Origin: Desulfobulbaceae bacterium
Lineage (GTDB): Bacteria > Desulfobacterota > Desulfobulbia > Desulfobulbales > Desulfocapsaceae
Assembly (NCBI GenBank): GCA_011390165.1
Contig: JAABSV010000012.1
Location: 1 to 64,000 of the forward strand
Direction of reading: 5' to 3'
Length of the DNA: 64,000 bases
The notes beneath the pieces are model-generated. The model made no database searches. It saw only the letters and a program-made list of their open reading frames with translations, and had not been told where the DNA came from. Numbering within the stretch: the first letter of the stretch is position 1; each line of letters begins with the position of its first letter. Shown here piece by piece: positions 1-64,000 of this stretch. The translations under genes were made by a program, and so were the position numbers.

Positions 1-629
1 CTGTCGAATTGATCCTATGGCGAAGGTTCGTTTCTACCTGGTAATAGAGTGGGATATGTCTATTTTTTTGATTAATCATTTTTTACCTCACTAGTACAAT
101 GTTATTATGTCATAAACTTATTACATTATAATATTTGCTTTTGCAATTCTTTTTTATGATACGTTATTTTTTCATTTATTCCTCTAAGATACTGTTATAA
201 ATATCAAAAAATATTTTGTGTTTAAAAAATTGTTTCAAAGTTTTTGTCACTGAAATAAAAAAATAGTCAGGATATGCTCTGCGGAGATCACATGCTCCAT
301 GTCTAGACAAAACTCTTGAGTTCTGAGAGTTCTCTGGATGGATTTCCACAGCGGCGCAACCGATTGACCTGGCGACATCGCTTTTGTCCTGGATATATGG
401 CTCCTAGGGGATGCCAAGCCAGTGATAATCTATGTTCAAGAGAAGTATTCAGATGGTTGTCGACCAAATACGTGCTGGCTTGAAATCGACAAAGCAAGCT
501 GGGACTACAGCAAGAGAATCTGGAGATTCGCCAACGAAGTTTGCAAGATTCTCATCAAATTGTTTGGAACGACGGGGCAGATGAGGGAGCAATCCCATTT
601 CTTTTCAAGGAAACCGGTCTACTCGACCG
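1..629. other. A/T-rich left end without a recognisable gene
   Basis: The first ~280 bases are dominated by A and T, in sharp contrast to the G/C-rich genes that follow; 280-620 is intermediate. I see no convincing gene. A short open frame at 432-584 (50 codons, plus strand) lacks a ribosome binding site and resembles nothing I recognise. A frame open at the left edge ends at 92-94 and could be the tail of a gene outside the window, but is too short to judge. The composition suggests either a long regulatory spacer or the remnant of transferred DNA. Confidence 0.4.
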
Positions 630-1988
630 TCATTGCACACATCCCGGGAGAGAAGAAAAGGGTTCCGCCAACTCCGCCTGCCAGGTGCTCAGGGCGGCGA
701 GGGCTATCTTGGCCCGCTCTTCGCCGCGGAATTTTTTCTGTACCTTTCTGGTCCAGGGGGGGAAGAGGCCAAAGTTGATGTTGGAGGGCTGGAAGCTGTG
801 GGGATCGCTGTCGGTGAGGTGGCGAACCAGCGCGCCGAGAGCGGTTGTTGCCGGCGGCACCACCACTTCGGCACCGCCGGCCAGTCGGGCGGCATTGATC
901 CCGGCCAAAAGACCCATGGCGGCCGATTCGACGTACCCTTCCACCCCGGAAAGCTGGCCGGCCAGGAGGAGGTCGGGGCGGGTCCGGAACTGCAGGGTCG
1001 GGGTGAGGAGTTCCGGGGCGAGGACGAAGGTGTTGCGGTGGATCGAACCGAGGCGGGCAAACTCGGCCCGCTCCATCCCCGGGATCATCCGGAAGATCCG
1101 CTGCTGCTCCGGGTAGGTCAGTTTGGTCTGAAAGCCGACCATGTTGCAGGTGCTTTCCTGTCGGTTTTCAAAGCGCAGTTGGACCACCGCATGCGGCTCG
1201 CGGCCGCTTTTCGGGTCGGCCAGCCCCACCGGTTTCATCGGCCCGAAGCGCAGGGTTTCCTCACCGCGGCCGCAGAGGACCTCCACCGGCAGACAGCCTT
1301 CAAAGTATTTCGCCTCTTCAAAGGGCTTCAGCGGCATGCAGCGCCCGGCCGCCAGGGCTTCGATGAAGCGGTGGTACTGCTCCCGGTCCAGCGGGCAGTT
1401 GAGGTAGTCGCCGGGACCGTCATCGTAGCGTGACTTGCGGTAGACCAGCGCCATGTCCAGCGAGTCGGTATAGACGATCGGGGCGATGGCGTCGTAGAAG
1501 GCGAGCCGTTCCCGGCCGGTGAGTTCGGCCAGGGCGTCGGCCAGATGGGCGGTGGTGAGGGGGCCGGTGGCGAGGATGGTGGGCAGGCTGCCGGGGGGCG
1601 GTATCGCCCGCACCTCCTGGCGGATCAGTTCAAGACCTGGATGGTCAATGAGGGAGGCGGTGACCCGGGCGGCAAACTGCTCGCGGTCGACGGCCAGGGC
1701 CTTGCCGGCCGGTACCGCGGTCTCGTCGGCCACCGCCATGAGGAGTGACTGGCAGCGGCGCATCTCTTCCTTCAAGAGCCCCACCGCCGAGCCGAGGCCG
1801 TTGGCCCGGAAGGAGTTGGAGCAGACCAGTTCGGCCAGCTGTGGGGAGTGGTGGGCGGGGCTGTACTGCCCCGGCTTCATCTCGAAAAGGCGCACCCGCC
1901 AGCCGCGGCGGAGCAACTGCCAGGCGGCCTCGCAACCGGCCAGCCCGCCGCCGATGATGGCTATTGCCTCACTTGTCGGCTGGTTCAT
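630..1988 (-). CDS. trmFO: Methylenetetrahydrofolate--tRNA-(uracil-5-)-methyltransferase TrmFO
   Basis: A flavoprotein of 452 residues that forms 5-methyluridine at position 54 of tRNA using methylenetetrahydrofolate and reduced FAD, in the cytoplasm. The N-terminus has the dinucleotide-binding glycine motif GGGLAG (residues 13-18), followed by the family blocks FEMKP and [11 protein letters not shown], and the C-terminal half has the NINFGLFPP block. Length is normal for the family (~440). The ATG at 1986-1988 was chosen because it directly precedes the flavin-binding strand and overlaps the stop of the upstream MFS gene by four bases, which implies translational coupling. It is the last gene of the mutL-led minus-strand cluster. 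Recognition by sequence is firm. Confidence 0.93.
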
Positions 1989-3250
1989 CTCGGTTCCCTG
2001 TCTGTCTGCTCTGTGGAGAGTGGTCCGGTTGTGGGCCCGGGTGGGAGTATGCGGCTGCCCCACAGATAGAAGAGGAGGCCGCCGGCTTGGAGGGTGGCCA
2101 CCAGGGCGAACCCGGCCCGGAAACCGCCGGCAGGCAGCCCCCCGTCCGGTCCACTGCCGGCGACATCGATGATCACCCCGATCAGCCACTGGCCGCAGAA
2201 GGCGGCAATGAAGACGAGGAGGTTGAGGGCGGTGTTGACCCGGCCGGACAGTTGGAGGGGGAAGGTGAGGGTCAGGGCGGAGTAGGCGATGATCCCGGCG
2301 GTGCCGAAAAAGCCGAAGGCCAGCCAGAGGGGGAGGGCACCGGGCCAGGGGCCGAAGAAGAGGAGCAGCTGGGTGAAAAGGAAAAGGGCCATGGCGCCCA
2401 CCGCGAAATGGCCGACGGCGATTCCCCGCCGCTGCAGCAGGCTGATCAGGCTGCCGAGACCGATAAAGCCGGCAACCATCGCCGCCGCCACCCAGAAAAG
2501 GAGCGCCGCCACCCCGGCCCGGTCGAGACCGCCGACTGCACTCAACCAGGGTCCGGCCCACAGCCCCTGGATGGCCATGAAGGTCATCTGCGAGGCGGTG
2601 GTGAGGGGGGCCAGCCGCCAGAACACCCGACTGGTGAAGACCTGGCGGATACCGCCGAACTGCTCGGCCAGGCTTTCGCCGCTGCCGCTGCCCGGTTTTT
2701 CCGGGACGAGAAAAAAGATGAGCAGTGCCGCCAGGAAGGTGACCACGGCCAGAACGGTAAAGACCCCCCGCCAGTCGGTATGGAGCAGGGCCATCTCCAC
2801 CGGGGCGGTGGCCGCCAGGGCCCCCAGGCCGCCGGCGGCCATCTGCAGGCCGTAGATCAGGGGTAGTTTTTCCCGGGGAAACCAAAGGGTATAGGCCTTG
2901 AAGGCGGCCATCAGACAGGCGGATACCCCGAAACCGATGCCGGCCCGACCGACCACCAGGCCGGTAAGGGTCTCCGCCCGGGCAAAGAGGAGGGCGCCGA
3001 GGCTGGCAAAGAGGAGCAGGGCGGCCTCCACCCGGCGGGGGCCGAAGCGGTCGAGAAGGACCCCCAAAGGGAGTTGAAAGGCGGCGAAGGTGATGAAGTA
3101 GACGGCGGTGAGCATCCCCAGGGCGGAGGGGCCGACGGCGAGGTCGGTGAGCAGGTCGCCGGCGATTACCGCGTTCACCGCCCGGTACAGGTAGGAGAGG
3201 AAATAGCCGGCGGCAAAGGGAAGAAAGATGCGAAAGATCAGTTTTGGCAT
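1985..3250 (-). CDS. Major facilitator superfamily transporter
   Basis: A 421-residue integral inner-membrane protein with about 12 hydrophobic segments and the MFS loop motif [11 protein letters not shown] near residues 62-72. A hydrophilic break near residues 190-205 probably marks the central cytoplasmic loop between the six-helix halves. The substrate cannot be told from sequence; the overall look (N-terminal [18 protein letters not shown]) is like putative nitrate/nitrite or sugar-phosphate MFS antiporters, but I would not assign one. Its end overlaps trmFO by 4 bp, and 42 bp separate it from the 3D-domain lipoprotein gene upstream, so it is likely co-transcribed with mutL. Confidence 0.85.
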
Positions 3251-3292
3251 GGTGGCTTCAAGGGATAGTGGGTAGAGAGCCGCAGGGACCGC

Positions 3293-3861
3293 TCAGCGCG
3301 GCGGCCAGATTTCCACCGGCAGTTTCTGCCGCCCCCACTCCAGGGCCCTGGTGTGGGAACGGAAATAGAGATCAAGCCGGGTCGGTCCCTTGATCGCACT
3401 GCCCCGGTCCTCCACCACCCCCCAGCCATAGCCGGGCACCAGCATCCGGGTACCGAAGGGGTAGTAGTCGGTGTCGGCGGCGATGGTACCATCTTCGGGG
3501 AGAAAGAACCAGGGAAAGAAAAGCAGGCGGGGGGGGATGAGCCACGGCCGACGCAGGGAATCGAGGGAGAGAAGGCCCGGCTGGACCTGTCGGGGGAAGG
3601 TGCCGCTGGCGGTGAGGCCACTGTAGGGGGCACCGGCCCGGGGGCCGCTGGCGATGGTGCGGTTCCAGAAGTCGAGGTAGAGCCAGTACCAGCTTCCCCG
3701 TTGCCAGTTGCAGCAACTGCCGCAGCCGCAGTAGGCGGTCACCTCCATCACCCTGGTCAGCGGTGGCCGGGCGCAGCCCGCCAGCTGCCCGAAGAGGAGG
3801 AGAAGCAGGAGGAGTTGGAGGAGGCGGAGGAGGCGGAGGAGGGTGGCTGGGATGCCGCCGG

Positions 3862-3880
<19 letters not shown>
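3293..3880 (-). CDS. 3D-domain lipoprotein (putative cell-wall hydrolase)
   Basis: A 195-residue protein. The very leucine-rich signal peptide ends in a lipobox LAGC (Cys36), so the product should be a lipid-anchored envelope protein. The mature part has the 3D (triple Asp) domain seen in MltA- and YabE-like lytic enzymes: VTAYCGCGSCC, GLTASGTF, FGTRM, VEDRGSAIKG and LDLYF supply the conserved aspartates. The start at 3880 was preferred over an in-frame start 54 bases upstream because an AGGAGG site lies just ahead of it and a lipoprotein signal then begins correctly; it overlaps the end of mutL by 19 bases. The signal sequence is encoded by a GGA/GGC-rich purine tract (about 3780-3845). Enzyme activity is inferred from the fold only. 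Confidence 0.8.
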
Positions 3881-5919
<2,039 letters not shown>

Positions 5920-6030
5920 CGCTTCGGTCTTTCCAGTTGCGTGGTGGCGGTCAGATGGTACAGTGCGGCAGCTCACCCTGTCGCACCTGCTGCCGGACAA
6001 GGTGCCAATCTTACCACGAGTGTTCGCACA

Positions 6031-7896
6031 GTGCCATCCCCTAAACCAGCAACAACCGGCCCGGTCCGGGTCCGCCGCCGGGTCTACGGCGAGAGGCATA
6101 TCGCCCTCTTTCTCATCCTCGTCTGCCTGCTGCAGACCGCCTTTCTCGGCGGACTGCTCACCTTTTATCTCAGCCTGGGCATTCCCGATCTGCGCAGTGT
6201 CGCCCGCTACCAGCCTCCCCAGGCGAGCTATATCTATGACCGCCATGGCCAGGTGGTGGAACGGATCTTTCAGGAGCACCGCCGGGTGGTACCGCTCAAG
6301 GGGATGGCGGCACATCTGCCCCAGGCCTTTATCGCCGCCGAGGATGGCCGCTTCTTCGAGCACCCGGGCCTCGACCTCCTCTCGGTGCTGCGGGCGGCAG
6401 TGAACAATTTCCGCGACGGGGCGAAAAGCCAGGGGGGGTCGACCATCACCCAGCAGGTGGCCAAAGCCCTCCTCCTCTCTCCGGAGAAGAGCTATCTGCG
6501 CAAATTCAAGGAGGCGATCCTCGCCTACCGGATCGACCGCCTGCTCAGCAAGGAGGAGATCCTCTACATCTACCTCAACGAGATCTATCTCGGCGAGGGA
6601 ACATATGGGGTGGAGGCGGCGTCCCAGGTCTATTTCGGCAAGAGCGCCGCCAGTCTCACCCTGGCCGAAGCGGCCCTCCTCGCCGGCCTGCCCCAGGCAC
6701 CGAGCCGCTACGCCCTCTTCTCCCACCTCGACCGGGCGGTGGAGCGGCAGAAGTACGTCCTCAACCGGATGGCCGCCGATGGCCACATCACCCCCCAGGC
6801 GGCCCAGCGGGCCTTTGCTGAAAAGATCCGCCTGAACAGCCGGGGGACGGCCACGGTGGACGACTACGGCTACTATCTGGCGGCGGTGAAAAGAGAGGCC
6901 CGGGCGATGCTCAACCGGCCGCTGCAGAGCGCCGGGGCGAGCATCTACAGCCATCTCGACCCGTTGGCCCAGCAGCAGGCGGGGGCGGCCGTCCGCCGGG
7001 GCGTCCAGGCCAGCCTTGGCCGGCAGAGCGTGCGCGGCGGGGTAAAGGCGACGCCGGAGGCGGCCCTGGTATGCATCGAAACGGCCAGCGCCAGGGTTCG
7101 GGCGATGAGCGGCGGCACCTCTTTTGCCAAAACCCCCTTCGACCGGGCCTCCCAAGCGCGCCGGCCGGCCGGCTCCACCTTCAAACCCTTTGTCTACGCC
7201 ACCGCTCTGCAGATTGGCTGGCAGCCGCAGTCGGCCATCGACGACAGCCCGATCACCATCACCGGTCGGGGCGGCAAGGTCTGGCGGCCGAAAAACTATG
7301 GCAACCGCTACCACGGTTCGACCACCCTTGCCGAGGCCCTGGCCCACTCGCTGAATGGGGCGACCGTCCGTCTGCTCCAGCAGGTCGGCTACCGCGAGGT
7401 GCACCAGCTGGCCCGGCGGGCCGGTTTCAGCGGCACCCTGCCCCCCGATCTCTCCCTGGCCCTCGGCTCGGCCGACGTCAGCCTGCTGGAAATGGCCGCC
7501 GCCTACACCATCTTTGCCGGCGATGGACGGTACCGGCCACCGGTCCTGATCGACCGGCTGGTCACCGCTGAAGGGCAGACCCTCCAGCCGGGCCGGCAAA
7601 GCGGTGGCGAAAAGGTGCTCGACCAGGCGGTACTGCGCGGCATGCAAGGGATGCTTGCCGGTGTGGTCAGTGGCGGCACCGGCCGGGTAGTGGCCGATGT
7701 CCCGGGCGTCCGGGGCGGCAAGACCGGCACCAGTGACGACAACCGCGACGCCTGGTTTATCGGCTATGACCAGCGCCACACCGTCGGGGTCTGGGTCGGC
7801 AACGACCAGAACCAGCCCCTGGGCGACAGCGAGAGCGGTGGTGGCGCGGCGGCGCCGATCTGGCGCGACTTCCTGCTGGCCATCCGGACGCCCTGA
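6031..7896 (+). CDS. Class A penicillin-binding protein (PBP1A-type)
   Basis: A 621-residue bifunctional peptidoglycan synthase. A single membrane anchor (about residues 24-46) is followed by a GT51 glycosyltransferase domain with AAEDGRFFEHPG (catalytic Glu104) and GGSTITQQVAK, and a transpeptidase domain with SxxK (Ser382-Lys385), SLN (440-442) and KTG (564-566). It polymerises lipid II and cross-links peptides at the outer face of the inner membrane. Open frame extends upstream into the antisense of mutL, so the start is uncertain; GTG at 6031 is chosen because it precedes the basic juxtamembrane segment, but no strong ribosome binding site is visible. Compact compared with E. coli PBP1A (~850 residues). 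Transcribed divergently from mutL. Confidence 0.9.
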   Translation: MPSPKPATTGPVRVRRRVYGERHIALFLILVCLLQTAFLGGLLTFYLSLGIPDLRSVARYQPPQASYIYDRHGQVVERIFQEHRRVVPLKGMAAHLPQAFIAAEDGRFFEHPGLDLLSVLRAAVNNFRDGAKSQGGSTITQQVAKALLLSPEKSYLRKFKEAILAYRIDRLLSKEEILYIYLNEIYLGEGTYGVEAASQVYFGKSAASLTLAEAALLAGLPQAPSRYALFSHLDRAVERQKYVLNRMAADGHITPQAAQRAFAEKIRLNSRGTATVDDYGYYLAAVKREARAMLNRPLQSAGASIYSHLDPLAQQQAGAAVRRGVQASLGRQSVRGGVKATPEAALVCIETASARVRAMSGGTSFAKTPFDRASQARRPAGSTFKPFVYATALQIGWQPQSAIDDSPITITGRGGKVWRPKNYGNRYHGSTTLAEALAHSLNGATVRLLQQVGYREVHQLARRAGFSGTLPPDLSLALGSADVSLLEMAAAYTIFAGDGRYRPPVLIDRLVTAEGQTLQPGRQSGGEKVLDQAVLRGMQGMLAGVVSGGTGRVVADVPGVRGGKTGTSDDNRDAWFIGYDQRHTVGVWVGNDQNQPLGDSESGGGAAAPIWRDFLLAIRTP

Positions 7897-7973
7897 ATTG
7901 CCTGGAGCACCCCGGGAGCAGCAGGGCCGCCTACCCCAAGTGACTTTTCCTTGGCCGACAGCCGGTGGCGAGG

Positions 7974-8002
7974 TTGCTTTTCGGGCTTGCCATCGGTATA
8001 GT
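7974..8002 (+). promoter_or_regulatory. Predicted sigma-70-type promoter of the aap cluster
   Basis: TTGCTT (7974-7979) and TATAGT (7997-8002) are separated by exactly 17 bases; the -10 box matches the consensus at five of six positions. Transcription would start near 8009 and give a leader of roughly 190 nt before aapJ. Confidence 0.5.
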
Positions 8003-8008
8003 GGGGAG

Positions 8009-8196
8009 CCAGTCCCGGGGTAGGGAGAGTTACTCCCCTCCAGGGTTGGGGATGGCCCCCTTGCCGCCCCCTGCGACCATCCGCTCGGCCGCCTTGGCCT
8101 GAAGATGGGGCGGAGATGTCGGGCAAGCAGGTGGCAACGGGTAGCGATTACTACCGGTACCCCTCACAACTAACTGTATAACCAAGGAGAGTTTCC
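8009..8196 (+). promoter_or_regulatory. Structured 5' leader of aapJ
   Basis: This stretch has no gene but several nested complementary segments: GGGAG/CTCCC (8023-8027 with 8033-8037), CCGCCCC plus ATC (8064-8070, 8079-8081) with GATGGGGCGG (8104-8113) enclosing a GGCC/GGCC hairpin (8087-8099), GGTAG/CTACC (8140-8155), and a possible closing pair GGGGTA/TACCCC (8017-8022 with 8158-8163). It ends with a good ribosome binding site (AAGGAGAG) before the ATG at 8197. It may be an attenuator or ligand-sensing leader, but it matches no riboswitch consensus I know. Confidence 0.4.
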
Positions 8197-9222
8197 ATGC
8201 AAGCCAAGCAAACAGTACGCGCAGCAGTCGCCTCGGCGGTGGTTGGCATTCTTGCCGCCGGCAACCTTTTTGCCGCCACCCTCGATGCAGTGAAGGAGAA
8301 GGGCTACGTTAACGCCGGCGTCTCCGGCAAGGTGATCGGCTTCTCGGCCCCGGACGCCAAGGGGGTGTGGGCCGGGATGGATGTCGATTTCGCCCGGGCA
8401 GTGGCGGCAGCGATCTTTGACGACCCGGAAAAGGCCCGTTTCACCCCGGTGGCCTTCAAGGAGGCCTTCACCGCCCTGCAGTCCGGTGAGATCGATATCC
8501 TCGCCCGCAACACCACCTGGACCTACTCGCGTGACACCAAACTCGGCCTGGAGTTTGTCGGCACCCTCTTTTATGACGGCCAGGGTTTTCTCGTCCACAA
8601 CAAGCTCGGGGTGAAGAGTGCCCTCGAACTGGACGGCGCCAGTATCTGCACCCAGTCCGGGACCACCACCGAACTGAACCTTTCCGACTACTTCGCCAGC
8701 AAGGGGATGACCTTCAAACCGGTGGTCTACGAGAGCGCCGACGAGGCGACGGTGATCTACGACAGCGGCCGCTGTGACGTCTACACCACCGATGCTTCCG
8801 CCCTGGCCGCCCGCCGGGCCATTCTCGCCAACCCCAAAGACCACACCATTCTGCCGGAGATCATCTCCAAGGAACCCCTCGGCCCGGCCGTCCGCCAGGG
8901 TGACCAGCAGTGGAGCGATATCGTCCGCTGGACCCTTTTTGCCCTGATCACCGCCGAAGAGCTGGGCATCACCTCGGCCAACGTCGATGAGATGCGCAAC
9001 TCCGCCAACCCCTCGGTGCAGCGCTTTCTCGGCACCTCCGAAGACATGGGCCAGTTCATGGGCCTGACTGCCGACTGGGCCTACCGGATCGTCAAGCATG
9101 TCGGCAACTACGCAGAGATGTACAACCGCAATGTCGGTCCCGACACCGCCATCGGCCTCGCCCGTGGGGTGAATGCCCTGTGGACTGACGGTGGCCTGAT
9201 GTATGCTCCTCCCGTTCGCTAG
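8197..9222 (+). CDS. aapJ: General L-amino-acid ABC transporter, periplasmic binding protein (AapJ/BztA type)
   Basis: A 341-residue solute-binding protein with a Sec signal peptide ending about residue 26 (NLFA-ATL). The mature protein follows the AapJ/BztA pattern closely: DAVKEKGYVNAGVSG at the N-terminus, GMDVDFARAVAAAIF, and the ARNTTWT segment typical of this subfamily. It would capture amino acids, in characterised relatives mainly acidic and polar ones, and deliver them to AapQM. Start supported by AAGGAGAG. First gene of aapJQMP. The 136-bp gap to aapQ holds an inverted repeat (CCGCCGGT at 9284-9291 with ACCGGCGG at 9324-9331), which could limit expression of the downstream genes relative to the binding protein. 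Confidence 0.92.
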   Translation: MQAKQTVRAAVASAVVGILAAGNLFAATLDAVKEKGYVNAGVSGKVIGFSAPDAKGVWAGMDVDFARAVAAAIFDDPEKARFTPVAFKEAFTALQSGEIDILARNTTWTYSRDTKLGLEFVGTLFYDGQGFLVHNKLGVKSALELDGASICTQSGTTTELNLSDYFASKGMTFKPVVYESADEATVIYDSGRCDVYTTDASALAARRAILANPKDHTILPEIISKEPLGPAVRQGDQQWSDIVRWTLFALITAEELGITSANVDEMRNSANPSVQRFLGTSEDMGQFMGLTADWAYRIVKHVGNYAEMYNRNVGPDTAIGLARGVNALWTDGGLMYAPPVR

Positions 9223-9358
9223 TCAGGTTGGCTTAATGGCACGAGAGGTGTTCTGGAAAGACCTCCTCCGGGCAGCGGCTTGCCCGCCGGTGGCGGTAGT
9301 GTCGGTGTGCCGGCGCTCTTGCTACCGGCGGTGGCCCTGTTCCGGTTGATCCGGTCCG

Positions 9359-10564
9359 ATGCAGAGCGGTAGAGGCAAAGAGGCGAGAGGTGCCCCGGCC
9401 GGAACAGAGCGGGGCAGTCTCTTCAACGACGCCCGGGTCCGGGCCGTCATCGCCCAGGTGGTGGTGCTGCTGCTGCTGGTCGGGGCTGCCGCCTACTTCA
9501 GCTATAACGCCTACCAGAACCTCAGCCGGGCCGGAATCACCACCGGCTTCGGTTTCCTCAGCCAGCCGGCGGGTTTTGACGTCAGCCAGTCGCTCATCGC
9601 CTACTCCAGCAAAAGCACCTATGCCGATGCCCTGCTGGTGGGGATTCTCAACACCCTGCTGGTTTCCGTCCTGGGGATTATCGCCGCCACCATCCTCGGT
9701 TTCTTCCTTGGGGTGGTCCGCCTCTCGCCCAACTGGCTGGTGTCGAGGATGGCCGCCGCCTACACCGAGATCATCCGCAACATCCCGCTGCTTCTCCAGA
9801 TTCTCTTCTGGTACCTGGCGATTCTGACTCCCTTGCCGGGGCCACGCCAGGCCCTGCAGCTGAACGGCCTGCTCTTTCTCTGTAACCGTGGCCTGCTGCT
9901 GCCCAGACCGCTGCCGGCGGAAGGTTTTACCGCCACCGCCCTGACCCTGCTGCTGGTCGTTCTTCTCTGCCTTGCCCTGATATTCTGGAGCCGCCGGCAT
10001 CAGCAGCGCACCGGCCAGCGCTTTCCGGCATACTGGGTCTCCTTGGGGCTGCTTCTGGTGCTGCCTCCGGCGGTTTTCCTCCTCACCGGCTCGCCCCTCA
10101 GCTGGGAGGTGCCCAGGCTGAGCGGCTTCAACTTTGCCGGTGGCATCACCGTCCTTCCCGAATTGCTCGCCCTGTGGCTGGCCCTCAGCCTCTACACCGC
10201 CACCTTTATCGGCGAATATGTCCGCTCCGGGATCATGGCGGTGGACAAGGGGCAGCTCGAGGCGGCCCACGCCCTCGGCCACCGCCCCTGGATGACCTAC
10301 CGGCTGGTGGTGATTCCCCAGGCGATGCGGGTGGTCACCCCGCCGCTGATCAGCCAGTACCTCACCCTGGTGAAAAACTCCTCCCTGGCGGTGGTGATCG
10401 GCTACCCCGATCTGGTTCATGTCTTTGCCGGTACCGCTCTCAACCAGTCCGGCCAGGCGGTGGAGATCATCGCCATCACCATGGCAGTCTATCTGCTGAT
10501 CAGCCTGCTGATCTCCCTGGTGATGAACTGGTATAACAAGAAAGTCGCCCTGCGCGGCCTGTGA
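9359..10564 (+). CDS. aapQ: General L-amino-acid ABC transporter permease (AapQ type)
   Basis: A 401-residue inner-membrane permease of the His/Glu/Gln/Arg family. The conserved membrane-domain start TYADALLVGILNTLLVS, the IRNIPLLLQILFWYLAIL helix and the cytoplasmic EAA loop (EAAHALG followed by VIPQAMR) are all present; the EAA loop contacts the ATPase. As is usual for AapQ, a long extra region is inserted between the two conserved halves (about residues 155-270). The first in-frame ATG after a stop codon is at 9359; the ribosome binding site is weak, so expression may depend on readthrough from aapJ. Its stop codon directly abuts the next gene. Confidence 0.9.
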   Translation: MQSGRGKEARGAPAGTERGSLFNDARVRAVIAQVVVLLLLVGAAAYFSYNAYQNLSRAGITTGFGFLSQPAGFDVSQSLIAYSSKSTYADALLVGILNTLLVSVLGIIAATILGFFLGVVRLSPNWLVSRMAAAYTEIIRNIPLLLQILFWYLAILTPLPGPRQALQLNGLLFLCNRGLLLPRPLPAEGFTATALTLLLVVLLCLALIFWSRRHQQRTGQRFPAYWVSLGLLLVLPPAVFLLTGSPLSWEVPRLSGFNFAGGITVLPELLALWLALSLYTATFIGEYVRSGIMAVDKGQLEAAHALGHRPWMTYRLVVIPQAMRVVTPPLISQYLTLVKNSSLAVVIGYPDLVHVFAGTALNQSGQAVEIIAITMAVYLLISLLISLVMNWYNKKVALRGL

Positions 10565-10573
10565 GTGGGGAGC

Positions 10574-12001
10574 ATGGCGGAGGAATGGAAAGCAAAGCCG
10601 GCCCTGCCGGCCCCGATATTGGAAACCGGGATCGGTGGCTGGCTGGCGAGAAATCTCTTCTCCTCTCCGGGCAACAGCTGCCTCACCCTGCTCGGCCTGG
10701 CCCTGCTCTACTGGTCGGTACCACCGGTTCTCCACTGGGCGGTCTTTGCCGCCAACTGGCTCGGTGACACACGCAGCGCCTGCGATGCCGGCCTCCCCGG
10801 GGTGAAGTCCGGGGCCTGCTGGGTCTTCATCAAGGTGCGGCTGGGGGTCTTTATCTACGGCTTCTACCCGGAAGCGGAGCGCTGGCGTGTCGACTTCACT
10901 TTCCTCCTCCTCGCCGCCAACCTGTTTCCCCTCCTGGCGCCATTGCTCTTTCGGTCCCTTGGTCGGCAGTTGCTTCTGGCCCTGGTGACGGTGTTTGCTG
11001 TTCTCTTCCTCTACGGGGCGGTACCGGCCGGGGTGGCGCTGGTGCTGCTCTTTCTCCCCGTTCTCCTTGTCTGGCTCTCCCAGCGGGTTGCCGAGTTCGC
11101 CGGTGGGGGAACTTTTCTCCTGCCCGCTCTGGCCAGCTGTTTTCTCGGTGCCCTCGCCGCCGGCCTCTTCCTCAAGCTGTTCTTTGCCGGTGAGGCGATG
11201 GTTCCCATCAGCCTCTTTGTCGCCCTCCTCCTGGCCCTGCTGCTCTTCACCAGACGGCTCGGGGTGACCGCCTGGCGCTGGTTCCTTCTCGCCACCCTCT
11301 ACCCACTCATCGCCTGGCTCGCCTTGCTGGGCGGGGCCTTTTCCCTGCCCCTGGTGGAGACCCACTTCTGGGGCGGACTCTCCCTCACCCTGGTGGTGGC
11401 CGGCTGCGGCATGCTCACTGCCCTGCCCATCGGGGTGCTGCTTGCCCTTGGCCGCCGCTCGCAGCTGCCGGTGATCAACACCCTCTGCGTCAGTTTTATC
11501 GAGTTCGTTCGCGGCGTGCCGCTGGTCAGCGTTCTCTTCATGGCCTCGGTGATGTTTCCCCTCCTCCTTCCGGAAAATGTCAATTTCGACAAGCTGCTGC
11601 GCGCCCTGGTGGGGATCGCCTTCTTCTACGCCGCCTATATGGCCGAGGTGATCCGCGGCGGCCTGCAGGCGATCCCGCGCGGGCAATACGAGGCCGCCGA
11701 GGCCCTTGGCTGGACCTACTGGAAGATGATGGGGCTGATAATCCTCCCCCAGGCCCTGCGGCTGGTGATTCCCGGGCTGGCCAACAACTTTCTCTCGCTG
11801 CTTAAAGACACCACCCTGGTGGCGGTGATCGGCCTCCTTGATCTGCTCGGTATCGCCAAGGCGGCGATGGCCGATGTTCAGTGGCTCGGCTTCACCAGGG
11901 AGGCCTATCTTTTTGCCGGCCTGGTCTTCTGGGTTTTCTGCTTTGCCATCTCCCGGTACAGTGTCTATCTGGAGAAAAAATACCATACCAGTTATCAATA
12001 G
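10574..12001 (+). CDS. aapM: General L-amino-acid ABC transporter permease (AapM type)
   Basis: Second permease of the importer, 475 residues, longer than simple His-type permeases because of an N-terminal region with many additional hydrophobic segments, as in AapM/BztC. The core domain follows with HFWGGLSLTLVVAGCG, a conserved FIEFVRGVPLVSVLFMAS helix and an EAA loop EAAEALG with IILPQALR. The ATG at 10574 is chosen because GTGGGGA lies just upstream; a GTG at 10565, immediately after the aapQ stop, is an in-frame alternative adding three residues. Forms the transmembrane heterodimer with AapQ. Confidence 0.9.
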   Translation: MAEEWKAKPALPAPILETGIGGWLARNLFSSPGNSCLTLLGLALLYWSVPPVLHWAVFAANWLGDTRSACDAGLPGVKSGACWVFIKVRLGVFIYGFYPEAERWRVDFTFLLLAANLFPLLAPLLFRSLGRQLLLALVTVFAVLFLYGAVPAGVALVLLFLPVLLVWLSQRVAEFAGGGTFLLPALASCFLGALAAGLFLKLFFAGEAMVPISLFVALLLALLLFTRRLGVTAWRWFLLATLYPLIAWLALLGGAFSLPLVETHFWGGLSLTLVVAGCGMLTALPIGVLLALGRRSQLPVINTLCVSFIEFVRGVPLVSVLFMASVMFPLLLPENVNFDKLLRALVGIAFFYAAYMAEVIRGGLQAIPRGQYEAAEALGWTYWKMMGLIILPQALRLVIPGLANNFLSLLKDTTLVAVIGLLDLLGIAKAAMADVQWLGFTREAYLFAGLVFWVFCFAISRYSVYLEKKYHTSYQ

Positions 12002-12064
12002 GAGCGGGATCGGCATGGTTTGTCCAGGTGCCGGATTCCGAGACTTTTACGAAAGGGTGGGAGT

Positions 12065-12820
12065 ATGAACAGTGCAGCCGGCGGTGAACCGATTATCGAC
12101 ATTGTCGGAGTCAACAAGTGGTTTGGCGATTTCCACGTGTTGAAAGATATCAATCTGCAGGTGGCCAGAGGGGAAAAGCTGGTGATCTGCGGCCCTTCCG
12201 GCTCGGGCAAGTCCACTTTGATCCGCTGCATCAACCGCCTGGAGATCCACCAGAAGGGGCGGATTACCGTTGACGGGATCGAATTGAGCAACGATGTCAA
12301 ACGGATCGACCAGGTGCGCCGCGAGGTGGGGATGCTCTTCCAGAACTTCAACCTCTTTCCCCATATGACCGTTCTCGAGAACCTCACCCTCTCGCCGGTG
12401 TGGATCCGCAAGATGCCCCTGCATGCCGCACGCAAGCTCGCCTTCCAGTATCTGGAACGGGTGAAGATCCCTGAACTGGCCGACAAATATCCAGGCCAGT
12501 GTTCGGGCGGCCAGCAGCAACGGGTGGCCATCGCCCGCTGTCTCTGCATGAACCCCAAGGTGATGCTCTTCGACGAGCCGACCTCCGCCCTCGATCCGGA
12601 GATGATCAAGGAGGTGCTTGATGTGATGGTCGACCTGGCCAACTCGGGGATGACCATGCTCTGTGTCACCCACGAGATGGGTTTTGCCCGGACGGTGGCT
12701 GACCGGGTGGTCTTCATGGATGCCGGCGAGATTGTCGAGGAGAACGATCCGGAGACTTTCTTCAACCACCCCCGCTTCGACCGGACCCAGCTCTTTCTCA
12801 GCCAGATTATCTCCCATTGA
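12065..12820 (+). CDS. aapP: Amino-acid ABC transporter ATP-binding protein (AapP type)
   Basis: A 251-residue ABC ATPase that powers the importer at the cytoplasmic face. It has Walker [10 protein letters not shown], the Q-loop FQNFNLFPH, the signature [13 protein letters not shown], Walker [14 protein letters not shown] and the switch histidine in VTHEMGF. The pattern is that of the polar amino-acid (GlnQ/HisP/AapP) family. The start at 12065 has GGGTGGGAG just upstream and gives the usual family length; an ATG-free extension to 12020 is less likely. Fourth gene of the aap cluster. Confidence 0.93.
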
Positions 12821-12884
12821 GCGACAACTGCCGGCCATCCGGGCCGGTATCTTCTGACGCCGCCGCCGGCGGCAGGAACAGGGT

Positions 12885-14297
12885 ATGGACAGGGTGCAGC
12901 AGCTGCCGTCAGTGGATCGCACCGCCGCCGAGGCGTTGGCGGAGGGGATTCAAGGGCTCGATTACGCCACGCTCCCCGGCGAGGTCGAGGCACAGGCCCG
13001 CTGGCTCCTCCTCGATCTGCTCGGGGCCGCCCTGGCCGGAGTGGATACCGGTGAGGCCCGGGCGGCGGTGCGGGCCGCCGAGCTGCTTGCCCCGGACGGT
13101 GGCCCCTGTACCCTCTGGGGGCGTCGCCGCCGGGCCACCCCGGCTGTTGCCGCCCTGGTCAACGGTATCGCCGCCCACGCCCGGGAATTGGATGACTTCG
13201 GCGGGGTTGACCACAGCGGCGCAGTGGTGGTGCCGGCCCTGCTCGCCCTGGCCGAAGGGATGCCGGTGCTCTCCGGCCAGGAGTTCCTGGCGGCGCTGGT
13301 GGCCGGCTATGAAACCGGTCGACGGGTGCTCGACAGCGCCGGCGGCTACCGCCCCCACAACCACGGCGACGGCTTCCACTCCACCGGCAGTTGCGGTAGC
13401 TTTGCCGCCGCCGCAGCGGTGGCCAGGGCGATGCGTCTTTCCGTGCCGCAAACCACCTGGGCCCTCGGCCTGGCCGGCAGCTTCACCGGCGGTACCTGGG
13501 CCTTTACTGCCGATGGGGCGATGAGCAAGCGCTACCACGTCGGCCGGGCGGCAGAGGCCGGCTTGACCGCCGCCATTCTGGCCGGCAGCGGTTTCACCGG
13601 TCCGCGGCAGATCTTCGAGGCCGAGTGGGGCGGCTTCTGGCAGAGCTATGCCCGCACCGCCCCGCGGCCGGAGGCCCTGCTGGCCGGCAGTTTTGATGGC
13701 CGTGCCCTGCTGCGCAGCGGCATTAAACCCTATGCCGCCTGCCGCGATATCCACAGCAGCCTCGACGTGGTGCTGGCCGCCCGCCGGGATGGGCTGCAAC
13801 CGGCGGAGGTGGCGGCGGTGGAGATCACCTGTATTCCGGAGATGCTTCAGATGGTCGGCAGCAACCCGCGGCCAAAGAGCCGGCTTGAGGCTCAGCTCAG
13901 CCTTCCCTACAGTGTGGCGGTGGCCCTGCATACCGGCCGGGCCTTTCTCGGCGAATTTGAAGAGCCCTACCTCTTCGATCCGGAGGTGGCCCGGCTCGCC
14001 GCCCTGGTGGCGGTACGGGCCGAACCGGACCTCCCCTTCGACTCCGAGCCGCGGCTGCTGATCCGCACCCATAGCGGCCGCCTGCTGTCCGGCCACGTCC
14101 CGCATGCCAGCGGTGCTCCGGAAAAGCCGCTGCCGACAACGTTCATTGGCGAGAAGTTTCGGGCCCTGGCTCTCCGGGCTCTCCCTGCCGCCCGGGTAGA
14201 GGAGGTGGAGGAGGTGGTCCTGGGGCTTGCCGGGGAGAGGGATCTGCGGCGGCTCTGCCGGCTGCTTGCCGGCCCGGGGATGGAAGGAGGGTGGTAG
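12885..14297 (+). CDS. MmgE/PrpD-family protein
   Basis: A 470-residue cytoplasmic protein of the MmgE/PrpD superfamily, which includes 2-methylcitrate dehydratase, cis-aconitate decarboxylase and iminodisuccinate epimerase. Family features are LLDLLGAALAG near residues 43-53, the NGIAAHARELDDF segment around 97-109, and RPHNHGDGFHSTGSCG around 155-170 with the expected active-site histidine region; KRYHVGRAAEAG follows. No other methylcitrate-cycle gene is nearby, so PrpD activity is unlikely. Position directly after an amino-acid importer and before a saccharopine-dehydrogenase-like gene argues for a role in the breakdown or epimerisation of an imported amino or imino acid; this is inference. 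Confidence 0.85.
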   Translation: MDRVQQLPSVDRTAAEALAEGIQGLDYATLPGEVEAQARWLLLDLLGAALAGVDTGEARAAVRAAELLAPDGGPCTLWGRRRRATPAVAALVNGIAAHARELDDFGGVDHSGAVVVPALLALAEGMPVLSGQEFLAALVAGYETGRRVLDSAGGYRPHNHGDGFHSTGSCGSFAAAAAVARAMRLSVPQTTWALGLAGSFTGGTWAFTADGAMSKRYHVGRAAEAGLTAAILAGSGFTGPRQIFEAEWGGFWQSYARTAPRPEALLAGSFDGRALLRSGIKPYAACRDIHSSLDVVLAARRDGLQPAEVAAVEITCIPEMLQMVGSNPRPKSRLEAQLSLPYSVAVALHTGRAFLGEFEEPYLFDPEVARLAALVAVRAEPDLPFDSEPRLLIRTHSGRLLSGHVPHASGAPEKPLPTTFIGEKFRALALRALPAARVEEVEEVVLGLAGERDLRRLCRLLAGPGMEGGW

Positions 14298-14350
14298 TTG
14301 CGCACCAGCATTGTTCATTTTTTTCCGGCAATAGCCGGGGGAGGAGTATT

Positions 14351-15565
14351 ATGGCAAGGGTACGGATAGGTCTGCTCAGGGAGGGCAAGGTGCCCATCGA
14401 CCGACGGGTGGCCCTCACCCCGGTTCAGGCCAGAGAGGTGATGGCCGCCTTTCCCGGCGTCAAGGTGGTGGCCGAGGAGAGCGAGATCCGCTGCTTCAGC
14501 GACCAGGACTACCGTCAGGAGGGGGTCGAGGTGGTCTCTTCGGTGGCCGATTGCGACATCCTGCTGGGGGTCAAGGAGGTGCCGATCCCGGACCTGCAGC
14601 CTGAGAAGAGTTATCTCTTCTTCAGCCACACCATCAAAAAGCAGCCCTATAACCGGGCCCTGCTCCAGGAGGTGCTGAAACAGCGGATCACCCTGATCGA
14701 TTACGAGACCCTGACTGACCGGCAAGGGCGGCGGATCATCGCCTTTGGTCGCTGGGCCGGGATCGTCGGGGCCTACAACGGTATCTGGGCCTACGGCCAA
14801 CGTTACAACCTCTTCACCCTGCGCCGGGCCTGCCACTGTTTCGATCTCGACGATCTGCGTAGCGAGTTTGCCAGGGTTCGTCTGCCGCCGGTCAAGATTG
14901 CGCTCACCGGTGGTGGCCGGGTGGCCAAGGGGGCGATGGAGGTCCTCCTGGGGATGGGTATCCGCAAGGTCACCCCGCGCCAGTTTCTTGCCGACCAGTT
15001 CAGCTATCCGGTCTTTGTGCTGCTCAACGCCCGCGACTACCACCAGCGGCTTGATGGCGGCACCTTCAGTCGAAACGAGTTCTACCGCCAACCGGAACTG
15101 TACCGGGGGGATTTTGGCAAGTACACCGGTGCCGCCGATATTCTCATTGCCGGTGCCTTCTGGGACCCGCGGGCACCGGTTCTCTTCAGCCGTCAGGATG
15201 TGATCGGTGACAACTTCAAGATTACCGTGATTGCCGACATCACCTGTGATATCGAGGGGTCTATTCCCTCCACCAAACGACCGTCAACCATTGACGAACC
15301 GCTCTACGACTACAACCCCAGTGACGATGAGGTGGAGCCGGCCGGCAGTGACGAGGGGAACATAACGGTGATGGCGGTGGACAACCTGCCCTGCGAGTTG
15401 GCCCGGGACGCCTCCGCCAGTTTTGGGCGCCGGTTGGCGACGGTGGTTCTGCCGGCCCTGCTCGGTGACGATGCCGATGGCATCATCGCCCGGGCGACCA
15501 TCGCCCGGGAGGGGGCGCTGAGCGAACGTTTCAGCTATCTGCAGGAGTTCGTCGAAGCCGGTTGA
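14351..15565 (+). CDS. Saccharopine-dehydrogenase-like / alanine dehydrogenase-PNT-fold oxidoreductase
   Basis: A 404-residue NAD(P)-dependent oxidoreductase. The N-terminal half is of the alanine-dehydrogenase/PNT type (RIGLLREGKVPIDRRVALTP) and has LFFSHTIKKQPYN, which is typical of lysine-forming saccharopine dehydrogenases (Lys1). The Rossmann motif is ALTGGGRVAKGA near residues 187-198. Members oxidise a secondary-amine (imino) dicarboxylate and release an amino acid. The start at 14351 has GGGGGAGGAG immediately upstream; a longer frame from 14291 overlaps the MmgE/PrpD stop and is less likely. It probably acts with the upstream MmgE/PrpD protein and AapJQMP on one substrate; the true substrate is unknown. 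Confidence 0.83.
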   Translation: MARVRIGLLREGKVPIDRRVALTPVQAREVMAAFPGVKVVAEESEIRCFSDQDYRQEGVEVVSSVADCDILLGVKEVPIPDLQPEKSYLFFSHTIKKQPYNRALLQEVLKQRITLIDYETLTDRQGRRIIAFGRWAGIVGAYNGIWAYGQRYNLFTLRRACHCFDLDDLRSEFARVRLPPVKIALTGGGRVAKGAMEVLLGMGIRKVTPRQFLADQFSYPVFVLLNARDYHQRLDGGTFSRNEFYRQPELYRGDFGKYTGAADILIAGAFWDPRAPVLFSRQDVIGDNFKITVIADITCDIEGSIPSTKRPSTIDEPLYDYNPSDDEVEPAGSDEGNITVMAVDNLPCELARDASASFGRRLATVVLPALLGDDADGIIARATIAREGALSERFSYLQEFVEAG

Positions 15566-15614
15566 CCGGTACACTGGTGACCCGATCGACGGTAAAGAGA
15601 AAAGGGGGGACGGT

Positions 15615-16880
15615 TCAGCCGAAGATCCCCTTCAGGGTGAAGAAGAAGAACATCGCCATCAGGGCCCCGGCCGGCAGGGTGACCAGCCAGGAGATGACGA
15701 TGTTCAGCACCACCCGCAGGTCGAGGGCACCGATCCCCCTGGCCAGGCCGACCCCGAGGACCGCCCCGACCAGGATATGGGTGGTGGAGACCGGCAGGCC
15801 GGTACGGGAGGCGATCACCACCGTGGTCGCCGCCGCCAGTTCGGCACAGAAGCCCCGGGAGGGGGTCAGTTCGGTGATCCGTTTGCCGATGGTCAGCATC
15901 ACCCGATAGCCGAGGGTGATGAGGCCAAGGACGATACCGCCGCCGCCGAGGAGGAGTATCCAGTTGGGCAGGGGGGAGTTCTGGGCCACCTCGCCGCCGG
16001 ATGTGACAATGCTGTAGACCGCCGCCAGTGGACCGATACCGTTGGCCACGTCGTTGGAGCCGTGGGCGAAGGCCATGGCACAGGCGGTGAAGAGCATCAT
16101 CGGGCTGAACACTTTTTCCACACTGGCGTAGCTGAAGGAGCGGTTGGCGCTCGGGTCATCCTTGATCTTGCGGATCAGGGTCCAGCCGATGGTGGCGGTG
16201 AAGAGACCAAAGAGAATGGCCACCACAAAGCTCTCCAGGGTGGTGAGTTGCAGGCCGAGATGGTTCAGCCCCTTGAAGATGGTCACCAGGGAGATAATGA
16301 AGCCGACCAGGAAGATGTAGCCCGGGGCGTAGCGTTTGGCGTTTTGCAGGGGGTTGTCGGTATCGAAGATCAGCCTTCTGGTACTCATCACCAGCAGGTA
16401 GGCAAGGGTTCCGCCCATCAGCGGTGAGACCACCCAACTCATGAGTACCCCGCCGACCTTGGTCCATTTCACCGCATCGGGGCCAATGCCGACGATGGCA
16501 AAACCGATCAGGGCGCCGATGATCGAGTGGGTGGTGGAGACCGGCCACCCCTTGCTCGAGGCGATCATCAGCCAGACCGCGGCCGCCAGCAGGGAGGCCA
16601 GCATGCCATAGACAAGAATTTCCGGGTTGTTGGTGATCGGGGTAGGGTCGATGATTCCCTGGCGGATGGTTTTGGTGACATGGCCACCGGCCAGCACGGC
16701 GCCGAGAAACTCAAACACCATGGCGATGCAGATGGCCTGTTTCACCGTCACCGCCCCGGCCCCCACCGAGGTGCCCATGGCATTGGCCAGGTCGTTGGCG
16801 CCGATTCCCCAAGTCATGTAGACGCCAAAAATGACCGCCAGGACGATCATGGCGGTTCCGTAGGCGGCGATGATTTCCAT
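15615..16880 (-). CDS. PiT-family inorganic phosphate transporter
   Basis: A 421-residue inner-membrane permease. The PiT signature occurs twice, once in each half: GANDLANAMG near the N-terminus and GSNDVANGIGP in the second half, each followed by the PVSTTH motif (GWPVSTTHSIIG and GLPVSTTHILVG). This internal duplication with inverted topology is diagnostic for metal-phosphate/H+ symporters such as PitA. The gene follows the DUF47 gene by 14 bases on the same strand, the usual accessory pairing. It converges on the saccharopine-dehydrogenase-like gene with only 49 bases between them. Confidence 0.93.
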   Translation of the reverse strand: MEIIAAYGTAMIVLAVIFGVYMTWGIGANDLANAMGTSVGAGAVTVKQAICIAMVFEFLGAVLAGGHVTKTIRQGIIDPTPITNNPEILVYGMLASLLAAAVWLMIASSKGWPVSTTHSIIGALIGFAIVGIGPDAVKWTKVGGVLMSWVVSPLMGGTLAYLLVMSTRRLIFDTDNPLQNAKRYAPGYIFLVGFIISLVTIFKGLNHLGLQLTTLESFVVAILFGLFTATIGWTLIRKIKDDPSANRSFSYASVEKVFSPMMLFTACAMAFAHGSNDVANGIGPLAAVYSIVTSGGEVAQNSPLPNWILLLGGGGIVLGLITLGYRVMLTIGKRITELTPSRGFCAELAAATTVVIASRTGLPVSTTHILVGAVLGVGLARGIGALDLRVVLNIVISWLVTLPAGALMAMFFFFTLKGIFG

Positions 16881-16894
16881 AGGTACCCTTGGAA

Positions 16895-17581
16895 TTATTT
16901 TGAAAGAAAGAGAAGCAGGCGGTCGGCAAGGTTTTCCGACAGGTCGGAAATCCGGCCAAGGAGGTCGATGATCCGGTACCAGAAAATCACCGACACCGGA
17001 TCAAGAGTCTTTTCAATGGCAAAGAGGGCCCGGCGGGTGCGGTGGACGATCTCGTCGATATTGTGCTCGCTGCGGCGCACCCCGGCAATCATCTTGGAGA
17101 CCTTGTCGATTTCCCGCCCGGCAAAGCCCACTTCGAGCAGCTCGTCCAGTTGCTCGATCATTTCCCGGGCGGCAGCGGAGATCTCCATGGTCCCTTCAAG
17201 CAGTTCGTCGAGGAGGTCCTTGATGCCGTCTGGAACCACCATCTGCCGATAGAGAAAGGTCTGGCTGATCTCCTCGGCGGTGTCGGCGATCCGGTCCTGG
17301 TCGGCGATCAGGTTGAGCAGGTCCTTGCGGTCCACCGGCAGGAAGAGCGATTTGGGCATGTTCAGCCGGAAGGCCGACTTCAGGTGGTCGGCATCGGACT
17401 CGAGCCGGTTGATCTGCTCGGCAAAATCGGCCACCTGTTCCTGGTCCTCCCGGTACACCGCGTCGAAGAGCGGCGGGATGAGGCAGATGCAGGAAAAGAC
17501 CACCTTGATATGTTCCTGGATCGGCTTGAACGGTGATCCACGAAGAAGTCCGGAGAGAGTACGGTTGGGCAGGATCGGCAT
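16895..17581 (-). CDS. DUF47/PhoU-like phosphate-transport accessory protein (TIGR00153 family)
   Basis: A 228-residue soluble helical protein. The family hallmarks are SPFKPIQEH near the N-terminus, a heptad-rich helical bundle similar to PhoU, and IFWYRIIDLLGRISDLSENLADR at the C-terminus (DLxG-x-SDxxE-x-A), a probable metal-binding region. DUF47 proteins pair with PiT permeases and are thought to control them. The ATG at 17581 was preferred over one 54 bases upstream because MPILPNRTLSGLLRGSPF is the family-like beginning. Co-transcribed with the PiT gene 14 bases downstream. Confidence 0.9.
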   Translation of the reverse strand: MPILPNRTLSGLLRGSPFKPIQEHIKVVFSCICLIPPLFDAVYREDQEQVADFAEQINRLESDADHLKSAFRLNMPKSLFLPVDRKDLLNLIADQDRIADTAEEISQTFLYRQMVVPDGIKDLLDELLEGTMEISAAAREMIEQLDELLEVGFAGREIDKVSKMIAGVRRSEHNIDEIVHRTRRALFAIEKTLDPVSVIFWYRIIDLLGRISDLSENLADRLLLFLSK

Positions 17582-17781
17582 GGCTTTCGTGGTTACCAGG
17601 CGGCAACCGGCCGATCTGGGCCGAATGCCTGCCATCGAAAGGGTTGCTGCAGGTCTGGTTAGAAACGTGTAAGGAAACAGTTAGCGTTTGATGAGTTGCG
17701 CTGTGATTACTCTTTTTTGGCCGAGAATGTCAATTGGTAATGTTGTCTGTGCCGCCCGTGAGGGGCGAGACATCTTTTTAT

Positions 17782-19863
17782 CTATTTGATATCATTTATT
17801 ATGTCAGAAATGGGCTCGGCCGGGAAAGTGATCGGGGTGAACCCGTTGCCGGTTCGGATCAGGATACTCGGCCCGTCATTGTGGGCGCTGTAGATGATGT
17901 GGTGGTTTTTGATCGTCCCGGCATGCAGCCAGAAGCTGTTGAAGGGGTCCATGGGGGTGTGGCCGACAATGAACCTGGTTTTTGGCCCGCAGTTGAGGCT
18001 GTTGCGCAGTCTCTTTACGCCCCCCTTGGTGTAGCCGGCAAGGTGGTTGGGCCGTTGCAGCCGGTTGTTGGTGAGGTCGCGGGCGAGTTCAGGTCGTTCA
18101 CGGATATTGATCAGTTCGTCGCGGTTGATTGTCCCTCGTGGTGGGCCGGCGTGGCAGGCAATGAACGAATCGCCGGAAATCATATAGGGCAGGTTGTCGT
18201 AGAAACGCTCTATTTCGGCAAGATACTCTTCCCCCCGCAGGCGGCGGAGGGCCTCCTGGAAGAGGACCCCCTGGAGGACGCCGTTCTTGTTGATCTCCGG
18301 GGCGAAGCTGTCATGGTTACCGCGCAGGTAGAAGACATTGCCGAAGTACTCCAGCTTCAAGCGGAAGATGAGGTCCATGATGCACATCGAGCTCTCGAAC
18401 CGTTCCATCTCCTGCAACTCTTCCGAGTGGGCCGCGTCGCCAAGGAGGATCAGGGCGGCGGTGTTGTTGCGTAGACATTCGAGCAGGCAGTTTTCCGTGA
18501 TGATTTTGAGAAGGTTGTCCACCCGGGCGTGGAGGTCGCCGACAATCACCGGGGTGATCAGGGTGGATAACTCGACCAGGCCCCCCGGTCGGTCGCTACG
18601 GTCGCGGGGGCGGTAGGGTTCGTCAGGGAGACGGCGGTTCAATTCTTTGATGGTGGCCAGCGCCTGCTCCGGCGGCAGGGGGTGGATTTTTTTGCCGTAG
18701 AAGCGGCGGATGGTAAACAGCGACTGGAGCCGGCCCAGTTCCAACTGATCGCGGTAATCGTGGTCGTCGATGCGCTGAACTGAGGTTGGCGGGGTGGTCA
18801 CCAGGGGGGTGAGGATGAGGTCGCCCCGGCGGTTGGTGATGCTCACATGGCGGCTGGCCACGGAGTCGGTGAACCGGAAGAGCTCCCGGTACTCCCTGCT
18901 CTCCCGGCCGACGACAATGGTCTCTCCGACGCGGATGCGGACAAAACCGTTGATGTTGCGGTTAGAGCAGCCCTGTTCGGTACTCATCAGCCAGTGTTTC
19001 TGCGTCGCCTGCCGCTTCACCCCGATGAGGATTTCCGGCTGGAACCGGAGGCGGAAGTCACCAAGAATGAGATCGAAGCTGCGGCCGTCATGGGCGATCC
19101 GGCTGGCGCCGTCAAGGGTGGCCGGTTGGTTGCTCAGGGTCAGCCAGCGGATCGGGTAATGGCGGTGAAAGAGCCATTTCCAGCCGGCCATGGTGCGCAG
19201 GCTCGGCCGTCGTGGCCGGCGGTCAATGGTCCAGCGGGGAACGGTGGCCACCCCTTTCTCGGCGATGCGCATCGGCGGGCGGTCGATGCCTTTGCGCAGG
19301 TAGACGTTCAGTCCGGCCCGGTGGAGATAGAGGGCGATCTCCCGGTAGACGGCTACTTGAAGACGGACCATCTCCAGATTGAGGTTTTCGTCGACGGGGA
19401 AATAGCCACGGCTCTGCCGGGCCAGCCGTTGCTCGTAGATGGTGGCCGGGCTGGGGATGAGAAACTCAAAGATGTAGCGGTTACGCCAGTCGGTCTGCAG
19501 AAAGTATTGCTTTACCGGCGGCAGTTGGATCCTTTGGACCTCCAGTTCAAGAGGGGTCTGGCTGTGCAGCCACTCCTTGTCGAAAACGGTCAGGGCCTCC
19601 CGAAATCCCTTGAAGGGCAGGCCGAGATGGACTTCGCGGGGGCGGTAAACGAGCGACTGGTCCTTCCACCAGCCCTTCTGGGTGAGGTCAAGATAACCTT
19701 CGTTCGGCCAGCCGCCGATCTGCTCGATATAGTACGATTTTCCGGCCCCGGGTGGGCCGGTGACCACCAGTTGCAGAAACTCCAGGCCGATGGGCAGATC
19801 CACCCCGCGGATATTCTGCAACTCTTCGATGGGCTCAAGGATTTTCTTTAACGGGTCGTTCAT
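17782..19863 (-). CDS. P-loop / FHA-like / PPP-type metallophosphoesterase fusion protein
   Basis: A 693-residue protein that appears to join three modules. Residues 30-200 form a P-loop NTPase or kinase-like domain with Walker A GPPGAGKS (36-43). Residues ~290-360 look like an FHA domain: GR at 319-320, SRH at 337-339 and N344 in FHA-like spacing, although the usual S-x-x-H is one residue short. Residues ~437-660 are a PPP-family phosphoesterase: GDLHAR (442-447), GDAAHSEE (475-482), RGNHD (514-518), CHAGPP (570-575) and VGHTP (633-637), giving the full set of metal ligands. The GDxVDRG motif is replaced by GDAAHSEE. The set resembles bacterial polynucleotide kinase-phosphatase in combining kinase and phosphatase, or a phosphothreonine-signalling phosphatase; no function is proven. 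Start ATG lacks a clear ribosome binding site. Confidence 0.8.
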   Translation of the reverse strand: MNDPLKKILEPIEELQNIRGVDLPIGLEFLQLVVTGPPGAGKSYYIEQIGGWPNEGYLDLTQKGWWKDQSLVYRPREVHLGLPFKGFREALTVFDKEWLHSQTPLELEVQRIQLPPVKQYFLQTDWRNRYIFEFLIPSPATIYEQRLARQSRGYFPVDENLNLEMVRLQVAVYREIALYLHRAGLNVYLRKGIDRPPMRIAEKGVATVPRWTIDRRPRRPSLRTMAGWKWLFHRHYPIRWLTLSNQPATLDGASRIAHDGRSFDLILGDFRLRFQPEILIGVKRQATQKHWLMSTEQGCSNRNINGFVRIRVGETIVVGRESREYRELFRFTDSVASRHVSITNRRGDLILTPLVTTPPTSVQRIDDHDYRDQLELGRLQSLFTIRRFYGKKIHPLPPEQALATIKELNRRLPDEPYRPRDRSDRPGGLVELSTLITPVIVGDLHARVDNLLKIITENCLLECLRNNTAALILLGDAAHSEELQEMERFESSMCIMDLIFRLKLEYFGNVFYLRGNHDSFAPEINKNGVLQGVLFQEALRRLRGEEYLAEIERFYDNLPYMISGDSFIACHAGPPRGTINRDELINIRERPELARDLTNNRLQRPNHLAGYTKGGVKRLRNSLNCGPKTRFIVGHTPMDPFNSFWLHAGTIKNHHIIYSAHNDGPSILIRTGNGFTPITFPAEPISDIINDIK

Positions 19864-19889
19864 CGATTTTGCTGCCGCACGTTGGCTGA

Positions 19890-19975
19890 TCGTTCACCTG
19901 CAGCCCGTTTCGCCCGGTCAGGCCGCCGAGCTCGAGTTGGCTCTCTGGGGTGGCCTGTTCGGACGAGTATCACCC
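19890..19975 (+). repeat. Possible degenerate copy of the dispersed intergenic element
   Basis: GTTCACC, then TTTCGCCCGGTCA, and later GGCCTG and CGGACGA follow in the same order and near spacing as in the copies at 43623-43775 and 53405-53538, but the middle and the 3' hairpin are missing. It lies just upstream of the phosphatase fusion gene. The match is partial and could be chance. Confidence 0.35.
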
Positions 19976-20112
19976 TATATTCTCGTTGTTCCTTGTCGCA
20001 AACCGGCAGGGAGGTTATATTGCTGTTCGCAGCTGGTCCGCTTCTGTTGCTCTGTATCTATACCAGACGTGACAGGAATTGAAAGTGCCGCTCAAGAGAG
20101 GGAGGGTACATC

Positions 20113-20385
20113 GTGGAAATTATCATCGGCTCACTTCCGCCTCTGCCAGCACAGAGCCAGAAAACACCCCCTCGGGAAGGGGCGGTAATCGAGGCACAAC
20201 TGCTTCATGTCCGCCCGCCGCGCAAGGGCATCGCCGGTCCATCCGGCCGGGAGAGGCGCAACAAGCAGGCCAATGACCCGAGAAGCGGACGAGTCCTCAC
20301 CCTGTTGATCCCGGATGCCGCCCTTCTGCCGGCCGACATCGACAGCGGCCGCTACAGTGTCAGTATCCGCCTGGTCCGGCGCTGA
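20113..20385 (+). CDS. Small hypothetical protein
   Basis: A 90-residue open frame starting with GTG and preceded by a purine-rich ribosome binding site (GAGAGGGAGGG, ending six bases before). The product is basic in the middle (RPPRKG, RERRNK) and has a beta-rich C-terminus (RVLTLLIPDAALLP, then YSVSIRLVRR). I do not recognise the family. Support for it being real comes from the ribosome binding site, the absence of an opposing gene and a terminator-like hairpin 38 bases after the stop. Alternative frames in the same region are less plausible. Confidence 0.45.
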   Translation: MEIIIGSLPPLPAQSQKTPPREGAVIEAQLLHVRPPRKGIAGPSGRERRNKQANDPRSGRVLTLLIPDAALLPADIDSGRYSVSIRLVRR

Positions 20386-20422
20386 GGGCCCCTGTTTTTA
20401 CAGGCAAAGAGGAGAAAAGGGC

Positions 20423-20454
20423 ATGCCCCGGGGAAGTCTGTTCCACCGGGGCAT
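20423..20454. terminator. Predicted bidirectional terminator hairpin
   Basis: ATGCCCCGG (20423-20431) pairs with CCGGGGCAT (20446-20454), extended by GGAA/TTCC with one unpaired base. T-rich stretches follow on both strands (TTTCCATTT rightwards, CCCTTTTC leftwards). It lies between the small plus-strand gene and the 3' end of the minus-strand glutamate synthase genes. Confidence 0.6.
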
Positions 20455-20504
20455 TTCCATTTGATTGGTAATGAGCTTTGGCTACGGGCCGGTGTTGGCC
20501 GCGG

Positions 20505-22862
20505 TCAAAATGGGTTCATGGTCCAGATTCCGCAGGGGCAGGTGTCGGCGCAGAAGCCGCAGGCGATGCACTTGCCGTCATCGGAGAGGTACTCATAGCC
20601 AGCCTCTTCGGCAAAGCGGGCGTCACCGTGGCTGCCGAAATCCACTTCCCGCCGGCTGATCGCGCCGGTGGGACAGATGGTCTCGCAGAGGTGGCAGTCG
20701 CGGCAGGTGGCACAGGAGAGGCAGCGGTCGGCCTGGTTGGCTTCGCTGATCTCCCGGGCCATGGGCAGGTAGTGGCTGATGGTGAGGGCCTTCTGGGGGA
20801 TCAGTGGTTTGCTGAACGGGTGCCACTCCTCGCCGCGGCAGCGGGCAATGATATACTCGGCGGCGGTCTTGCCGGCACCGAGGGCGTGGGTGGCCAGGCC
20901 GGGGCGCTCGACATCGCCAACCGCCAGCACCTTGGCATCGGAGGTGAGGTGGGCCTGGTCGGTGCAGACCCAGTTGGCACCACCCACCTGAAGGGTTTCG
21001 ACACTCTCCGGGAGAAAGGAGAGGGCGGGAACGTCACCGATGGAGATGATCACCGTCTGTGCCCGCAGCAGTTCGCCGTCGGTGGTGCGCAGCCCTTCTT
21101 CGCTTACCTCTTTCGTCACCACTGGCCAGCGGAAGGTGGCACCGAGGGCCTCGGCGGCCTCTTTCTCCTTGCCAAAGGCCAGGGGTTTCTGAATGTCCAC
21201 CAGAGTGACCCGCTCCGCTCCCAGGCGGTAGGCCTCACAGGCAACGTCACAGCCGACGTTGCCGGCACCGATCACCACCACCTCCCGGCCCACCGGCGGT
21301 GGGGTGCCGCTTTTCGCCTGTTTGAGAAAGTCGAGAGCGGCCAGGACCCGTTCGTGGCCGGGGAACTGCAGCCGGCGGGGAGTGTGGGTGCCGACGGCCA
21401 CGGCGATGTAGTCATATTCCTCGTGGAGTTCGGCAAACTTCTCCCGGGTCATGGTTACCCCGAGCTGGACGGTGATGTTGGGCATGGCAAGAAAGCGCCG
21501 GACCTCCTGGTCCCAGATCGCCTGGGAGAGCCGTTCCCAGGGAATCACCTGGGCCAGTTTGCCGCCGATCTTGTCGTCCTGTTCGTAGATATCGGCCTCG
21601 ATGCCGGCCAGGGCCAGTTGCCAGGCCAGGTTCATCCCGGCCGGGCCCGCCCCGATGATGGCTACCCGCCGTCCCAGGGGCGCAGCCGGGGTCGGGGCGG
21701 CGGCCTGGTTCACCGCCCGGCCGAGGACCTGGACATCGATGGGGTCATCCACCCCCCGGCGGGAACAGTTCTCCATGCAGAGGTTGGGGCAGACCGCCCC
21801 GCAGACCGACCCAGGCAGCGGGGTGTAGTGAAGAAGCATGTTGTAGGCCTCGTCGATCCTCCCGGCACGGATCAGCCGCAGGCGGTCCACCGTCGGAATA
21901 TGGACCGGACAGTAGTAGGTGCAGGGGGCGGCCGACTGGGCATTGGCCCAGTATGGCTTCTGCCGCCGCAATTCGCCACTGACGATCACCCCGATGGGGC
22001 TGCGCTCCAGCCCCGGGGCAAGATCGCGCAGGGGGTCGCCGGCGAAGGTCTTGTTCCAGTGGCTGTTGCGGAACTCGGCCATGGGCATCGGGCCGGCAAA
22101 GAGAAGGGCCCGCTCCTGGGGGGTGATCGCCTGGAGCAACTGCCACTCTTCGCGGCAGGAGAGGGTGGCAAGGAGTTCCGGCCGGCGGATCCGGCCCAGA
22201 TAGAGGGGCAGCCGCTCTTCCAGCCATCGCCACTGGGCATCATCCACTGGATGCAACTTGGCGTTGGTCTTGGAGAAGCTGTCGTCAATGGGGCCGCGGA
22301 CGAAGATATGGCCGCCGACCATGCCGACACAGGGACGGTAGCCAAGGACATTGGCCGGGTTTTTCGGATTGACCCCGCAGACCACGGCGATGCCGCCGCA
22401 GTTGAACTCGGCAAACGAGTCACCGGTGGAGCCGAGCACCCAGAACTCCGGCCGCTCGTAGTCGGGGTTCCACTTGGTCATGGTCAGGCCACGGGCGCCG
22501 ATGGAGCCGGCGACAAAGACCTTGCCGTTGGCCATGGCGTTACAGGCACCGTTGCCGGCGTCGCCGAGGACGGTGATCTCGGCGCCGATATTGAGGTAGC
22601 CGAGATCGTCGGAGGTTGAACCTTCACAGAGGATGGCGGTTCCCGGCATCCCCATGCAGCCGAGGCGTTGGCCGGAGGGGCCCTGGACGGTAATTTTCAG
22701 ACCATCCGGTCGCTGCAGGCGGATACCGATATTGTGCTGGCCGTAGGAGTGGAGGGTCAACTCCCCGGAATCGGCGGCGGCCCGGCGCACCAACCGTTCA
22801 AAGTCCATGGAACTGAGCCGCTGGCCCTGTTCGTTTTTTCCCTCTACAAGCGCTGTTGCCAC
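20505..22862 (-). CDS. Glutamate synthase GXGXG domain fused to GltD-like oxidoreductase and ferredoxin domain
   Basis: A 785-residue fusion. Residues ~30-230 are the GltB C-terminal beta-helix (GXGXG) domain with repeats such as GSIGARG and GGHIFVRGP. It is followed by a GltD-type module: cysteine-rich CTYYCPVHIP and GSVCGAVCPNLCMENC for [4Fe-4S] clusters, an FAD site IIGAGPAGMNLAW and an NAD(P) site VIGAGNVGCD. The C-terminus has ferredoxin-like cysteines CATCRDCHLCETICP and CIACGFCADTCPCG. It should transfer electrons from NAD(P)H or ferredoxin to the FMN-synthase subunit encoded just upstream. Fusing the GXGXG domain to GltD differs from the classic large subunit. The start at 22862 gives 18 bases to the preceding gene. 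Confidence 0.9.
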   Translation of the reverse strand: MATALVEGKNEQGQRLSSMDFERLVRRAAADSGELTLHSYGQHNIGIRLQRPDGLKITVQGPSGQRLGCMGMPGTAILCEGSTSDDLGYLNIGAEITVLGDAGNGACNAMANGKVFVAGSIGARGLTMTKWNPDYERPEFWVLGSTGDSFAEFNCGGIAVVCGVNPKNPANVLGYRPCVGMVGGHIFVRGPIDDSFSKTNAKLHPVDDAQWRWLEERLPLYLGRIRRPELLATLSCREEWQLLQAITPQERALLFAGPMPMAEFRNSHWNKTFAGDPLRDLAPGLERSPIGVIVSGELRRQKPYWANAQSAAPCTYYCPVHIPTVDRLRLIRAGRIDEAYNMLLHYTPLPGSVCGAVCPNLCMENCSRRGVDDPIDVQVLGRAVNQAAAPTPAAPLGRRVAIIGAGPAGMNLAWQLALAGIEADIYEQDDKIGGKLAQVIPWERLSQAIWDQEVRRFLAMPNITVQLGVTMTREKFAELHEEYDYIAVAVGTHTPRRLQFPGHERVLAALDFLKQAKSGTPPPVGREVVVIGAGNVGCDVACEAYRLGAERVTLVDIQKPLAFGKEKEAAEALGATFRWPVVTKEVSEEGLRTTDGELLRAQTVIISIGDVPALSFLPESVETLQVGGANWVCTDQAHLTSDAKVLAVGDVERPGLATHALGAGKTAAEYIIARCRGEEWHPFSKPLIPQKALTISHYLPMAREISEANQADRCLSCATCRDCHLCETICPTGAISRREVDFGSHGDARFAEEAGYEYLSDDGKCIACGFCADTCPCGIWTMNPF

Positions 22863-22880
22863 TGCCTACTCCTTCTTCTG

Positions 22881-24521
22881 TTAACAGACATAGCTGATCT
22901 GCAGTCTTTCTGCCGCCGCCTTGTCGGCGATGCCGATGGCATCCGACATGCCGATGGGCAGGCTCTGGGAGCGGCCCAGGGGGGCCATGATCTTTTTCAT
23001 CTCGGTGTTGATCGACATAAAGGTCTCGGCGAGCCGTTCGGCGACCTTGTCGGGATCGAGGCGTCGGTAGAGCTTGGCGTTCTGGCTGGTTATCCCTTTG
23101 GGGCAGATGCCGAGGTTGCAGACGTTGCAGCGGTTTTTTTCGTTACCAAGACAACCGGCGGCGGCCTGCATCACATACTTGCCGATATGTACCGCCGAGG
23201 CGCCGAGCATGATCATCGCCATGCCGTTCTGGGCGACGTTGCCGTTTTTGCCGATACCGCCGGCGGCGAAAATGGGGATCTCGTTCTGTTTCCCCTGGGC
23301 GGTGAGGTCGAGATAGCAGTCGCGGACACAGGAGGCGATGGGGTGGCCGGTGGCGTCCATGGAGACGTTGTAGGCGGCGCCGGTACCACCGTCGATGCCA
23401 TCAATCATCAGGCCGGCGGCGTAGGGGTTGCGGACCAGGTTGTTGAGCACCGCCTTGGCCGAGGTGGAGGCGGAGATCTTCGGGTAGACCGGAACCTTGT
23501 GGCCGAAGGCCATGGACATGGTCTGGATCATCTTCATCACGCTCTCTTCGATGGAGTAGAGCGTCTGGTGCACCGGTGGCGAGGGGAGGTCGACCCCCTC
23601 GGGCACCCCGCGCAGGCGGGCAATCAGTTTCGAGACCTTGAACCACATCAGCAGGCCGCCGTCACCGGGCTTGGCTCCCTGACCATATTTGATCTCGATT
23701 GCCGCCGGTTCGCACTGCATCTCCGGGATCGCCCGGATGATCTCGTCCCAGCCGAAGTAGCCGGAGGCGATCTGCAGGACGATGTACTTCAGGTAGGGGC
23801 TGCGCAGTACCCAGGGGGGGCAGCCGCCCTCGCCGGTGCACATCACCACCGGCAGACCGAGCACCTCGTTGCAGTAGGCCACCCCCTGCAACAGCCCCAA
23901 CCACATGTTGGGGGAGAGGGCGCCAAAGGACATCGAGCCGATCACGAAGGGGAAGATGTCGCGGGTGGGGGGAATCCATTCACCGCGCAGGGTACGCTCG
24001 AGAAAGGCCTCCGGGGATAAAATCCGACCGATGGTGGTGGTGGTGCTGAACTCGTGGCGGCCGGCATCGAGGGCCGGATCGGTAAGCATGGAGATGCGGG
24101 TAAAGAGCATTCGGTCCAGCAGGGTGGGGCCGCTGACATTGCGCCGCCCACCCCGTTTCAACGGCTCTCCCTTGCGGTTGTCGAAAAAGACGGTCCGGTT
24201 TTCGTTGGTGCCGGCCACCGGCCCGATTGCCTCGTTGGGGCAGACCATGGCACACATGCCGCAACCGATGCACAGCTTTGCCGGATCGGTCTCCTGGCGG
24301 ATGCCGGTGAAGGTCCGGTATTCACTGCCCCGTTTATTGCTGAACAACTCCAGTTTCGGCAGCCGCTGGCGCAGGTGGGCGAGGCGGATCGCCCCTTTCG
24401 GGCAGACTGCCGTACAGTGGCCGCAGAGGGTGCAGCGCTCTTCCCGGTGTTCGATGATCCAGGGGAAATCGGTGGTGGTCAGGCTGCCAGGGGTAACGGC
24501 AAGGGATCGTGCTGGGACCAT
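22881..24521 (-). CDS. Glutamate synthase FMN-binding synthase subunit with N-terminal ferredoxin domain
   Basis: A 546-residue protein of the archaeal-type GltB family. Two [4Fe-4S] ferredoxin motifs lie at the start (CTLCGHCTAVCPKG and CIGCGMCAMVCPNE). The TIM-barrel synthase domain follows: FVIGSMSFGALSPN, IEIKYGQGAKPGDGG, KISASTSAKAV, DGIDGGTGAA (FMN phosphate and ammonia-tunnel region) and GASAVHIG; CNVCNLGICPKGI provides the 3Fe-4S cysteines. It converts 2-oxoglutarate and ammonia to glutamate. ATG at 24521 overlaps the glutaminase gene by 43 bases and is preceded by AAGGA. It acts with the glutaminase and the GXGXG-GltD proteins. Confidence 0.92.
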   Translation of the reverse strand: MVPARSLAVTPGSLTTTDFPWIIEHREERCTLCGHCTAVCPKGAIRLAHLRQRLPKLELFSNKRGSEYRTFTGIRQETDPAKLCIGCGMCAMVCPNEAIGPVAGTNENRTVFFDNRKGEPLKRGGRRNVSGPTLLDRMLFTRISMLTDPALDAGRHEFSTTTTIGRILSPEAFLERTLRGEWIPPTRDIFPFVIGSMSFGALSPNMWLGLLQGVAYCNEVLGLPVVMCTGEGGCPPWVLRSPYLKYIVLQIASGYFGWDEIIRAIPEMQCEPAAIEIKYGQGAKPGDGGLLMWFKVSKLIARLRGVPEGVDLPSPPVHQTLYSIEESVMKMIQTMSMAFGHKVPVYPKISASTSAKAVLNNLVRNPYAAGLMIDGIDGGTGAAYNVSMDATGHPIASCVRDCYLDLTAQGKQNEIPIFAAGGIGKNGNVAQNGMAMIMLGASAVHIGKYVMQAAAGCLGNEKNRCNVCNLGICPKGITSQNAKLYRRLDPDKVAERLAETFMSINTEMKKIMAPLGRSQSLPIGMSDAIGIADKAAAERLQISYVC

Positions 24522-25618
24522 ATCTCCAGTTCCTTTCTATGCGGAGGGATGATGACGGTATGTTCGCGCATCGGTTGAAAATCCAGGGCCTGGTCTCGGT
24601 CCGGGACCAGGGCATCGACACCGCAGACCTCGGAGGCTATCGCCCAGACCCCATCACGTCCGCCAACCATGGCCGGGCGGAGTTTTTTCTGGTCCATCAC
24701 CAGCAGGCAGGTCTCATCTGCCAAGGTGCCGATCACCGCATTCGGGCCGTCGATGATCAGTCGACGGCAGACCTGGCGGAGGCCGCGCAAAAATTCACCC
24801 TGGGGGTGGCGATCGAGTTCGCTGGTGCTCAGCGGGGTGATGATATGCTTGTAGGCCTGCAGCGGCAGATTGAGTTTTTTCAGGGTGTAATGCAGGATAT
24901 GAGTGAACACCTCGCTGTCGCTCTGGTAGCCGACGTAGCCGGGGAACTTTGTCCCCTCCAGCCAGTCGCGGATCGGAACGAAGGCGGTGTTTTCGCCGTT
25001 GGTCATGGTGGCGATGCCTTGGATGAAGAAAGGGTGGCAGGCGTAGAGATTGATCCCGTAATTGGTGTTCTGGCGCCCCTGAGCCATGCAGACCCGGGAT
25101 TTGATCTGGCCATCGTGGAGACAGAGGGCGTCGCCGATCTGCAGGGGCCAGCCAACCTCCTTGATCATCGCCACATCGGGGTAGAAGGAGAAGACGGTGA
25201 CCTTGTCTTCGTCACGGCCGAGTTTGCGGAGGGCCAGGCGGGTACGGAGGAGTTCCGACTCCCGTTCATTGTGGCTGCGGTCGCGGAACTCTTTGGGCAT
25301 CCGGTAGGCGCGCATGAAGTAGCGGAAACGGTCGTCGGCATCGATCAACTCCGGTTTCATGGCGAAGCGGTGGTCGTATTTGAGTTCGTAGCCCCTCGAT
25401 TCCATGTACTCGGTCACCCGGTGCCAGGCCTTCTCGGTGTGGGCGATCCCGGAGAGTATCGGAAAGAGCGGGTTGTATCTGAAGTCCTCAAACTCGATAC
25501 CGCGAAGGAGGAGGCCGAGGCCGGAACCGTCGTAGCCTTCCTGCATTGCCTCCATGGCAGTGAGCACCTCATAGGGGGAAAAGGGCTCATTGGCGGTTTT
25601 CAGGGCTAAACGACACAT
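24479..25618 (-). CDS. Class II glutamine amidotransferase subunit of glutamate synthase
   Basis: A 379-residue Ntn-hydrolase domain corresponding to the N-terminal glutaminase of GltB. The ATG at 25618 is chosen because it places Cys directly after Met (MCRLAL), the catalytic nucleophile after Met removal. Further landmarks are GYDGSGLGLLL, AQGRQNTNYGINLYACHPF and TNGENTAF, with SDSEVF after them. It supplies ammonia from glutamine to the FMN subunit. First gene of the three-gene minus-strand operon, and its 3' end overlaps the next gene by 43 bases. A longer in-frame extension to 25783 has no support. Confidence 0.9.
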   Translation of the reverse strand: MCRLALKTANEPFSPYEVLTAMEAMQEGYDGSGLGLLLRGIEFEDFRYNPLFPILSGIAHTEKAWHRVTEYMESRGYELKYDHRFAMKPELIDADDRFRYFMRAYRMPKEFRDRSHNERESELLRTRLALRKLGRDEDKVTVFSFYPDVAMIKEVGWPLQIGDALCLHDGQIKSRVCMAQGRQNTNYGINLYACHPFFIQGIATMTNGENTAFVPIRDWLEGTKFPGYVGYQSDSEVFTHILHYTLKKLNLPLQAYKHIITPLSTSELDRHPQGEFLRGLRQVCRRLIIDGPNAVIGTLADETCLLVMDQKKLRPAMVGGRDGVWAIASEVCGVDALVPDRDQALDFQPMREHTVIIPPHRKELEIWSQHDPLPLPLAA

Positions 25619-25683
25619 TGCTGTCTCCAGGTGGTGGGAGGGGGCAAGAAACCGCAGCCGGTTGGCAACGGTGCCGGGATAGC

Positions 25684-25711
25684 GTATTACAATACAAATA
25701 GGTATTATCAA
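25684..25711 (-). promoter_or_regulatory. Predicted promoter and small palindrome of the glutamate synthase operon
   Basis: On the minus strand TTGATA (25706-25711) and TAATAC (25684-25689) are 16 bases apart, about 65 bases upstream of the glutaminase ATG. The -10 region lies in an inverted repeat GTATT-AC-AATAC (25684-25695), a possible operator. The nearby TTGACTTTTTT (around 25740) is an alternative -35. Confidence 0.4.
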
Positions 25712-25794
25712 CTCCACCCCTTTATCCGCAGGTAACAAAAAAGTCAAGTTCTTTGCCGGGGCGGAAGGTGCCGGCACCGGCATTGAAGACGGCG

Positions 25795-26090
25795 GTTCTC
25801 AGGATGGACAGGCTGGGTATGGGTATGGGTATGGGTGTCGGTATGGGTATTGGTATGGGTATTGGTATGGGTGTCGATATGGGGAGAAGAGAGATGGGAG
25901 ATGGGAGATGGGAAAGGGGCGAAGAGACAGGTGGTGAGGGAGAAGAGGGTGTAGAAGGTGTAGACGGTGTAGCGGGAGAAGTGGGAAAAAGAAAAGAAGT
26001 ACAAATGAGGAAACTGGGAGAAGAGGTGGAGAAGAAAAAGTGTAAAGGGGGGAGGGTCGCTGGTAGAGGGGGGAGGTGAAAACGGGGGAA
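25795..26090. repeat. Purine-rich low-complexity tract with GGTATG array
   Basis: The plus strand is almost entirely G and A with interspersed T, built from short tandem units: GGTATG (25815-25884), GAGATGG (about 25890-25915) and GGTGTAGA-like units (about 25950-25975). Four GGG runs separated by TAT (25815-25835) form a perfect G-quadruplex motif. Open frames through it are repetitive and not credible genes. It occupies the 547-base gap between the glutaminase gene and the first tatA gene, upstream of the predicted glutamate synthase promoter. Confidence 0.8.
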
Positions 26091-26165
26091 TCAAGCACCG
26101 ACTCCCCCTGCAGCCGTCTCTGCCGGCAGCGGATTGTCCCGGCAGGATGTGTTCGCCTGCTATCG

Positions 26166-26420
26166 TTATTTCAGAATATTTTCGACTTTGCCGAGGTTTT
26201 TCACCTGCTCGACAGTATCCCGCACCTCGGTCACTTCCTTTACTCCGGGAAGGTCGTTGATCATCTCCTTGCCGCTGTCCTCCACATCACGGAGGCCGCT
26301 TTTGAAGGAGGTAATGGCCTTGCCGAGTCCGGCTCCGATCTCCGGCAGTTTTTTACCACCGAAAATGAAAAAGGCTATGGCCAAGATGATCAGCAGTTCC
26401 GGGGTTCCAAGACCAAACAT
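26166..26420 (-). CDS. tatA: Twin-arginine translocase subunit TatA/TatE
   Basis: An 84-residue protein with the TatA layout: a short periplasmic N-terminus (MFGLGTPE), one membrane helix (LLIILAIAFFIF), the FGGKKLPEIG hinge and an amphipathic helix, then a charged helical tail. It forms the pore component for export of folded proteins. It lies 47 bases downstream of a second TatA-like gene on the same strand. No tatB or tatC is in the window. TatA and TatE cannot be told apart by sequence. Confidence 0.9.
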   Translation of the reverse strand: MFGLGTPELLIILAIAFFIFGGKKLPEIGAGLGKAITSFKSGLRDVEDSGKEMINDLPGVKEVTEVRDTVEQVKNLGKVENILK

Positions 26421-26467
26421 GGTTACTCTCCTCGCTGTTTGCAGGGGCTGGGGTGGTGTCGAACGGA

Positions 26468-26653
26468 TCAGGCCTTGCCGTCTGTCCCTTCGTCGTCAAT
26501 CTTTTTCGGATCCTCTTCCTTTTTGGTGGCTTCTTTGAAATTCTTGATCCCCTTGCCGATCCCGGAACCGATTTCGGGCAGTTTGCCGGCACCGAAAATA
26601 ATCACAATGATGACCAGAATTACAATGAGTTCCGGCATTCCCAGTCCAAACAT
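26468..26653 (-). CDS. Second TatA/TatE-family protein
   Basis: A 61-residue paralogue of the next gene: [13 protein letters not shown] membrane helix, [14 protein letters not shown] hinge, then an amphipathic helix and a lysine/aspartate-rich tail. Shorter than typical TatA. The ATG at 26653 was chosen over a GTG two codons upstream because GAGGTG then sits at a proper distance. The tandem pair suggests functional specialisation or gene dosage. Confidence 0.88.
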
Positions 26654-26713
26654 ACGCACACCTCGTCAGATTGTACAGTGCCCCGAAAGGGGGGCGTCAA
26701 GAGGTCTATAGAG

Positions 26714-26797
26714 CCTGTTCAGGGGTTGTTGTGTTTCTACTGAGTTCTGAACAGGGTCAATAACGGGTCAATAACGGGTTAATAACAGGTTACTAGG
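26714..26797. repeat. Inverted repeat followed by four 11-bp direct repeats
   Basis: CCTGTTCAG (26714-26722) and CTGAACAGG (26747-26755) form a perfect 9-bp inverted repeat. Directly adjoining are GGGTCAATAAC (26754-26764), the same again (26765-26775), GGGTTAATAAC (26776-26786) and a degenerate fourth unit (26787-26797). A small GCCCC-GAAA-GGGGGGC hairpin lies at 26680-26695. This fills the 328-base gap between thrC and the tat genes. The regular 11-base spacing suggests a protein-binding array, perhaps controlling the tat genes; nothing else was seen in the gap. Confidence 0.7.
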
Positions 26798-26981
26798 CCA
26801 ATTCTGGGCCCCATTTGTCTCGCCCAGCAAGGGTCGATTTCAACCCCCATGGAGAAGTTGCCTCCGTCCGGGGATAGTAGAGTAGTCTCCGTCTCTTGTC
26901 AAGATCGCATCGTTTTACTGTTTAAACCCTGCCATGGCCGAAACGCCTGCACATCTGCAGACGCCGGGCGGAAGTTGCCGG

Positions 26982-28403
26982 TCACTGCCGGGTGGGCGGA
27001 GGCGGATCGAGCCGTCGGGCATGGGTGGTGATGTACTCCTTCAGTGCGCCCAGTTCCGCCGCCATCATCTGGCAGCGGGCCGGCCGCTCGGTGATGCCGG
27101 CCAGGGCCTCGGGGATTGGTGGATCAATGCCGATCGCCTGGTTGACAACGGCGCTGAATTTGGCCGGGTGGGCGGTGGCCAGACAGACCATCGGAACCCC
27201 GACGGTCTTGAACTTGGCCGCCGCCCGTACCCCCACCGCAGTGTGTGGGTCGAGAACATAGCCATGTTCGCGATGGAAGGTGGCGATGGTCTCGAGGACC
27301 TCTTCGTTGCTGACTGCGGTGGCGGCAAAATCGCGCCTGATCAGATCGTGGTCAGCACGGAGGTCAATGGCCTTGTTGAGGGCGAACTCCTCCATCAGAT
27401 TTCGGGTGCGGGTGCTGTTCCCGTCCACCAGATAATAGAGATAGCGTTCAAAGTTGGAGGCGGCCTGGATATCCATGGATGGGCTGGAGGTGATCTGCAA
27501 TTCTCCCTGCCGGTAGATTCCGGTGGCAACGAGGCGGGCGAGGATGTCGTTTTCGTTGGTGGCCAGAACCAATTGCCGGATGGTCCCGGCGGGGAGCATC
27601 CGGCGGGCGATGAAACCGGCGAAGATATCGCCGAAATTGCCGGTCGGCACGACAAAATCGAGCGAGGAGTCCTTCTCGTGGCCATTGACGTGGAGGCAGC
27701 TGGAGACGTAATAGACCACCTGGGCGAGAACCCTGGCCCAGTTGATCGAGTTGATTGCGCCAAGGTGGAAACTGTTCTTGAAGGGAATGTCGGTAAAGGT
27801 TTTTTTCACCAGGGCCTGGCCGTCGTCAAAGGAGCCGTGGATGGCAATGTTGAAGACGTTGTCGTCGAGGACCGTGGTCATCTGCTTTTCCTGCACCAGG
27901 CTGACCCGCTTGTAGGGGTGGAGGATAAAGATGCTGATCCTCTTTTTACCCCGTACCCCGGCGATGGCCGCTGAGCCGGTATCGCCGGAGGTGGCACCGA
28001 CAATGTTCAATACCGATTGGTTTTTCTCGAGCAGGTAGGAAAAGAGATTGCCGAGGAATTGCAGGGCGATATCCTTGAAGGCGAGGGTCGGGCCGTGAAA
28101 GAGTTCGAGGATGTGCAGATCGCCATGGTGGACGAGGGGTGCGACCTCCGGGCAGGAGAAGGTGGCGTAGGAGCGGTTGATAATATCCCGCAGGTCGCTG
28201 CCGGGAATGTCATCAATGAAGCGGGACATCACCTCGTAGGCCAGTTCCGGGTAGGTCAATTTCTGCCAGGAGTTGAAGGTCTCGCAGCCGACCCTGGGGA
28301 TGGTTCGGGGCAGGAGGAGACCGCCATCATCGGCCAGCCCCATCATCACCGCCTGGCTGAAGAGAATCGGGGAGGTCCCTCCCCTGGTGCTTAAATATTG
28401 CAT
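26982..28403 (-). CDS. thrC: Threonine synthase
   Basis: A 473-residue PLP enzyme that converts O-phosphohomoserine to threonine, last step of threonine biosynthesis. It is the longer ThrC class: MQYLSTRGG at the N-terminus, the PLP lysine in HGPTLAFKDIAL (about residue 111), VGATSGDTGSAA, the phosphate-cup glycines in FVVPTGNFGDIFAGF, and LDPHTAVG. Ends in a proline-rich tail. It is followed upstream (28404-28461) by a short gap to rsfS on the same strand. Confidence 0.94.
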   Translation of the reverse strand: MQYLSTRGGTSPILFSQAVMMGLADDGGLLLPRTIPRVGCETFNSWQKLTYPELAYEVMSRFIDDIPGSDLRDIINRSYATFSCPEVAPLVHHGDLHILELFHGPTLAFKDIALQFLGNLFSYLLEKNQSVLNIVGATSGDTGSAAIAGVRGKKRISIFILHPYKRVSLVQEKQMTTVLDDNVFNIAIHGSFDDGQALVKKTFTDIPFKNSFHLGAINSINWARVLAQVVYYVSSCLHVNGHEKDSSLDFVVPTGNFGDIFAGFIARRMLPAGTIRQLVLATNENDILARLVATGIYRQGELQITSSPSMDIQAASNFERYLYYLVDGNSTRTRNLMEEFALNKAIDLRADHDLIRRDFAATAVSNEEVLETIATFHREHGYVLDPHTAVGVRAAAKFKTVGVPMVCLATAHPAKFSAVVNQAIGIDPPIPEALAGITERPARCQMMAAELGALKEYITTHARRLDPPPPTRQ

Positions 28404-28461
28404 GGCTGCACTGTTTGTATTCTGTTATCCGAAGTAACCGGGAAATTCGGGCCGGCTCAGG

Positions 28462-28839
28462 TCAGGCCGGTTCGACGGCAAGTGATTCAGCCTCCGACCA
28501 GAGACCTTCCAGGTCGTAAAATTTCCGCTGCTCGTGATAGAAAACGTGGACCACCACGTCATCGAAATCGAGAAGGACCCAGAGTCCTTCACGCAACCCC
28601 TCGGCGGTGGAGGCCTTGACCCGTTTCGAGCGCATCCGGGCCTCTATGGCTTCTGCCAGGGCCTGGACGTGACGGGTCGATTTGCCGTTCATGATGACAA
28701 AATATTCGGTGAAGGTGGTGAGCTTGCGGACGTCGAGGATCACCAGATCTTCGGCCTTGTTGTCCAGGGCAGCCTCGGCACAGAGTCGGGCGAGGTCCTC
28801 GCCGCTCTTGTCAACATACTCTTTTTTCAGTTGTTTCAT
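28462..28839 (-). CDS. rsfS: Ribosomal silencing factor RsfS
   Basis: A 125-residue protein of the Iojap/RsfS (DUF143) family that binds ribosomal protein uL14 and blocks subunit joining under nutrient stress. Diagnostic segments are KAEDLVILDVRKLTTFTEYFVI, the STRHVQALAEAIE helix, EGLREGLWVLLDFDDVVVHVF and YDLEGLW. The ATG at 28839 has GGAG six bases upstream and yields the usual length; five more residues are possible from 28854. Confidence 0.92.
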   Translation of the reverse strand: MKQLKKEYVDKSGEDLARLCAEAALDNKAEDLVILDVRKLTTFTEYFVIMNGKSTRHVQALAEAIEARMRSKRVKASTAEGLREGLWVLLDFDDVVVHVFYHEQRKFYDLEGLWSEAESLAVEPA

Positions 28840-28889
28840 ATATTCTCCGCGCAATGGCGAGCAGGTGCCGAGGAGCCGGCGGATGCGCC

Positions 28890-31343
28890 TCAGCTGCGAG
28901 GCGAGCGGGTGCGTGGTAAAAACTCAAAGCTTACTTTACCATTTTTCGCCAGAACCAGGTAGGCATCAAATGGTTTTTTCCGTTTCGAGATAAATCCGCT
29001 GATCAGTTCGGTCTTGCCCTGGGCAAGAAGCTGGCGGATGTGGTCGGGGCTGATCTCCCGGGCAAGGATCATTCTGTTGATCCGCAACCCCTTTTTTTCG
29101 TCGCCGGTCAGGGCAGACTCCGACATATAGGCGGTGGGGGTGGCATAGACCATGGTGCCATCGATGGGGGAGTGGCCGAGAGGTTCTCCGGCCAGGGCGG
29201 TCTGCACATCAAGGTCGGAGTGGCTGTCGGCAAAGAGAAACTCGATGCGGTTGTTGGTCAGTCGCAGCGAGGCGGTGAAAGTTTTTCCCTTCTTCGAGCG
29301 GAAGTCGGCAAAGGGGCCGATGGTCTCACCCTGCAGCAGGGACACCACCTCCGCCTCCTGCAGATGTCGTCCACCGAGAATCTTGCGGATGCTGATCTTC
29401 TCGTCCTCGGAGTGGTAAGCGGTGGGTGAAGTGTAGTAGCGGACGCCGTTGACCGGACTGAAGGGAGCCTCGGCCCGCACCTCCTCTCCCTCGAAATTTT
29501 TTACCTGCTCGATGATGTGGGCGGTCATGCGACGGATCTCTTCCATGAACTGCGCACGGGTAAACTCGCCGCGGAGGATCTGGTTGAGCTTGTACTCCCA
29601 CTCCCCGGTCATCTCCGGCGATGCCAGCACCTCGATCCGCATCGCCTCGAGGAGGGCAAGCAGTTCGAAGGCCTTGCCGGTGGGGGTGAGGTCCTTGCCT
29701 TCGCGGACAACGTATTTCTCCTTGATCAGTTTTTCAATGATCGCCGCCCGGGTGGCCGGGGTGCCAAGGCCGCGCTCCTTCATCGCCTCGGCCAACTCTT
29801 CGTCTTCGACCAGGCGGTCGGAATTCTCCATTGCCGAGAGCAGAGTGGCCTCGTTGAAGCGCGGCGGTGGGGTGGTCTGGTGCTCTTCCCGTACCACTTC
29901 CCGGCAGTGTACCGCAGCTTGAGCGGGGATTGGTGGAAGCATCTTATCCTGGCCATCGCCGTCGTTGCCGCCGTAGATCGCACGCCAACCGGCTTCCAGG
30001 AGGATTTTCCCCTCCGACAAAAAGGTTTCGCCGGCGACCAGGGAGAGGCGTCTGGTGTTGAGGAATTCGGCCGGCGGGAAAAAGACCGCGATAAAACGCT
30101 GGACCACCATCTGGTACACCTTCATCTCCGCTTCCGAGAGGTTGCCGGGCAAGAGGGTGGTGGGGATAATCGCATGGTGGTCGGAGACCTTGGCGTTGTT
30201 GAAAATCCGGCCATTGGGGCGGACATAGTTTTTTTCCACGGCCTGCCGGGCAAACTGACCGAACTTCCAGTTGCCCTGGGCCTGCAGGGTGGTTCGGGCG
30301 ATCCCCTGATAGTCTTCAGGAAGGAATTTGCTGTCGGTGCGGGGATAGGTGAGAAGTTTGTGGCGTTCGTAGAGAACCTGGGCTATGGCCAGGGTATTTT
30401 TAGCGGAGAAGCCGAAGCGGGAGTTGGCCTCACGCTGCAGGAGCGTGAGGTCGTAGAGTTGTGGCGCTCCCTGGCTGTTCTTCTTGCTCTGTTCACTCAC
30501 CTCGGCCGGCTGGCCGGCGCAACGGCTGATAATCGCCTCGGCATCCTCGCTTTGCCAGATCCGGTCTGCCCGGCGGGCTGCATCCTCGCTGTCCCGGTTG
30601 AAGGCGGGGTCGATCCATTTCCCCTCGTAGCTGGCCTTGTCAAAGGTAAACCGGCCGATAAGGGTGCTGTAGGGGCGGGAGACGAATTCGAGGCGCTGCC
30701 GTTCCCTCTTCACCAGCAGCGAGAGGGTCGGGGTCTGAACCCGGCCGCAGGGGGTGAGGAAAAACCCCCCCTTGCGGGAGTTGTAGCCGGTGAGCGCACG
30801 GGTGGCGTTGATGCCGATCAGCCAGTCCGACTCCGAGCGACAGAGGGCGGTATCCTCCAGCGGTTGCATCTCCTGATCGTCGCGCAGCGTGGCCATCGCT
30901 TTGTTGATCGCCTCGGCGGTCATCGACTGCAGCCACAAACGTTTACAGCTTTTCTGGGCCACCGAATTGTTCCAGACATACTTGAGGATGTACTTGAAGA
31001 TCAGTTCGCCTTCCCGGCCGGCGTCGCAGGCATTGATGATGGTGGTGATATCCTTGCGGCGGATCAGTTTCTGCAGAACGGCAAGTTGGCTCTTCGTTCC
31101 GTCCAGCCCTTTCAGAGGAAAGTCTTCGGGTAGGATGGGCAGGGAATTGATGTCCCATTTCTGGTATTTGCTGTCTATCTGCTCGGGAAAACAGATGGAG
31201 ACGAGGTGGCCGATGGCGTAGGAGACCACATACCGGCTCCCTTCGTAGTGGCTCTTTTCCTTCTTGAAGCTGTCACCGAGAACCTTGGCCAGATCGGCGG
31301 CGACACTGGGCTTTTCGGCGATTATCAGGGTCTTCTCGTTCAT
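28890..31343 (-). CDS. topB: DNA topoisomerase III (type IA)
   Basis: An 817-residue type IA topoisomerase that relaxes and decatenates DNA. The N-terminal Toprim fold has TLIIAEKPSVA and the acidic NACDAGREGELIF. The active-site tyrosine is in LLTYPRTDSKF (about Tyr333). After the core, two copies of the topoisomerase C-terminal repeat occur (SPVNGVRYYTSPTAYHSE... and SPIDGTMVYATPTAYMSE...), each ~85 residues, instead of zinc fingers. The family start MNEKTLIIAEKPSVA fixes the ATG at 31343, though no good ribosome binding site precedes it. The frame stays open to 32300 upstream, but that part is low-quality sequence overlapping rimP in antisense. Confidence 0.93.
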   Translation of the reverse strand: MNEKTLIIAEKPSVAADLAKVLGDSFKKEKSHYEGSRYVVSYAIGHLVSICFPEQIDSKYQKWDINSLPILPEDFPLKGLDGTKSQLAVLQKLIRRKDITTIINACDAGREGELIFKYILKYVWNNSVAQKSCKRLWLQSMTAEAINKAMATLRDDQEMQPLEDTALCRSESDWLIGINATRALTGYNSRKGGFFLTPCGRVQTPTLSLLVKRERQRLEFVSRPYSTLIGRFTFDKASYEGKWIDPAFNRDSEDAARRADRIWQSEDAEAIISRCAGQPAEVSEQSKKNSQGAPQLYDLTLLQREANSRFGFSAKNTLAIAQVLYERHKLLTYPRTDSKFLPEDYQGIARTTLQAQGNWKFGQFARQAVEKNYVRPNGRIFNNAKVSDHHAIIPTTLLPGNLSEAEMKVYQMVVQRFIAVFFPPAEFLNTRRLSLVAGETFLSEGKILLEAGWRAIYGGNDGDGQDKMLPPIPAQAAVHCREVVREEHQTTPPPRFNEATLLSAMENSDRLVEDEELAEAMKERGLGTPATRAAIIEKLIKEKYVVREGKDLTPTGKAFELLALLEAMRIEVLASPEMTGEWEYKLNQILRGEFTRAQFMEEIRRMTAHIIEQVKNFEGEEVRAEAPFSPVNGVRYYTSPTAYHSEDEKISIRKILGGRHLQEAEVVSLLQGETIGPFADFRSKKGKTFTASLRLTNNRIEFLFADSHSDLDVQTALAGEPLGHSPIDGTMVYATPTAYMSESALTGDEKKGLRINRMILAREISPDHIRQLLAQGKTELISGFISKRKKPFDAYLVLAKNGKVSFEFLPRTRSPRS

Positions 31344-31536
31344 CAATTGACCATATTTGCCGGCTCGCCCGACAACCCGCCGGGCCGCGGAGATGCCGGT
31401 ATCTGAGGGTGAGGTGCGGAATGGGGCGTGCCGTTCGGGGGTTGTGTCACCTCCACCGGCAGTCTCGGTGGCGTTCTTGCCGGACGGGGTGCGGCAAAGC
31501 AACAAAAAGAGGGGAAAGGCTTTCAGAACAGCCGAT

Positions 31537-31565
31537 GTAATAAAGGGAGTGGGGGGCTTTGTCAA
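31537..31565 (-). promoter_or_regulatory. Predicted sigma-70-type promoter of topB
   Basis: On the minus strand a perfect TTGACA (31560-31565) and TATTAC (31537-31542) are separated by exactly 17 bases. Transcription would start near 31529, ~185 nt upstream of the topB ATG, an unusually long leader with no clear ribosome binding site at its end. Confidence 0.6.
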
Positions 31566-31984
31566 ATAGAATTTTACCACCCCTCGGTACCGGGTTTCCC
31601 CATCCGGTACCTGTTTGGTAGAGGTTGAGGATGCCGGACTGCTGTTCCTAACAAACCTGAAATACATGTTTTTTCTGACCTCAAGGCTTGCGTCACCGAT
31701 TGCCGCAGTGGCCACCGCCCGGCAGCGAAAAAGAGTTGTCAGGTGGTGGGGCCGGTGCTGTCGACCACGGCCGGAAAAGTTGATGGGTAGGCCAACGGCA
31801 GCGGCACCAACTGTGGCTGAAAGTGAGCTTTCATCTTGACATTTGTGGGAGGATATGTTTGTAGTAGCTGTTGCTTGGCGGTTCATTCCACTCACTGCAG
31901 TTTGCTGCTGCCCGTGCTTTTCGATGGCGGAGGTGGATTTGGCCGGTATACCGACGGGGAGTAGTCTGCCGGGTTGTACTTGAA

Positions 31985-32007
31985 GTGGGCTCTGCCCGCT
32001 TTTTTTT
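31985..32007 (+). terminator. Terminator hairpin in the rimP leader (possible attenuator)
   Basis: GTGGGC-TCT-GCCCGC, a six-pair stem with one G-U pair, is followed by eight T residues. No plus-strand gene ends here, so it most likely acts on transcripts initiated upstream and heading into rimP-nusA, that is, as an attenuator in the leader of the translation/transcription-factor operon. Confidence 0.7.
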
Positions 32008-32088
32008 ATGTCCACGTCCTGGCCGGCAGAAACCTTAGCGGCGGCTGGCCAGGTATTCGGCCAAGAGAGCGGGTGGCAGGAGGAGATG

Positions 32089-32544
32089 ATGAGCGAACTG
32101 GTGCTGGAACGGGTTCGGGAATTTCTGGCCGGATTGCTGCCGACCATGGATCTCGAACTTTTTGATCTGCAGTTCCGCCGAGAGGGGCATGGTTGGGTCT
32201 TGCGGGTGTTTGTCGACACCGAGGCCGGAGTCAGCCTCGACCATTGTGCGGCAGTGAGCCGGGAACTGAGCCAATTCCTTGACGTCGAGGATCTGATCAA
32301 CCACCCCTACCATCTCGAGGTCTCTTCGCCGGGGCTGGAAAGGCCGCTGCGCTCTCTGGAGGAAATCGAGCGGGCCTGCGGCAAGAAGGTGCGACTGAAG
32401 GTCCACAGCGCCATCGACGAACAGAAGATTTTTGAAGGAGTTCTCCATCGGGTGGCTGGTGACTGCATCTACCTGGAACTGGTTGACGGTGGGGCGGTAG
32501 AGTTGACCTACCCGATGATCAGCAAGGCCCGGTTGGCCCTGTAA
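32089..32544 (+). CDS. rimP: Ribosome maturation factor RimP
   Basis: A 151-residue factor needed for 30S assembly. Typical features are LELFDLQFRREG, WVLRVFVDTEAGVSLDHCAAVSR, the segment YHLEVSSPGLERPL (family hallmark) and a C-terminal SH3-like domain with a KARLAL ending. Tandem ATG codons occur at 32086 and 32089, preceded by AGGAGGAG; the second is taken for its spacing. First gene of the rimP-nusA-infB operon, behind a leader terminator. Confidence 0.92.
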   Translation: MSELVLERVREFLAGLLPTMDLELFDLQFRREGHGWVLRVFVDTEAGVSLDHCAAVSRELSQFLDVEDLINHPYHLEVSSPGLERPLRSLEEIERACGKKVRLKVHSAIDEQKIFEGVLHRVAGDCIYLELVDGGAVELTYPMISKARLAL

Positions 32545-32576
32545 GGCGGAGTGACAAAAGGTAATCGTTCGCTGGT

Positions 32577-32720
32577 ATGCAGCAAGAGGCTGCAGAACCC
32601 GGATATGTGCCCGTTTTAAAAAGTGCTCCAGATTTGTTCAGACAGGCTGCCGAAGTATTTTTTTTGCCACTCTGCGGCCGGCCTGACCGGGCGAAAATGG
32701 GGTGCTGGCGTACGGGTACC
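32577..32720 (-). repeat. Dispersed intergenic element, reversed copy (rimP-nusA gap)
   Basis: Read on the minus strand this stretch has the same ordered blocks as the copies at 43623-43775 and 53405-53538: GGTACCC, CCAGCACCCCATTTTCG, CCCGGTCAGGCC, GCCTGTCTGAAC, CTGGAGCA, and GTTCTGCAGCC closing with a TGCAGC/GCTGCA hairpin. It fills most of the gap between rimP and nusA, so it would be part of their joint transcript. Confidence 0.75.
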
Positions 32721-32788
32721 GACTAAAGGTAGAGCGACTGGAGCCACTCTACCCGGCGGAGTTGAAAGTAAACAGACGGAGCAAGCCA

Positions 32789-34285
32789 ATGCTATCGGAT
32801 TTGAAACGTATTATCGACCAGATCAGCAGAGATCGTGGTTTTGACAAGACCCTCCTGATAGAGGCCATCGAAGAGGCGGTGCACTCTGCCGCCAGAAAAA
32901 AATTCGGCAGCCGTCGTGAAATAGAGGTCCGCTACAACGAAGAGTACGGTGAGGTGGAGGTCTTCCAATTCCGCAGTGTGGTCGAAGAAGTGGAGGATGA
33001 CCAGACCGAGATCTCCCTGGACGAGGCCCTCTCCCTCGATCCGGAGGTGCAGCTTGGCGACGAACTGGGCGAAAAAATGGAAGATGTCAGCGACCTTGGG
33101 CGGATCGCTGCCCAGTCGGCCAAGCAGGTGATCATCCATAAGATGAAGGATGCCGAACGAGAAGTCATTTACGGGATGTTCAAGGACCGGGTCGGCGAGG
33201 TGGTCAGCGGTATCGTGCAGCGCTTCGAAAGGGGGAACATGGTGGTCAATCTCGGTCGCACCGATGCCATTCTTCCCAAGGACCAGCAGATTCCCAAACG
33301 CTCGTTCAAGCAAGGTGACCGGATCCGGGCCTACCTCAAGGAGGTGCGGCAGACCAGCCGCGACTCGCAGCTCATTCTGTCACGAACCTGCGACGAGTTT
33401 TTGGCCAAGCTTTTCCAACTGGAGGTTCCGGAGATGGCCGAAGGGATCGTCCGGGTGATGGGGGTAAGCCGTGAACCTGGGTTCCGAGCGAAGATCGCGG
33501 TGAGTTCCTCGGAGAGTGACGTCGATCCGGTGGGGGCCTGCGTGGGGATGAAAGGTTCCCGGGTGCAGAACGTGGTGCAGGAGCTGCAGGGCGAGCGGAT
33601 CGATATCGTCACCTGGAGCCCCGACCCGGCGAAATATGTCTATAACGCACTGGCGCCGGCCCATGTCAGCATGGTCATGGCCGACGAGGACGCCAAAACC
33701 CTGCTGGTGGTGGTCCCCAACGACCAGCTCTCCCTGGCCATCGGCCGACAGGGGCAGAACGTGCGGCTGGCCTCGAAATTGATCGGTTGGCGGATTGACG
33801 TGAAGAGCGAACAGCGCTACGCCAACCTGGCCGACGCCGGCTACCAGTCCCTGCTCACCCTGCCGGGGGTGGACGAAGGGCTGGCTGACCAGCTGTTTTC
33901 CAAGGGCTTTACCTCGACGGCGGTTCTCGCCGAGCAGACCGTTGATGATCTGCTGGTTGTCCGGGCTCTGGATGAAGAGATGTCGCAACAGCTGATCGAC
34001 GAGGCGAAGACTCGTCCCTTTACCGGGGTGAGTCGGGTTATAGCCCGGCCGCCGAGCGGCGAGCTGGCGGTGGAGGAGACCGGGGCCGGCGGGGAAGGGA
34101 TGGCCGCGGAGGAACAACCGGAGGAGGAGAACAGCGCAGCAGCGAGCGGCGGCGCCAAGGCCACCGCTGAAGATGCCGGCTCCAGCCAGACCGAGGAACA
34201 AAGGGCCGTTGACGTAGCCTCCAGCGAGACCGACGAACAAATCGCCGTTGACGACGATTCGGTACCGGCCAGGGACGGGGAATGA
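32789..34285 (+). CDS. nusA: Transcription termination/antitermination protein NusA
   Basis: A 498-residue RNA polymerase-associated factor. Order of domains: N-terminal polymerase-binding domain (SDLKRIIDQISRDRGFDK), S1 domain beginning about residue 134 (GEVVSGIVQRFERGNMVV), KH1 with DPVGACVGMKGSRVQ, KH2 with SLAIGRQGQNVRLASKL, a helix-hairpin-helix region, and an acidic Ala/Glu-rich tail of about 70 residues that has no counterpart in the shortest NusA proteins. It shares a 4-base overlap with ylxR. The ATG at 32789 is preceded by a weak GACGGAGC site. Confidence 0.95.
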   Translation: MLSDLKRIIDQISRDRGFDKTLLIEAIEEAVHSAARKKFGSRREIEVRYNEEYGEVEVFQFRSVVEEVEDDQTEISLDEALSLDPEVQLGDELGEKMEDVSDLGRIAAQSAKQVIIHKMKDAEREVIYGMFKDRVGEVVSGIVQRFERGNMVVNLGRTDAILPKDQQIPKRSFKQGDRIRAYLKEVRQTSRDSQLILSRTCDEFLAKLFQLEVPEMAEGIVRVMGVSREPGFRAKIAVSSSESDVDPVGACVGMKGSRVQNVVQELQGERIDIVTWSPDPAKYVYNALAPAHVSMVMADEDAKTLLVVVPNDQLSLAIGRQGQNVRLASKLIGWRIDVKSEQRYANLADAGYQSLLTLPGVDEGLADQLFSKGFTSTAVLAEQTVDDLLVVRALDEEMSQQLIDEAKTRPFTGVSRVIARPPSGELAVEETGAGGEGMAAEEQPEEENSAAASGGAKATAEDAGSSQTEEQRAVDVASSETDEQIAVDDDSVPARDGE

Positions 34286-34488
34286 GTGAACCGGTCAGGA
34301 GCTGTTGCGCCTGTCGGTTGAAAAAGGGCAAAAAGGAGCTGCTCCGTCATGTCTGGCAGGATGGGAAAATTGTCACTGACCCGGCTGGAAAGCTGCTGGG
34401 AAGAGGGGCCTACTGCTGCCAGGATGAGCGATGCAGGCAGCTTTTTTTCGCCCGAAAAAAAAACTGGAAAAGAATGTTTCGCCTTTGA
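34282..34488 (+). CDS. YlxR-family RNA-binding protein
   Basis: A 68-residue basic protein of the YlxR (DUF448) family, commonly found between nusA and infB. It has the family cysteines CCACRLKKGKKELLR and the GRGAYCC segment. The start overlaps the nusA stop (ATGA), so translation is coupled. YlxR proteins bind nucleic acid and have been implicated in RNase P and transcription control in other bacteria; its role here is inferred. Confidence 0.9.
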   Translation: MSEPVRSCCACRLKKGKKELLRHVWQDGKIVTDPAGKLLGRGAYCCQDERCRQLFFARKKNWKRMFRL

Positions 34489-34594
34489 ATAAGAAGAGAT
34501 ACAATTATCTACCGGCCTCTCAGGCAGAGGTATCCGGCGTGGCGCAGGCCGGTGAAGCGGGAAACGATTGTCGCGATGCAAACAGGAGTGGGGA

Positions 34595-37342
34595 ATGAGC
34601 AGAATCAGGGTGTATGAGCTGGCCAAAGAAGCCGGAATGAGCAGCAAGGCGTTGACTGACCGATTGCTCGAACAGGGCTACGATATCAAAGGGCACAGTT
34701 CATCCGTCGATGCCGAAACGGCCGCCAAAATCCGTAAGACAATTTTGCAGACGGCAGGGAACGAGAAGCCTTCAAAACGAACTGTCGCCGACAAAGATGG
34801 CTCTCTCCAGTCCAGACGCCGGACCACGGTGATCCGGCGACGGCCGAAAGCGGTCACCGAAGAGGAAGCGAGCCAAACGGATGAAACGACTGTCGCCGCC
34901 GCCGAGAGCGACCAGGCGGCAGCGGCGCCGCCACCGGTGGAGAAGGCCATAGGAGAGCCGACCGAGGAGCTTGCCACCGCGACGGCGGTGCCGGAACCGG
35001 TTGCCGAATTGGAAAGTGAGACGCCAGCCAGCTCGGCTCTCCCCGTTGAGGAACCGCTTGCCACCTCCGAAGCTACTGATGAGACCGTCGTCGAGGCAGT
35101 TGCTCCGACCGAGAAGGCTGAAACCGATACCGAAACAGCTGAGCTGGTTGCCGAAGAGCAGAGCGAGGCCCAGGCGGAGAAAAAAGAGGAGCGGTTGGAG
35201 AAAAAGGTACCGGCCCGCAAACCAATGGCCAGGGTGGTTCGGACCATCGAATTGCCAAGCATGGCAGAAGAGAGCCCCAGCCGCCCGAAGAGAAAACCGG
35301 TGTCGGCTGCTGCCGCGCCCAGGCGGCCGGCGGCACCAGGTGTCGATGTGGCTGCCGCCCCGGTGGAGGATGGTGCCAGGCTGAAGAAAAAGGCCAAAAA
35401 GGGGGCCGGGCCCGCAGATGATGGCAAGGAGAGCGATTTCCGCAAGGGAGGGAAAAAAGGGCAGAAAAATGTAAAATTTACTCATTTTTCCCCCGACTAT
35501 CAGGGCCAGGGCCGCGAGGGAGGACGCCGCGGCAAAAAGGGTCGCCGGGCCAAACCGATCGCCCCGCCGGCGGAGATGAAGGCGAGCAAGAAGCGTTTCA
35601 AGGTGTACGACACCATAAGTGTCGGTGATCTCGCCCAGAAGATGAAGGTCAAGGCCAGCGACGTGATTGCCCGACTGATGGGGCTGGGGGTAATGGCCAC
35701 CATCAACCAGCCGGTCGATACCGATACCGCCATGCTCATTGCCACCGACTTCGGCTATGAAGTGGAGCAGGGGATAACCGAAGAGATCGGCATCCAGCTC
35801 CTCAACGAGGCGGAAGAGGGGGGGGAACGACAGACCCGACCGCCGGTGGTGACGGTAATGGGCCATGTCGACCACGGCAAGACCTCGATTCTGGATGCCA
35901 TCCGGCAGACCGACGTTGCCCTTGGTGAGGCCGGCGGCATCACCCAGCACATCGGTGCCTACCATGTACGTTCCAGCGCCGGTGATGTCACCTTTGTCGA
36001 CACCCCCGGCCATGCTGCTTTTACCGAGATGCGTTCCCGCGGTGCCCAGGTGACCGACATCGTCATTCTGGTAGTCGCCGCCGACGATGGGGTGATGGAC
36101 CAGACCCGGGAGGCAATCCACCATGCCCAGGCGGCAGATGTGCCGATAATCGTCGCAGTGAACAAGATCGATAAGGAGAACGCCGATATCGACCGGGTCA
36201 AGAGGGAGCTTTCCGACCTCAAATTGATGCCGGAGGACTGGGGTGGTGACACCATGTATATTGAAACCTCGGCAAAGCAGAGGGTCGGTATCGACAATCT
36301 GCTTGAGGCAATCCAGATTCTCGCCGAGGTCCTGGAATTGCGGGCTGACGGTAACCGTAAGGCCCGAGGCCGGGTGGTCGAGGCGCAGCTGCACAAGGGG
36401 CGCGGGCCGGTGGCCACCGTGTTGATCCAGGATGGAACGTTGAACCTTGGCGACTATTTCATCGTCGGCCAGTTCAGCGGCAAGGTGCGGGCGATGCTTG
36501 ACGACAAGGGCCGGAAGATCAAAGAGGCCGGCCCGTCAATTCCGGTTGAAGTCCAGGGTCTTTCCGGCGTGCCCAGTGCCGGCGACGAGTTTATTGTGGT
36601 CACCGACGAGAAGATGGCCAAGAACGTCTCGCAGGTTCGGGCCCTGAGGGCCCGCGAGACGGAACTCGGAGCGGGCAGCAAGATATCCCTCGACCGCCTC
36701 TTCGAACAGATGAGCGAGGGTGATGTGCAGGAGTTGCGGGTGGTACTGCGGGCCGATGTCCAGGGAACCCTGGAGGCCTTCGGAAAGGCGGCGGAGGATC
36801 TCTCCACCAAAGATATCAAGGTGCGGGTGCTCCATGAAGGGAGCGGTACCATCACCGAGTCCGATATCCTGCTGGCCTCCGCCTCCGATGCCATCGTCAT
36901 CGGTTTCAACGTCCGGCCGACGGTGAAGGTGAAGGAACTGGCCACCCGGGAGAATGTCGATATCCGCTCCTACGATGTCATCTACCATGCCCTGGACGAT
37001 ATCCGTAAGGCGATGGTGGGGATGCTTGAACCGACCTTCGTTGAGGAGGTGATCGGTATGGCCGAGGTTCGGGAGGTCTTTTCCGTTCCCAAAATCGGCA
37101 CCGTTGCCGGTTGTGCGGTGGTTAACGGTAAGATCACCCGCGCTGCCCGGGTACGGGTAGTTCGTGACGGGGTGGTGATTTACACCGGTAAAATCGAGTC
37201 ATTACGACGCTTCAAAGATGACGTGAAGGAGGTGTTGAATGGCTACGAGTGTGGTATCGGGGTAGAAAAATTCAACGATATCAAGATTGGTGATGGTCTT
37301 GAGGCCTTCATTATGAACGAAGTGGCCGCCACCCTTGAGTAG
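34595..37342 (+). CDS. infB: Translation initiation factor IF-2
   Basis: A 915-residue initiation GTPase that brings initiator tRNA to the 30S subunit. The N-terminal IF2N domain ([20 protein letters not shown]) is followed by a ~280-residue Ala/Glu/Pro-rich linker. A second IF2N-like segment precedes the G domain with GHVDHGKTS (Gly423), DTPGHAAF and NKIDK. C-terminal domains with [12 protein letters not shown] and GYECGIG bind tRNA. The ATG at 34595 has AGGAGTGGGG upstream; an in-frame ATG at 34568 is less likely. Confidence 0.96.
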
Positions 37343-37355
37343 AGAGGTTGATACC

Positions 37356-37778
37356 GTGACAGTCTGGGATCCGAAAGAGACCCTCGATGCCGTTGGTGCC
37401 GGGCAAAAGGGGGGACGCAAACGGTCGGCGCAGGTGGCTGAGGCGATCCGCAACGAATTGGCCACCCTGCTGATCAGCAAGGTGAGCGATCCAAGCCTGC
37501 AGGGGGTGAATATTTCCCGGGTGGAGGTGACGGACGATCTGAGCCTGGCAAAGGTGTTTTTCACCATCTTCGAGAAAGAGAAAGAGATCAAGGCGGTGGA
37601 GGCCGGATTCAAGCGGGCCAGTGGTTTCATGCGCAGCCATATTGCCCGGACCCTCGATCTTCGCTACACCCCTGTCCTCCAGTTCCGCTACGATTCGGTC
37701 AGCGACAAGGTTGGTGAACTTGAGGAACTATTTCAGGAAATAGCCGATGAAAGAAAGTCCCATAGAGACGATTCCTGA
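37356..37778 (+). CDS. rbfA: 30S ribosome-binding factor RbfA
   Basis: A ~140-residue KH-fold protein that binds the 30S subunit during maturation of the 16S rRNA 5' end. Features: RSAQVAEAIRNELATLLI, VSDPSLQGVNISRVEVTDDLS, and the C-terminal RYTPVLQFRYD segment followed by an acidic tail. The start codon is unsure: GTG at 37356 has GAGAGG upstream, whereas TTG at 37335 would overlap the infB stop and give 147 residues. Its 3' end overlaps nrnA by 32 bases. Confidence 0.9.
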   Translation: MTVWDPKETLDAVGAGQKGGRKRSAQVAEAIRNELATLLISKVSDPSLQGVNISRVEVTDDLSLAKVFFTIFEKEKEIKAVEAGFKRASGFMRSHIARTLDLRYTPVLQFRYDSVSDKVGELEELFQEIADERKSHRDDS

Positions 37779-38751
37779 ACCGCTGCTGGCCGGAATCCGT
37801 CGGGCGAATAATCTTGCTCTCTTCGCCCATACCCACCCGGATGGGGACGCCCTTGGCTCTTTGTTCGGGTTGGCCAGAGTGCTCCGCTCGATGGGAAAAA
37901 ATGCGGTCTGTTTTCTCGAGGCGCCGGTTTCTCACCTCTACGACTTTCTTCCCGCCAGTGAAGATATCTGCACTGACCAGGATGGCTTGCGGCTCTTTCT
38001 CAGCCGGGCCGGCAGCGATATAGCCGGTGTCGCCCTCGACTGCGGTGATGCCGACCGCCTCGGCGCCTGGAAGGATGATATCCTCACCATCGAGCCACTG
38101 CTGGTCATTGACCACCATCTGGCCCACCGTGCCTTCGGGACCCTGCGCTGGGTGGAGCCGGGTTGCTCCTCCACCGGCGAAATGGTTTACGAACTGGTGC
38201 AGGCGCTGGGTGCCAGCCTCGACTACCACAGCGCCTTCAATCTTTACGTGGCTATCTGTACCGATACCGGATCGTTCCGTTACGAGTGCACCCGGCCACG
38301 GACCCTGCGGATTGCCGCCGAACTGCTGGATAAGGGGGTTCGCCCGGAAGAGGTCGGCAAGTATCTCTACGACAATTTTACCCGTGAACGCCTGAAACTG
38401 ATGGAACTGGTCCTGGCGACCATCACCCTTACTGCCGACGGCCAGATCGCCTTCATGCATGTCTCCGCCGAGATGCTGCGCCAAAGCGGTGCCTCACTGC
38501 AGGATGTCGAGGGCTTCATAGATTTCCCCCGCTCCCTCCGGTCGGTGAAGATCGTTGCTCTGATCAAGGAGGGCAAGGAGGGGCAGATCGCCGTGAGCCT
38601 CAGAGCCAAAGGGGAGTGTGATGTGTCGGCGGTGGCCAGGGGCTTTGACGGCGGTGGACACCGAAATGCTGCCGGTTTTCGACTGCAGGGAAAAAGTATA
38701 GACGAGGTCCGCGGCCAGATCAGCGAAGTCCTCCACCGGGCGTTGCCTTGA
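37747..38751 (+). CDS. DHH/DHHA1 phosphoesterase, NrnA-like
   Basis: A 334-residue cytoplasmic phosphoesterase of the NrnA type, which degrades oligoribonucleotides and in some species dephosphorylates pAp. It carries HTHPDGDALGS near residues 28-38, LDCGDADR, the defining IDHH motif around residue 119, TDTGSFRY, and the DHHA1 substrate-binding FDGGGHRNAAGF near the C-terminus. Placement between rbfA and truB is the usual context. The ATG at 37747 lies inside rbfA with AGGAAA upstream; the stop overlaps truB. Confidence 0.92.
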   Translation: MKESPIETIPEPLLAGIRRANNLALFAHTHPDGDALGSLFGLARVLRSMGKNAVCFLEAPVSHLYDFLPASEDICTDQDGLRLFLSRAGSDIAGVALDCGDADRLGAWKDDILTIEPLLVIDHHLAHRAFGTLRWVEPGCSSTGEMVYELVQALGASLDYHSAFNLYVAICTDTGSFRYECTRPRTLRIAAELLDKGVRPEEVGKYLYDNFTRERLKLMELVLATITLTADGQIAFMHVSAEMLRQSGASLQDVEGFIDFPRSLRSVKIVALIKEGKEGQIAVSLRAKGECDVSAVARGFDGGGHRNAAGFRLQGKSIDEVRGQISEVLHRALP

Positions 38752-39497
38752 CCGATGCGGTATCGCCTCCACCAGAGGGGATGGTGCTCGTCGATAAACC
38801 GGTGGGTATCACCTCCTTTGCAGTGGTCAAAAAGCTCCGCTGGCTGTTGAGGGTAAAAAAGGTCGGCCATGCCGGCACCCTCGACCCCTTTGCCAGCGGT
38901 CTGCTGATCCTCTGTGCCAGTCGGCCGGCGACCAGAATGATTCCCGCCTTCATGGCCGTTGACAAGGAGTATCTCGCTACCCTGCGCCTGGGGGTGGAGA
39001 CCGATACCCAGGACAGGGAAGGAGAAGTCATCAGGCGGCAGGCAGTGGGGCAGATCAGTGCCGAGGTACTGGAGGCGTGTCTGGCGGCCTTTCGGGGCCG
39101 GCAGCTGCAGGTACCTCCGGCCTACTCCGCCTTGAAACATCAGGGCAAACCGCTCTACCACTATGCCCGTAAGGGGATACTGGTGGAAAAGGAGGCCCGG
39201 CCGGTGGAGATCACTCTGCTGCAGAGAACCGATGGCAGTACTGATCTCTGTGGGCTTGAGGCGGAGATCGGCCTGCGGGTGGTCTGCAGTAAGGGCACCT
39301 ACATCCGCACGCTGGCCGCCGATATCGGCAGGCGACTCGGTTGCGGCGCCCATCTGGTCCAGCTGCGCCGGGTACGCTGCGGCCCTTTTCGGGTGGAGGA
39401 GGCCCTGACCTGGGAGATGCTGAGCGGCGAGAAGGGGCAGGAAAGGTGTCTGGAACAGCTGATAGCTGTTTCCGAGATATCTAAACTATTGCAATAA
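38748..39497 (+). CDS. truB: tRNA pseudouridine(55) synthase TruB
   Basis: A 249-residue pseudouridine synthase acting on U55 of tRNA. Landmarks are VLVDKPVGITS, the catalytic HAGTLDPFASGLL (Asp about residue 47), KEYLATLRLGVETDTQD, PPAYSALKHQGKPLY and KGTYIRTLAADIG. The reading frame begins with a TTG (38748) that overlaps the nrnA stop; the next in-frame ATG is at 38781, directly before VLVDKP. Both are possible. Confidence 0.92.
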   Translation: MTDAVSPPPEGMVLVDKPVGITSFAVVKKLRWLLRVKKVGHAGTLDPFASGLLILCASRPATRMIPAFMAVDKEYLATLRLGVETDTQDREGEVIRRQAVGQISAEVLEACLAAFRGRQLQVPPAYSALKHQGKPLYHYARKGILVEKEARPVEITLLQRTDGSTDLCGLEAEIGLRVVCSKGTYIRTLAADIGRRLGCGAHLVQLRRVRCGPFRVEEALTWEMLSGEKGQERCLEQLIAVSEISKLLQ

Positions 39498-39705
39498 TCG
39501 GCGGATTTGGCTAGTGTGCTGGCTCGCAGGCTGGTCCTTTGGTTTGTCGGTTTCGCCACCAGCAGTACAGACCGGTTCAGTAACAGGAACAAGGACAAGC
39601 AGGCAGAGTTGGCCGGGCGGATCGACGGTATTCCGATCGCAGTACGGCGGTTGATGAACGATCATATCGAAAAAGAACGTCTTATACAGGCTCAGGAGGT
39701 TAGTC

Positions 39706-39975
39706 GTGGCACAGTCAGCAGTGAAAAAAAACGAGATTATTGAAAGATTTAAAATTCACCCCACGGATACCGGCTCTTCCGAAGTGCAGATTGCTCTGCT
39801 CACCGACCGGATCAAGTATCTGACCGAGCATTTTAAAACCCACGCCAAGGATCACCATTCCCGTCAGGGTCTGCTCAAGTTGGTCGGGCAGCGGCGGAGT
39901 CTCCTTGATTATCTGAAGAAAAAAGATGTGAACAAGTACAAGTTGATGCTTCAGGAGCTTGGTCTCCGGAAGTAA
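39706..39975 (+). CDS. rpsO: 30S ribosomal protein S15
   Basis: Complete 89-residue S15, which binds the central domain of 16S rRNA. Typical segments: [44 protein letters not shown] and [10 protein letters not shown]. The start is GTG with AGGAGG upstream. A 208-base gap separates it from truB and may hold its own promoter and the autoregulatory site known for S15 in other bacteria, but I could not identify either with confidence. Confidence 0.96.
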
Positions 39976-40025
39976 GCAGTATTGTGGAAAGGTCGCTTGT
40001 TGGCGCAGGCACTGAGCCTGTTCAG

Positions 40026-40070
40026 GACCTCATGCAACGCCCCTCCGGGGGCCTGTATGGGGTCTTTGTT
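40026..40070 (+). promoter_or_regulatory. Long hairpin between rpsO and pnp
   Basis: GACCTCATGCAACGCCCC pairs with GGGGGCCTGTATGGGGTC around a three-base loop, with a few G-U pairs and one small mismatch, followed by TTTGTT. In E. coli the equivalent place has the rpsO terminator and the RNase III-processed hairpin that lets PNPase control its own mRNA. A similar role is likely here. Confidence 0.55.
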
Positions 40071-40170
40071 GTGCAAGGAAATCCGAGAAAAAGCATACGG
40101 GGCTGGTGGATAATCCAGTCGACTACACAGGCATTGCGCCCTTCCCTGATGCTGAACAACTGGAGAAACA

Positions 40171-42249
40171 ATGATATACAAAGTAGAAACTGAAATTGGC
40201 GGTAAAAAGATTTCCATAGAGACCGGAAAAATTGCCAAGCAGGCGTCCGGGTCCGTCGTGGTCCGCTCCGGGGAGACCATGGTGTTGGTCACCGCAGTGG
40301 GCTCGGCGGAGAACAGGGTCGATGCCGACTTTTTGCCCCTGACCATCGAATACCTGGAAAAACTGGCCTCGGTGGGGAGGATTCCCGGCAACTATTTCCG
40401 TCGAGAAATTGGCCGGCCCAGTGACAGCGAGGTGCTCACCTGCCGGATTATCGACCGGCCGATGCGGCCGCTGTTCCCTACCGGATACCGGTCCGAGACG
40501 CAGGTGATCGCCACCGTCCTCTCCGCCGACCAGGAGGTGCAACCGGACGTCCTTGCCCTGACCGGCGCCTCCTGCGCCCTCACCCTCTCTAACATCCCAT
40601 TTGCCGGGCCTGTTGCCGGTGGCCGGGTTGGCTACGTTGATGGCCGCTACATCCTCAACCCGACCAATTCCGAGCTGAAAAATTCCGCCATGGATATCGT
40701 GGTGGCCTGTACCCGTCAGGCGGTGGTGATGGTCGAAGGCAAGGCCAGTGAACTGACCGAGGATGAGGTGCTGAACGGCATTTTCCACGCCTTTACCCAC
40801 CTCCAGCCGTTGATTGACCTGCAGGAGCAGTTGCGGGAAAGTGCCGGCAAGACCAAGCGACCGGTGGTCAAGCCGGTGGTGGATGAGGCCCTCCATGCCA
40901 GGGTACGGGAAGTGGCCGCAGCCGGGATGGAGAAGGTCTACAACACTGCCGACAAGATGGAACGGGGTGAGGTCTACGATGCCCTGAAGGCTGAGGTCCT
41001 GGCGGCAATCGATCCCCAGGGGGAACGCACCCGGGAGATCAAGGAGGCGCTGTCCGGGTTCAAAAAGTCCTTTATGCGGGAAAAGACGGTGAACAGCGGG
41101 GTGAGGATTGGTGGCCGGGGATACCAGCAGGTCCGCGAGATCAGCTGCGAAACCCAGTACCTCTCCAGGGCCCACGGTTCGGCCCTCTTTACCCGTGGTG
41201 AAACGCAGGCCCTGGTCAGTGCCACCCTTGGCAGCGAGCGGGACAAGCAGCGGGTGGAAACCCTCTACGGTGAAGAACTCAACCGGTTCATGCTCCACTA
41301 CAATTTCCCCCCCTACTGTGTCGGTGAGGCGCGGATGCTGCGTGGCCCCTCCCGCCGGGACATCGGCCATGGCAACCTGGCCACCCGGGGGATTGAGGCG
41401 GTACTGCCCTCGGAAGAGGAGTTTCCCTACTCTATCCGGGTGGTTTCCGAGGTGCTTGAATCGAACGGCTCCTCTTCGATGGCGACGGTTTGCGGGAGCA
41501 GCATGGCGATGATGGATGCCGGCATTCCGATTCGCCGGCCGGTTTCCGGTATTGCCATGGGGCTGATCAAGGATGGCGACAAACTGGCCATCCTCTCCGA
41601 TATCCTAGGTGACGAAGACCATCTCGGCGACATGGATTTCAAGGTAGTCGGCACCGCCGACGGGATAACCTCCCTGCAGATGGATATCAAGATCGACGGG
41701 GTCGATCGGGAGATCATGGGCAAGGCCCTGGCCCAGGCCAGGGAAGGCCGTCTCCATATTCTGGCCGAAATGACCAAGGGGATTGCCGAGGCCCGTGCCG
41801 AAGTTGCTGAACATGCGCCGAAGTTTTTTCTGCATCGGATCAATCCGGACAAGATTCGCGACATTATCGGCCCGGGAGGAAAGATCATCAAGGATCTTTG
41901 TTCGGAATTTGATGCCAAGATTGAGGTTGACGACTCCGGTCTGGTGAAGATGTTTGCCCTCAATGGCAGCCTCGCCGAAGCCTTGGTCGAACGCATCAAG
42001 GCCCTGACCGCCGAGGCCGAAATTGGTGCGGTGTACAAGGGAAAAGTTAAAACAATCAAGGATTTCGGCGCATTTGTGGAAATCCTGCCAGGTACCGACG
42101 GCTTGGTGCACATCTCCGAACTGGACCATAAGCGGGTGGCCAAGGTCACCGATGTGGTGCAGGAAGGGGATGAGATCGAGGTGAAGGTGCTGGATGTCGA
42201 TAACCGGGGCCGGATACGCCTGAGTCGTAAGGCGCTGCTGGCGGAGTAG
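40171..42249 (+). CDS. pnp: Polyribonucleotide nucleotidyltransferase (PNPase)
   Basis: A 692-residue phosphorolytic 3'-to-5' exoribonuclease. It has two RNase PH-like domains (N-terminal GETMVLVTAVGS and RRIPGNYFRREGRP-type region; C-terminal GETQALVSATLGS with FMLHYNFPPY and GRREIGHG-like RRDIGHG), joined by an all-helical segment, then a KH domain (DIIGPGGKIIKDL, about residue 563) and an S1 domain (YKGKVKTIKDFGAFVEILPG). Follows rpsO in the conserved order and is closed by a strong terminator. Confidence 0.96.
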   Translation: MIYKVETEIGGKKISIETGKIAKQASGSVVVRSGETMVLVTAVGSAENRVDADFLPLTIEYLEKLASVGRIPGNYFRREIGRPSDSEVLTCRIIDRPMRPLFPTGYRSETQVIATVLSADQEVQPDVLALTGASCALTLSNIPFAGPVAGGRVGYVDGRYILNPTNSELKNSAMDIVVACTRQAVVMVEGKASELTEDEVLNGIFHAFTHLQPLIDLQEQLRESAGKTKRPVVKPVVDEALHARVREVAAAGMEKVYNTADKMERGEVYDALKAEVLAAIDPQGERTREIKEALSGFKKSFMREKTVNSGVRIGGRGYQQVREISCETQYLSRAHGSALFTRGETQALVSATLGSERDKQRVETLYGEELNRFMLHYNFPPYCVGEARMLRGPSRRDIGHGNLATRGIEAVLPSEEEFPYSIRVVSEVLESNGSSSMATVCGSSMAMMDAGIPIRRPVSGIAMGLIKDGDKLAILSDILGDEDHLGDMDFKVVGTADGITSLQMDIKIDGVDREIMGKALAQAREGRLHILAEMTKGIAEARAEVAEHAPKFFLHRINPDKIRDIIGPGGKIIKDLCSEFDAKIEVDDSGLVKMFALNGSLAEALVERIKALTAEAEIGAVYKGKVKTIKDFGAFVEILPGTDGLVHISELDHKRVAKVTDVVQEGDEIEVKVLDVDNRGRIRLSRKALLAE

Positions 42250-42290
42250 CCCCGCGGAGTAGCCCCCTTCCCAGGGCCCCGGCGGCAATG

Positions 42291-42328
42291 AACAGGCCAA
42301 CTCCCAGTGCGGGGGTTGGCCTGTTTTT
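42291..42328 (+). terminator. Strong rho-independent terminator after pnp
   Basis: A 15-pair stem (AACAGGCCAACTCCC with GGGGGTTGGCCTGTT, one G-U pair) closes a five-base AGTGC loop and runs into a T tract (42324-42328). It ends the rimP-to-pnp operon before dut. Confidence 0.88.
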
Positions 42329-42375
42329 GTATGATCATGCGAAGAACGTCATTTTGTTGCAAAAGGGGGAGTGGA

Positions 42376-42852
42376 ATGGGCGGCGAGAGTACTGACTTGG
42401 CAGTCCAGTTCTGTTGGTTCCTGCCGGCTGCCGAGCGGCTCGGGCTGGCCCTGCCTGCCTACCAAACCGCCGGTGCTGCCGGCATGGATGTTCAGGCGGC
42501 GGTAACCGAGTCGATTACCCTGGCGCCGGGAGAAATCGCCCTGATCCCCACCGGCTTCGGAGTTGCCATCCCATCCGGTTATGAACTACAGGTGCGGCCC
42601 CGCAGCGGCCTGGCCGTTCGGCATGGAATAACTCTGGTCAACGCCCCGGGAACCATCGACGCCGACTATCGTGGGGAGGTGCGCATTGCCTTGCTCAATC
42701 TCGGTGCGAGCGCCTATACCGTGACTCGCGGTGAGAGGATCGCCCAGTTGATTCTGGCGCCGGTCTGCCGAGTGAACTGGCGGGTGGTCGATGTGCTGCC
42801 GGTAACTGAGCGGGGTGAGGGCGGTTTTGGCCACACCGGGCGTTGCAACTAG
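42376..42852 (+). CDS. dut: Deoxyuridine 5'-triphosphate nucleotidohydrolase (dUTPase)
   Basis: A 158-residue trimeric dUTPase. The five motifs are visible: AGMDVQA (motif 1), [12 protein letters not shown] (motif 2-3 region), [11 protein letters not shown] (catalytic Asp), [10 protein letters not shown] and the C-terminal [11 protein letters not shown] lid. The GST of the canonical lid is GHT here. The ATG at 42376 with AAGGGGGAGTGG upstream is chosen over 42307, which lies within the preceding terminator region. Its stop is directly followed by the next ATG. Confidence 0.93.
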
Positions 42853-43620
42853 ATGCAGTTTTCCCTGTTGGGCAGTGGCAGTCGCGGCAACAGCCTCTAT
42901 GTGGAGAGTGGCTGCACCGCCATTCTCATCGATGCCGGTTTTTCCGGCCGGGAAATCGCCGCTCGTCTTACCTCGATCGACCGCGATCTTTCCAGGCTGC
43001 AGGCAATCTGCCTGACCCACGAACACGCCGACCATATTCACGGGGTTGGCGTTCTCTCCAGGCGTTGTCGAGTTCCGGTACACGCCAATCCCGGCACCTT
43101 TGCCGCCGGCGAGAGCAGACTGGGTACGGTGCATGAACGTCGTGAGTTTACGACTGGCCAGCAGTTTACCATTGGCGACCTGGAGGTGCGCTCCTTTGCC
43201 CTTTCCCACGATACCGCCGACCCGGTCGGTTTTGTGGTCAGCGACGGCCGCACGAGCCTGGGCTATTGTACCGATACCGGCAAGGTTTCGCATCTGATGG
43301 CGCACCGACTGGCCGGTTGCAGTGCCCTGATCCTCGAATTCAACCACAACCTCGAATTGCTCAAAAACGGCCCCTACCCTTTACCGCTTCAACAGCGGGT
43401 CCGCTCAAGCCATGGCCATCTCTGCAATGAGGCAGCGGCAGATTTTCTCCGCATGTTGCAGGATGACCCGCTTCAACTGGTGGTACTGGCACATCTCAGT
43501 GAAACCAACAACACCCCGGCACTGGCCGAAGCGGCAGCCCGCGAGGCGTTGCCGTCCGATTGGCAGGGGAACTGGCTGGTGGCCGGGCAGAGTCGGGCCA
43601 CCCCGCTGCAGGTCATCTGA
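42853..43620 (+). CDS. MBL-fold metallohydrolase (YycJ/WalJ-like)
   Basis: A 255-residue metallo-beta-lactamase-fold protein of the YycJ type: FSLLGSGSRGNSLYVE at the start, LIDAGFSGREI, and the metal motif THEHADHIHG (about residues 55-64). Further ligands are probably SHDTADPVGF, GYCTDTG and HLSETNN. Relatives are putative nucleases or phosphodiesterases acting near cell-wall regulation or DNA repair. It starts directly after the dut stop, so it is co-translated with dut. Substrate unknown. Confidence 0.88.
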   Translation: MQFSLLGSGSRGNSLYVESGCTAILIDAGFSGREIAARLTSIDRDLSRLQAICLTHEHADHIHGVGVLSRRCRVPVHANPGTFAAGESRLGTVHERREFTTGQQFTIGDLEVRSFALSHDTADPVGFVVSDGRTSLGYCTDTGKVSHLMAHRLAGCSALILEFNHNLELLKNGPYPLPLQQRVRSSHGHLCNEAAADFLRMLQDDPLQLVVLAHLSETNNTPALAEAAAREALPSDWQGNWLVAGQSRATPLQVI

Positions 43621-43622
43621 GT

Positions 43623-43775
43623 GGTGATGGACGGTACCCATCACCAGCACCCCATTTTCGTCCGATCAGACCGCATCACAGAGCCAACACAAACTCGACG
43701 ACCTGTGCCTTTAACGAACCTCGAGCAGTGGATGAAGGGATAAACTCATCTGGCTTCTGCAGCCTTTTGCTGCTT
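43623..43775 (+). repeat. Dispersed intergenic element, copy 1
   Basis: The copy opens with a hairpin GGTGATGG/CCATCACC (43623-43645), continues with CCAGCACCCCATTTTCG, TCCGATCAGACC, CTCGACGACCTGT, TTAACGAACCTCGAGCA, and closes with TTCTGCAGCCTTTTGCTGC. The same blocks, in the same order, occur at 53405-53538 and, reversed, at 32577-32720. It lies between the MBL hydrolase and yhbY 3' ends. Confidence 0.75.
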
Positions 43776-43779
43776 GCCA

Positions 43780-43807
43780 GTGGACGATTGCAAGTGGACG
43801 ATTGCAA
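43780..43807. repeat. 14-bp tandem duplication
   Basis: GTGGACGATTGCAA occurs twice without a gap just after the dispersed element, followed by a partial third start (GGGGACGG). It may be a duplication made at the edge of the element. Confidence 0.8.
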
Positions 43808-43909
43808 GGGGACGGCCTGTTTAAAGGCTCACCGGCGAAAGACGGCCAGGGATTTCCGGGCCGGGGAGAGCGGCAATCGCTGCTGCTGATGGACCAACTC
43901 CCCTTGGGC

Positions 43910-44236
43910 TCAAGTCCCCTTGGGCAGGATGATCCGTTTTTCCCGGGGAAGTTCCGGGTTGGGCCGATAGAGGACGATGATTTTGCCGATCAGCTGGACG
44001 GCGCTGCTGCCGGTCTGTTCGGTAACAGCCTGACAGGTGTGGTGTTTTTCCAAACCGCTGTTGTTGCCGATCTTCACCTTGATCAGTTCGTGGTGGCCCA
44101 GTTCGCTATCGATGGTCTTGACGATCGCCTCGCTCAGCCCCTCCTTGCCGATATGCACATAGGGGCTCAAGGGGTGTGCTAGACCTTTCAAAAACTGTTT
44201 CTGTCGGCTGGTCAGGTTGTTTGGTGCTGCTGGCAT
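43910..44236 (-). CDS. yhbY: YhbY-family (CRM-domain) RNA-binding protein
   Basis: A 108-residue protein of the CRM/YhbY family that associates with pre-50S particles. It has LTSRQKQFLKGLAHPL near the N-terminus, the GKEGLSEAIV segment (variant of the GxxG loop GKEGL), ELIKVKI, and LIGKIIVLYRPNPELP near the end. It lies 42 bases downstream of the TraB-like gene on the same strand. Confidence 0.92.
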   Translation of the reverse strand: MPAAPNNLTSRQKQFLKGLAHPLSPYVHIGKEGLSEAIVKTIDSELGHHELIKVKIGNNSGLEKHHTCQAVTEQTGSSAVQLIGKIIVLYRPNPELPREKRIILPKGT

Positions 44237-44278
44237 GGGGTATCCTTGTGGCGAAGCTGCTAGTGGAGAAGGGCGGGG

Positions 44279-45475
44279 TTACCCGGCCAGATTCTTGAAA
44301 ATTTCGTAGCCACCTACCCAGGTCCCTATCGCTGAGCCGATACTGGTGAGGAAGAAGACCAGAAAGACCCTGAGTAGACGGTTCCGCCACCAACCGCGGC
44401 AGGTGGCGATATCTTCTCCGGCGGTTTCGAATTCCCGCACCATTGGGGGAGAGGTGAGAACCTGCAGAAAGGCGCAGACGTAGCCGGCGCCGATTACCGG
44501 CGTCAGGCTGGTGATCGGGGCGGCGGCAAAGGCACCGAGTGTGGTAAGAGGGTGGGCTAGAGCGAGGAGGGCACCGATTGCAGCCGGTATGCCGTTGGCG
44601 AGAATCCAGAAGAGCAGGTTCTCCCCGGCCACAGCTGCGCCTTTCTGCACCCCGATGGCAATCAGGGCACCGATGATCAGCAGTGGAACCGACCAGCCGG
44701 CTATCTTGTACCCTCTGGAAACAGCCGGGATTTTGGTGATCTCGGCGATCTGGTGGGCGTTATCGACGGCAAATCCCTTGAGCATGCCGGCCAGATGGCC
44801 GGCGCCGACTACCGCTACCAACCGCTTGCCCGGTGAAGACTTGATCTTTTCGGCCAGGTAGATATCCCGCTCGTCGATGAGGACCCTTTTCAGATCGGGC
44901 AAGGTCTCGGCCATCTCGGCCATCATCTCGGAGAGCACATCGCTCTGCTTCAGTTGCTGCAGTTTCTCCTCCGAAATGGCACTACGGTCGAAGAGTCCGG
45001 TGAGCAGGGAGGCGAGGAGGTAGCCCTTTTTCCAGAACGAGGTGGATTTCCAGGCCCGGCGGAGGGTGATCCGGACATCACGGTCACAGAGGGAGAGGGG
45101 AATCTGCAACCGCTTGGCAGTCTCCGCAGCCATCAGCAGTTCGGCGCCTGGAAGGACGCCGAGTTGGCCGCCGAGCCGTTTCTGGTAGGAGGCCATGAGC
45201 AGGCTGACCAGCAGGGTGGAGAGCTGTTTGTTTTTGATGATCGTTTTCAGATCAAGGGACTGCCACTGCTGCTTCTGGCTCAGAGCACGATACCGTTTGT
45301 CGTCCAGTTCCAGACAGACGCAGTCAGGCTGTTCCTGCTCGATTACGGTCTTCACCAAATCAACCGACTCGCGGGAGATATGGGCGGTTCCCACCAGCAG
45401 GATAGTCCGGTCACCGTGCTCGATGATCCGAACATCCTCGCCGTACTGGTAGGCGGGAAAGGGGGTGTTTGTCAT
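44279..45475 (-). CDS. TraB/PrgY-family membrane protein
   Basis: A 398-residue protein. The N-terminal ~240 residues form a TraB domain: LLVGTAHIS near residue 27-35, VIEQEQPDCVCLELDDKRY with the conserved glutamate, and VAVVGAGHLAGM with the conserved histidine. The C-terminal ~150 residues hold about four membrane helices. Enterococcal TraB/PrgY lower pheromone activity; the broader family is predicted to be a metalloprotease-like fold in prokaryotes and eukaryotes. Function here is unknown. It lies between yhbY and the MltD-type gene on the minus strand. Confidence 0.85.
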   Translation of the reverse strand: MTNTPFPAYQYGEDVRIIEHGDRTILLVGTAHISRESVDLVKTVIEQEQPDCVCLELDDKRYRALSQKQQWQSLDLKTIIKNKQLSTLLVSLLMASYQKRLGGQLGVLPGAELLMAAETAKRLQIPLSLCDRDVRITLRRAWKSTSFWKKGYLLASLLTGLFDRSAISEEKLQQLKQSDVLSEMMAEMAETLPDLKRVLIDERDIYLAEKIKSSPGKRLVAVVGAGHLAGMLKGFAVDNAHQIAEITKIPAVSRGYKIAGWSVPLLIIGALIAIGVQKGAAVAGENLLFWILANGIPAAIGALLALAHPLTTLGAFAAAPITSLTPVIGAGYVCAFLQVLTSPPMVREFETAGEDIATCRGWWRNRLLRVFLVFFLTSIGSAIGTWVGGYEIFKNLAG

Positions 45476-45599
45476 GGTCGAGTTGGTGCTCTCCGTCGCT
45501 TTGCTCTCCGTCGGCGTTGCTCCCTCAGCCGGATGGGCCGGACCTGTCCATCATGCCTGGTTCGGCAGGTAAGAAAGGGCTGCCGGCCTTCGAGCCGGG

Positions 45600-47303
45600 T
45601 TATCCCTCGTGGATTATTAACGTGTTGCCGGGAAGAATCCGATCAGATTTGAGGTTGTTCCAGCTCTTGATATCCTGCGGTGAGGCACTGAACCGTCTGG
45701 AGATGGTCCACAGCGAATCCCCCCGGCGGACACTGTAGAGGTGAGAGCGCTCATCGTTGCCCACCAACCGGCGCTTGTACTCTCCGGCCCTGAGGGCGGT
45801 ATGGCTGGAATTATCACCGGCGGGGGAGGGAGCTGACGTCAAGGTGGCGGGGGCCGACCCGGTGTTGATATAGAGGGCCAACTGCTGGCCGATCTGCAGG
45901 GTGTGGCGGTTGCGCAGACCGTTCCAACTGACAACAAGATCGATGGGGACGCTGTACCGGCTGGAAATGGCTGAGAGGGTATCGCCTTTGGCTACCTGAT
46001 GGAGAATCAAGCTATCCCGGTTGGCAGCCATGATCCGGCCGGCACTGTTGGCCGGAAGAAGGCTGTAGCTGATGGTGTTGCGGGGAATGCGCAGGTTGCG
46101 TCCGGCGACCAGTTTGCCACTGCGGAGGTCGTTCACCTTGAGCAGTGTCGTCCGGTTGATCCCATAGTGTTTGCTGATCCCGGCCAGGGTTTCACCAGTT
46201 CGTATGGTATGGCTGATGTAGCCGGTGTTCACTGTCGAATGGAGCCGAGCCAGATTATCGCTGGCCAGGGCGGCGGACGCCGCCGGCACGTTGACTTCAC
46301 AGGCACCGGTGTCTGACGGGGTTCTCGGCTGGCGCAGATGCTGGTTCAGCCGTTTAATCTCTTTGACGGTGCTGCCGCTGACCAGGGCAATTGCTTCCAG
46401 ACTCAGGCCACCGGGGACGGTGATGCTCTCATAGTTCAGCGGCGGATGGTAGTCAATGGCTGTAAAACCGAACCGCTCCGGTTCCTTGGCGATGAGCAGG
46501 GCGGCGATCAGTTTGGGTACGTAGCGGCTGGTTTCCAGCGGCAGATATTTCTTGCCAGCCAGATCCCAGAAGTTGTTCACCTTATACTTGCTCAGCCCTT
46601 TGCGGATCCGCCCGGGGCCGCCGTTGTAGGCGGCGACGGCCAGGTGCCAGTCGCCAAACTCCTGATAGAGGTCGGCAAGATACTGGACAGCAGCCCGGGT
46701 TGATTTGAGGACGTCCCGCCGTTCATCAACATGGGCGTCAATGCGCAGGTGGTACTGTTTGCCGGTACCGGCCATGAACTGCCAAAGCCCCACTGCCTTG
46801 GCCCGGGAGGTGGCGGACTGGCTGAAACCACTCTCAATCATCGACAAATAGACAAGATCACGGGGGAGTCCGGCGGTCGCCAGTTCTTCCTCCATTATCT
46901 GCCGGTAGGCGGTCGATCTGGCCAGCCACAGGGCAAAGTGCTTGCGCTGACGGGTCTGAAAGAGGTTGAGATACATTTCAACCTGATTGTTATGGACGAT
47001 GGGAAAGTCGTAGACCACACTGTCGGAGGGGTGAAGGGTGACCGGTGCGGTCGACTTCTGCCAGATATCGGTCTGGCCGAGGGTGACAAGTTCCTCGTCC
47101 AGGCACATCTGCATCTCCAGATCCTCGAACTCCGGTTCTGCTGTTTCCGGAAGAGCGACTTCGGCACCCTCAAGGGGATCAGGGCGATCAAGCGGCGCAT
47201 CGACGAACAGTTCCCTGTCGGCACAGCCGCCAAGACCGAGCAGAACGGTAAGAAAGAAGGTGAGCAGCAGGAAGCGGAATGTTGCTGGTGCTGGCTGATT
47301 CAT
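45600..47303 (-). CDS. MltD-type lytic murein transglycosylase with three LysM domains
   Basis: A 567-residue envelope enzyme. The signal peptide ends in a lipobox LGGC (Cys27). The SLT domain carries the catalytic Glu157 in YLSMIESGFS, with AVGLWQFM and VAAYNGGPGRI. Three LysM peptidoglycan-binding repeats follow (HTIRTGETLAGISKHYGI, HQVAKGDTLSAISSRYSV, YSVRRGDSLWTISRRFSA). It cuts glycan strands non-hydrolytically. It diverges from the large class A PBP, so a cell-wall synthesis and a lysis gene share one promoter region. Confidence 0.92.
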   Translation of the reverse strand: MNQPAPATFRFLLLTFFLTVLLGLGGCADRELFVDAPLDRPDPLEGAEVALPETAEPEFEDLEMQMCLDEELVTLGQTDIWQKSTAPVTLHPSDSVVYDFPIVHNNQVEMYLNLFQTRQRKHFALWLARSTAYRQIMEEELATAGLPRDLVYLSMIESGFSQSATSRAKAVGLWQFMAGTGKQYHLRIDAHVDERRDVLKSTRAAVQYLADLYQEFGDWHLAVAAYNGGPGRIRKGLSKYKVNNFWDLAGKKYLPLETSRYVPKLIAALLIAKEPERFGFTAIDYHPPLNYESITVPGGLSLEAIALVSGSTVKEIKRLNQHLRQPRTPSDTGACEVNVPAASAALASDNLARLHSTVNTGYISHTIRTGETLAGISKHYGINRTTLLKVNDLRSGKLVAGRNLRIPRNTISYSLLPANSAGRIMAANRDSLILHQVAKGDTLSAISSRYSVPIDLVVSWNGLRNRHTLQIGQQLALYINTGSAPATLTSAPSPAGDNSSHTALRAGEYKRRLVGNDERSHLYSVRRGDSLWTISRRFSASPQDIKSWNNLKSDRILPGNTLIIHEG

Positions 47304-47366
47304 GAACGGTTTGACATGGTCCAGTATCGTCGGGGTTGGTGGCGGGAAAATGTTCGGCCATCGTTG

Positions 47367-47395
47367 TTGAGTTATCGCAGACAGCGGTGTACACT
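47367..47395 (+). promoter_or_regulatory. Predicted promoter of the large PBP gene
   Basis: TTGAGT (47367-47372) and TACACT (47390-47395) are 17 bases apart; each has four matches to the consensus. It would give a ~125-nt leader. The leader has a small CGGCC/GGCCG hairpin followed by GTTTTT (about 47472-47500), which might attenuate. Confidence 0.4.
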
Positions 47396-47526
47396 GGTCT
47401 TTTCATACCGACCGGCCACACCTCCTCGTATAAAACCGAACTGCCGGATAATTGCAAGATTTTATACGGCCTGTTTTCGGGGCCGGAACGTTTTTAGCCA
47501 AGTAAAGAGAGCAGAACGACCAGCTT

Positions 47527-50500
47527 ATGTTGAAAAAAATGTTGGCCATCTTTTTTCTCCTCGGCGTAATCGCCATCGCCGGAGGCGCCGGAGCCTATTA
47601 CCACCTGGTGGTTCTGTACCCCGGAGAGGAGATCGGTCGAGACAATATCCAGCGGATTCTCGCTCGGGAGAGTGAGGTCTACTACAGTGATGGGGAGACC
47701 AGGCTGGGGGTTTTCTTTGATACCGCTCATCGACAGTACGTGCCCTTTCGGGATATTCCCAAGGCTTTCGTCGATGCCCTGGTGGCGGCGGAAGACGAAC
47801 GTTTTTTCAGCCATATTGGCTTTGACCCCTTCGGGATAGCCCGGGCTGTGCTGCGTAATATCGAGGCCGGGCGAGTGGTGGAGGGAGGGAGCACGCTCAG
47901 CCAGCAGACCGCCAAAAACCTGTTCAAACGAACTGAACGGTCGCTTACCGAAAAACTTAAGGAACTGCTCTATGCCCTGCGTCTTGAGTACCACTACAGC
48001 AAGGAGGAGATCTTCGAGTTCTACGCCAACCAGTTCTATGTCAGTGGCAACGGCCATGGCCTGGGGGTGGCTGCCAGGTACTATTTTGACAAGGATCTTG
48101 CCGATCTCAGCCTGCTGGAATGCGCCTATATCGCCGGTAGCGTCAAGCGGCCCAATTTTTACAATCCGTTCATCAAGAAAACCGCTCCGGCGGCGGAGCA
48201 GGCCCGCCGGCAGGGGAAAATCCGCCTGAACTATGTTTTGGGCAAGATGAACAGTCTTGGTATGATCTCCGAAACCACCTACCGCCAGGCCCTGGCAGAA
48301 GAACTGGCTCTCAATCAGGGGCGAGTGGGCTATGCCCTCGATTACGCCCTCGAACAGGTGCGGGAGGCGGTCTCTTCCAGTGAACTGCAGGCGGCCCTGG
48401 AGGAACAAGGTATCGATAATATTGCCACATCCGGGGTGAGAATCATCACCACCGTCGACCAGGATCTGCAGCATCAGACCCTGATGCTGCTCCGCACGGA
48501 GTTGTCACGGTTGGATGTTCGTCTCCGGGGCTACGACCACGACGAGGTGCAGAGTGAACTGGCCGCCCTGGAGTACAGCGGCGACAGTGATCTGGAGGAA
48601 GGGGCCTTTCTCTTCGGAACAGTTACTGCGGTGAACGGTGAGAGGAAAAATGTGCGGCTGGAGGTGGAACTGGCGAAAAATCTCGGCGGCGGAGTGATTA
48701 CCAGCAGTGGTCTGGAGAAGTTGGTAACCGCCCTGGTCAAGTACCAGCGTCATCTCTGGACGGAGGTGGGGATCGAGGACCAGCAGAGTCTGCTGGCCGA
48801 ACTTCGCCCGGGAGATCGGGTTTGGGTGCGAGTGCTCAGCGTGGCGCCGGAGATTGAACTGGAACTGGCCCGGTATCCTTTTCTGCAGGGAGGGGCAATC
48901 ATCGTCCGCGACGGAATGATTAAAGGGATTGCCGGGGGAAGTGACAACCGCTTTTACAACCGGGCGACCCAGGCAAAGAGGACACTCGGTTCCGCCTTCA
49001 AGATCCTGGTGTATGCCGCTGCTCTTCAACTTGGCTGGAACAGTACCGATCTGCTCAACAACCAGCGGAATCTCTTTGTCTATCATGGGCAGCCCTATTT
49101 CCCCCGACCTGACCACCAGAGCCCTTTTGCCACGGTCTCCATGAACTGGGCGGGAGTGCTTTCCGAAAATCTCGCCTCGGTCTGGCTGCTCGCCCACCTT
49201 TGTGACCACCTTTCGATGAGCCAGTTCCGTGATCTGGCTGAAAACCTCGGTCTTGCCCCGCGAGTGGTTGATGGTGTGGAAGAACCCTATCGCAATTACC
49301 GGGCACGAATCCGCGACCGATACGGTATCGTCGTCACCCGCCAGACCCTGCGGGAGGCGGCCTATCGGCAGGCGGTGGCCAACCTGGAAAGCGACTTCAT
49401 CTTCGCCGGCAGGGTTGCCGAGTACCAGCTGATCAGAGAGCTTCCCTATGGCCATGACTTTCCGGCTTTTCGTCAAGAGGTGGAGGCCGTGCTGGCTAAA
49501 GGCGGGCTGGGCGAGTCGGCCCGACGGGAACTGGAACTCCGGCAGGCACTCCTCAGCAACCACTTCCTCCTTCTGGATTCGTCTCGGCAGCAATTGACCG
49601 CTTACCGGCGCCAGCTTATGGAAGCGGCTGGGGAGCCTTTTCTTGGCCAAGGTACCGGTGGCCTCTGGCATGATCAGGAGACTGCAACCTTTCATTTTTT
49701 TGCCAACCAAGGGGGGAGTTTCCCGCTCAGACCGGTAGCTGTCGAGCAATTGCGCCGTTACCTGGCCGGTCTTGACGATGGGGCCCGGCAAGAATTCTGG
49801 GAGAGCGTCCGCCTGGAGGGCCTTGCCCAGGTTGGTACAATCGACCGTGTTGTCCGCCAACTGGAAGAAGAGGAAAAAAAACTGGTTGATACCCTCCCCT
49901 ACAGCTTTGCAGTCCTTGCTCAGGTCGAGGATTTCCGGCAGACAGTCAGCCTCCAGTACCTGGTCCGCCTGGGGGAAGCGCTGGGGATTCGATCGTCGCT
50001 CGAGCCGGTACTCTCCTTTCCGCTTGGCTCAAGTGTGGTCAGTCTCCTTGAGGGTACCAGGATGTACGAGGCGCTCCTTACTGGTCGGGTGACCACCTTT
50101 GGTGCCAGTGAGGGGGATGGCGGCAACGATAACCTGGCTATCATCGACCGGATCGAGTCGCCGGATGGGCGAGTTCTCTATCGGCCGACACCATCGACCA
50201 CGACGGTCATCGACCGCAAAACCTCCCTTGCACTAGCCGGTATCCTGGAGAATGTCGTCAAATTCGGCACTGGTCGGGCCGCCGACCGGTCGGTGCGGTT
50301 CCGGGAGAAGGAGGGTGGGGGCGGTGCCGAGATCGCTGCTCTCGATTTAAAAGTCCCCCTGCTTGGCAAGACCGGCACCGCCAACAACTATACCAACGCC
50401 GCATTTCTCGGATATGTACCGGGGATTGCGGAGAGCGGTTCGGCAATGAGGCTGGAGGGGGGCTATGCGGTTGGGGTGTATGTCGGTTTTGACGACAATC

Positions 50501-50847
50501 AGGAGATGCGTCGGGGGTCAACCCGGATAACCGGTGCTTCCGGTGCTCTGCCGACCTGGAGTGGGATCGCCGAGGCAATCCTCGCCGAACAGCACTACCT
50601 GGAGAGGCTTGACCCGGTGGATCTTTCGTTTTATGGTCTGCGGATGGTCTGGCCGGAATTGGGCCAGAGCAACCTGGCTGCCGACCCTGATCAGGGGGGC
50701 AAAATAGTGGAACCGCCGGCCGAAGTGGGCGCTTCTGCACGCTACCAGCCGGCAATTTTGACCTTTGGTGAAAAAACAGCGGCCGGAAGATTTCTGCCGG
50801 AACGCAACTATCTGCCGTTTTGGCAACATGCGGCGAGCGGGGAGTGA
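47527..50847 (+). CDS. Unusually large class A penicillin-binding protein
   Basis: A 1106-residue bifunctional peptidoglycan synthase. One membrane anchor (residues 5-27) is followed by a GT51 domain with AAEDERFFSH (Glu89) and GGSTLSQQTAK. The transpeptidase motifs are SAFK (Ser489-Lys492), SEN (546-548) and KTG (948-950). Roughly 400 residues separate SEN from KTG, far more than the usual 120-200, owing to a helical, charged insertion (about residues 580-830). Between the two catalytic domains there is also an OB-like segment (about 340-465). Divergent from mltD, followed by a lipoprotein gene. It may be a clade-specific PBP whose insertion binds a partner. Confidence 0.88.
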   Translation: MLKKMLAIFFLLGVIAIAGGAGAYYHLVVLYPGEEIGRDNIQRILARESEVYYSDGETRLGVFFDTAHRQYVPFRDIPKAFVDALVAAEDERFFSHIGFDPFGIARAVLRNIEAGRVVEGGSTLSQQTAKNLFKRTERSLTEKLKELLYALRLEYHYSKEEIFEFYANQFYVSGNGHGLGVAARYYFDKDLADLSLLECAYIAGSVKRPNFYNPFIKKTAPAAEQARRQGKIRLNYVLGKMNSLGMISETTYRQALAEELALNQGRVGYALDYALEQVREAVSSSELQAALEEQGIDNIATSGVRIITTVDQDLQHQTLMLLRTELSRLDVRLRGYDHDEVQSELAALEYSGDSDLEEGAFLFGTVTAVNGERKNVRLEVELAKNLGGGVITSSGLEKLVTALVKYQRHLWTEVGIEDQQSLLAELRPGDRVWVRVLSVAPEIELELARYPFLQGGAIIVRDGMIKGIAGGSDNRFYNRATQAKRTLGSAFKILVYAAALQLGWNSTDLLNNQRNLFVYHGQPYFPRPDHQSPFATVSMNWAGVLSENLASVWLLAHLCDHLSMSQFRDLAENLGLAPRVVDGVEEPYRNYRARIRDRYGIVVTRQTLREAAYRQAVANLESDFIFAGRVAEYQLIRELPYGHDFPAFRQEVEAVLAKGGLGESARRELELRQALLSNHFLLLDSSRQQLTAYRRQLMEAAGEPFLGQGTGGLWHDQETATFHFFANQGGSFPLRPVAVEQLRRYLAGLDDGARQEFWESVRLEGLAQVGTIDRVVRQLEEEEKKLVDTLPYSFAVLAQVEDFRQTVSLQYLVRLGEALGIRSSLEPVLSFPLGSSVVSLLEGTRMYEALLTGRVTTFGASEGDGGNDNLAIIDRIESPDGRVLYRPTPSTTTVIDRKTSLALAGILENVVKFGTGRAADRSVRFREKEGGGGAEIAALDLKVPLLGKTGTANNYTNAAFLGYVPGIAESGSAMRLEGGYAVGVYVGFDDNQEMRRGSTRITGASGALPTWSGIAEAILAEQHYLERLDPVDLSFYGLRMVWPELGQSNLAADPDQGGKIVEPPAEVGASARYQPAILTFGEKTAAGRFLPERNYLPFWQHAASGE

Positions 50848-50857
50848 GGGTGCAGGT

Positions 50858-52678
50858 ATGAAACGAAGAGCTTTGATTCTGGGTGCAGTTCTGGTCGCGG
50901 TAGCCCTTGGTGGTTGTGCCGTACCGAAAAAGTCCCTGGTTCGCCAGCCACCGCCGGTGTCGCCGGTGGTGCCGGTGGTTCAGCAGACGCCGCCAGCGAC
51001 GGAAACGCTGCCACAGGTGCGTCTGGAGATCCCGCAGGTGGACAGGGGAAAGGAACAGGCTGCCGAAACGGAAATGGCGGCAACCACCTATTTGAGTGAG
51101 CGAATTTTCGTCTATGGGGAGAAGCTTGAACGGTGGAAGGCACTCGATGCGCAGGCAGTTTCCAGCCAACTCAGCGAAACCGAAGCCGCCGAGATGGTCA
51201 GCTGCTTCCGACAGCTCCAGCAGGTGATGAGTGGCTACAGCCAGTTGCGCGCCCAGTTGCTGCAGGGCTCGGCTGTGGCTGGCAGGGGTGGCTGGGAGGA
51301 GGAGATGGCCACTCTGCAGCGGCAGGATATCGAGTTTCTGGAAGAACCCTGTGGGCTTATGCTGGCTGAGCCTCCGGCTGAAGAGGTGCTGCCCATCGCT
51401 CAGGAGATTGGCGGAGAGCTGGCTCGGTTCGAAGCGGAAATAGGTCTGCAGAGTGCTGCCGGTGCCTACGAGGAGGTGGTCCGGAAATGGTCCGAGGTTC
51501 CGCCAGACCAGCAGGTGTGGCTGCCGTTGTCCACCCGCCTTGCCGTCGCCAAAGCCCTGCTGGCCCTTCATCAGGAGGAACCGGCGGCGGAGGTGTACCA
51601 GCAGATGGTGGCGCAGATGACGAGTAACGAGGAACAGCCCGCTGATCTCTTCTCCCTGCGTAAAGTTCTTGCCGACATATACGTCGCTGCCGGGCGTTAC
51701 CCCGCAGCTGCCCTGCAATACCAGCAGATTCTGGATGATTTCACCACAGCCAGGCAGTTGGAAGAGTGGGCGAAACTCCATCTTTCCATTCTTGAACGGG
51801 CCGATGACGGAGCGGATGAGCTGAAGGATTACGGTGCCATCCTGAGAAATTATCTTGGTTATGTGGCCGAGCGTGACGGTTTCTCGCTGCTCTGGCAGGG
51901 GGAGAAATTCCTCACCAGTTACCCCTACTCAGCGGTGGCGGCCAATGTTGAAATGATTATGGAAAAGACCTCTGCCGCAGCTGGAGAGTGGTTTAATCAG
52001 TTCCTTGCCGAGGTGGATCGGCTTAGCGCCGAGAAGCGCTACAGCGAGGCTTTGGAATTGCTCCAGAGTTTTCCGGTGGATATTGTCGGTGCCGACCAGC
52101 TGGTAGTGATTCAGGAAAAAAATGAGTCGGTGCTCCTCGCCGAGGCGGTGGAACGGGAAACGGAACGGATGGGGCAGCTGCAGGATCTGCAGAACCGCTG
52201 GAATAATGGCATGCTGTTGGCCAATGCCAAACGGTATGACGAGGCGATCGAGGTGTTTGCCGGTTTGCTCGACAGCGAGTACGCGGTTCGGGCGGAGGCC
52301 AGGATCAAGGAACTTTCCCTGGAGGCAGCCAAGGAGGAACGGAAGAAGGCCGCCGACATCTTTATCCGCTACACCAAGACCACCGACCTGGAGAGCCGGA
52401 AAACGCTGCTGCTGGAGACCAGGCGGGTGCTACGGGCAATTCTGGTCAACTATCCGGAGGTGGATATTGCCGCCAAGGTGGCTGACAATATCCGCCGGGT
52501 GGAGGAGGAAATGAATCTGGTAGACCCCGGGCTGCTGCTCCAGGCTGACGTAGAGGAGCCCGCCAGGCCCCTGGATGGGGTCGATCAGGTGTTCGCCCCG
52601 ACGACTCCGCCAGCTGGGGCCGCGTCGCCGTCCCTTCGGGTGGCACCGACCGCGGTTGGGCGGCCAGTGGCGCAGTGA
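50858..52678 (+). CDS. Large helical lipoprotein with TPR-like repeats
   Basis: A 606-residue protein whose signal peptide ends in a lipobox LGGC (Cys20). After a Pro/Val-rich linker (about 25-60) the rest is alpha-helical with TPR-like units, for example AVAKALLALHQEEPAAEVYQ, VLADIYVAAGRYPAAALQYQ and MLLANAKRYDEAIEVFAGLL, and ends in a Pro/Ala-rich tail. I do not recognise the family. It follows the large PBP gene by 10 bases, so it could be an outer-membrane partner of that PBP, as LpoA (also a TPR lipoprotein) is for PBP1A in E. coli. This link is inference from layout and context. Confidence 0.75.
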   Translation: MKRRALILGAVLVAVALGGCAVPKKSLVRQPPPVSPVVPVVQQTPPATETLPQVRLEIPQVDRGKEQAAETEMAATTYLSERIFVYGEKLERWKALDAQAVSSQLSETEAAEMVSCFRQLQQVMSGYSQLRAQLLQGSAVAGRGGWEEEMATLQRQDIEFLEEPCGLMLAEPPAEEVLPIAQEIGGELARFEAEIGLQSAAGAYEEVVRKWSEVPPDQQVWLPLSTRLAVAKALLALHQEEPAAEVYQQMVAQMTSNEEQPADLFSLRKVLADIYVAAGRYPAAALQYQQILDDFTTARQLEEWAKLHLSILERADDGADELKDYGAILRNYLGYVAERDGFSLLWQGEKFLTSYPYSAVAANVEMIMEKTSAAAGEWFNQFLAEVDRLSAEKRYSEALELLQSFPVDIVGADQLVVIQEKNESVLLAEAVERETERMGQLQDLQNRWNNGMLLANAKRYDEAIEVFAGLLDSEYAVRAEARIKELSLEAAKEERKKAADIFIRYTKTTDLESRKTLLLETRRVLRAILVNYPEVDIAAKVADNIRRVEEEMNLVDPGLLLQADVEEPARPLDGVDQVFAPTTPPAGAASPSLRVAPTAVGRPVAQ

Positions 52679-52691
52679 GAGAGGTGGGCGA

Positions 52692-53366
52692 TTATTCGCG
52701 GAGACGTATGGTGAGGAGCCCCTCCCCGACGCCGATGGCCTCGACACCATCGGCGAAGGCCTGCCAGAATCCGGGGTCGGCGCCAAACTCTTCGACCAAG
52801 TCAACATTTTTGATTCCGCCAAGCCAGCTGTTGGGCATTGGCAGGCCCATGACGCTTACTCCGTGCAACTTTGCCACCGGCCGGCCACTCCGGTAGGCCA
52901 GCTCGGCACCGGCGGTTATTTTCAGGGTCTGCCCACCAAGTACCGGCAGATCCGGATCAAGGGGAAGAAGCAGCTTGATGCTGATCAGGTTTTCGGCCAG
53001 ATCAATGGCCAGTTTGTCGGCCAGGTCGGTGTTTTTGGCGATCAGGGCATTGAGCTCGCGTTCGCTGAAGCTGATCTCCCGAGAGAGACCTGCCTCGCTG
53101 TACCGTTCCGGTTGTAACACCTTGCTCTCCCGGCCATCGGCAGAGGGCTGGGTCAGGGCGGCGACGCCTGTCAGTTTGCTCTGCAGTTCGTTCTCCTCCG
53201 CGGCAGTGAGGAGTACCGGGGTGAAGGGCGCCGGAAAGAGAAACAGCCGGACAAGCAAGAAGGTGACGAGGATGGCGATGGCCGTTGCGGCACCGACCAT
53301 CGTCAACACCTGCATGCCGGAAAATCCTTTACCGGGGAGTGGCGGCGGGCTGGGTTGGATTTCCAT
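52692..53366 (-). CDS. Hypothetical membrane-anchored protein
   Basis: A 224-residue protein with a short Pro-rich cytoplasmic N-terminus and one hydrophobic helix (about residues 20-45), followed by a soluble, probably periplasmic domain. That domain has REISFSERELNALIAKN, LAIDLAENLISIKLLLPLDPD and GVSVMGLPMPNSWLGGIKN, a pattern seen in uncharacterised deltaproteobacterial proteins. No catalytic motif is evident. It converges on the lipoprotein gene with 13 bases between stops; the ATG at 53366 is preceded by AGGAGAA. Confidence 0.7.
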   Translation of the reverse strand: MEIQPSPPPLPGKGFSGMQVLTMVGAATAIAILVTFLLVRLFLFPAPFTPVLLTAAEENELQSKLTGVAALTQPSADGRESKVLQPERYSEAGLSREISFSERELNALIAKNTDLADKLAIDLAENLISIKLLLPLDPDLPVLGGQTLKITAGAELAYRSGRPVAKLHGVSVMGLPMPNSWLGGIKNVDLVEEFGADPGFWQAFADGVEAIGVGEGLLTIRLRE

Positions 53367-53404
53367 TGGTTCTCCTTTCTTTGCGAAGTGTTCTAACAGT
53401 TTTA

Positions 53405-53538
53405 CTGTGAACCGTTCACCAGCACCCTTTTCGCCCGGTCAAACCACTTCACAGAGACTCTAGCTCGACGGCCTGTCTGAACGAACCTGGAGCACTGGTT
53501 GACGGGTACAATCCGAGTTCTGCAGCCTTTTGCTGCAC
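53405..53538 (+). repeat. Dispersed intergenic element, copy 2
   Basis: Starts with a GTGAA-CCG-TTCAC hairpin, then CCAGCACCCTTTTCG, CCCGGTCAAACC, CTCGACGGCCTGTCTGAACGAACCTGGAGCA in pieces, and ends with GTTCTGCAGCC and a TGCAGC/GCTGCA hairpin. It lies in the gap between the hypothetical membrane protein (minus) and the DJ-1 gene (plus). Compared with copy 1 it is ~10 bases shorter. Confidence 0.75.
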
Positions 53539-53576
53539 ACAGGTGAGATCACCTTTTACTCTACATTGGAGCATAT

Positions 53577-54134
53577 ATGGACAAGAAAATACTGGTTCCC
53601 CTGGCTGAAGGCTTTGAAACCATTGAGGCGTTGAGTGTAGTTGACGTTTTTCGTCGGGCCGGCGCCGAGGTGGTGGTTGCTGCGGTAGGCGATTCCCTGC
53701 AGGTAACCTCTTCGCACCGGGTACCGGTGATAGCCGACATTCTGCTACAGGACTGCGCCGAGGAAAATTTTGCCCTCATTGTCCTCGCCGGGGGGATACC
53801 CGGAGCCGAAAACCTGAAGAACTCCACTCTTCTCGCCGAAATGCTGGCCAGACAGAACCAGGCTGGTCGAATGTTCGGAGCGATATGCGCCGCACCGGCC
53901 GTTGTCCTTGAGCAGCAGGGGCTGCTTGCCGGCCGCGAGGCCACCTGCCACCCGGCCTTTGTCGATCGCCTGCAGACAGGGAAGAGACTGGACCAGGATG
54001 TGGTGACGGCCGGCAACTGCGTTACCGGCAGAGGTGCCGGGGCCTCCATCGATTTTGCCATGACCCTTCTTGGCCTCCTCTTTGGTGAGGAGAAACGGGC
54101 CCAGGTCGCCAAGGGCATGGCTTTACCGGATTGA
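53577..54134 (+). CDS. DJ-1/PfpI-family protein (YajL-like)
   Basis: A 185-residue flavodoxin-like protein of the DJ-1 superfamily. It has the conserved glutamate in LAEGFETIEA, LIVLAGGIPGAENL, and the nucleophilic cysteine in FGAICAAPAVVL (about Cys103). Relatives are protein chaperones, glyoxalases or deglycases; the sequence is closest to the YajL/ThiJ group. Followed by an A/T-rich inverted repeat. No obvious operon partner. Confidence 0.9.
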   Translation: MDKKILVPLAEGFETIEALSVVDVFRRAGAEVVVAAVGDSLQVTSSHRVPVIADILLQDCAEENFALIVLAGGIPGAENLKNSTLLAEMLARQNQAGRMFGAICAAPAVVLEQQGLLAGREATCHPAFVDRLQTGKRLDQDVVTAGNCVTGRGAGASIDFAMTLLGLLFGEEKRAQVAKGMALPD

Positions 54135-54237
54135 GTCGGGCCGGGGGCATCGTCACCCCTTTGGCGGCTACATTTTCTCCCTTCTACTGTGGCCGTTGTC
54201 GAGGGAGTGTAAGGAGTAATTCGAGAAGAAACTTTAG

Positions 54238-54378
54238 GCCACCTTGAAAAATGGTATTTCCGCCCAACCTCTGCGTTGAACGAAACAATTTGTCCTCGGA
54301 ATATCAACTATATGCCTGCGGCAAATTGTTTTCTTTCGCCTTGATTTTGAACGGAAATTCGAATTTTTCAAGGCAGCC
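54238..54378. repeat. A/T-rich long imperfect inverted repeat
   Basis: The outer arms GGCCACCTTGAAAAATGGTA.. (from 54237) and ..GAATTTTTCAAGGCAGCC (to 54378) pair over ~25 positions with few mismatches, and share ATTTCCG/CGGAAAT. Inner arms GAAACAATTTG and CAAATTGTTTTC also pair. The whole 141-base stretch could fold into one long hairpin. It contains no gene and is distinctly richer in A/T than its surroundings; a miniature mobile element or a structured RNA is possible. Confidence 0.65.
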
Positions 54379-54422
54379 TTTAACGATACAGATAAATCCC
54401 GGTGTCGGAAAGGCAAATATTT

Positions 54423-54935
54423 TTACCCCGGTGGCATGGCAAGAACTGAGCAGAGAAGGCGATAGGTAAATCCCCAGAGGTAGTAGTCCTCCATGGGAAA
54501 TGTCGGATAAAGCCGTCCAGGGACCATCTCCACCTGCAGGTGGCGCTCCTGGTCAAGGAAGTGGCGGGCCATCAGCCAGTGGCCGCTGCGGATTTCCCTG
54601 GGATTAAGAGAAAGGGGCGGCCGTTCCGCCAGCGTAAAGAGAAATGGCTGGACCCACAAGGGCCGTGGTGACTCGCGACCGGCTGGCTGCGGCACCAGGC
54701 TCTGTTCGAGCTGGTGGTGGCTGAGGGCAATTCCGGTCTCTTCAGCAGTTTCCCGGAGGCAGGTGGCCAGCAGGTCTCGGTCGAAGGGATCTTTTCTTCC
54801 CCCCGGAAAGGAAAAATGCCCCGACCAGGGGTCATTGGGGTGGGCGGCCCGCCGCAGAACAAGAACACTCTCTTCCGGGATGGTGCTGCGGATAATGGCC
54901 ACGGCGGCGGCGACTTCCGAAGTGAAAGAGGGCAT
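54423..54935 (-). CDS. Nudix hydrolase, CoA pyrophosphatase-like (NudL type)
   Basis: A 170-residue Nudix hydrolase. The Nudix box starts FSFPGGRKDPFD and continues CLRETAEETGI, with Asp where the first conserved Glu of the box is usual; this is normal for the CoA-pyrophosphatase subfamily (FPGGKxDPxDxD). Members cleave coenzyme A or other nucleoside diphosphate derivatives. The ATG at 54935 gives the normal length; upstream to 55124 the frame is open but runs through a 12-base tandem repeat and looks non-coding. No clear ribosome binding site, so the start is tentative. Confidence 0.85.
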   Translation of the reverse strand: MPSFTSEVAAAVAIIRSTIPEESVLVLRRAAHPNDPWSGHFSFPGGRKDPFDRDLLATCLRETAEETGIALSHHQLEQSLVPQPAGRESPRPLWVQPFLFTLAERPPLSLNPREIRSGHWLMARHFLDQERHLQVEMVPGRLYPTFPMEDYYLWGFTYRLLCSVLAMPPG

Positions 54936-54966
54936 GGGGGGCCTGGAATTGTTGAGGGTTGTCTGC

Positions 54967-55000
54967 CTGAAACAGTGCCTGAAACAGTGCTTGAAACGAG
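54967..55000. repeat. 12-bp tandem repeat
   Basis: CTGAAACAGTGC occurs twice in perfect tandem (54967-54978, 54979-54990), followed by a partial copy (TTGAAACGAG). It lies just upstream of the Nudix gene start, in the region shared with the divergent small gene. Confidence 0.8.
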
Positions 55001-55138
55001 GTTTTCTGCCGGCAAAATAGTTGTTTTTCCGGGAAAAGCAAGAGGAGCGGGCGGGGCGACAATCCTCATCCGGCACCGGCAACGGCAGAACCGATTCGTG
55101 TGTCGGGGCTGGCACAGCGTTCAACCGAGAGGTTTATG

Positions 55139-55357
55139 ATGGCAGAAACAGTCACAGTTTTTCGCCCCTATCCCCTGCAGGCTGGGCAAAAGATCCGTAT
55201 CGATGGCGGCCGTCGTCAAGGAGACTGGCAGGTGGTCGACAGTGACGACAGCAAGGTCACCCTCCGCTGCCCTGTTTCCGGCCGGGAGTTCACCTGGGAC
55301 CGCTTTTGCTACTGGGTTTCTGAAGAGCAGGGAGCTGTCTGGCCGAAGGAACCGTGA
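55139..55357 (+). CDS. Small hypothetical protein
   Basis: A 72-residue protein with a beta-rich pattern (VTVFRPYPLQAGQKIRI, DWQVVDSDDSKVTLRCP, GREFTWDRFCYWV) that suggests a small SH3- or KOW-like barrel. Tandem ATG codons at 55136 and 55139 follow GAGAGG; the second has better spacing. I do not know the family. Its 3' end overlaps the opposing gene at 55290-55613 by 68 bases. Confidence 0.6.
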   Translation: MAETVTVFRPYPLQAGQKIRIDGGRRQGDWQVVDSDDSKVTLRCPVSGREFTWDRFCYWVSEEQGAVWPKEP

Positions 55358-55613
55358 CGCTATCTCGAGCAGGCCTCAACGCAACTGTGGCGCAGTGGCC
55401 TGCTGGTCGGAGAGAGCTCTCGTCAGGGCAGTGATGAGTGGTTCGGCGGAGAATTATGGTGCCGCTGAGCGGATGCCGCCGGTATCTGGCGATCACCTCG
55501 GCGAGCTTTTCCTGCCGGCCGCTTTCCACCGCCTCGGCAAAGGCCGAGGAGAGGTCGTTGCCGAGGTCTCGGCTCTGTCGGTCGGTAAAGGGGTTGAAAT
55601 TCTCTGTCGGCAT
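55290..55613 (-). CDS. Small hypothetical protein with a diverged or truncated C-terminus
   Basis: A 107-residue frame seven bases downstream of the RND pump gene. The N-terminal ~45 residues (FNPFTDRQSRDLGNDLSSAF, then a helix to ARYRRHP) look like a real helical protein and recall short proteins of Desulfobacterota that begin with FNPF-DRLSRDIRN; from about residue 48 the sequence becomes Arg/Pro/Ser-rich and overlaps the opposing gene. A frameshift or loss of the original 3' part is likely. Assignment to a family is from memory and tentative. Confidence 0.45.
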   Translation of the reverse strand: MPTENFNPFTDRQSRDLGNDLSSAFAEAVESGRQEKLAEVIARYRRHPLSGTIILRRTTHHCPDESSLRPAGHCATVALRPARDSVTVPSARQLPALQKPSSKSGPR

Positions 55614-55620
55614 GAGACGG

Positions 55621-58600
55621 CTACCCCTCAGCCGGAAGTTGGTGCCGCCCTTTCTTGACCATGTAGTAGAGAACCGGCACGGCCATCCGGCTGATCAGCA
55701 GGGAGGCGATCTCGCCGAACATCAGGGAAATGGCCAGCCCCTGGAAGATCGGGTCGGCAAGGATCACCGAGGCTCCGATGACCACCGCCAGAGCCGTGAG
55801 GAGCATCGGTCGGAAGCGGATTGCGCCGGCATCCACCACCGCTTTGGCGAGCGGTTCACCGTGGCGCAAGCGGAGTTCGATAAAGTCCACCAGAATGATC
55901 GAGTTGCGGACGACGATCCCCGCCCCGGCCATGAAGCCGATCATCGAGGTGGCGGTGAAAAATGCCCCGAAGCCCCAGTGTGCAGGAAGGATGCCGATCA
56001 GGGAAAAGGGGATTGCCGCCATCACGACAAGAGGGGTGACGTAGTTCTTGAACCAGCCAACCATCAGCATGTAGATCAGTACCATGACCACACAGAAGGC
56101 CAGGCCGAGGTCGCGGAACACCTCCAGGGTGATATGCCACTCCCCGTCCCATTTCATTGACGGTTCCCCTTCGGTAAAGGGCTGGTTCAGGTTATAGATG
56201 GTCACCTTCTCCTCCAGCCCGCCGAAATTGCGGCCGTCCAACTCGGCCAGACGCTGATTGATATCAAAAATGGCGTAGACCGGGCTTTCAACCAGATCGG
56301 CCACGTCAGCGGTGACGTAGATCACCGGCTTGAGATTTTTTCGATAGATCGGTTGTTCCACCGTCGTTTCGGCTACCACCACCAGTTCTCGCAGGGGAAC
56401 CAGGGGTGCCTGCGGAGTGGTTTCCGAACGGAGGGAGATATTGAGAATCGAGTCTATCCTGGCCCGGAGTTCGATCGGCAGCTCGAGGACCATGTTCACC
56501 GGTTCTTTTTCTGCCGGGAGATGGTAGAGATCAAAGGAGTATCCACGAACACCGATCTCGATGGCCCGGGTAATCTGTTTTTCGGAGATGCCGTTCAGGG
56601 CCGCCTTCTCCTTGTCGACAGTGATGATTTTCCGCACTCGCTCCTCTTCCCGGAACCAGTCGACATCCACCACTCCCGTGGTGGCGGCGATGATCCCTTT
56701 CACCTCAGTGGCCAGGCGGAGCCGATCCTCGTCAGTGGGGCCGTACACCTCGGCAACGAGGGTTTGGAGGACCGGCGGGCCAGGTGGCACTTCCGCCACC
56801 GCCACTGCCGCCCCGTACCGGGCGGCGATGGCCGCCAGGGCCGGTCGAACCCGGGTGGCGATATCGTGGCTCTGCAGGCTGCGCGCATGTTTGGGCAGCA
56901 GATTCACCTGGATATCGGCAACCGTCGGACCACTGCGCAGGAAGTAGTGACGTACCAGACCATTGAAATTGTAGGGGGAGGCGGTACCGATATAGAGCTG
57001 GTAGTCGGTCACCGTCGGCTCTTGCCGAACCACCGCCGCCATCTCCATGGCCACCCGGGCGGTGTGCTCGAGGGTTGAGCCTTCCGGCATGTTGAGGATC
57101 ACCTGGAATTCGCTCTTGTTGTCAAAGGGAAGCATCTTCACCTTGACCAGGCCGAGATAGACCATGGCACAGGCGGCGAGGAGCAGGGTGGTGATCAGGG
57201 CAAAGAAGGCCACCCGCCAGCCGGCATGGGCCAGCAGTGGATCCATTATCCGGTGATAGATTCGGGTGAACCAGTCATCCGGGGTCTTCTCCTCGCCTTC
57301 GTCGGTGGTGTGCACCGGCTGTTTTTTCAGGATGTGGGTGGCCGCCCATGGGGTGACGGTGAAGGCAATCACCAGGGAAAAGAGCATCGCTGCCGATGAA
57401 CCGACGGGAATGGGGCGCATGTAAGGCCCCATCAGGCCGCCGACAAAGGCCATTGGCAAGATGGCGGCGATCACCGCCCAGGTGGCAAGAATGGTCGGGT
57501 TGCCAACTTCCGATACCGCCTCGATGGCCACATCGGTTCGCGAGCGATTGCGGTTGCCGGGCAGACGAAGGTGGCGAACGATATTCTCCACCACCACAAT
57601 GGCGTCGTCGACCAGGATGCCGATGGAGAAGATCAGGGCAAAGAGGGTGATCCGGTTGAGGGTGTAGCCGTACAGATAAAAGACCAGCAGGGTCAGGGCG
57701 AGGGTGGAGGGGATGGCCAGCATCACCACGATCGACTCTCGCCAGCCGAGAAAGAGCAGGATAAGCAGGGCAACCCCGAAAACGGCAATGCCCATGTGGA
57801 ACAGCAGTTCGTTGGATTTTTCCGCTGCCGTGGCCCCGTAATCACGGGTAACACTCACCTGGAGGTCGGCGGGGATCAGGGTGCCGCGGAGGCTCTCCAC
57901 CTTGCTGAGAACGTCGGTGACCACGCTGACCGCGTTTGCCCCGGGACGCTTGGCGATGGAAAGAGTGACCGCCGGGGCCAGCCCGTGTCCATCGGTGCTG
58001 CCATGGAGGACGTAGTCGGCCGGTTCCTCCGGGCCGTCGGAGATGGTCGCCACTTCGTCGAGATAGACCGGTTTTCCACCATAGACACCCACCACCACAC
58101 GCCCTATCTCCTCGGCGCTCTGCAAAAAACTGCCAGTCTGCAGTTCGACAAGGTGGTTCTGTGCCACCAGACTGCCCGAGTGCGACTGGCTGTTTACCGC
58201 CTGTATCCGCGGGGCCAGTTCGGTGACGGTAAGATTTCTCGCTGCCAGGGCCAGGGGGTCGAAGTGGATGGTCAACTGGCGTCTGGTGCCGCCGATCAGC
58301 TTGGTCTCCGCCACATCCTTGATGCTTTTCACCGCATCGTCCACCTGGCCGGCCAGCCGGCGGAGGATGTAATGGTCATAGCCCTCGCCGTGGAAGGTGA
58401 GGGCCATGATCGGGACATCGTCTATGGTGTGCGGTTTGATCAGCGGCGGCTGGACGCTGTGCGGAATCCGGTCGAAATTGGTGGCCAGTTTCTGGTTCAA
58501 CCGGACAATGGCGTTTTCCAGGTTCTCCCCGACATAAAAGCGGACAATCAACAGGCTCGAGCCGGGCATGGAGGTGGAGTAGATATACTCCACCCCGGGC

Positions 58601-58854
58601 AGTTCGTAGAGCAGTTTCTCCATGGGAATGGTGAGCCGTTCCTCAACCTCCCGGGGGGTGGCGCCAGGCATGCTGACCATGACGTCGATCATCGGCACCT
58701 TGATCTGCGGTTCCTCCTCGCGGGGGAGCATCATCACTGCCAGCAGGCCGAGGAGGAGGGAGGCTAGTATCCCCAACGGGGTTAGGGGGGAGTTGACAAA
58801 GGCCCGGGCCAGTTTTCCGGCAAATCCGTTGGTATGCAGGGAAGAATCGTTCAT
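55621..58854 (-). CDS. RND-family efflux pump, inner-membrane transporter
   Basis: A 1077-residue proton-driven exporter of the AcrB/HAE1 superfamily. The first helix ([20 protein letters not shown]) is followed by a large periplasmic porter domain; the helix-4 acidic pair occurs in [19 protein letters not shown], and the second half repeats the layout ([21 protein letters not shown]). N- and C-halves duplicate as usual. The pattern [15 protein letters not shown] is typical of metabolite or solvent-type rather than AcrB-type pumps. Works with the membrane fusion protein and TolC-like protein encoded just upstream on the same strand. Substrate unknown. Confidence 0.93.
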
Positions 58855-58891
58855 ATTGTTTAAGTCAGCAGAAGGGGAATGGGGGGAAGGC

Positions 58892-59926
58892 TTAGCGGAT
58901 TTCTACCGGTTGACCATCCTGGAGACGGCGATTTCCAGCGACGACAACCTGCTCCTGCCCCTGCAGTCCGCTGAGAATTTCCACCCGGCCATCCTGGCGG
59001 GTGCCACTGCGAACCAGGCGTAACCTGGCCACACCATCCTCGACAACAAAGAGGCGCTCGATCTGCCCGAGAGGGAGGAGAGCCTCTCCGGGGACGGTGA
59101 GGGTCTCGGTCTCGTTCGATGCCAGGGTCACCCTGGCAAACTGACCGGCGCGAAGGGTTGGGTGGCCGGGCAGACGCAGTTTGATCGGTACGGTTCGGGA
59201 GGTTGGGTCGGCAGTCGGGGAAACTTCCGCCACCACCCCGTCCAGTTGCAGATCGATGGAGGGTATGAAGACCGGCAAAATGTCCCCTTTGTTCACCTGC
59301 AGCATCATTGCCTCCGGGAGATCGGTGACCACCTCGAGCTGTTCGGCCGATTCGATCTTCAAGAGGGTTCGTCCTGGCGTGGCCAGGTCTCCGACATTGG
59401 CGAATTTTCTGGTTATAATCCCGGAAAACGGGGCGGTAATCCGGGTGTAGTCAAGCATCGTCTGTGCTTGACGGAAGCTTGCTTCGGCAATTTTCAAGGT
59501 GTCCTGCAGGGATTTGACCGTCTCCTGGGTGGCGGCATTTTTCTTCAGCAGACTTTCCTCCCTGGCCAGGTTGCGCCGGGCCTGGGCCAGCTGTGCCTCC
59601 GCCTGCTGGAGCTGGGCGGAAATCTCGCCGGCAACCAGTTCCACCAACAGCTCGTCTCGCTCTACCCGAGAGCCCAGATCCACCGGCATCGTAATGATGT
59701 TGCCGGATATCTTGGCGGCAATTTCCGCCTGCGCCACAGCCTGAACGGTCCCGACAACCTCTGCCAGACGGGCAGCGCTGACCGACTGTACCGTGGCCAC
59801 CGAGATTGGGCTGACCGGCAGGCTGGAGGCAGATTTTGCCGGGTTGGCCTCTTCCTTGCTGCAGCCGTTGAGGAGCAAGCAGAGGGTCGCCGCCGCAAAG
59901 GTGCTCATGGATACTGTCAATTTCAT
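58892..59926 (-). CDS. RND efflux periplasmic adaptor (membrane fusion protein)
   Basis: A 344-residue lipoprotein (lipobox LNGC, Cys22). Layout of an MFP: barrel-sandwich half [20 protein letters not shown], an alpha-helical hairpin (about residues 95-150, [17 protein letters not shown]), the second lipoyl half [20 protein letters not shown], a beta-barrel domain and a C-terminal membrane-proximal domain ending [13 protein letters not shown]. It bridges the RND protein and the outer-membrane channel. 37 bases from the RND gene, so in one operon. Confidence 0.93.
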
Positions 59927-60032
59927 TGTTCTCTCCTTTTCCGGCAGTAGTGCCGGTGTTGCTCAACGGCGAAAACCCTCCCATCCTGCATTGTATGCCG
60001 GTATAAGGCACCGGCCTCACGCGGTTGGCTTT

Positions 60033-61367
60033 TCAGTCGGAAAACTGAGCCAGTCCAGCAGCCCGGCGAAGGTTGGCGATGGCGGTACGGTAGCCGGCCC
60101 CGGCCGCAAGATGTCTGGCCTGAGCGTCAGAGAGCCGGAGTTCAAAATCGATCAGGTCCGAGGCAAGAATCACCCCCTCGCGAAAACGGGCCCGGCTCAG
60201 GCGGGCGACCTCTTCGGCGACGCCAACCATCTTTTCGGTGACCACCAGTCGTTCGCCGGCCTGCTCGTAGTCGAGCTGAGCCTGCTGGATATCGAGATTG
60301 AGGGCAAGTTCCGTCTTCTGGCGATGGCTGACCAGTTCCTGTAGCTTGAGCCTGGCCAGGGTTATCCGGCCGGTGGTCCGGTGGCCATCAAAGAGGTTGT
60401 AGTTTAGACGCACACCGGCCATCCAGGAATCGCCAGCCTCGTCGGTAACCCATCCCTGGTTGATCTGGTAGCCGGCAAAGGCGTCAACAGTTGGCAGGCT
60501 GCCACTTTCGGCCTGAGCCAGTACCGCATGTGCCGCCTCTTCCCGGGCACGCAGTTGGCGAAGTTCCTGTCGATTCTGGAAATCGAGCTGTTCCGGCACC
60601 TCCTGAGTCTCTTCGCGCTGGGTGGAGATGGCAACCTCGCTGCCGGAAAGGCCGAGAAGATTGAGAAAGGATCTTTTCGCCAGTTCCAGGGTGTGGCGGC
60701 TTCGGATCAGATTCTCGATGGCAAGACTCCGCTGCAGTTCCAGGTTGAGCAGGTCCTGACGGAGGAGGTCACCGGCATCGAAGCGGGCCCGCCCTACGTC
60801 AAGTGAAGAGGTGATAGCGGCGAGAGACTCCTCCCGGACAGTAACCATTTCCATCGCCTGCACTATCGCCTGGAAGGATCTGACCGCCTCAAAAGCCAGC
60901 TGCTGGTGGAGGGTCTCCAGATCGGCGGTGGCAAGATCAAGGTGAGCCCGGGCCGCCAGCTGACCTGCCTCCGCATGGCCTCCGTCGTAGAGCTGGTAGC
61001 CGAGTTGTGCCCGCAGTTCAAGATTGTCTGTGCGGCCGGGGGCATTAAAATCGATCCGTTCGTCGAATCCACCCTGGTTGAGAATGCTGCCGAAGGCGTA
61101 CATCGGATTGTCGGTCTGACCGTATTCGGCTCGGAGGCCAACCTGTGGATAGTCGCTGGCGCGGGAGATGGCTACAGCGGCCTGCGCCTGCTCAATCCTT
61201 TTCCGGGCGATACCGCTCTCGGGGTTTTGGGCAATGGCAAAGGCTACAGCCTGGCGGGCGGTCCACAGTGCAGGAATCTCCCCTGCTGCCGGTGGGCTTG
61301 CCGCTGCCTGGGCGAGGGTGGCGGCAGTAATCGCCGTCAAGGCCAGCAGGAGCAATGATGTTCGCAT
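60033..61367 (-). CDS. TolC-family outer-membrane efflux protein
   Basis: A 444-residue channel protein with a signal peptide cleaved near residue 21 (TLAQA). The two repeated coiled-coil halves are clear: TARQAVAFAIAQNPE-type helix at the beginning, YDYPQVGLRAEYGQTDNPMYAFG-like beta strands (SDYPQVGLRAEYGQ), and in the second half LPTVDAFAGYQINQG with LNYNLFDGHRTTGRI. The ATG at 61367 is chosen for its excellent GGAGGAAA site; a longer start at 61412 is unlikely. First gene of the pump operon and divergent from tetR. Confidence 0.93.
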   Translation of the reverse strand: MRTSLLLLALTAITAATLAQAAASPPAAGEIPALWTARQAVAFAIAQNPESGIARKRIEQAQAAVAISRASDYPQVGLRAEYGQTDNPMYAFGSILNQGGFDERIDFNAPGRTDNLELRAQLGYQLYDGGHAEAGQLAARAHLDLATADLETLHQQLAFEAVRSFQAIVQAMEMVTVREESLAAITSSLDVGRARFDAGDLLRQDLLNLELQRSLAIENLIRSRHTLELAKRSFLNLLGLSGSEVAISTQREETQEVPEQLDFQNRQELRQLRAREEAAHAVLAQAESGSLPTVDAFAGYQINQGWVTDEAGDSWMAGVRLNYNLFDGHRTTGRITLARLKLQELVSHRQKTELALNLDIQQAQLDYEQAGERLVVTEKMVGVAEEVARLSRARFREGVILASDLIDFELRLSDAQARHLAAGAGYRTAIANLRRAAGLAQFSD

Positions 61368-61413
61368 GTTTCCTCCGCTATTGGGAACAGTGGGGCTTGT
61401 ATTTTTAAGCAAT

Positions 61414-61443
61414 AAAGTAAATAGCGAAATAGGTTGAGGTCAA
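61414..61443 (-). promoter_or_regulatory. Predicted promoter of the efflux operon
   Basis: On the minus strand TTGACC (61438-61443) and TACTTT (61414-61419) are 18 bases apart, ~47 bases upstream of the TolC-family start codon. Lies in the A/T-rich gap shared with tetR. Confidence 0.4.
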
Positions 61444-61612
61444 GGAGCAGAGCAGAAAAAAAGTTGAACATGGTTTCATTTCTCTCTGTTCCTGACTAAA
61501 AAAAATCTACGCCGATGTGGGAGTTTTTGTGCAAGTGCATGAAATTTATCGTCTCCGTCCATTCAGGTCAAGGGAATACATGCACCAACTCAAACCCAGA
61601 GAGGAAAAAGTC

Positions 61613-61641
61613 TTGACTGAACAAGGGGGGTACGGTACTAA
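61613..61641 (+). promoter_or_regulatory. Predicted promoter of the tetR-type gene
   Basis: TTGACT (61613-61618, five of six consensus bases) and TACTAA (61636-61641) are exactly 17 bases apart. The -10 box touches the palindrome at 61640-61659, so a repressor bound there would block this promoter. Confidence 0.5.
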
Positions 61642-61659
61642 CTGACTGGTCAGTCAGTT
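61640..61659. promoter_or_regulatory. Probable TetR-type operator palindrome
   Basis: ACTGACTG and CAGTCAGT are perfect inverted repeats separated by GT, extended by A and T at the ends (20 bases in all). Size and symmetry fit a TetR-family dimer site, and the position between the divergent tolC-type and tetR genes, over the tetR -10 region, fits autoregulation. It is the only such palindrome noticed in the window. Confidence 0.7.
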
Positions 61660-61701
61660 TATCGAGCCCGGCTGGCCACCAACCCTTGCCGGTCGCCCAT
61701 T

Positions 61702-62313
61702 ATGAAAAAAATCAATAAGAAGAAAAGAATCTTAGCCATAGCAGGTGAATTGTTCGCCGAGAAGGGTTTTACCAATACCTCAATGACCGAGGTGGCTGAG
61801 GTGGCCGGTATTGCCGGGGCGACTATTTTTTATCACTTCAAGAGCAAGAAAGAGCTTTTCTTGGCGGTGCTGGATGATGTCAAGTCTGGAATACTGCACG
61901 AATTCTGTGGATATTTCAGTGGCCAGGTGTTCTCCACCGGGATAGATATGCTGGAGGCGGCGATTGCCTACCATCTTGACCTGGCCGAGAGTAAAAAAAA
62001 GTGGTTTCTCATTCTCAACCACCACTATGTCCACGAGTTGGCGCTTGTGGATCCGGTTTGCCGCAGCCATCTGGTGAATATTTATGACTGTCTGGTGGCA
62101 ATATTTGAACAGGCCCTCGACAAGGGGCAGGAGGACGGATCAGTCCGCCCTCTGCCGACCAGGAAGACGGCTCTGGTCATTCTTGCCATGCTCAATGGAA
62201 TCCTGCAAATGGAAAACAACAGGCTCTACGATGCGGCGGCCCTCTATGAGGAGTTGCTCGTTTCGTGTCGCCATATGGTTCAGAAACAGGTTTGCAAACA
62301 GGTTCAAAATTAA
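61702..62313 (+). CDS. TetR/AcrR-family transcriptional regulator
   Basis: A 203-residue repressor. The N-terminal helix-turn-helix is typical (ILAIAGELFAEKGF, SMTEVAEVAGIAGATIFYHF, KSKKELFLAV). The ligand-binding C-terminal domain is poorly conserved. It is divergent from the RND pump operon, the standard arrangement for local control, and carries a palindrome in its promoter. It also precedes the SulP gene by 14 bases, so tetR and sulP are probably co-transcribed. Confidence 0.9.
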   Translation: MKKINKKKRILAIAGELFAEKGFTNTSMTEVAEVAGIAGATIFYHFKSKKELFLAVLDDVKSGILHEFCGYFSGQVFSTGIDMLEAAIAYHLDLAESKKKWFLILNHHYVHELALVDPVCRSHLVNIYDCLVAIFEQALDKGQEDGSVRPLPTRKTALVILAMLNGILQMENNRLYDAAALYEELLVSCRHMVQKQVCKQVQN

Positions 62314-62327
62314 CGGTGGAAGGCTTT

Positions 62328-64000
62328 ATGTTGACAAAATTTTTTCCTTTTCTCGATTGGTTGCCCGGCTACAACAAAACCTCTCTTCGCCAGGATCTAC
62401 TAGCCGGGCTGACTGTTGCCCTGGTGTTGATTCCTCAGTCCATGGCCTATGCCCAGCTGGCTGGCCTGCCCTCCTACTACGGTCTCTATGCCGCGTTTCT
62501 GCCGCCGATGGTTGCCGCACTCTTTGGTTCCAGCCGGCAACTGGCCACCGGCCCGGTGGCGGTGGTTTCGCTGATGACTGCCGCCTCCCTTGCCCCTCTC
62601 GCTTCGGCAGGGAGTGAAGGGTACATCATCTATGCCATGATCCTCTCGTTTATCGTCGGCCTCTTCCAGTTTCTTCTCGGGGTTCTCCGCCTCGGTCTGG
62701 TGGTCAACTTTCTCTCCCATCCGGTGGTCAACGGTTTCACCAACGCTGCCGCGATCATCATTGCCACCTCCCAGCTCTCGAAGATTTTCGGGGTCAAAGT
62801 GGACAATATGCAGCACCACTACGAGACCATTGTCGAGGTGTGCAAGAGTGCCCTGCATTATACGCATCTGCCCACCGTGGCGTTTGGAGTTGGCGCCTTC
62901 TTGCTCATGTTTCTCCTCAAGAAACTGGCCCCGAAGATACCCAACGTTCTGGTGGCGGTGGTGTTGACCACTCTTCTCTCCTGGGCCTTCGGCTACCGGC
63001 ATGACAGCACCGCAGATGTTGCCGCCATCGAGTCGGAAACGGTGCGGGAGACGATTCTGGCCTTCAATGAGACGGTGCTGGCGATCCCGCCCCTTGCCGA
63101 GCAGCGCTCCGCCCTCACCCTGACCCTGGATGCAGCGAAAAAGAGCCGCCAGCAGATGGATATCCTCGAGGCACAGCATCAGTTGGATGTCGTCCAGTTT
63201 GCCATCGAGCGCCTGGAGAGGCAGAATTCCCAGTACCGAAAGGAGCTGCGCGAGTTTCTTTTCCTTGCCGTTGCCGGGGAAGGGGGAAGGACGAGATATC
63301 TTCTCCAGGGAGATGCAACCGGTGAGGCCGGTGCTGATGGGCGGATCTGGCGTTTCAAGGTTGGTAACAGTCTGTTGCCGACCGATTCCCTGCCTTTGAG
63401 TGGTGGCGGGGATGTGGTGGGTGTTATTCCCCGTGGTCTGCCCTCTTTCTCCCTGCCGAAATTTGACCTGCAGGCCATTTCCCATCTGCTCAGCAGCGCC
63501 GTGATCATCTCCCTGCTCGGTTTCATGGAGGCGATCTCCATTGCCAAGGCCATGGCTGCCAAAACTGGTCAGCGGCTCGACCCCAATCAGGAACTGATCG
63601 GCCAGGGTCTGGCCAATATCGTTGGCTCGATGAGCAGTGCCTATCCGGCCTCCGGCTCTTTTTCCCGCTCGGCGGTCAATCTCCAGGCCGGGGCGGTGAC
63701 CGGGCTCTCCAGCTTTTTTACCAGCGTCACCGTGGTGATAGTCCTGCTCTTTTTTACCCCGCTGCTCTACCACCTTCCCCAGGCAGTGCTGGCGGCGGTA
63801 ATCATGATGGCGGTAATCGGTCTGATCAATGCCTCCGGCTTCATCCATGCCTGGCATGCCAAGCCCTCTGATGGGATCATCTCGATCATAACCTTCTGTA
63901 TGACGCTGGCCTTTGCTCCCCATCTCGATAAGGGAATCATGATTGGTGTCGTCCTCTCACTGGCGGTGTTCCTCTTTAAAAGCATGCGCCCGAATGTCTC
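62328..64000 (+). CDS. SulP-family anion transporter with a large insertion (partial, runs off the right edge)
   Basis: 557 residues of an inner-membrane anion permease; the 3' end, including any STAS domain, is outside the window. SulP landmarks: DLLAGLTVALVLIPQSMAYA, GLYAAFLPPMVAALFGSSRQL, TGPVAVVSLMT, NGFTNAAAIIIATSQL, and later SLLGFMEAISIAKAMA, NPNQELIGQGLANIVGS-type segment (DPNQELIGQGLANI) and GSFSRSAVN. Between about residues 224 and 361 there is a charged insertion rich in Glu, Gln and Leu (LTLDAAKKSRQQMDILEAQH), with coiled-coil character, before the usual VGVIPRGLPSFSLP. Typical SulP proteins have only ~20 residues there. It starts 14 bases after tetR. Sulfate or bicarbonate transport is plausible, not shown. 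Confidence 0.9.
   Translation, partial: MLTKFFPFLDWLPGYNKTSLRQDLLAGLTVALVLIPQSMAYAQLAGLPSYYGLYAAFLPPMVAALFGSSRQLATGPVAVVSLMTAASLAPLASAGSEGYIIYAMILSFIVGLFQFLLGVLRLGLVVNFLSHPVVNGFTNAAAIIIATSQLSKIFGVKVDNMQHHYETIVEVCKSALHYTHLPTVAFGVGAFLLMFLLKKLAPKIPNVLVAVVLTTLLSWAFGYRHDSTADVAAIESETVRETILAFNETVLAIPPLAEQRSALTLTLDAAKKSRQQMDILEAQHQLDVVQFAIERLERQNSQYRKELREFLFLAVAGEGGRTRYLLQGDATGEAGADGRIWRFKVGNSLLPTDSLPLSGGGDVVGVIPRGLPSFSLPKFDLQAISHLLSSAVIISLLGFMEAISIAKAMAAKTGQRLDPNQELIGQGLANIVGSMSSAYPASGSFSRSAVNLQAGAVTGLSSFFTSVTVVIVLLFFTPLLYHLPQAVLAAVIMMAVIGLINASGFIHAWHAKPSDGIISIITFCMTLAFAPHLDKGIMIGVVLSLAVFLFKSMRPNV

Follow-up and report, generated by a model that had tools for sequence, protein, structure and literature searches.

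In a 64,000-nucleotide stretch of DNA from a Desulfobulbaceae bacterium (the window), an A/T-rich inverted repeat lies between two convergent genes. What is this repeat, and what put it there? The initial annotation, which was made from the letters alone, offered two answers: a miniature inverted-repeat element (MITE) or a structured RNA.

An A/T-rich hairpin between direct repeats

The element is near-palindromic, A/T-rich, and non-coding. It occupies 54237-54378 of the window (+ strand; 142 bp; GGCCACC...GGCAGCC). The A/T-rich inverted repeat had thus been recognized correctly, but its length had been given as 141 bases, and there is one more base at the left. The element is flanked by 4-bp direct repeats, TTTA, at 54233-54236 and 54379-54382 (neither is assigned a strand). 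We identified these as target-site duplications by comparing flanks and from the statistics of the family (see below). The left terminal inverted repeat, at 54237-54252 (+ strand), is GGCCACCTTGAAAAAT, and the right one, at 54363-54378 (- strand), is GGCTGCCTTGAAAAAT; read along the + strand, the element ends in the near-inverse ATTTTTCAAGGCAGCC. We will call these type A ends. In between is an imperfect-hairpin core (54253-54362, + strand; model R1) that is common to other genomes. The element follows a DJ-1 gene, as had been reported: a DJ-1/PfpI-family gene is upstream (53577-54134, + strand), and a convergent gene with a Nudix domain is downstream (54423-54935, - strand).

The outer arms of the element (54236-54252 and 54363-54379; 17 nt) are 88% complementary. 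As a single strand, the segment folds into one long imperfect hairpin that covers nearly all of it, with a free energy of -45.4 kcal/mol for the + strand (z = -5.46) and -54.7 kcal/mol for the - strand (z = -6.28). On either strand, 0 of 200 dinucleotide shuffles folded as well, which bears out the claim that the arms can fold almost the entire segment into one hairpin. The base composition is also unlike that of the surroundings, as claimed: the G+C content is 0.43 for the element and 0.606 for the window, and about 1% of the 142-bp segments within the window sequence are as A/T-rich. Two ORFs cross the element. Neither of them matches any Pfam family, and we ruled out a coding function for this reason. 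MITEs are short (under ~500 bp), non-coding, and have terminal inverted repeats, and the element has all of these features.

Many copies with 4-bp target-site duplications

The element is not a single-copy sequence, which would have counted against the initial interpretation. We found at least 49 full copies (54 matches in all) in 41 stretches of the source genome (829 kb). The copy search of the source genome identified at least 41 distinct places, one of which is truncated at a contig end; 40 of the 71 candidates were scored in this search, and four weak additional hits were to the opposite strand of places that had already been counted. As in other MITEs, the copies are near-identical and are dispersed at unrelated sites. 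For instance, the copy at C39:37189 and the window copy have the same sequence throughout, while the former has other flanks and the duplication TATA instead of TTTA. Given this identity, the movement is recent.

The target-site duplications have a fixed length, which is another feature of MITEs. The ends were readable in 42 source-genome copies. In 25 of these, the 4-bp duplication is exact, and 39 match at 3 or more of the 4 bases. When we paired the flanks of different copies as a control (500 trials), the mean number of exact duplications was 3.06 and the maximum was 10. For copies from other genomes, 28 of 49 have exact 4-bp duplications and 40 of 49 match at 3 or more bases (control: mean 2.26, maximum 8). 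These counts exclude copies that are less than 20 bp from the end of the locus or that have more than 2 mismatches per end. The target looks like C-TNNA-G, with TNNA being duplicated. The initial annotation had proposed a check for duplications at both ends, and they are present both in the family as a whole and, as TTTA on each side, at the window copy.

Two arrangements of type A ends stand apart. Close to the end of contig C39 (L003 1500-1787), two copies lie head to tail with 4 bp between them. Also, C13:40998-41033 (L179 1999-2034) contains a 36-bp hairpin that comprises two type A ends and the 6 bases between them, without a core.

IS5-family insertion sequences have matching ends

For its movement, a MITE depends on an insertion sequence that has the same kind of ends and acts in trans. 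Insertion sequences of the IS5 family from relatives have type A ends. One of these, L184 from the relative G018, is 1302 bp long, is flanked by TATA/TATA, and has the ends GGGAGCCTTGAATAAT and GGGTTCCTTGAAAAAT. Its transposase (P0001, 343 aa) scores 276.5 bits against the IS5 model from NCBIfam (the cut-off is 140). L242 (1332 bp, TAAT/TAAT) and L243 (1314 bp, TAAA/TAAA) are similar, so that three of the six complete type A insertion sequences have an exact 4-bp duplication; we did not see one in L246, L258, or L266. Matches to P0001 are found in 17 of 57 genomes, and G019 carries 19 near full-length ones. The IS5-family elements of relatives are thus autonomous partners with matching ends, and via L184, L242, and L243, which share both the ends and the 4-bp duplication, the element probably belongs with the IS5-dependent MITEs. 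We also considered PF13701 (IS1380-type) transposases as the partner. These have matches in the relatives, but not within matched ends and a duplication, so we rejected them.

In the source genome, whose assembly is 91% complete, we found no matches to PF01609, PF13701, or P0001. The source of the transposase was therefore lost, was missed by the assembly, is foreign, or is of another kind. The many copies, the 4-bp duplications, and the autonomous insertion sequences of relatives, whose ends match, all support the first of the two original suggestions, and the window copy is very probably an IS5-type MITE. We propose that an IS5-family transposase, which is not found in the source assembly, acted in trans by recognizing these ends and so brought the element here.

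Location of the copies and effect on the host

To describe the gene context, we used a simple gene finder that was trained on the source genome. None of the 49 full copies are inside predicted genes (an insertion that truncated a gene would score as intergenic in this count), as compared to 86-90% of target-like sites. At least two of the 49 overlap the end of a gene. For 46 copies with both neighbors, 21 are in tandem gaps, 15 in divergent gaps, and 10 in convergent gaps. The excess in convergent gaps is mild: these gaps contain 10/46 copies, as compared to 9-14% of the intergenic sites that resemble targets (p = 0.006 or p = 0.087, depending on the null). The orientation of the 21 copies in tandem gaps is unbiased (13 vs. 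8, p = 0.38).

Source-genome copies deviate from their consensus by 2.6-3.4% at the ends and by 6-10% in core regions. As in any MITE, conservation is higher at the ends than in the core, although our full-length filter favors intact ends. Core positions that are constant across the phylum vary as often as other positions do in the source-genome copies (rho = 0.04, p = 0.68). Individual copies look neutral to the host.

A GAPDH-like gene on contig C18 has a copy (L163 3349-3489) at its 3' end, and the TAG stop codon of this gene is completed by the first base of the copy. A second, worn copy on C18 adjoins the end of the next gene, which is PGK-like. (From the ORFs of L163, we take its genes to be GAPDH-, PGK-, and TIM-like.) L163 was at one point a candidate for the autonomous element of the source genome, and it was rejected; it actually contains separate copies around these genes.

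The core is found across the phylum

Our model of the core has 109 positions and leaves out the ends. With strict filters, it matches 63 of 297 genomes and 52 of 199 genera of the phylum, including the source genome. The element has relatives across the order, and in a set of 57 genomes it is found in 37, which represent 25 of 36 genera (again including the source genome). Among the matches listed (80 of 115 stretches), the named carriers include Desulfobulbus, Desulfogranum, Desulfocapsa, and Desulfofustis, and we take the phylum to be theirs. The element is mostly 139-145 bp long across these genomes. Because most of the foreign loci were found via the core, the constancy of the core relative to the ends partly reflects how the elements were selected.

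The element did not match any of 72,556 plasmid records or 50,697 phage records, and two strict core patterns had no match in viral contigs. A looser core pattern hit nine viral contigs, of which eight match only at the central 23-30 positions. The whole core is present in L416 (2875-3017), a contig from a viral collection, with worn ends that resemble type F (see below). L416 is presumably phage-like, from our reading of one ORF, and is a possible vehicle between hosts. We rejected a plasmid or phage origin for the element, as there was no match in the plasmid or phage records and just this one viral-collection contig has the whole core.

Different ends on the same core

Besides type A (GGCCACCTTGAAAAAT), the core is found with ends of type B (GAGCCTCTTGCAAAAT), C (TGAGTCTGTTGATTAAT), D (GAGACCTTTGCAAAAC), E (GAGGCTGTCCGAGAA), F (AGTGTCCATCCAGAAAT), and G (AGTGCCTGAACGAAAAC). 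We allowed up to 3 substitutions when assigning types, and types A, B, and D are similar enough to blur. From 296 matches to the model, we typed 212 distinct complete elements. The two ends are of the same type in 202 of these: 100 elements of type A (48 from the source genome), 47 of type F, 18 of type B, 14 of type C, 9 each of types D and E, 4 of type G, and 1 of type I. The 10 elements with discordant ends are mostly damaged.

Two to four end types are found together in 7 of 13 foreign genomes or contigs (which we grouped by hand). For instance, Desulfobulbus rhabdoformis DSM 8777 has types A and F, and Desulfogranum marinum DSM 2058 has types C and F. Elements with different ends can have very similar cores: L051 (type C) and L292 (type F) are identical at 102 of 109 core positions, and L065 (type A) and L146 (type B) at 103 of 110.

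We compared the ends of 157 typed elements, three of which are from the source genome. Across 131 cross-type pairs whose cores are at least 90% identical, the ends share 53% of their letters, as compared to 87% for same-type pairs (n = 245) and 26% for shuffled ends; the contrast between same-type and cross-type pairs is partly circular because the types are defined by their ends. Compared to the core, the ends have diverged much more, and alike on both sides, yet they are not wholly dissimilar. Since 44-53% of letters are in common across types, which is above the 26% for shuffled ends, the end types may descend from a common ancestor. Cores of different types have mean identities of 0.61-0.88. 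A tree that we built from 101 cores shows both grouping and mixing of the types, and types A and F each appear in several places.

Transposases for other end types

The partner of type F is L401, a 1702-bp insertion sequence that is flanked by AGCT/AGCT. It comes from Desulfogranum marinum (G349, to which L100 belongs), and this genome contains one type F and one type C core element as well. The L401 transposase (465 aa) scores 433.4 bits against the ISNCY model (the cut-off is 325). It also has a match to the IS5 model that is under the cut-off (3.8e-9), as does P0001 to the ISNCY model (4.4e-15), and a BLASTP comparison of the two transposases gives just 23 bits (E = 0.012). Judging from these comparisons of sequences, the transposases for type A (IS5) and type F (ISNCY) are from different, distantly related families.

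A worn element, L400, is the partner of type G. It has an ATTT duplication and an ISNCY-like ORF (286.7 bits versus the cut-off of 325), and we did not see a type G core in the genome that it is from. For type B, L202 has perfect ends but lacks a 4-bp duplication, and its transposase gene is fragmented and bears a weak similarity to P0001 (E = 6e-4). We thus found clean partners just for types A and F, and the remaining types lack a complete partner in the loci that we examined.

DNA palindrome or RNA structure

In an alignment of 43 elements, 94.8% of cells keep the pairing of the hairpin, a share that falls sharply upon sliding or shuffling. At 24 of 39 pairs, there are changes on both sides; by cells, there are 154 double changes and 15 one-sided changes. 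For core pairs in 164 elements from other genomes, we found 26 G-T and 70 A-C combinations; for the 48 source-genome copies, we found 49 and 20, respectively. Within the same 164 foreign elements, column conservation is 0.86 for the paired core, 0.81 for the unpaired core, and 0.67 for the ends. Since the elements were found by their core, the sole hint that this sequence is needed comes from the persistent difference between the two unpaired sides, and such a need would most simply be in mobility. We read the element as a DNA palindrome, in which one arm perhaps serves as the template for repair of the other, and not as a selected RNA.

Could the element nevertheless be a structured non-coding RNA or an RNA regulatory element, such as a two-way terminator between convergent genes, that was duplicated and is kept for a host function? 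The strong folds of both strands, the conserved pairing with double changes at most pairs, and the location of the copies (none inside predicted genes and a mild excess in convergent gaps) would fit this explanation. But the target-site duplications and terminal repeats speak against it, and the copies in tandem gaps have no preferred orientation. Nor do the source-genome copies avoid changes at the core positions that are conserved across the phylum. The counts of G-T and A-C favor no consistent strand, and one-sided changes, which must be G-U in an RNA, are far rarer than double changes. Also, no Rfam family came near its gathering score (the best match was 23 bits versus a gathering score of 80). 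We rejected an RNA gene on the basis of the Rfam scores, the lack of a consistent preference for G-U over A-C, and the unbiased orientation of the 21 copies in tandem gaps. The structured RNA, which was the other original suggestion, thus fares poorly, and we consider it improbable. A REP/REPIN-like element that is moved by a RAYT (a Y1 transposase) would also be palindromic, intergenic, and present in many copies. But our element has 4-bp target duplications and DDE-type partner elements, and in place of the GTAG or CGTC tags of REPs (named in the title of PMC3733652), its ends have GGCC/GGCT. This is very improbable.

How the ends might have changed

The best overall explanation is a MITE whose core recurs elsewhere with other ends, and we are confident in this account. 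Considered separately, the exchange of ends on a retained core is probable; our confidence is limited by the end types having about half of their bases in common and by the distant kinship of the two transposase families. The alternative is a single MITE family, old or recently spread, in which the end types diverged stepwise along with their distantly related transposases. The core would then look constant because of how the elements were discovered, or because they spread recently, and would have no special role. This would explain why the end types have more letters in common than expected by chance and why the IS5 and ISNCY models weakly match each other's transposases. It would also accommodate the many cores that are not so close (mean identities between types of 0.61-0.88) and the presence of one core on a phage-like contig (L416). 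It does not easily explain the 131 cross-type pairs in which 90% or more of the core is identical while the ends have just 53% of letters in common and are altered alike on both sides, or the presence of several types within one genome. We view stepwise divergence as a serious but less probable alternative to the exchange of ends.

If ends were exchanged, then the core may be a mobile module of DNA whose ends change in concert, so that it could be moved by either IS5 or ISNCY transposases. The core might be kept as an imperfect hairpin because this aids mobility, for instance by bending or folding the 140-bp DNA so that the ends meet. That the core has a role in mobility is a tentative idea, and we lean somewhat against it. 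More speculatively, a selfish hairpin of ~109 bp could be the true unit of inheritance across the phylum. It would re-equip itself with new ends when a local insertion sequence replaces one end and hairpin-templated copying (quasi-palindrome correction) carries the new end to the other side. The core would thereby be able to change from one family of transposases to another (IS5, ISNCY, and others), and selection for mobility would keep the imperfect hairpin. We think that this full scenario is unlikely to be correct.

MITEs are usually viewed as the passive leftovers of one insertion sequence. A core that recurs with matched ends for transposases of different families would instead be a parasite of several parasites, and it would help explain how one element spreads through a phylum. 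Also, cultured strains with two or more end types would make it possible to test how a MITE gains new ends.

Comparison to known elements

The accessible text of PMC10969869 describes bacterial MITEs as decayed transposons. Like these, our element is short and non-coding and has terminal inverted repeats and target duplications; unlike these, its interior recurs across genomes with different ends. IS5-family insertion sequences (NCBIfam NF033581) share the type A terminal repeats and, in three of six complete ones, the 4-bp duplications, but they contain a transposase gene (1302-1334 bp in total), which the element lacks. Geobacter uraniireducens, which we take to be a bacterium of a broadly related kind, contains a MITE named Chunjie. 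Chunjie is 235 bp long instead of 142 bp and, like our element, is present in dozens of copies (accessible text of PMC10969869); we likened the two by description only. REPINs and REPs (the subject of PMC3116915 and PMC3733652) are dispersed palindromes as well, while our element has target duplications and DDE-type partner insertion sequences.

In a limited search of the literature, which included the accessible part of a paper on Geobacter metallireducens (PMC2700814), we found no description that was recognizable as this element, nor of a constant core with changing ends. As a MITE, the element is ordinary. What is unusual is that one core recurs with several sets of ends, two of which match transposases of different families, and the cause of this is what we infer here.

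The DJ-1/Nudix locus in congeners

We looked for an empty insertion site in congeners of the source organism, where a Nudix gene is kept nearby at 10 of 11 DJ-1 loci. The window element was not found at these loci, with a sole match of 24 bp, in L279. When the two flanks of the window element are joined, they align better than 30 shuffles do in 6 of the 9 loci tested (of the 11). The gap between DJ-1 and Nudix in L279 (congener G003) contains a different core element with ends like type E, at 2058-2200, directly after the stop codon of DJ-1. Another of these loci, L275, has a 125-aa ORF between DJ-1 and Nudix. From a faint resemblance in sequence, positions 54135-54236 of the window may retain the worn end of a ~125-aa gene of this kind.
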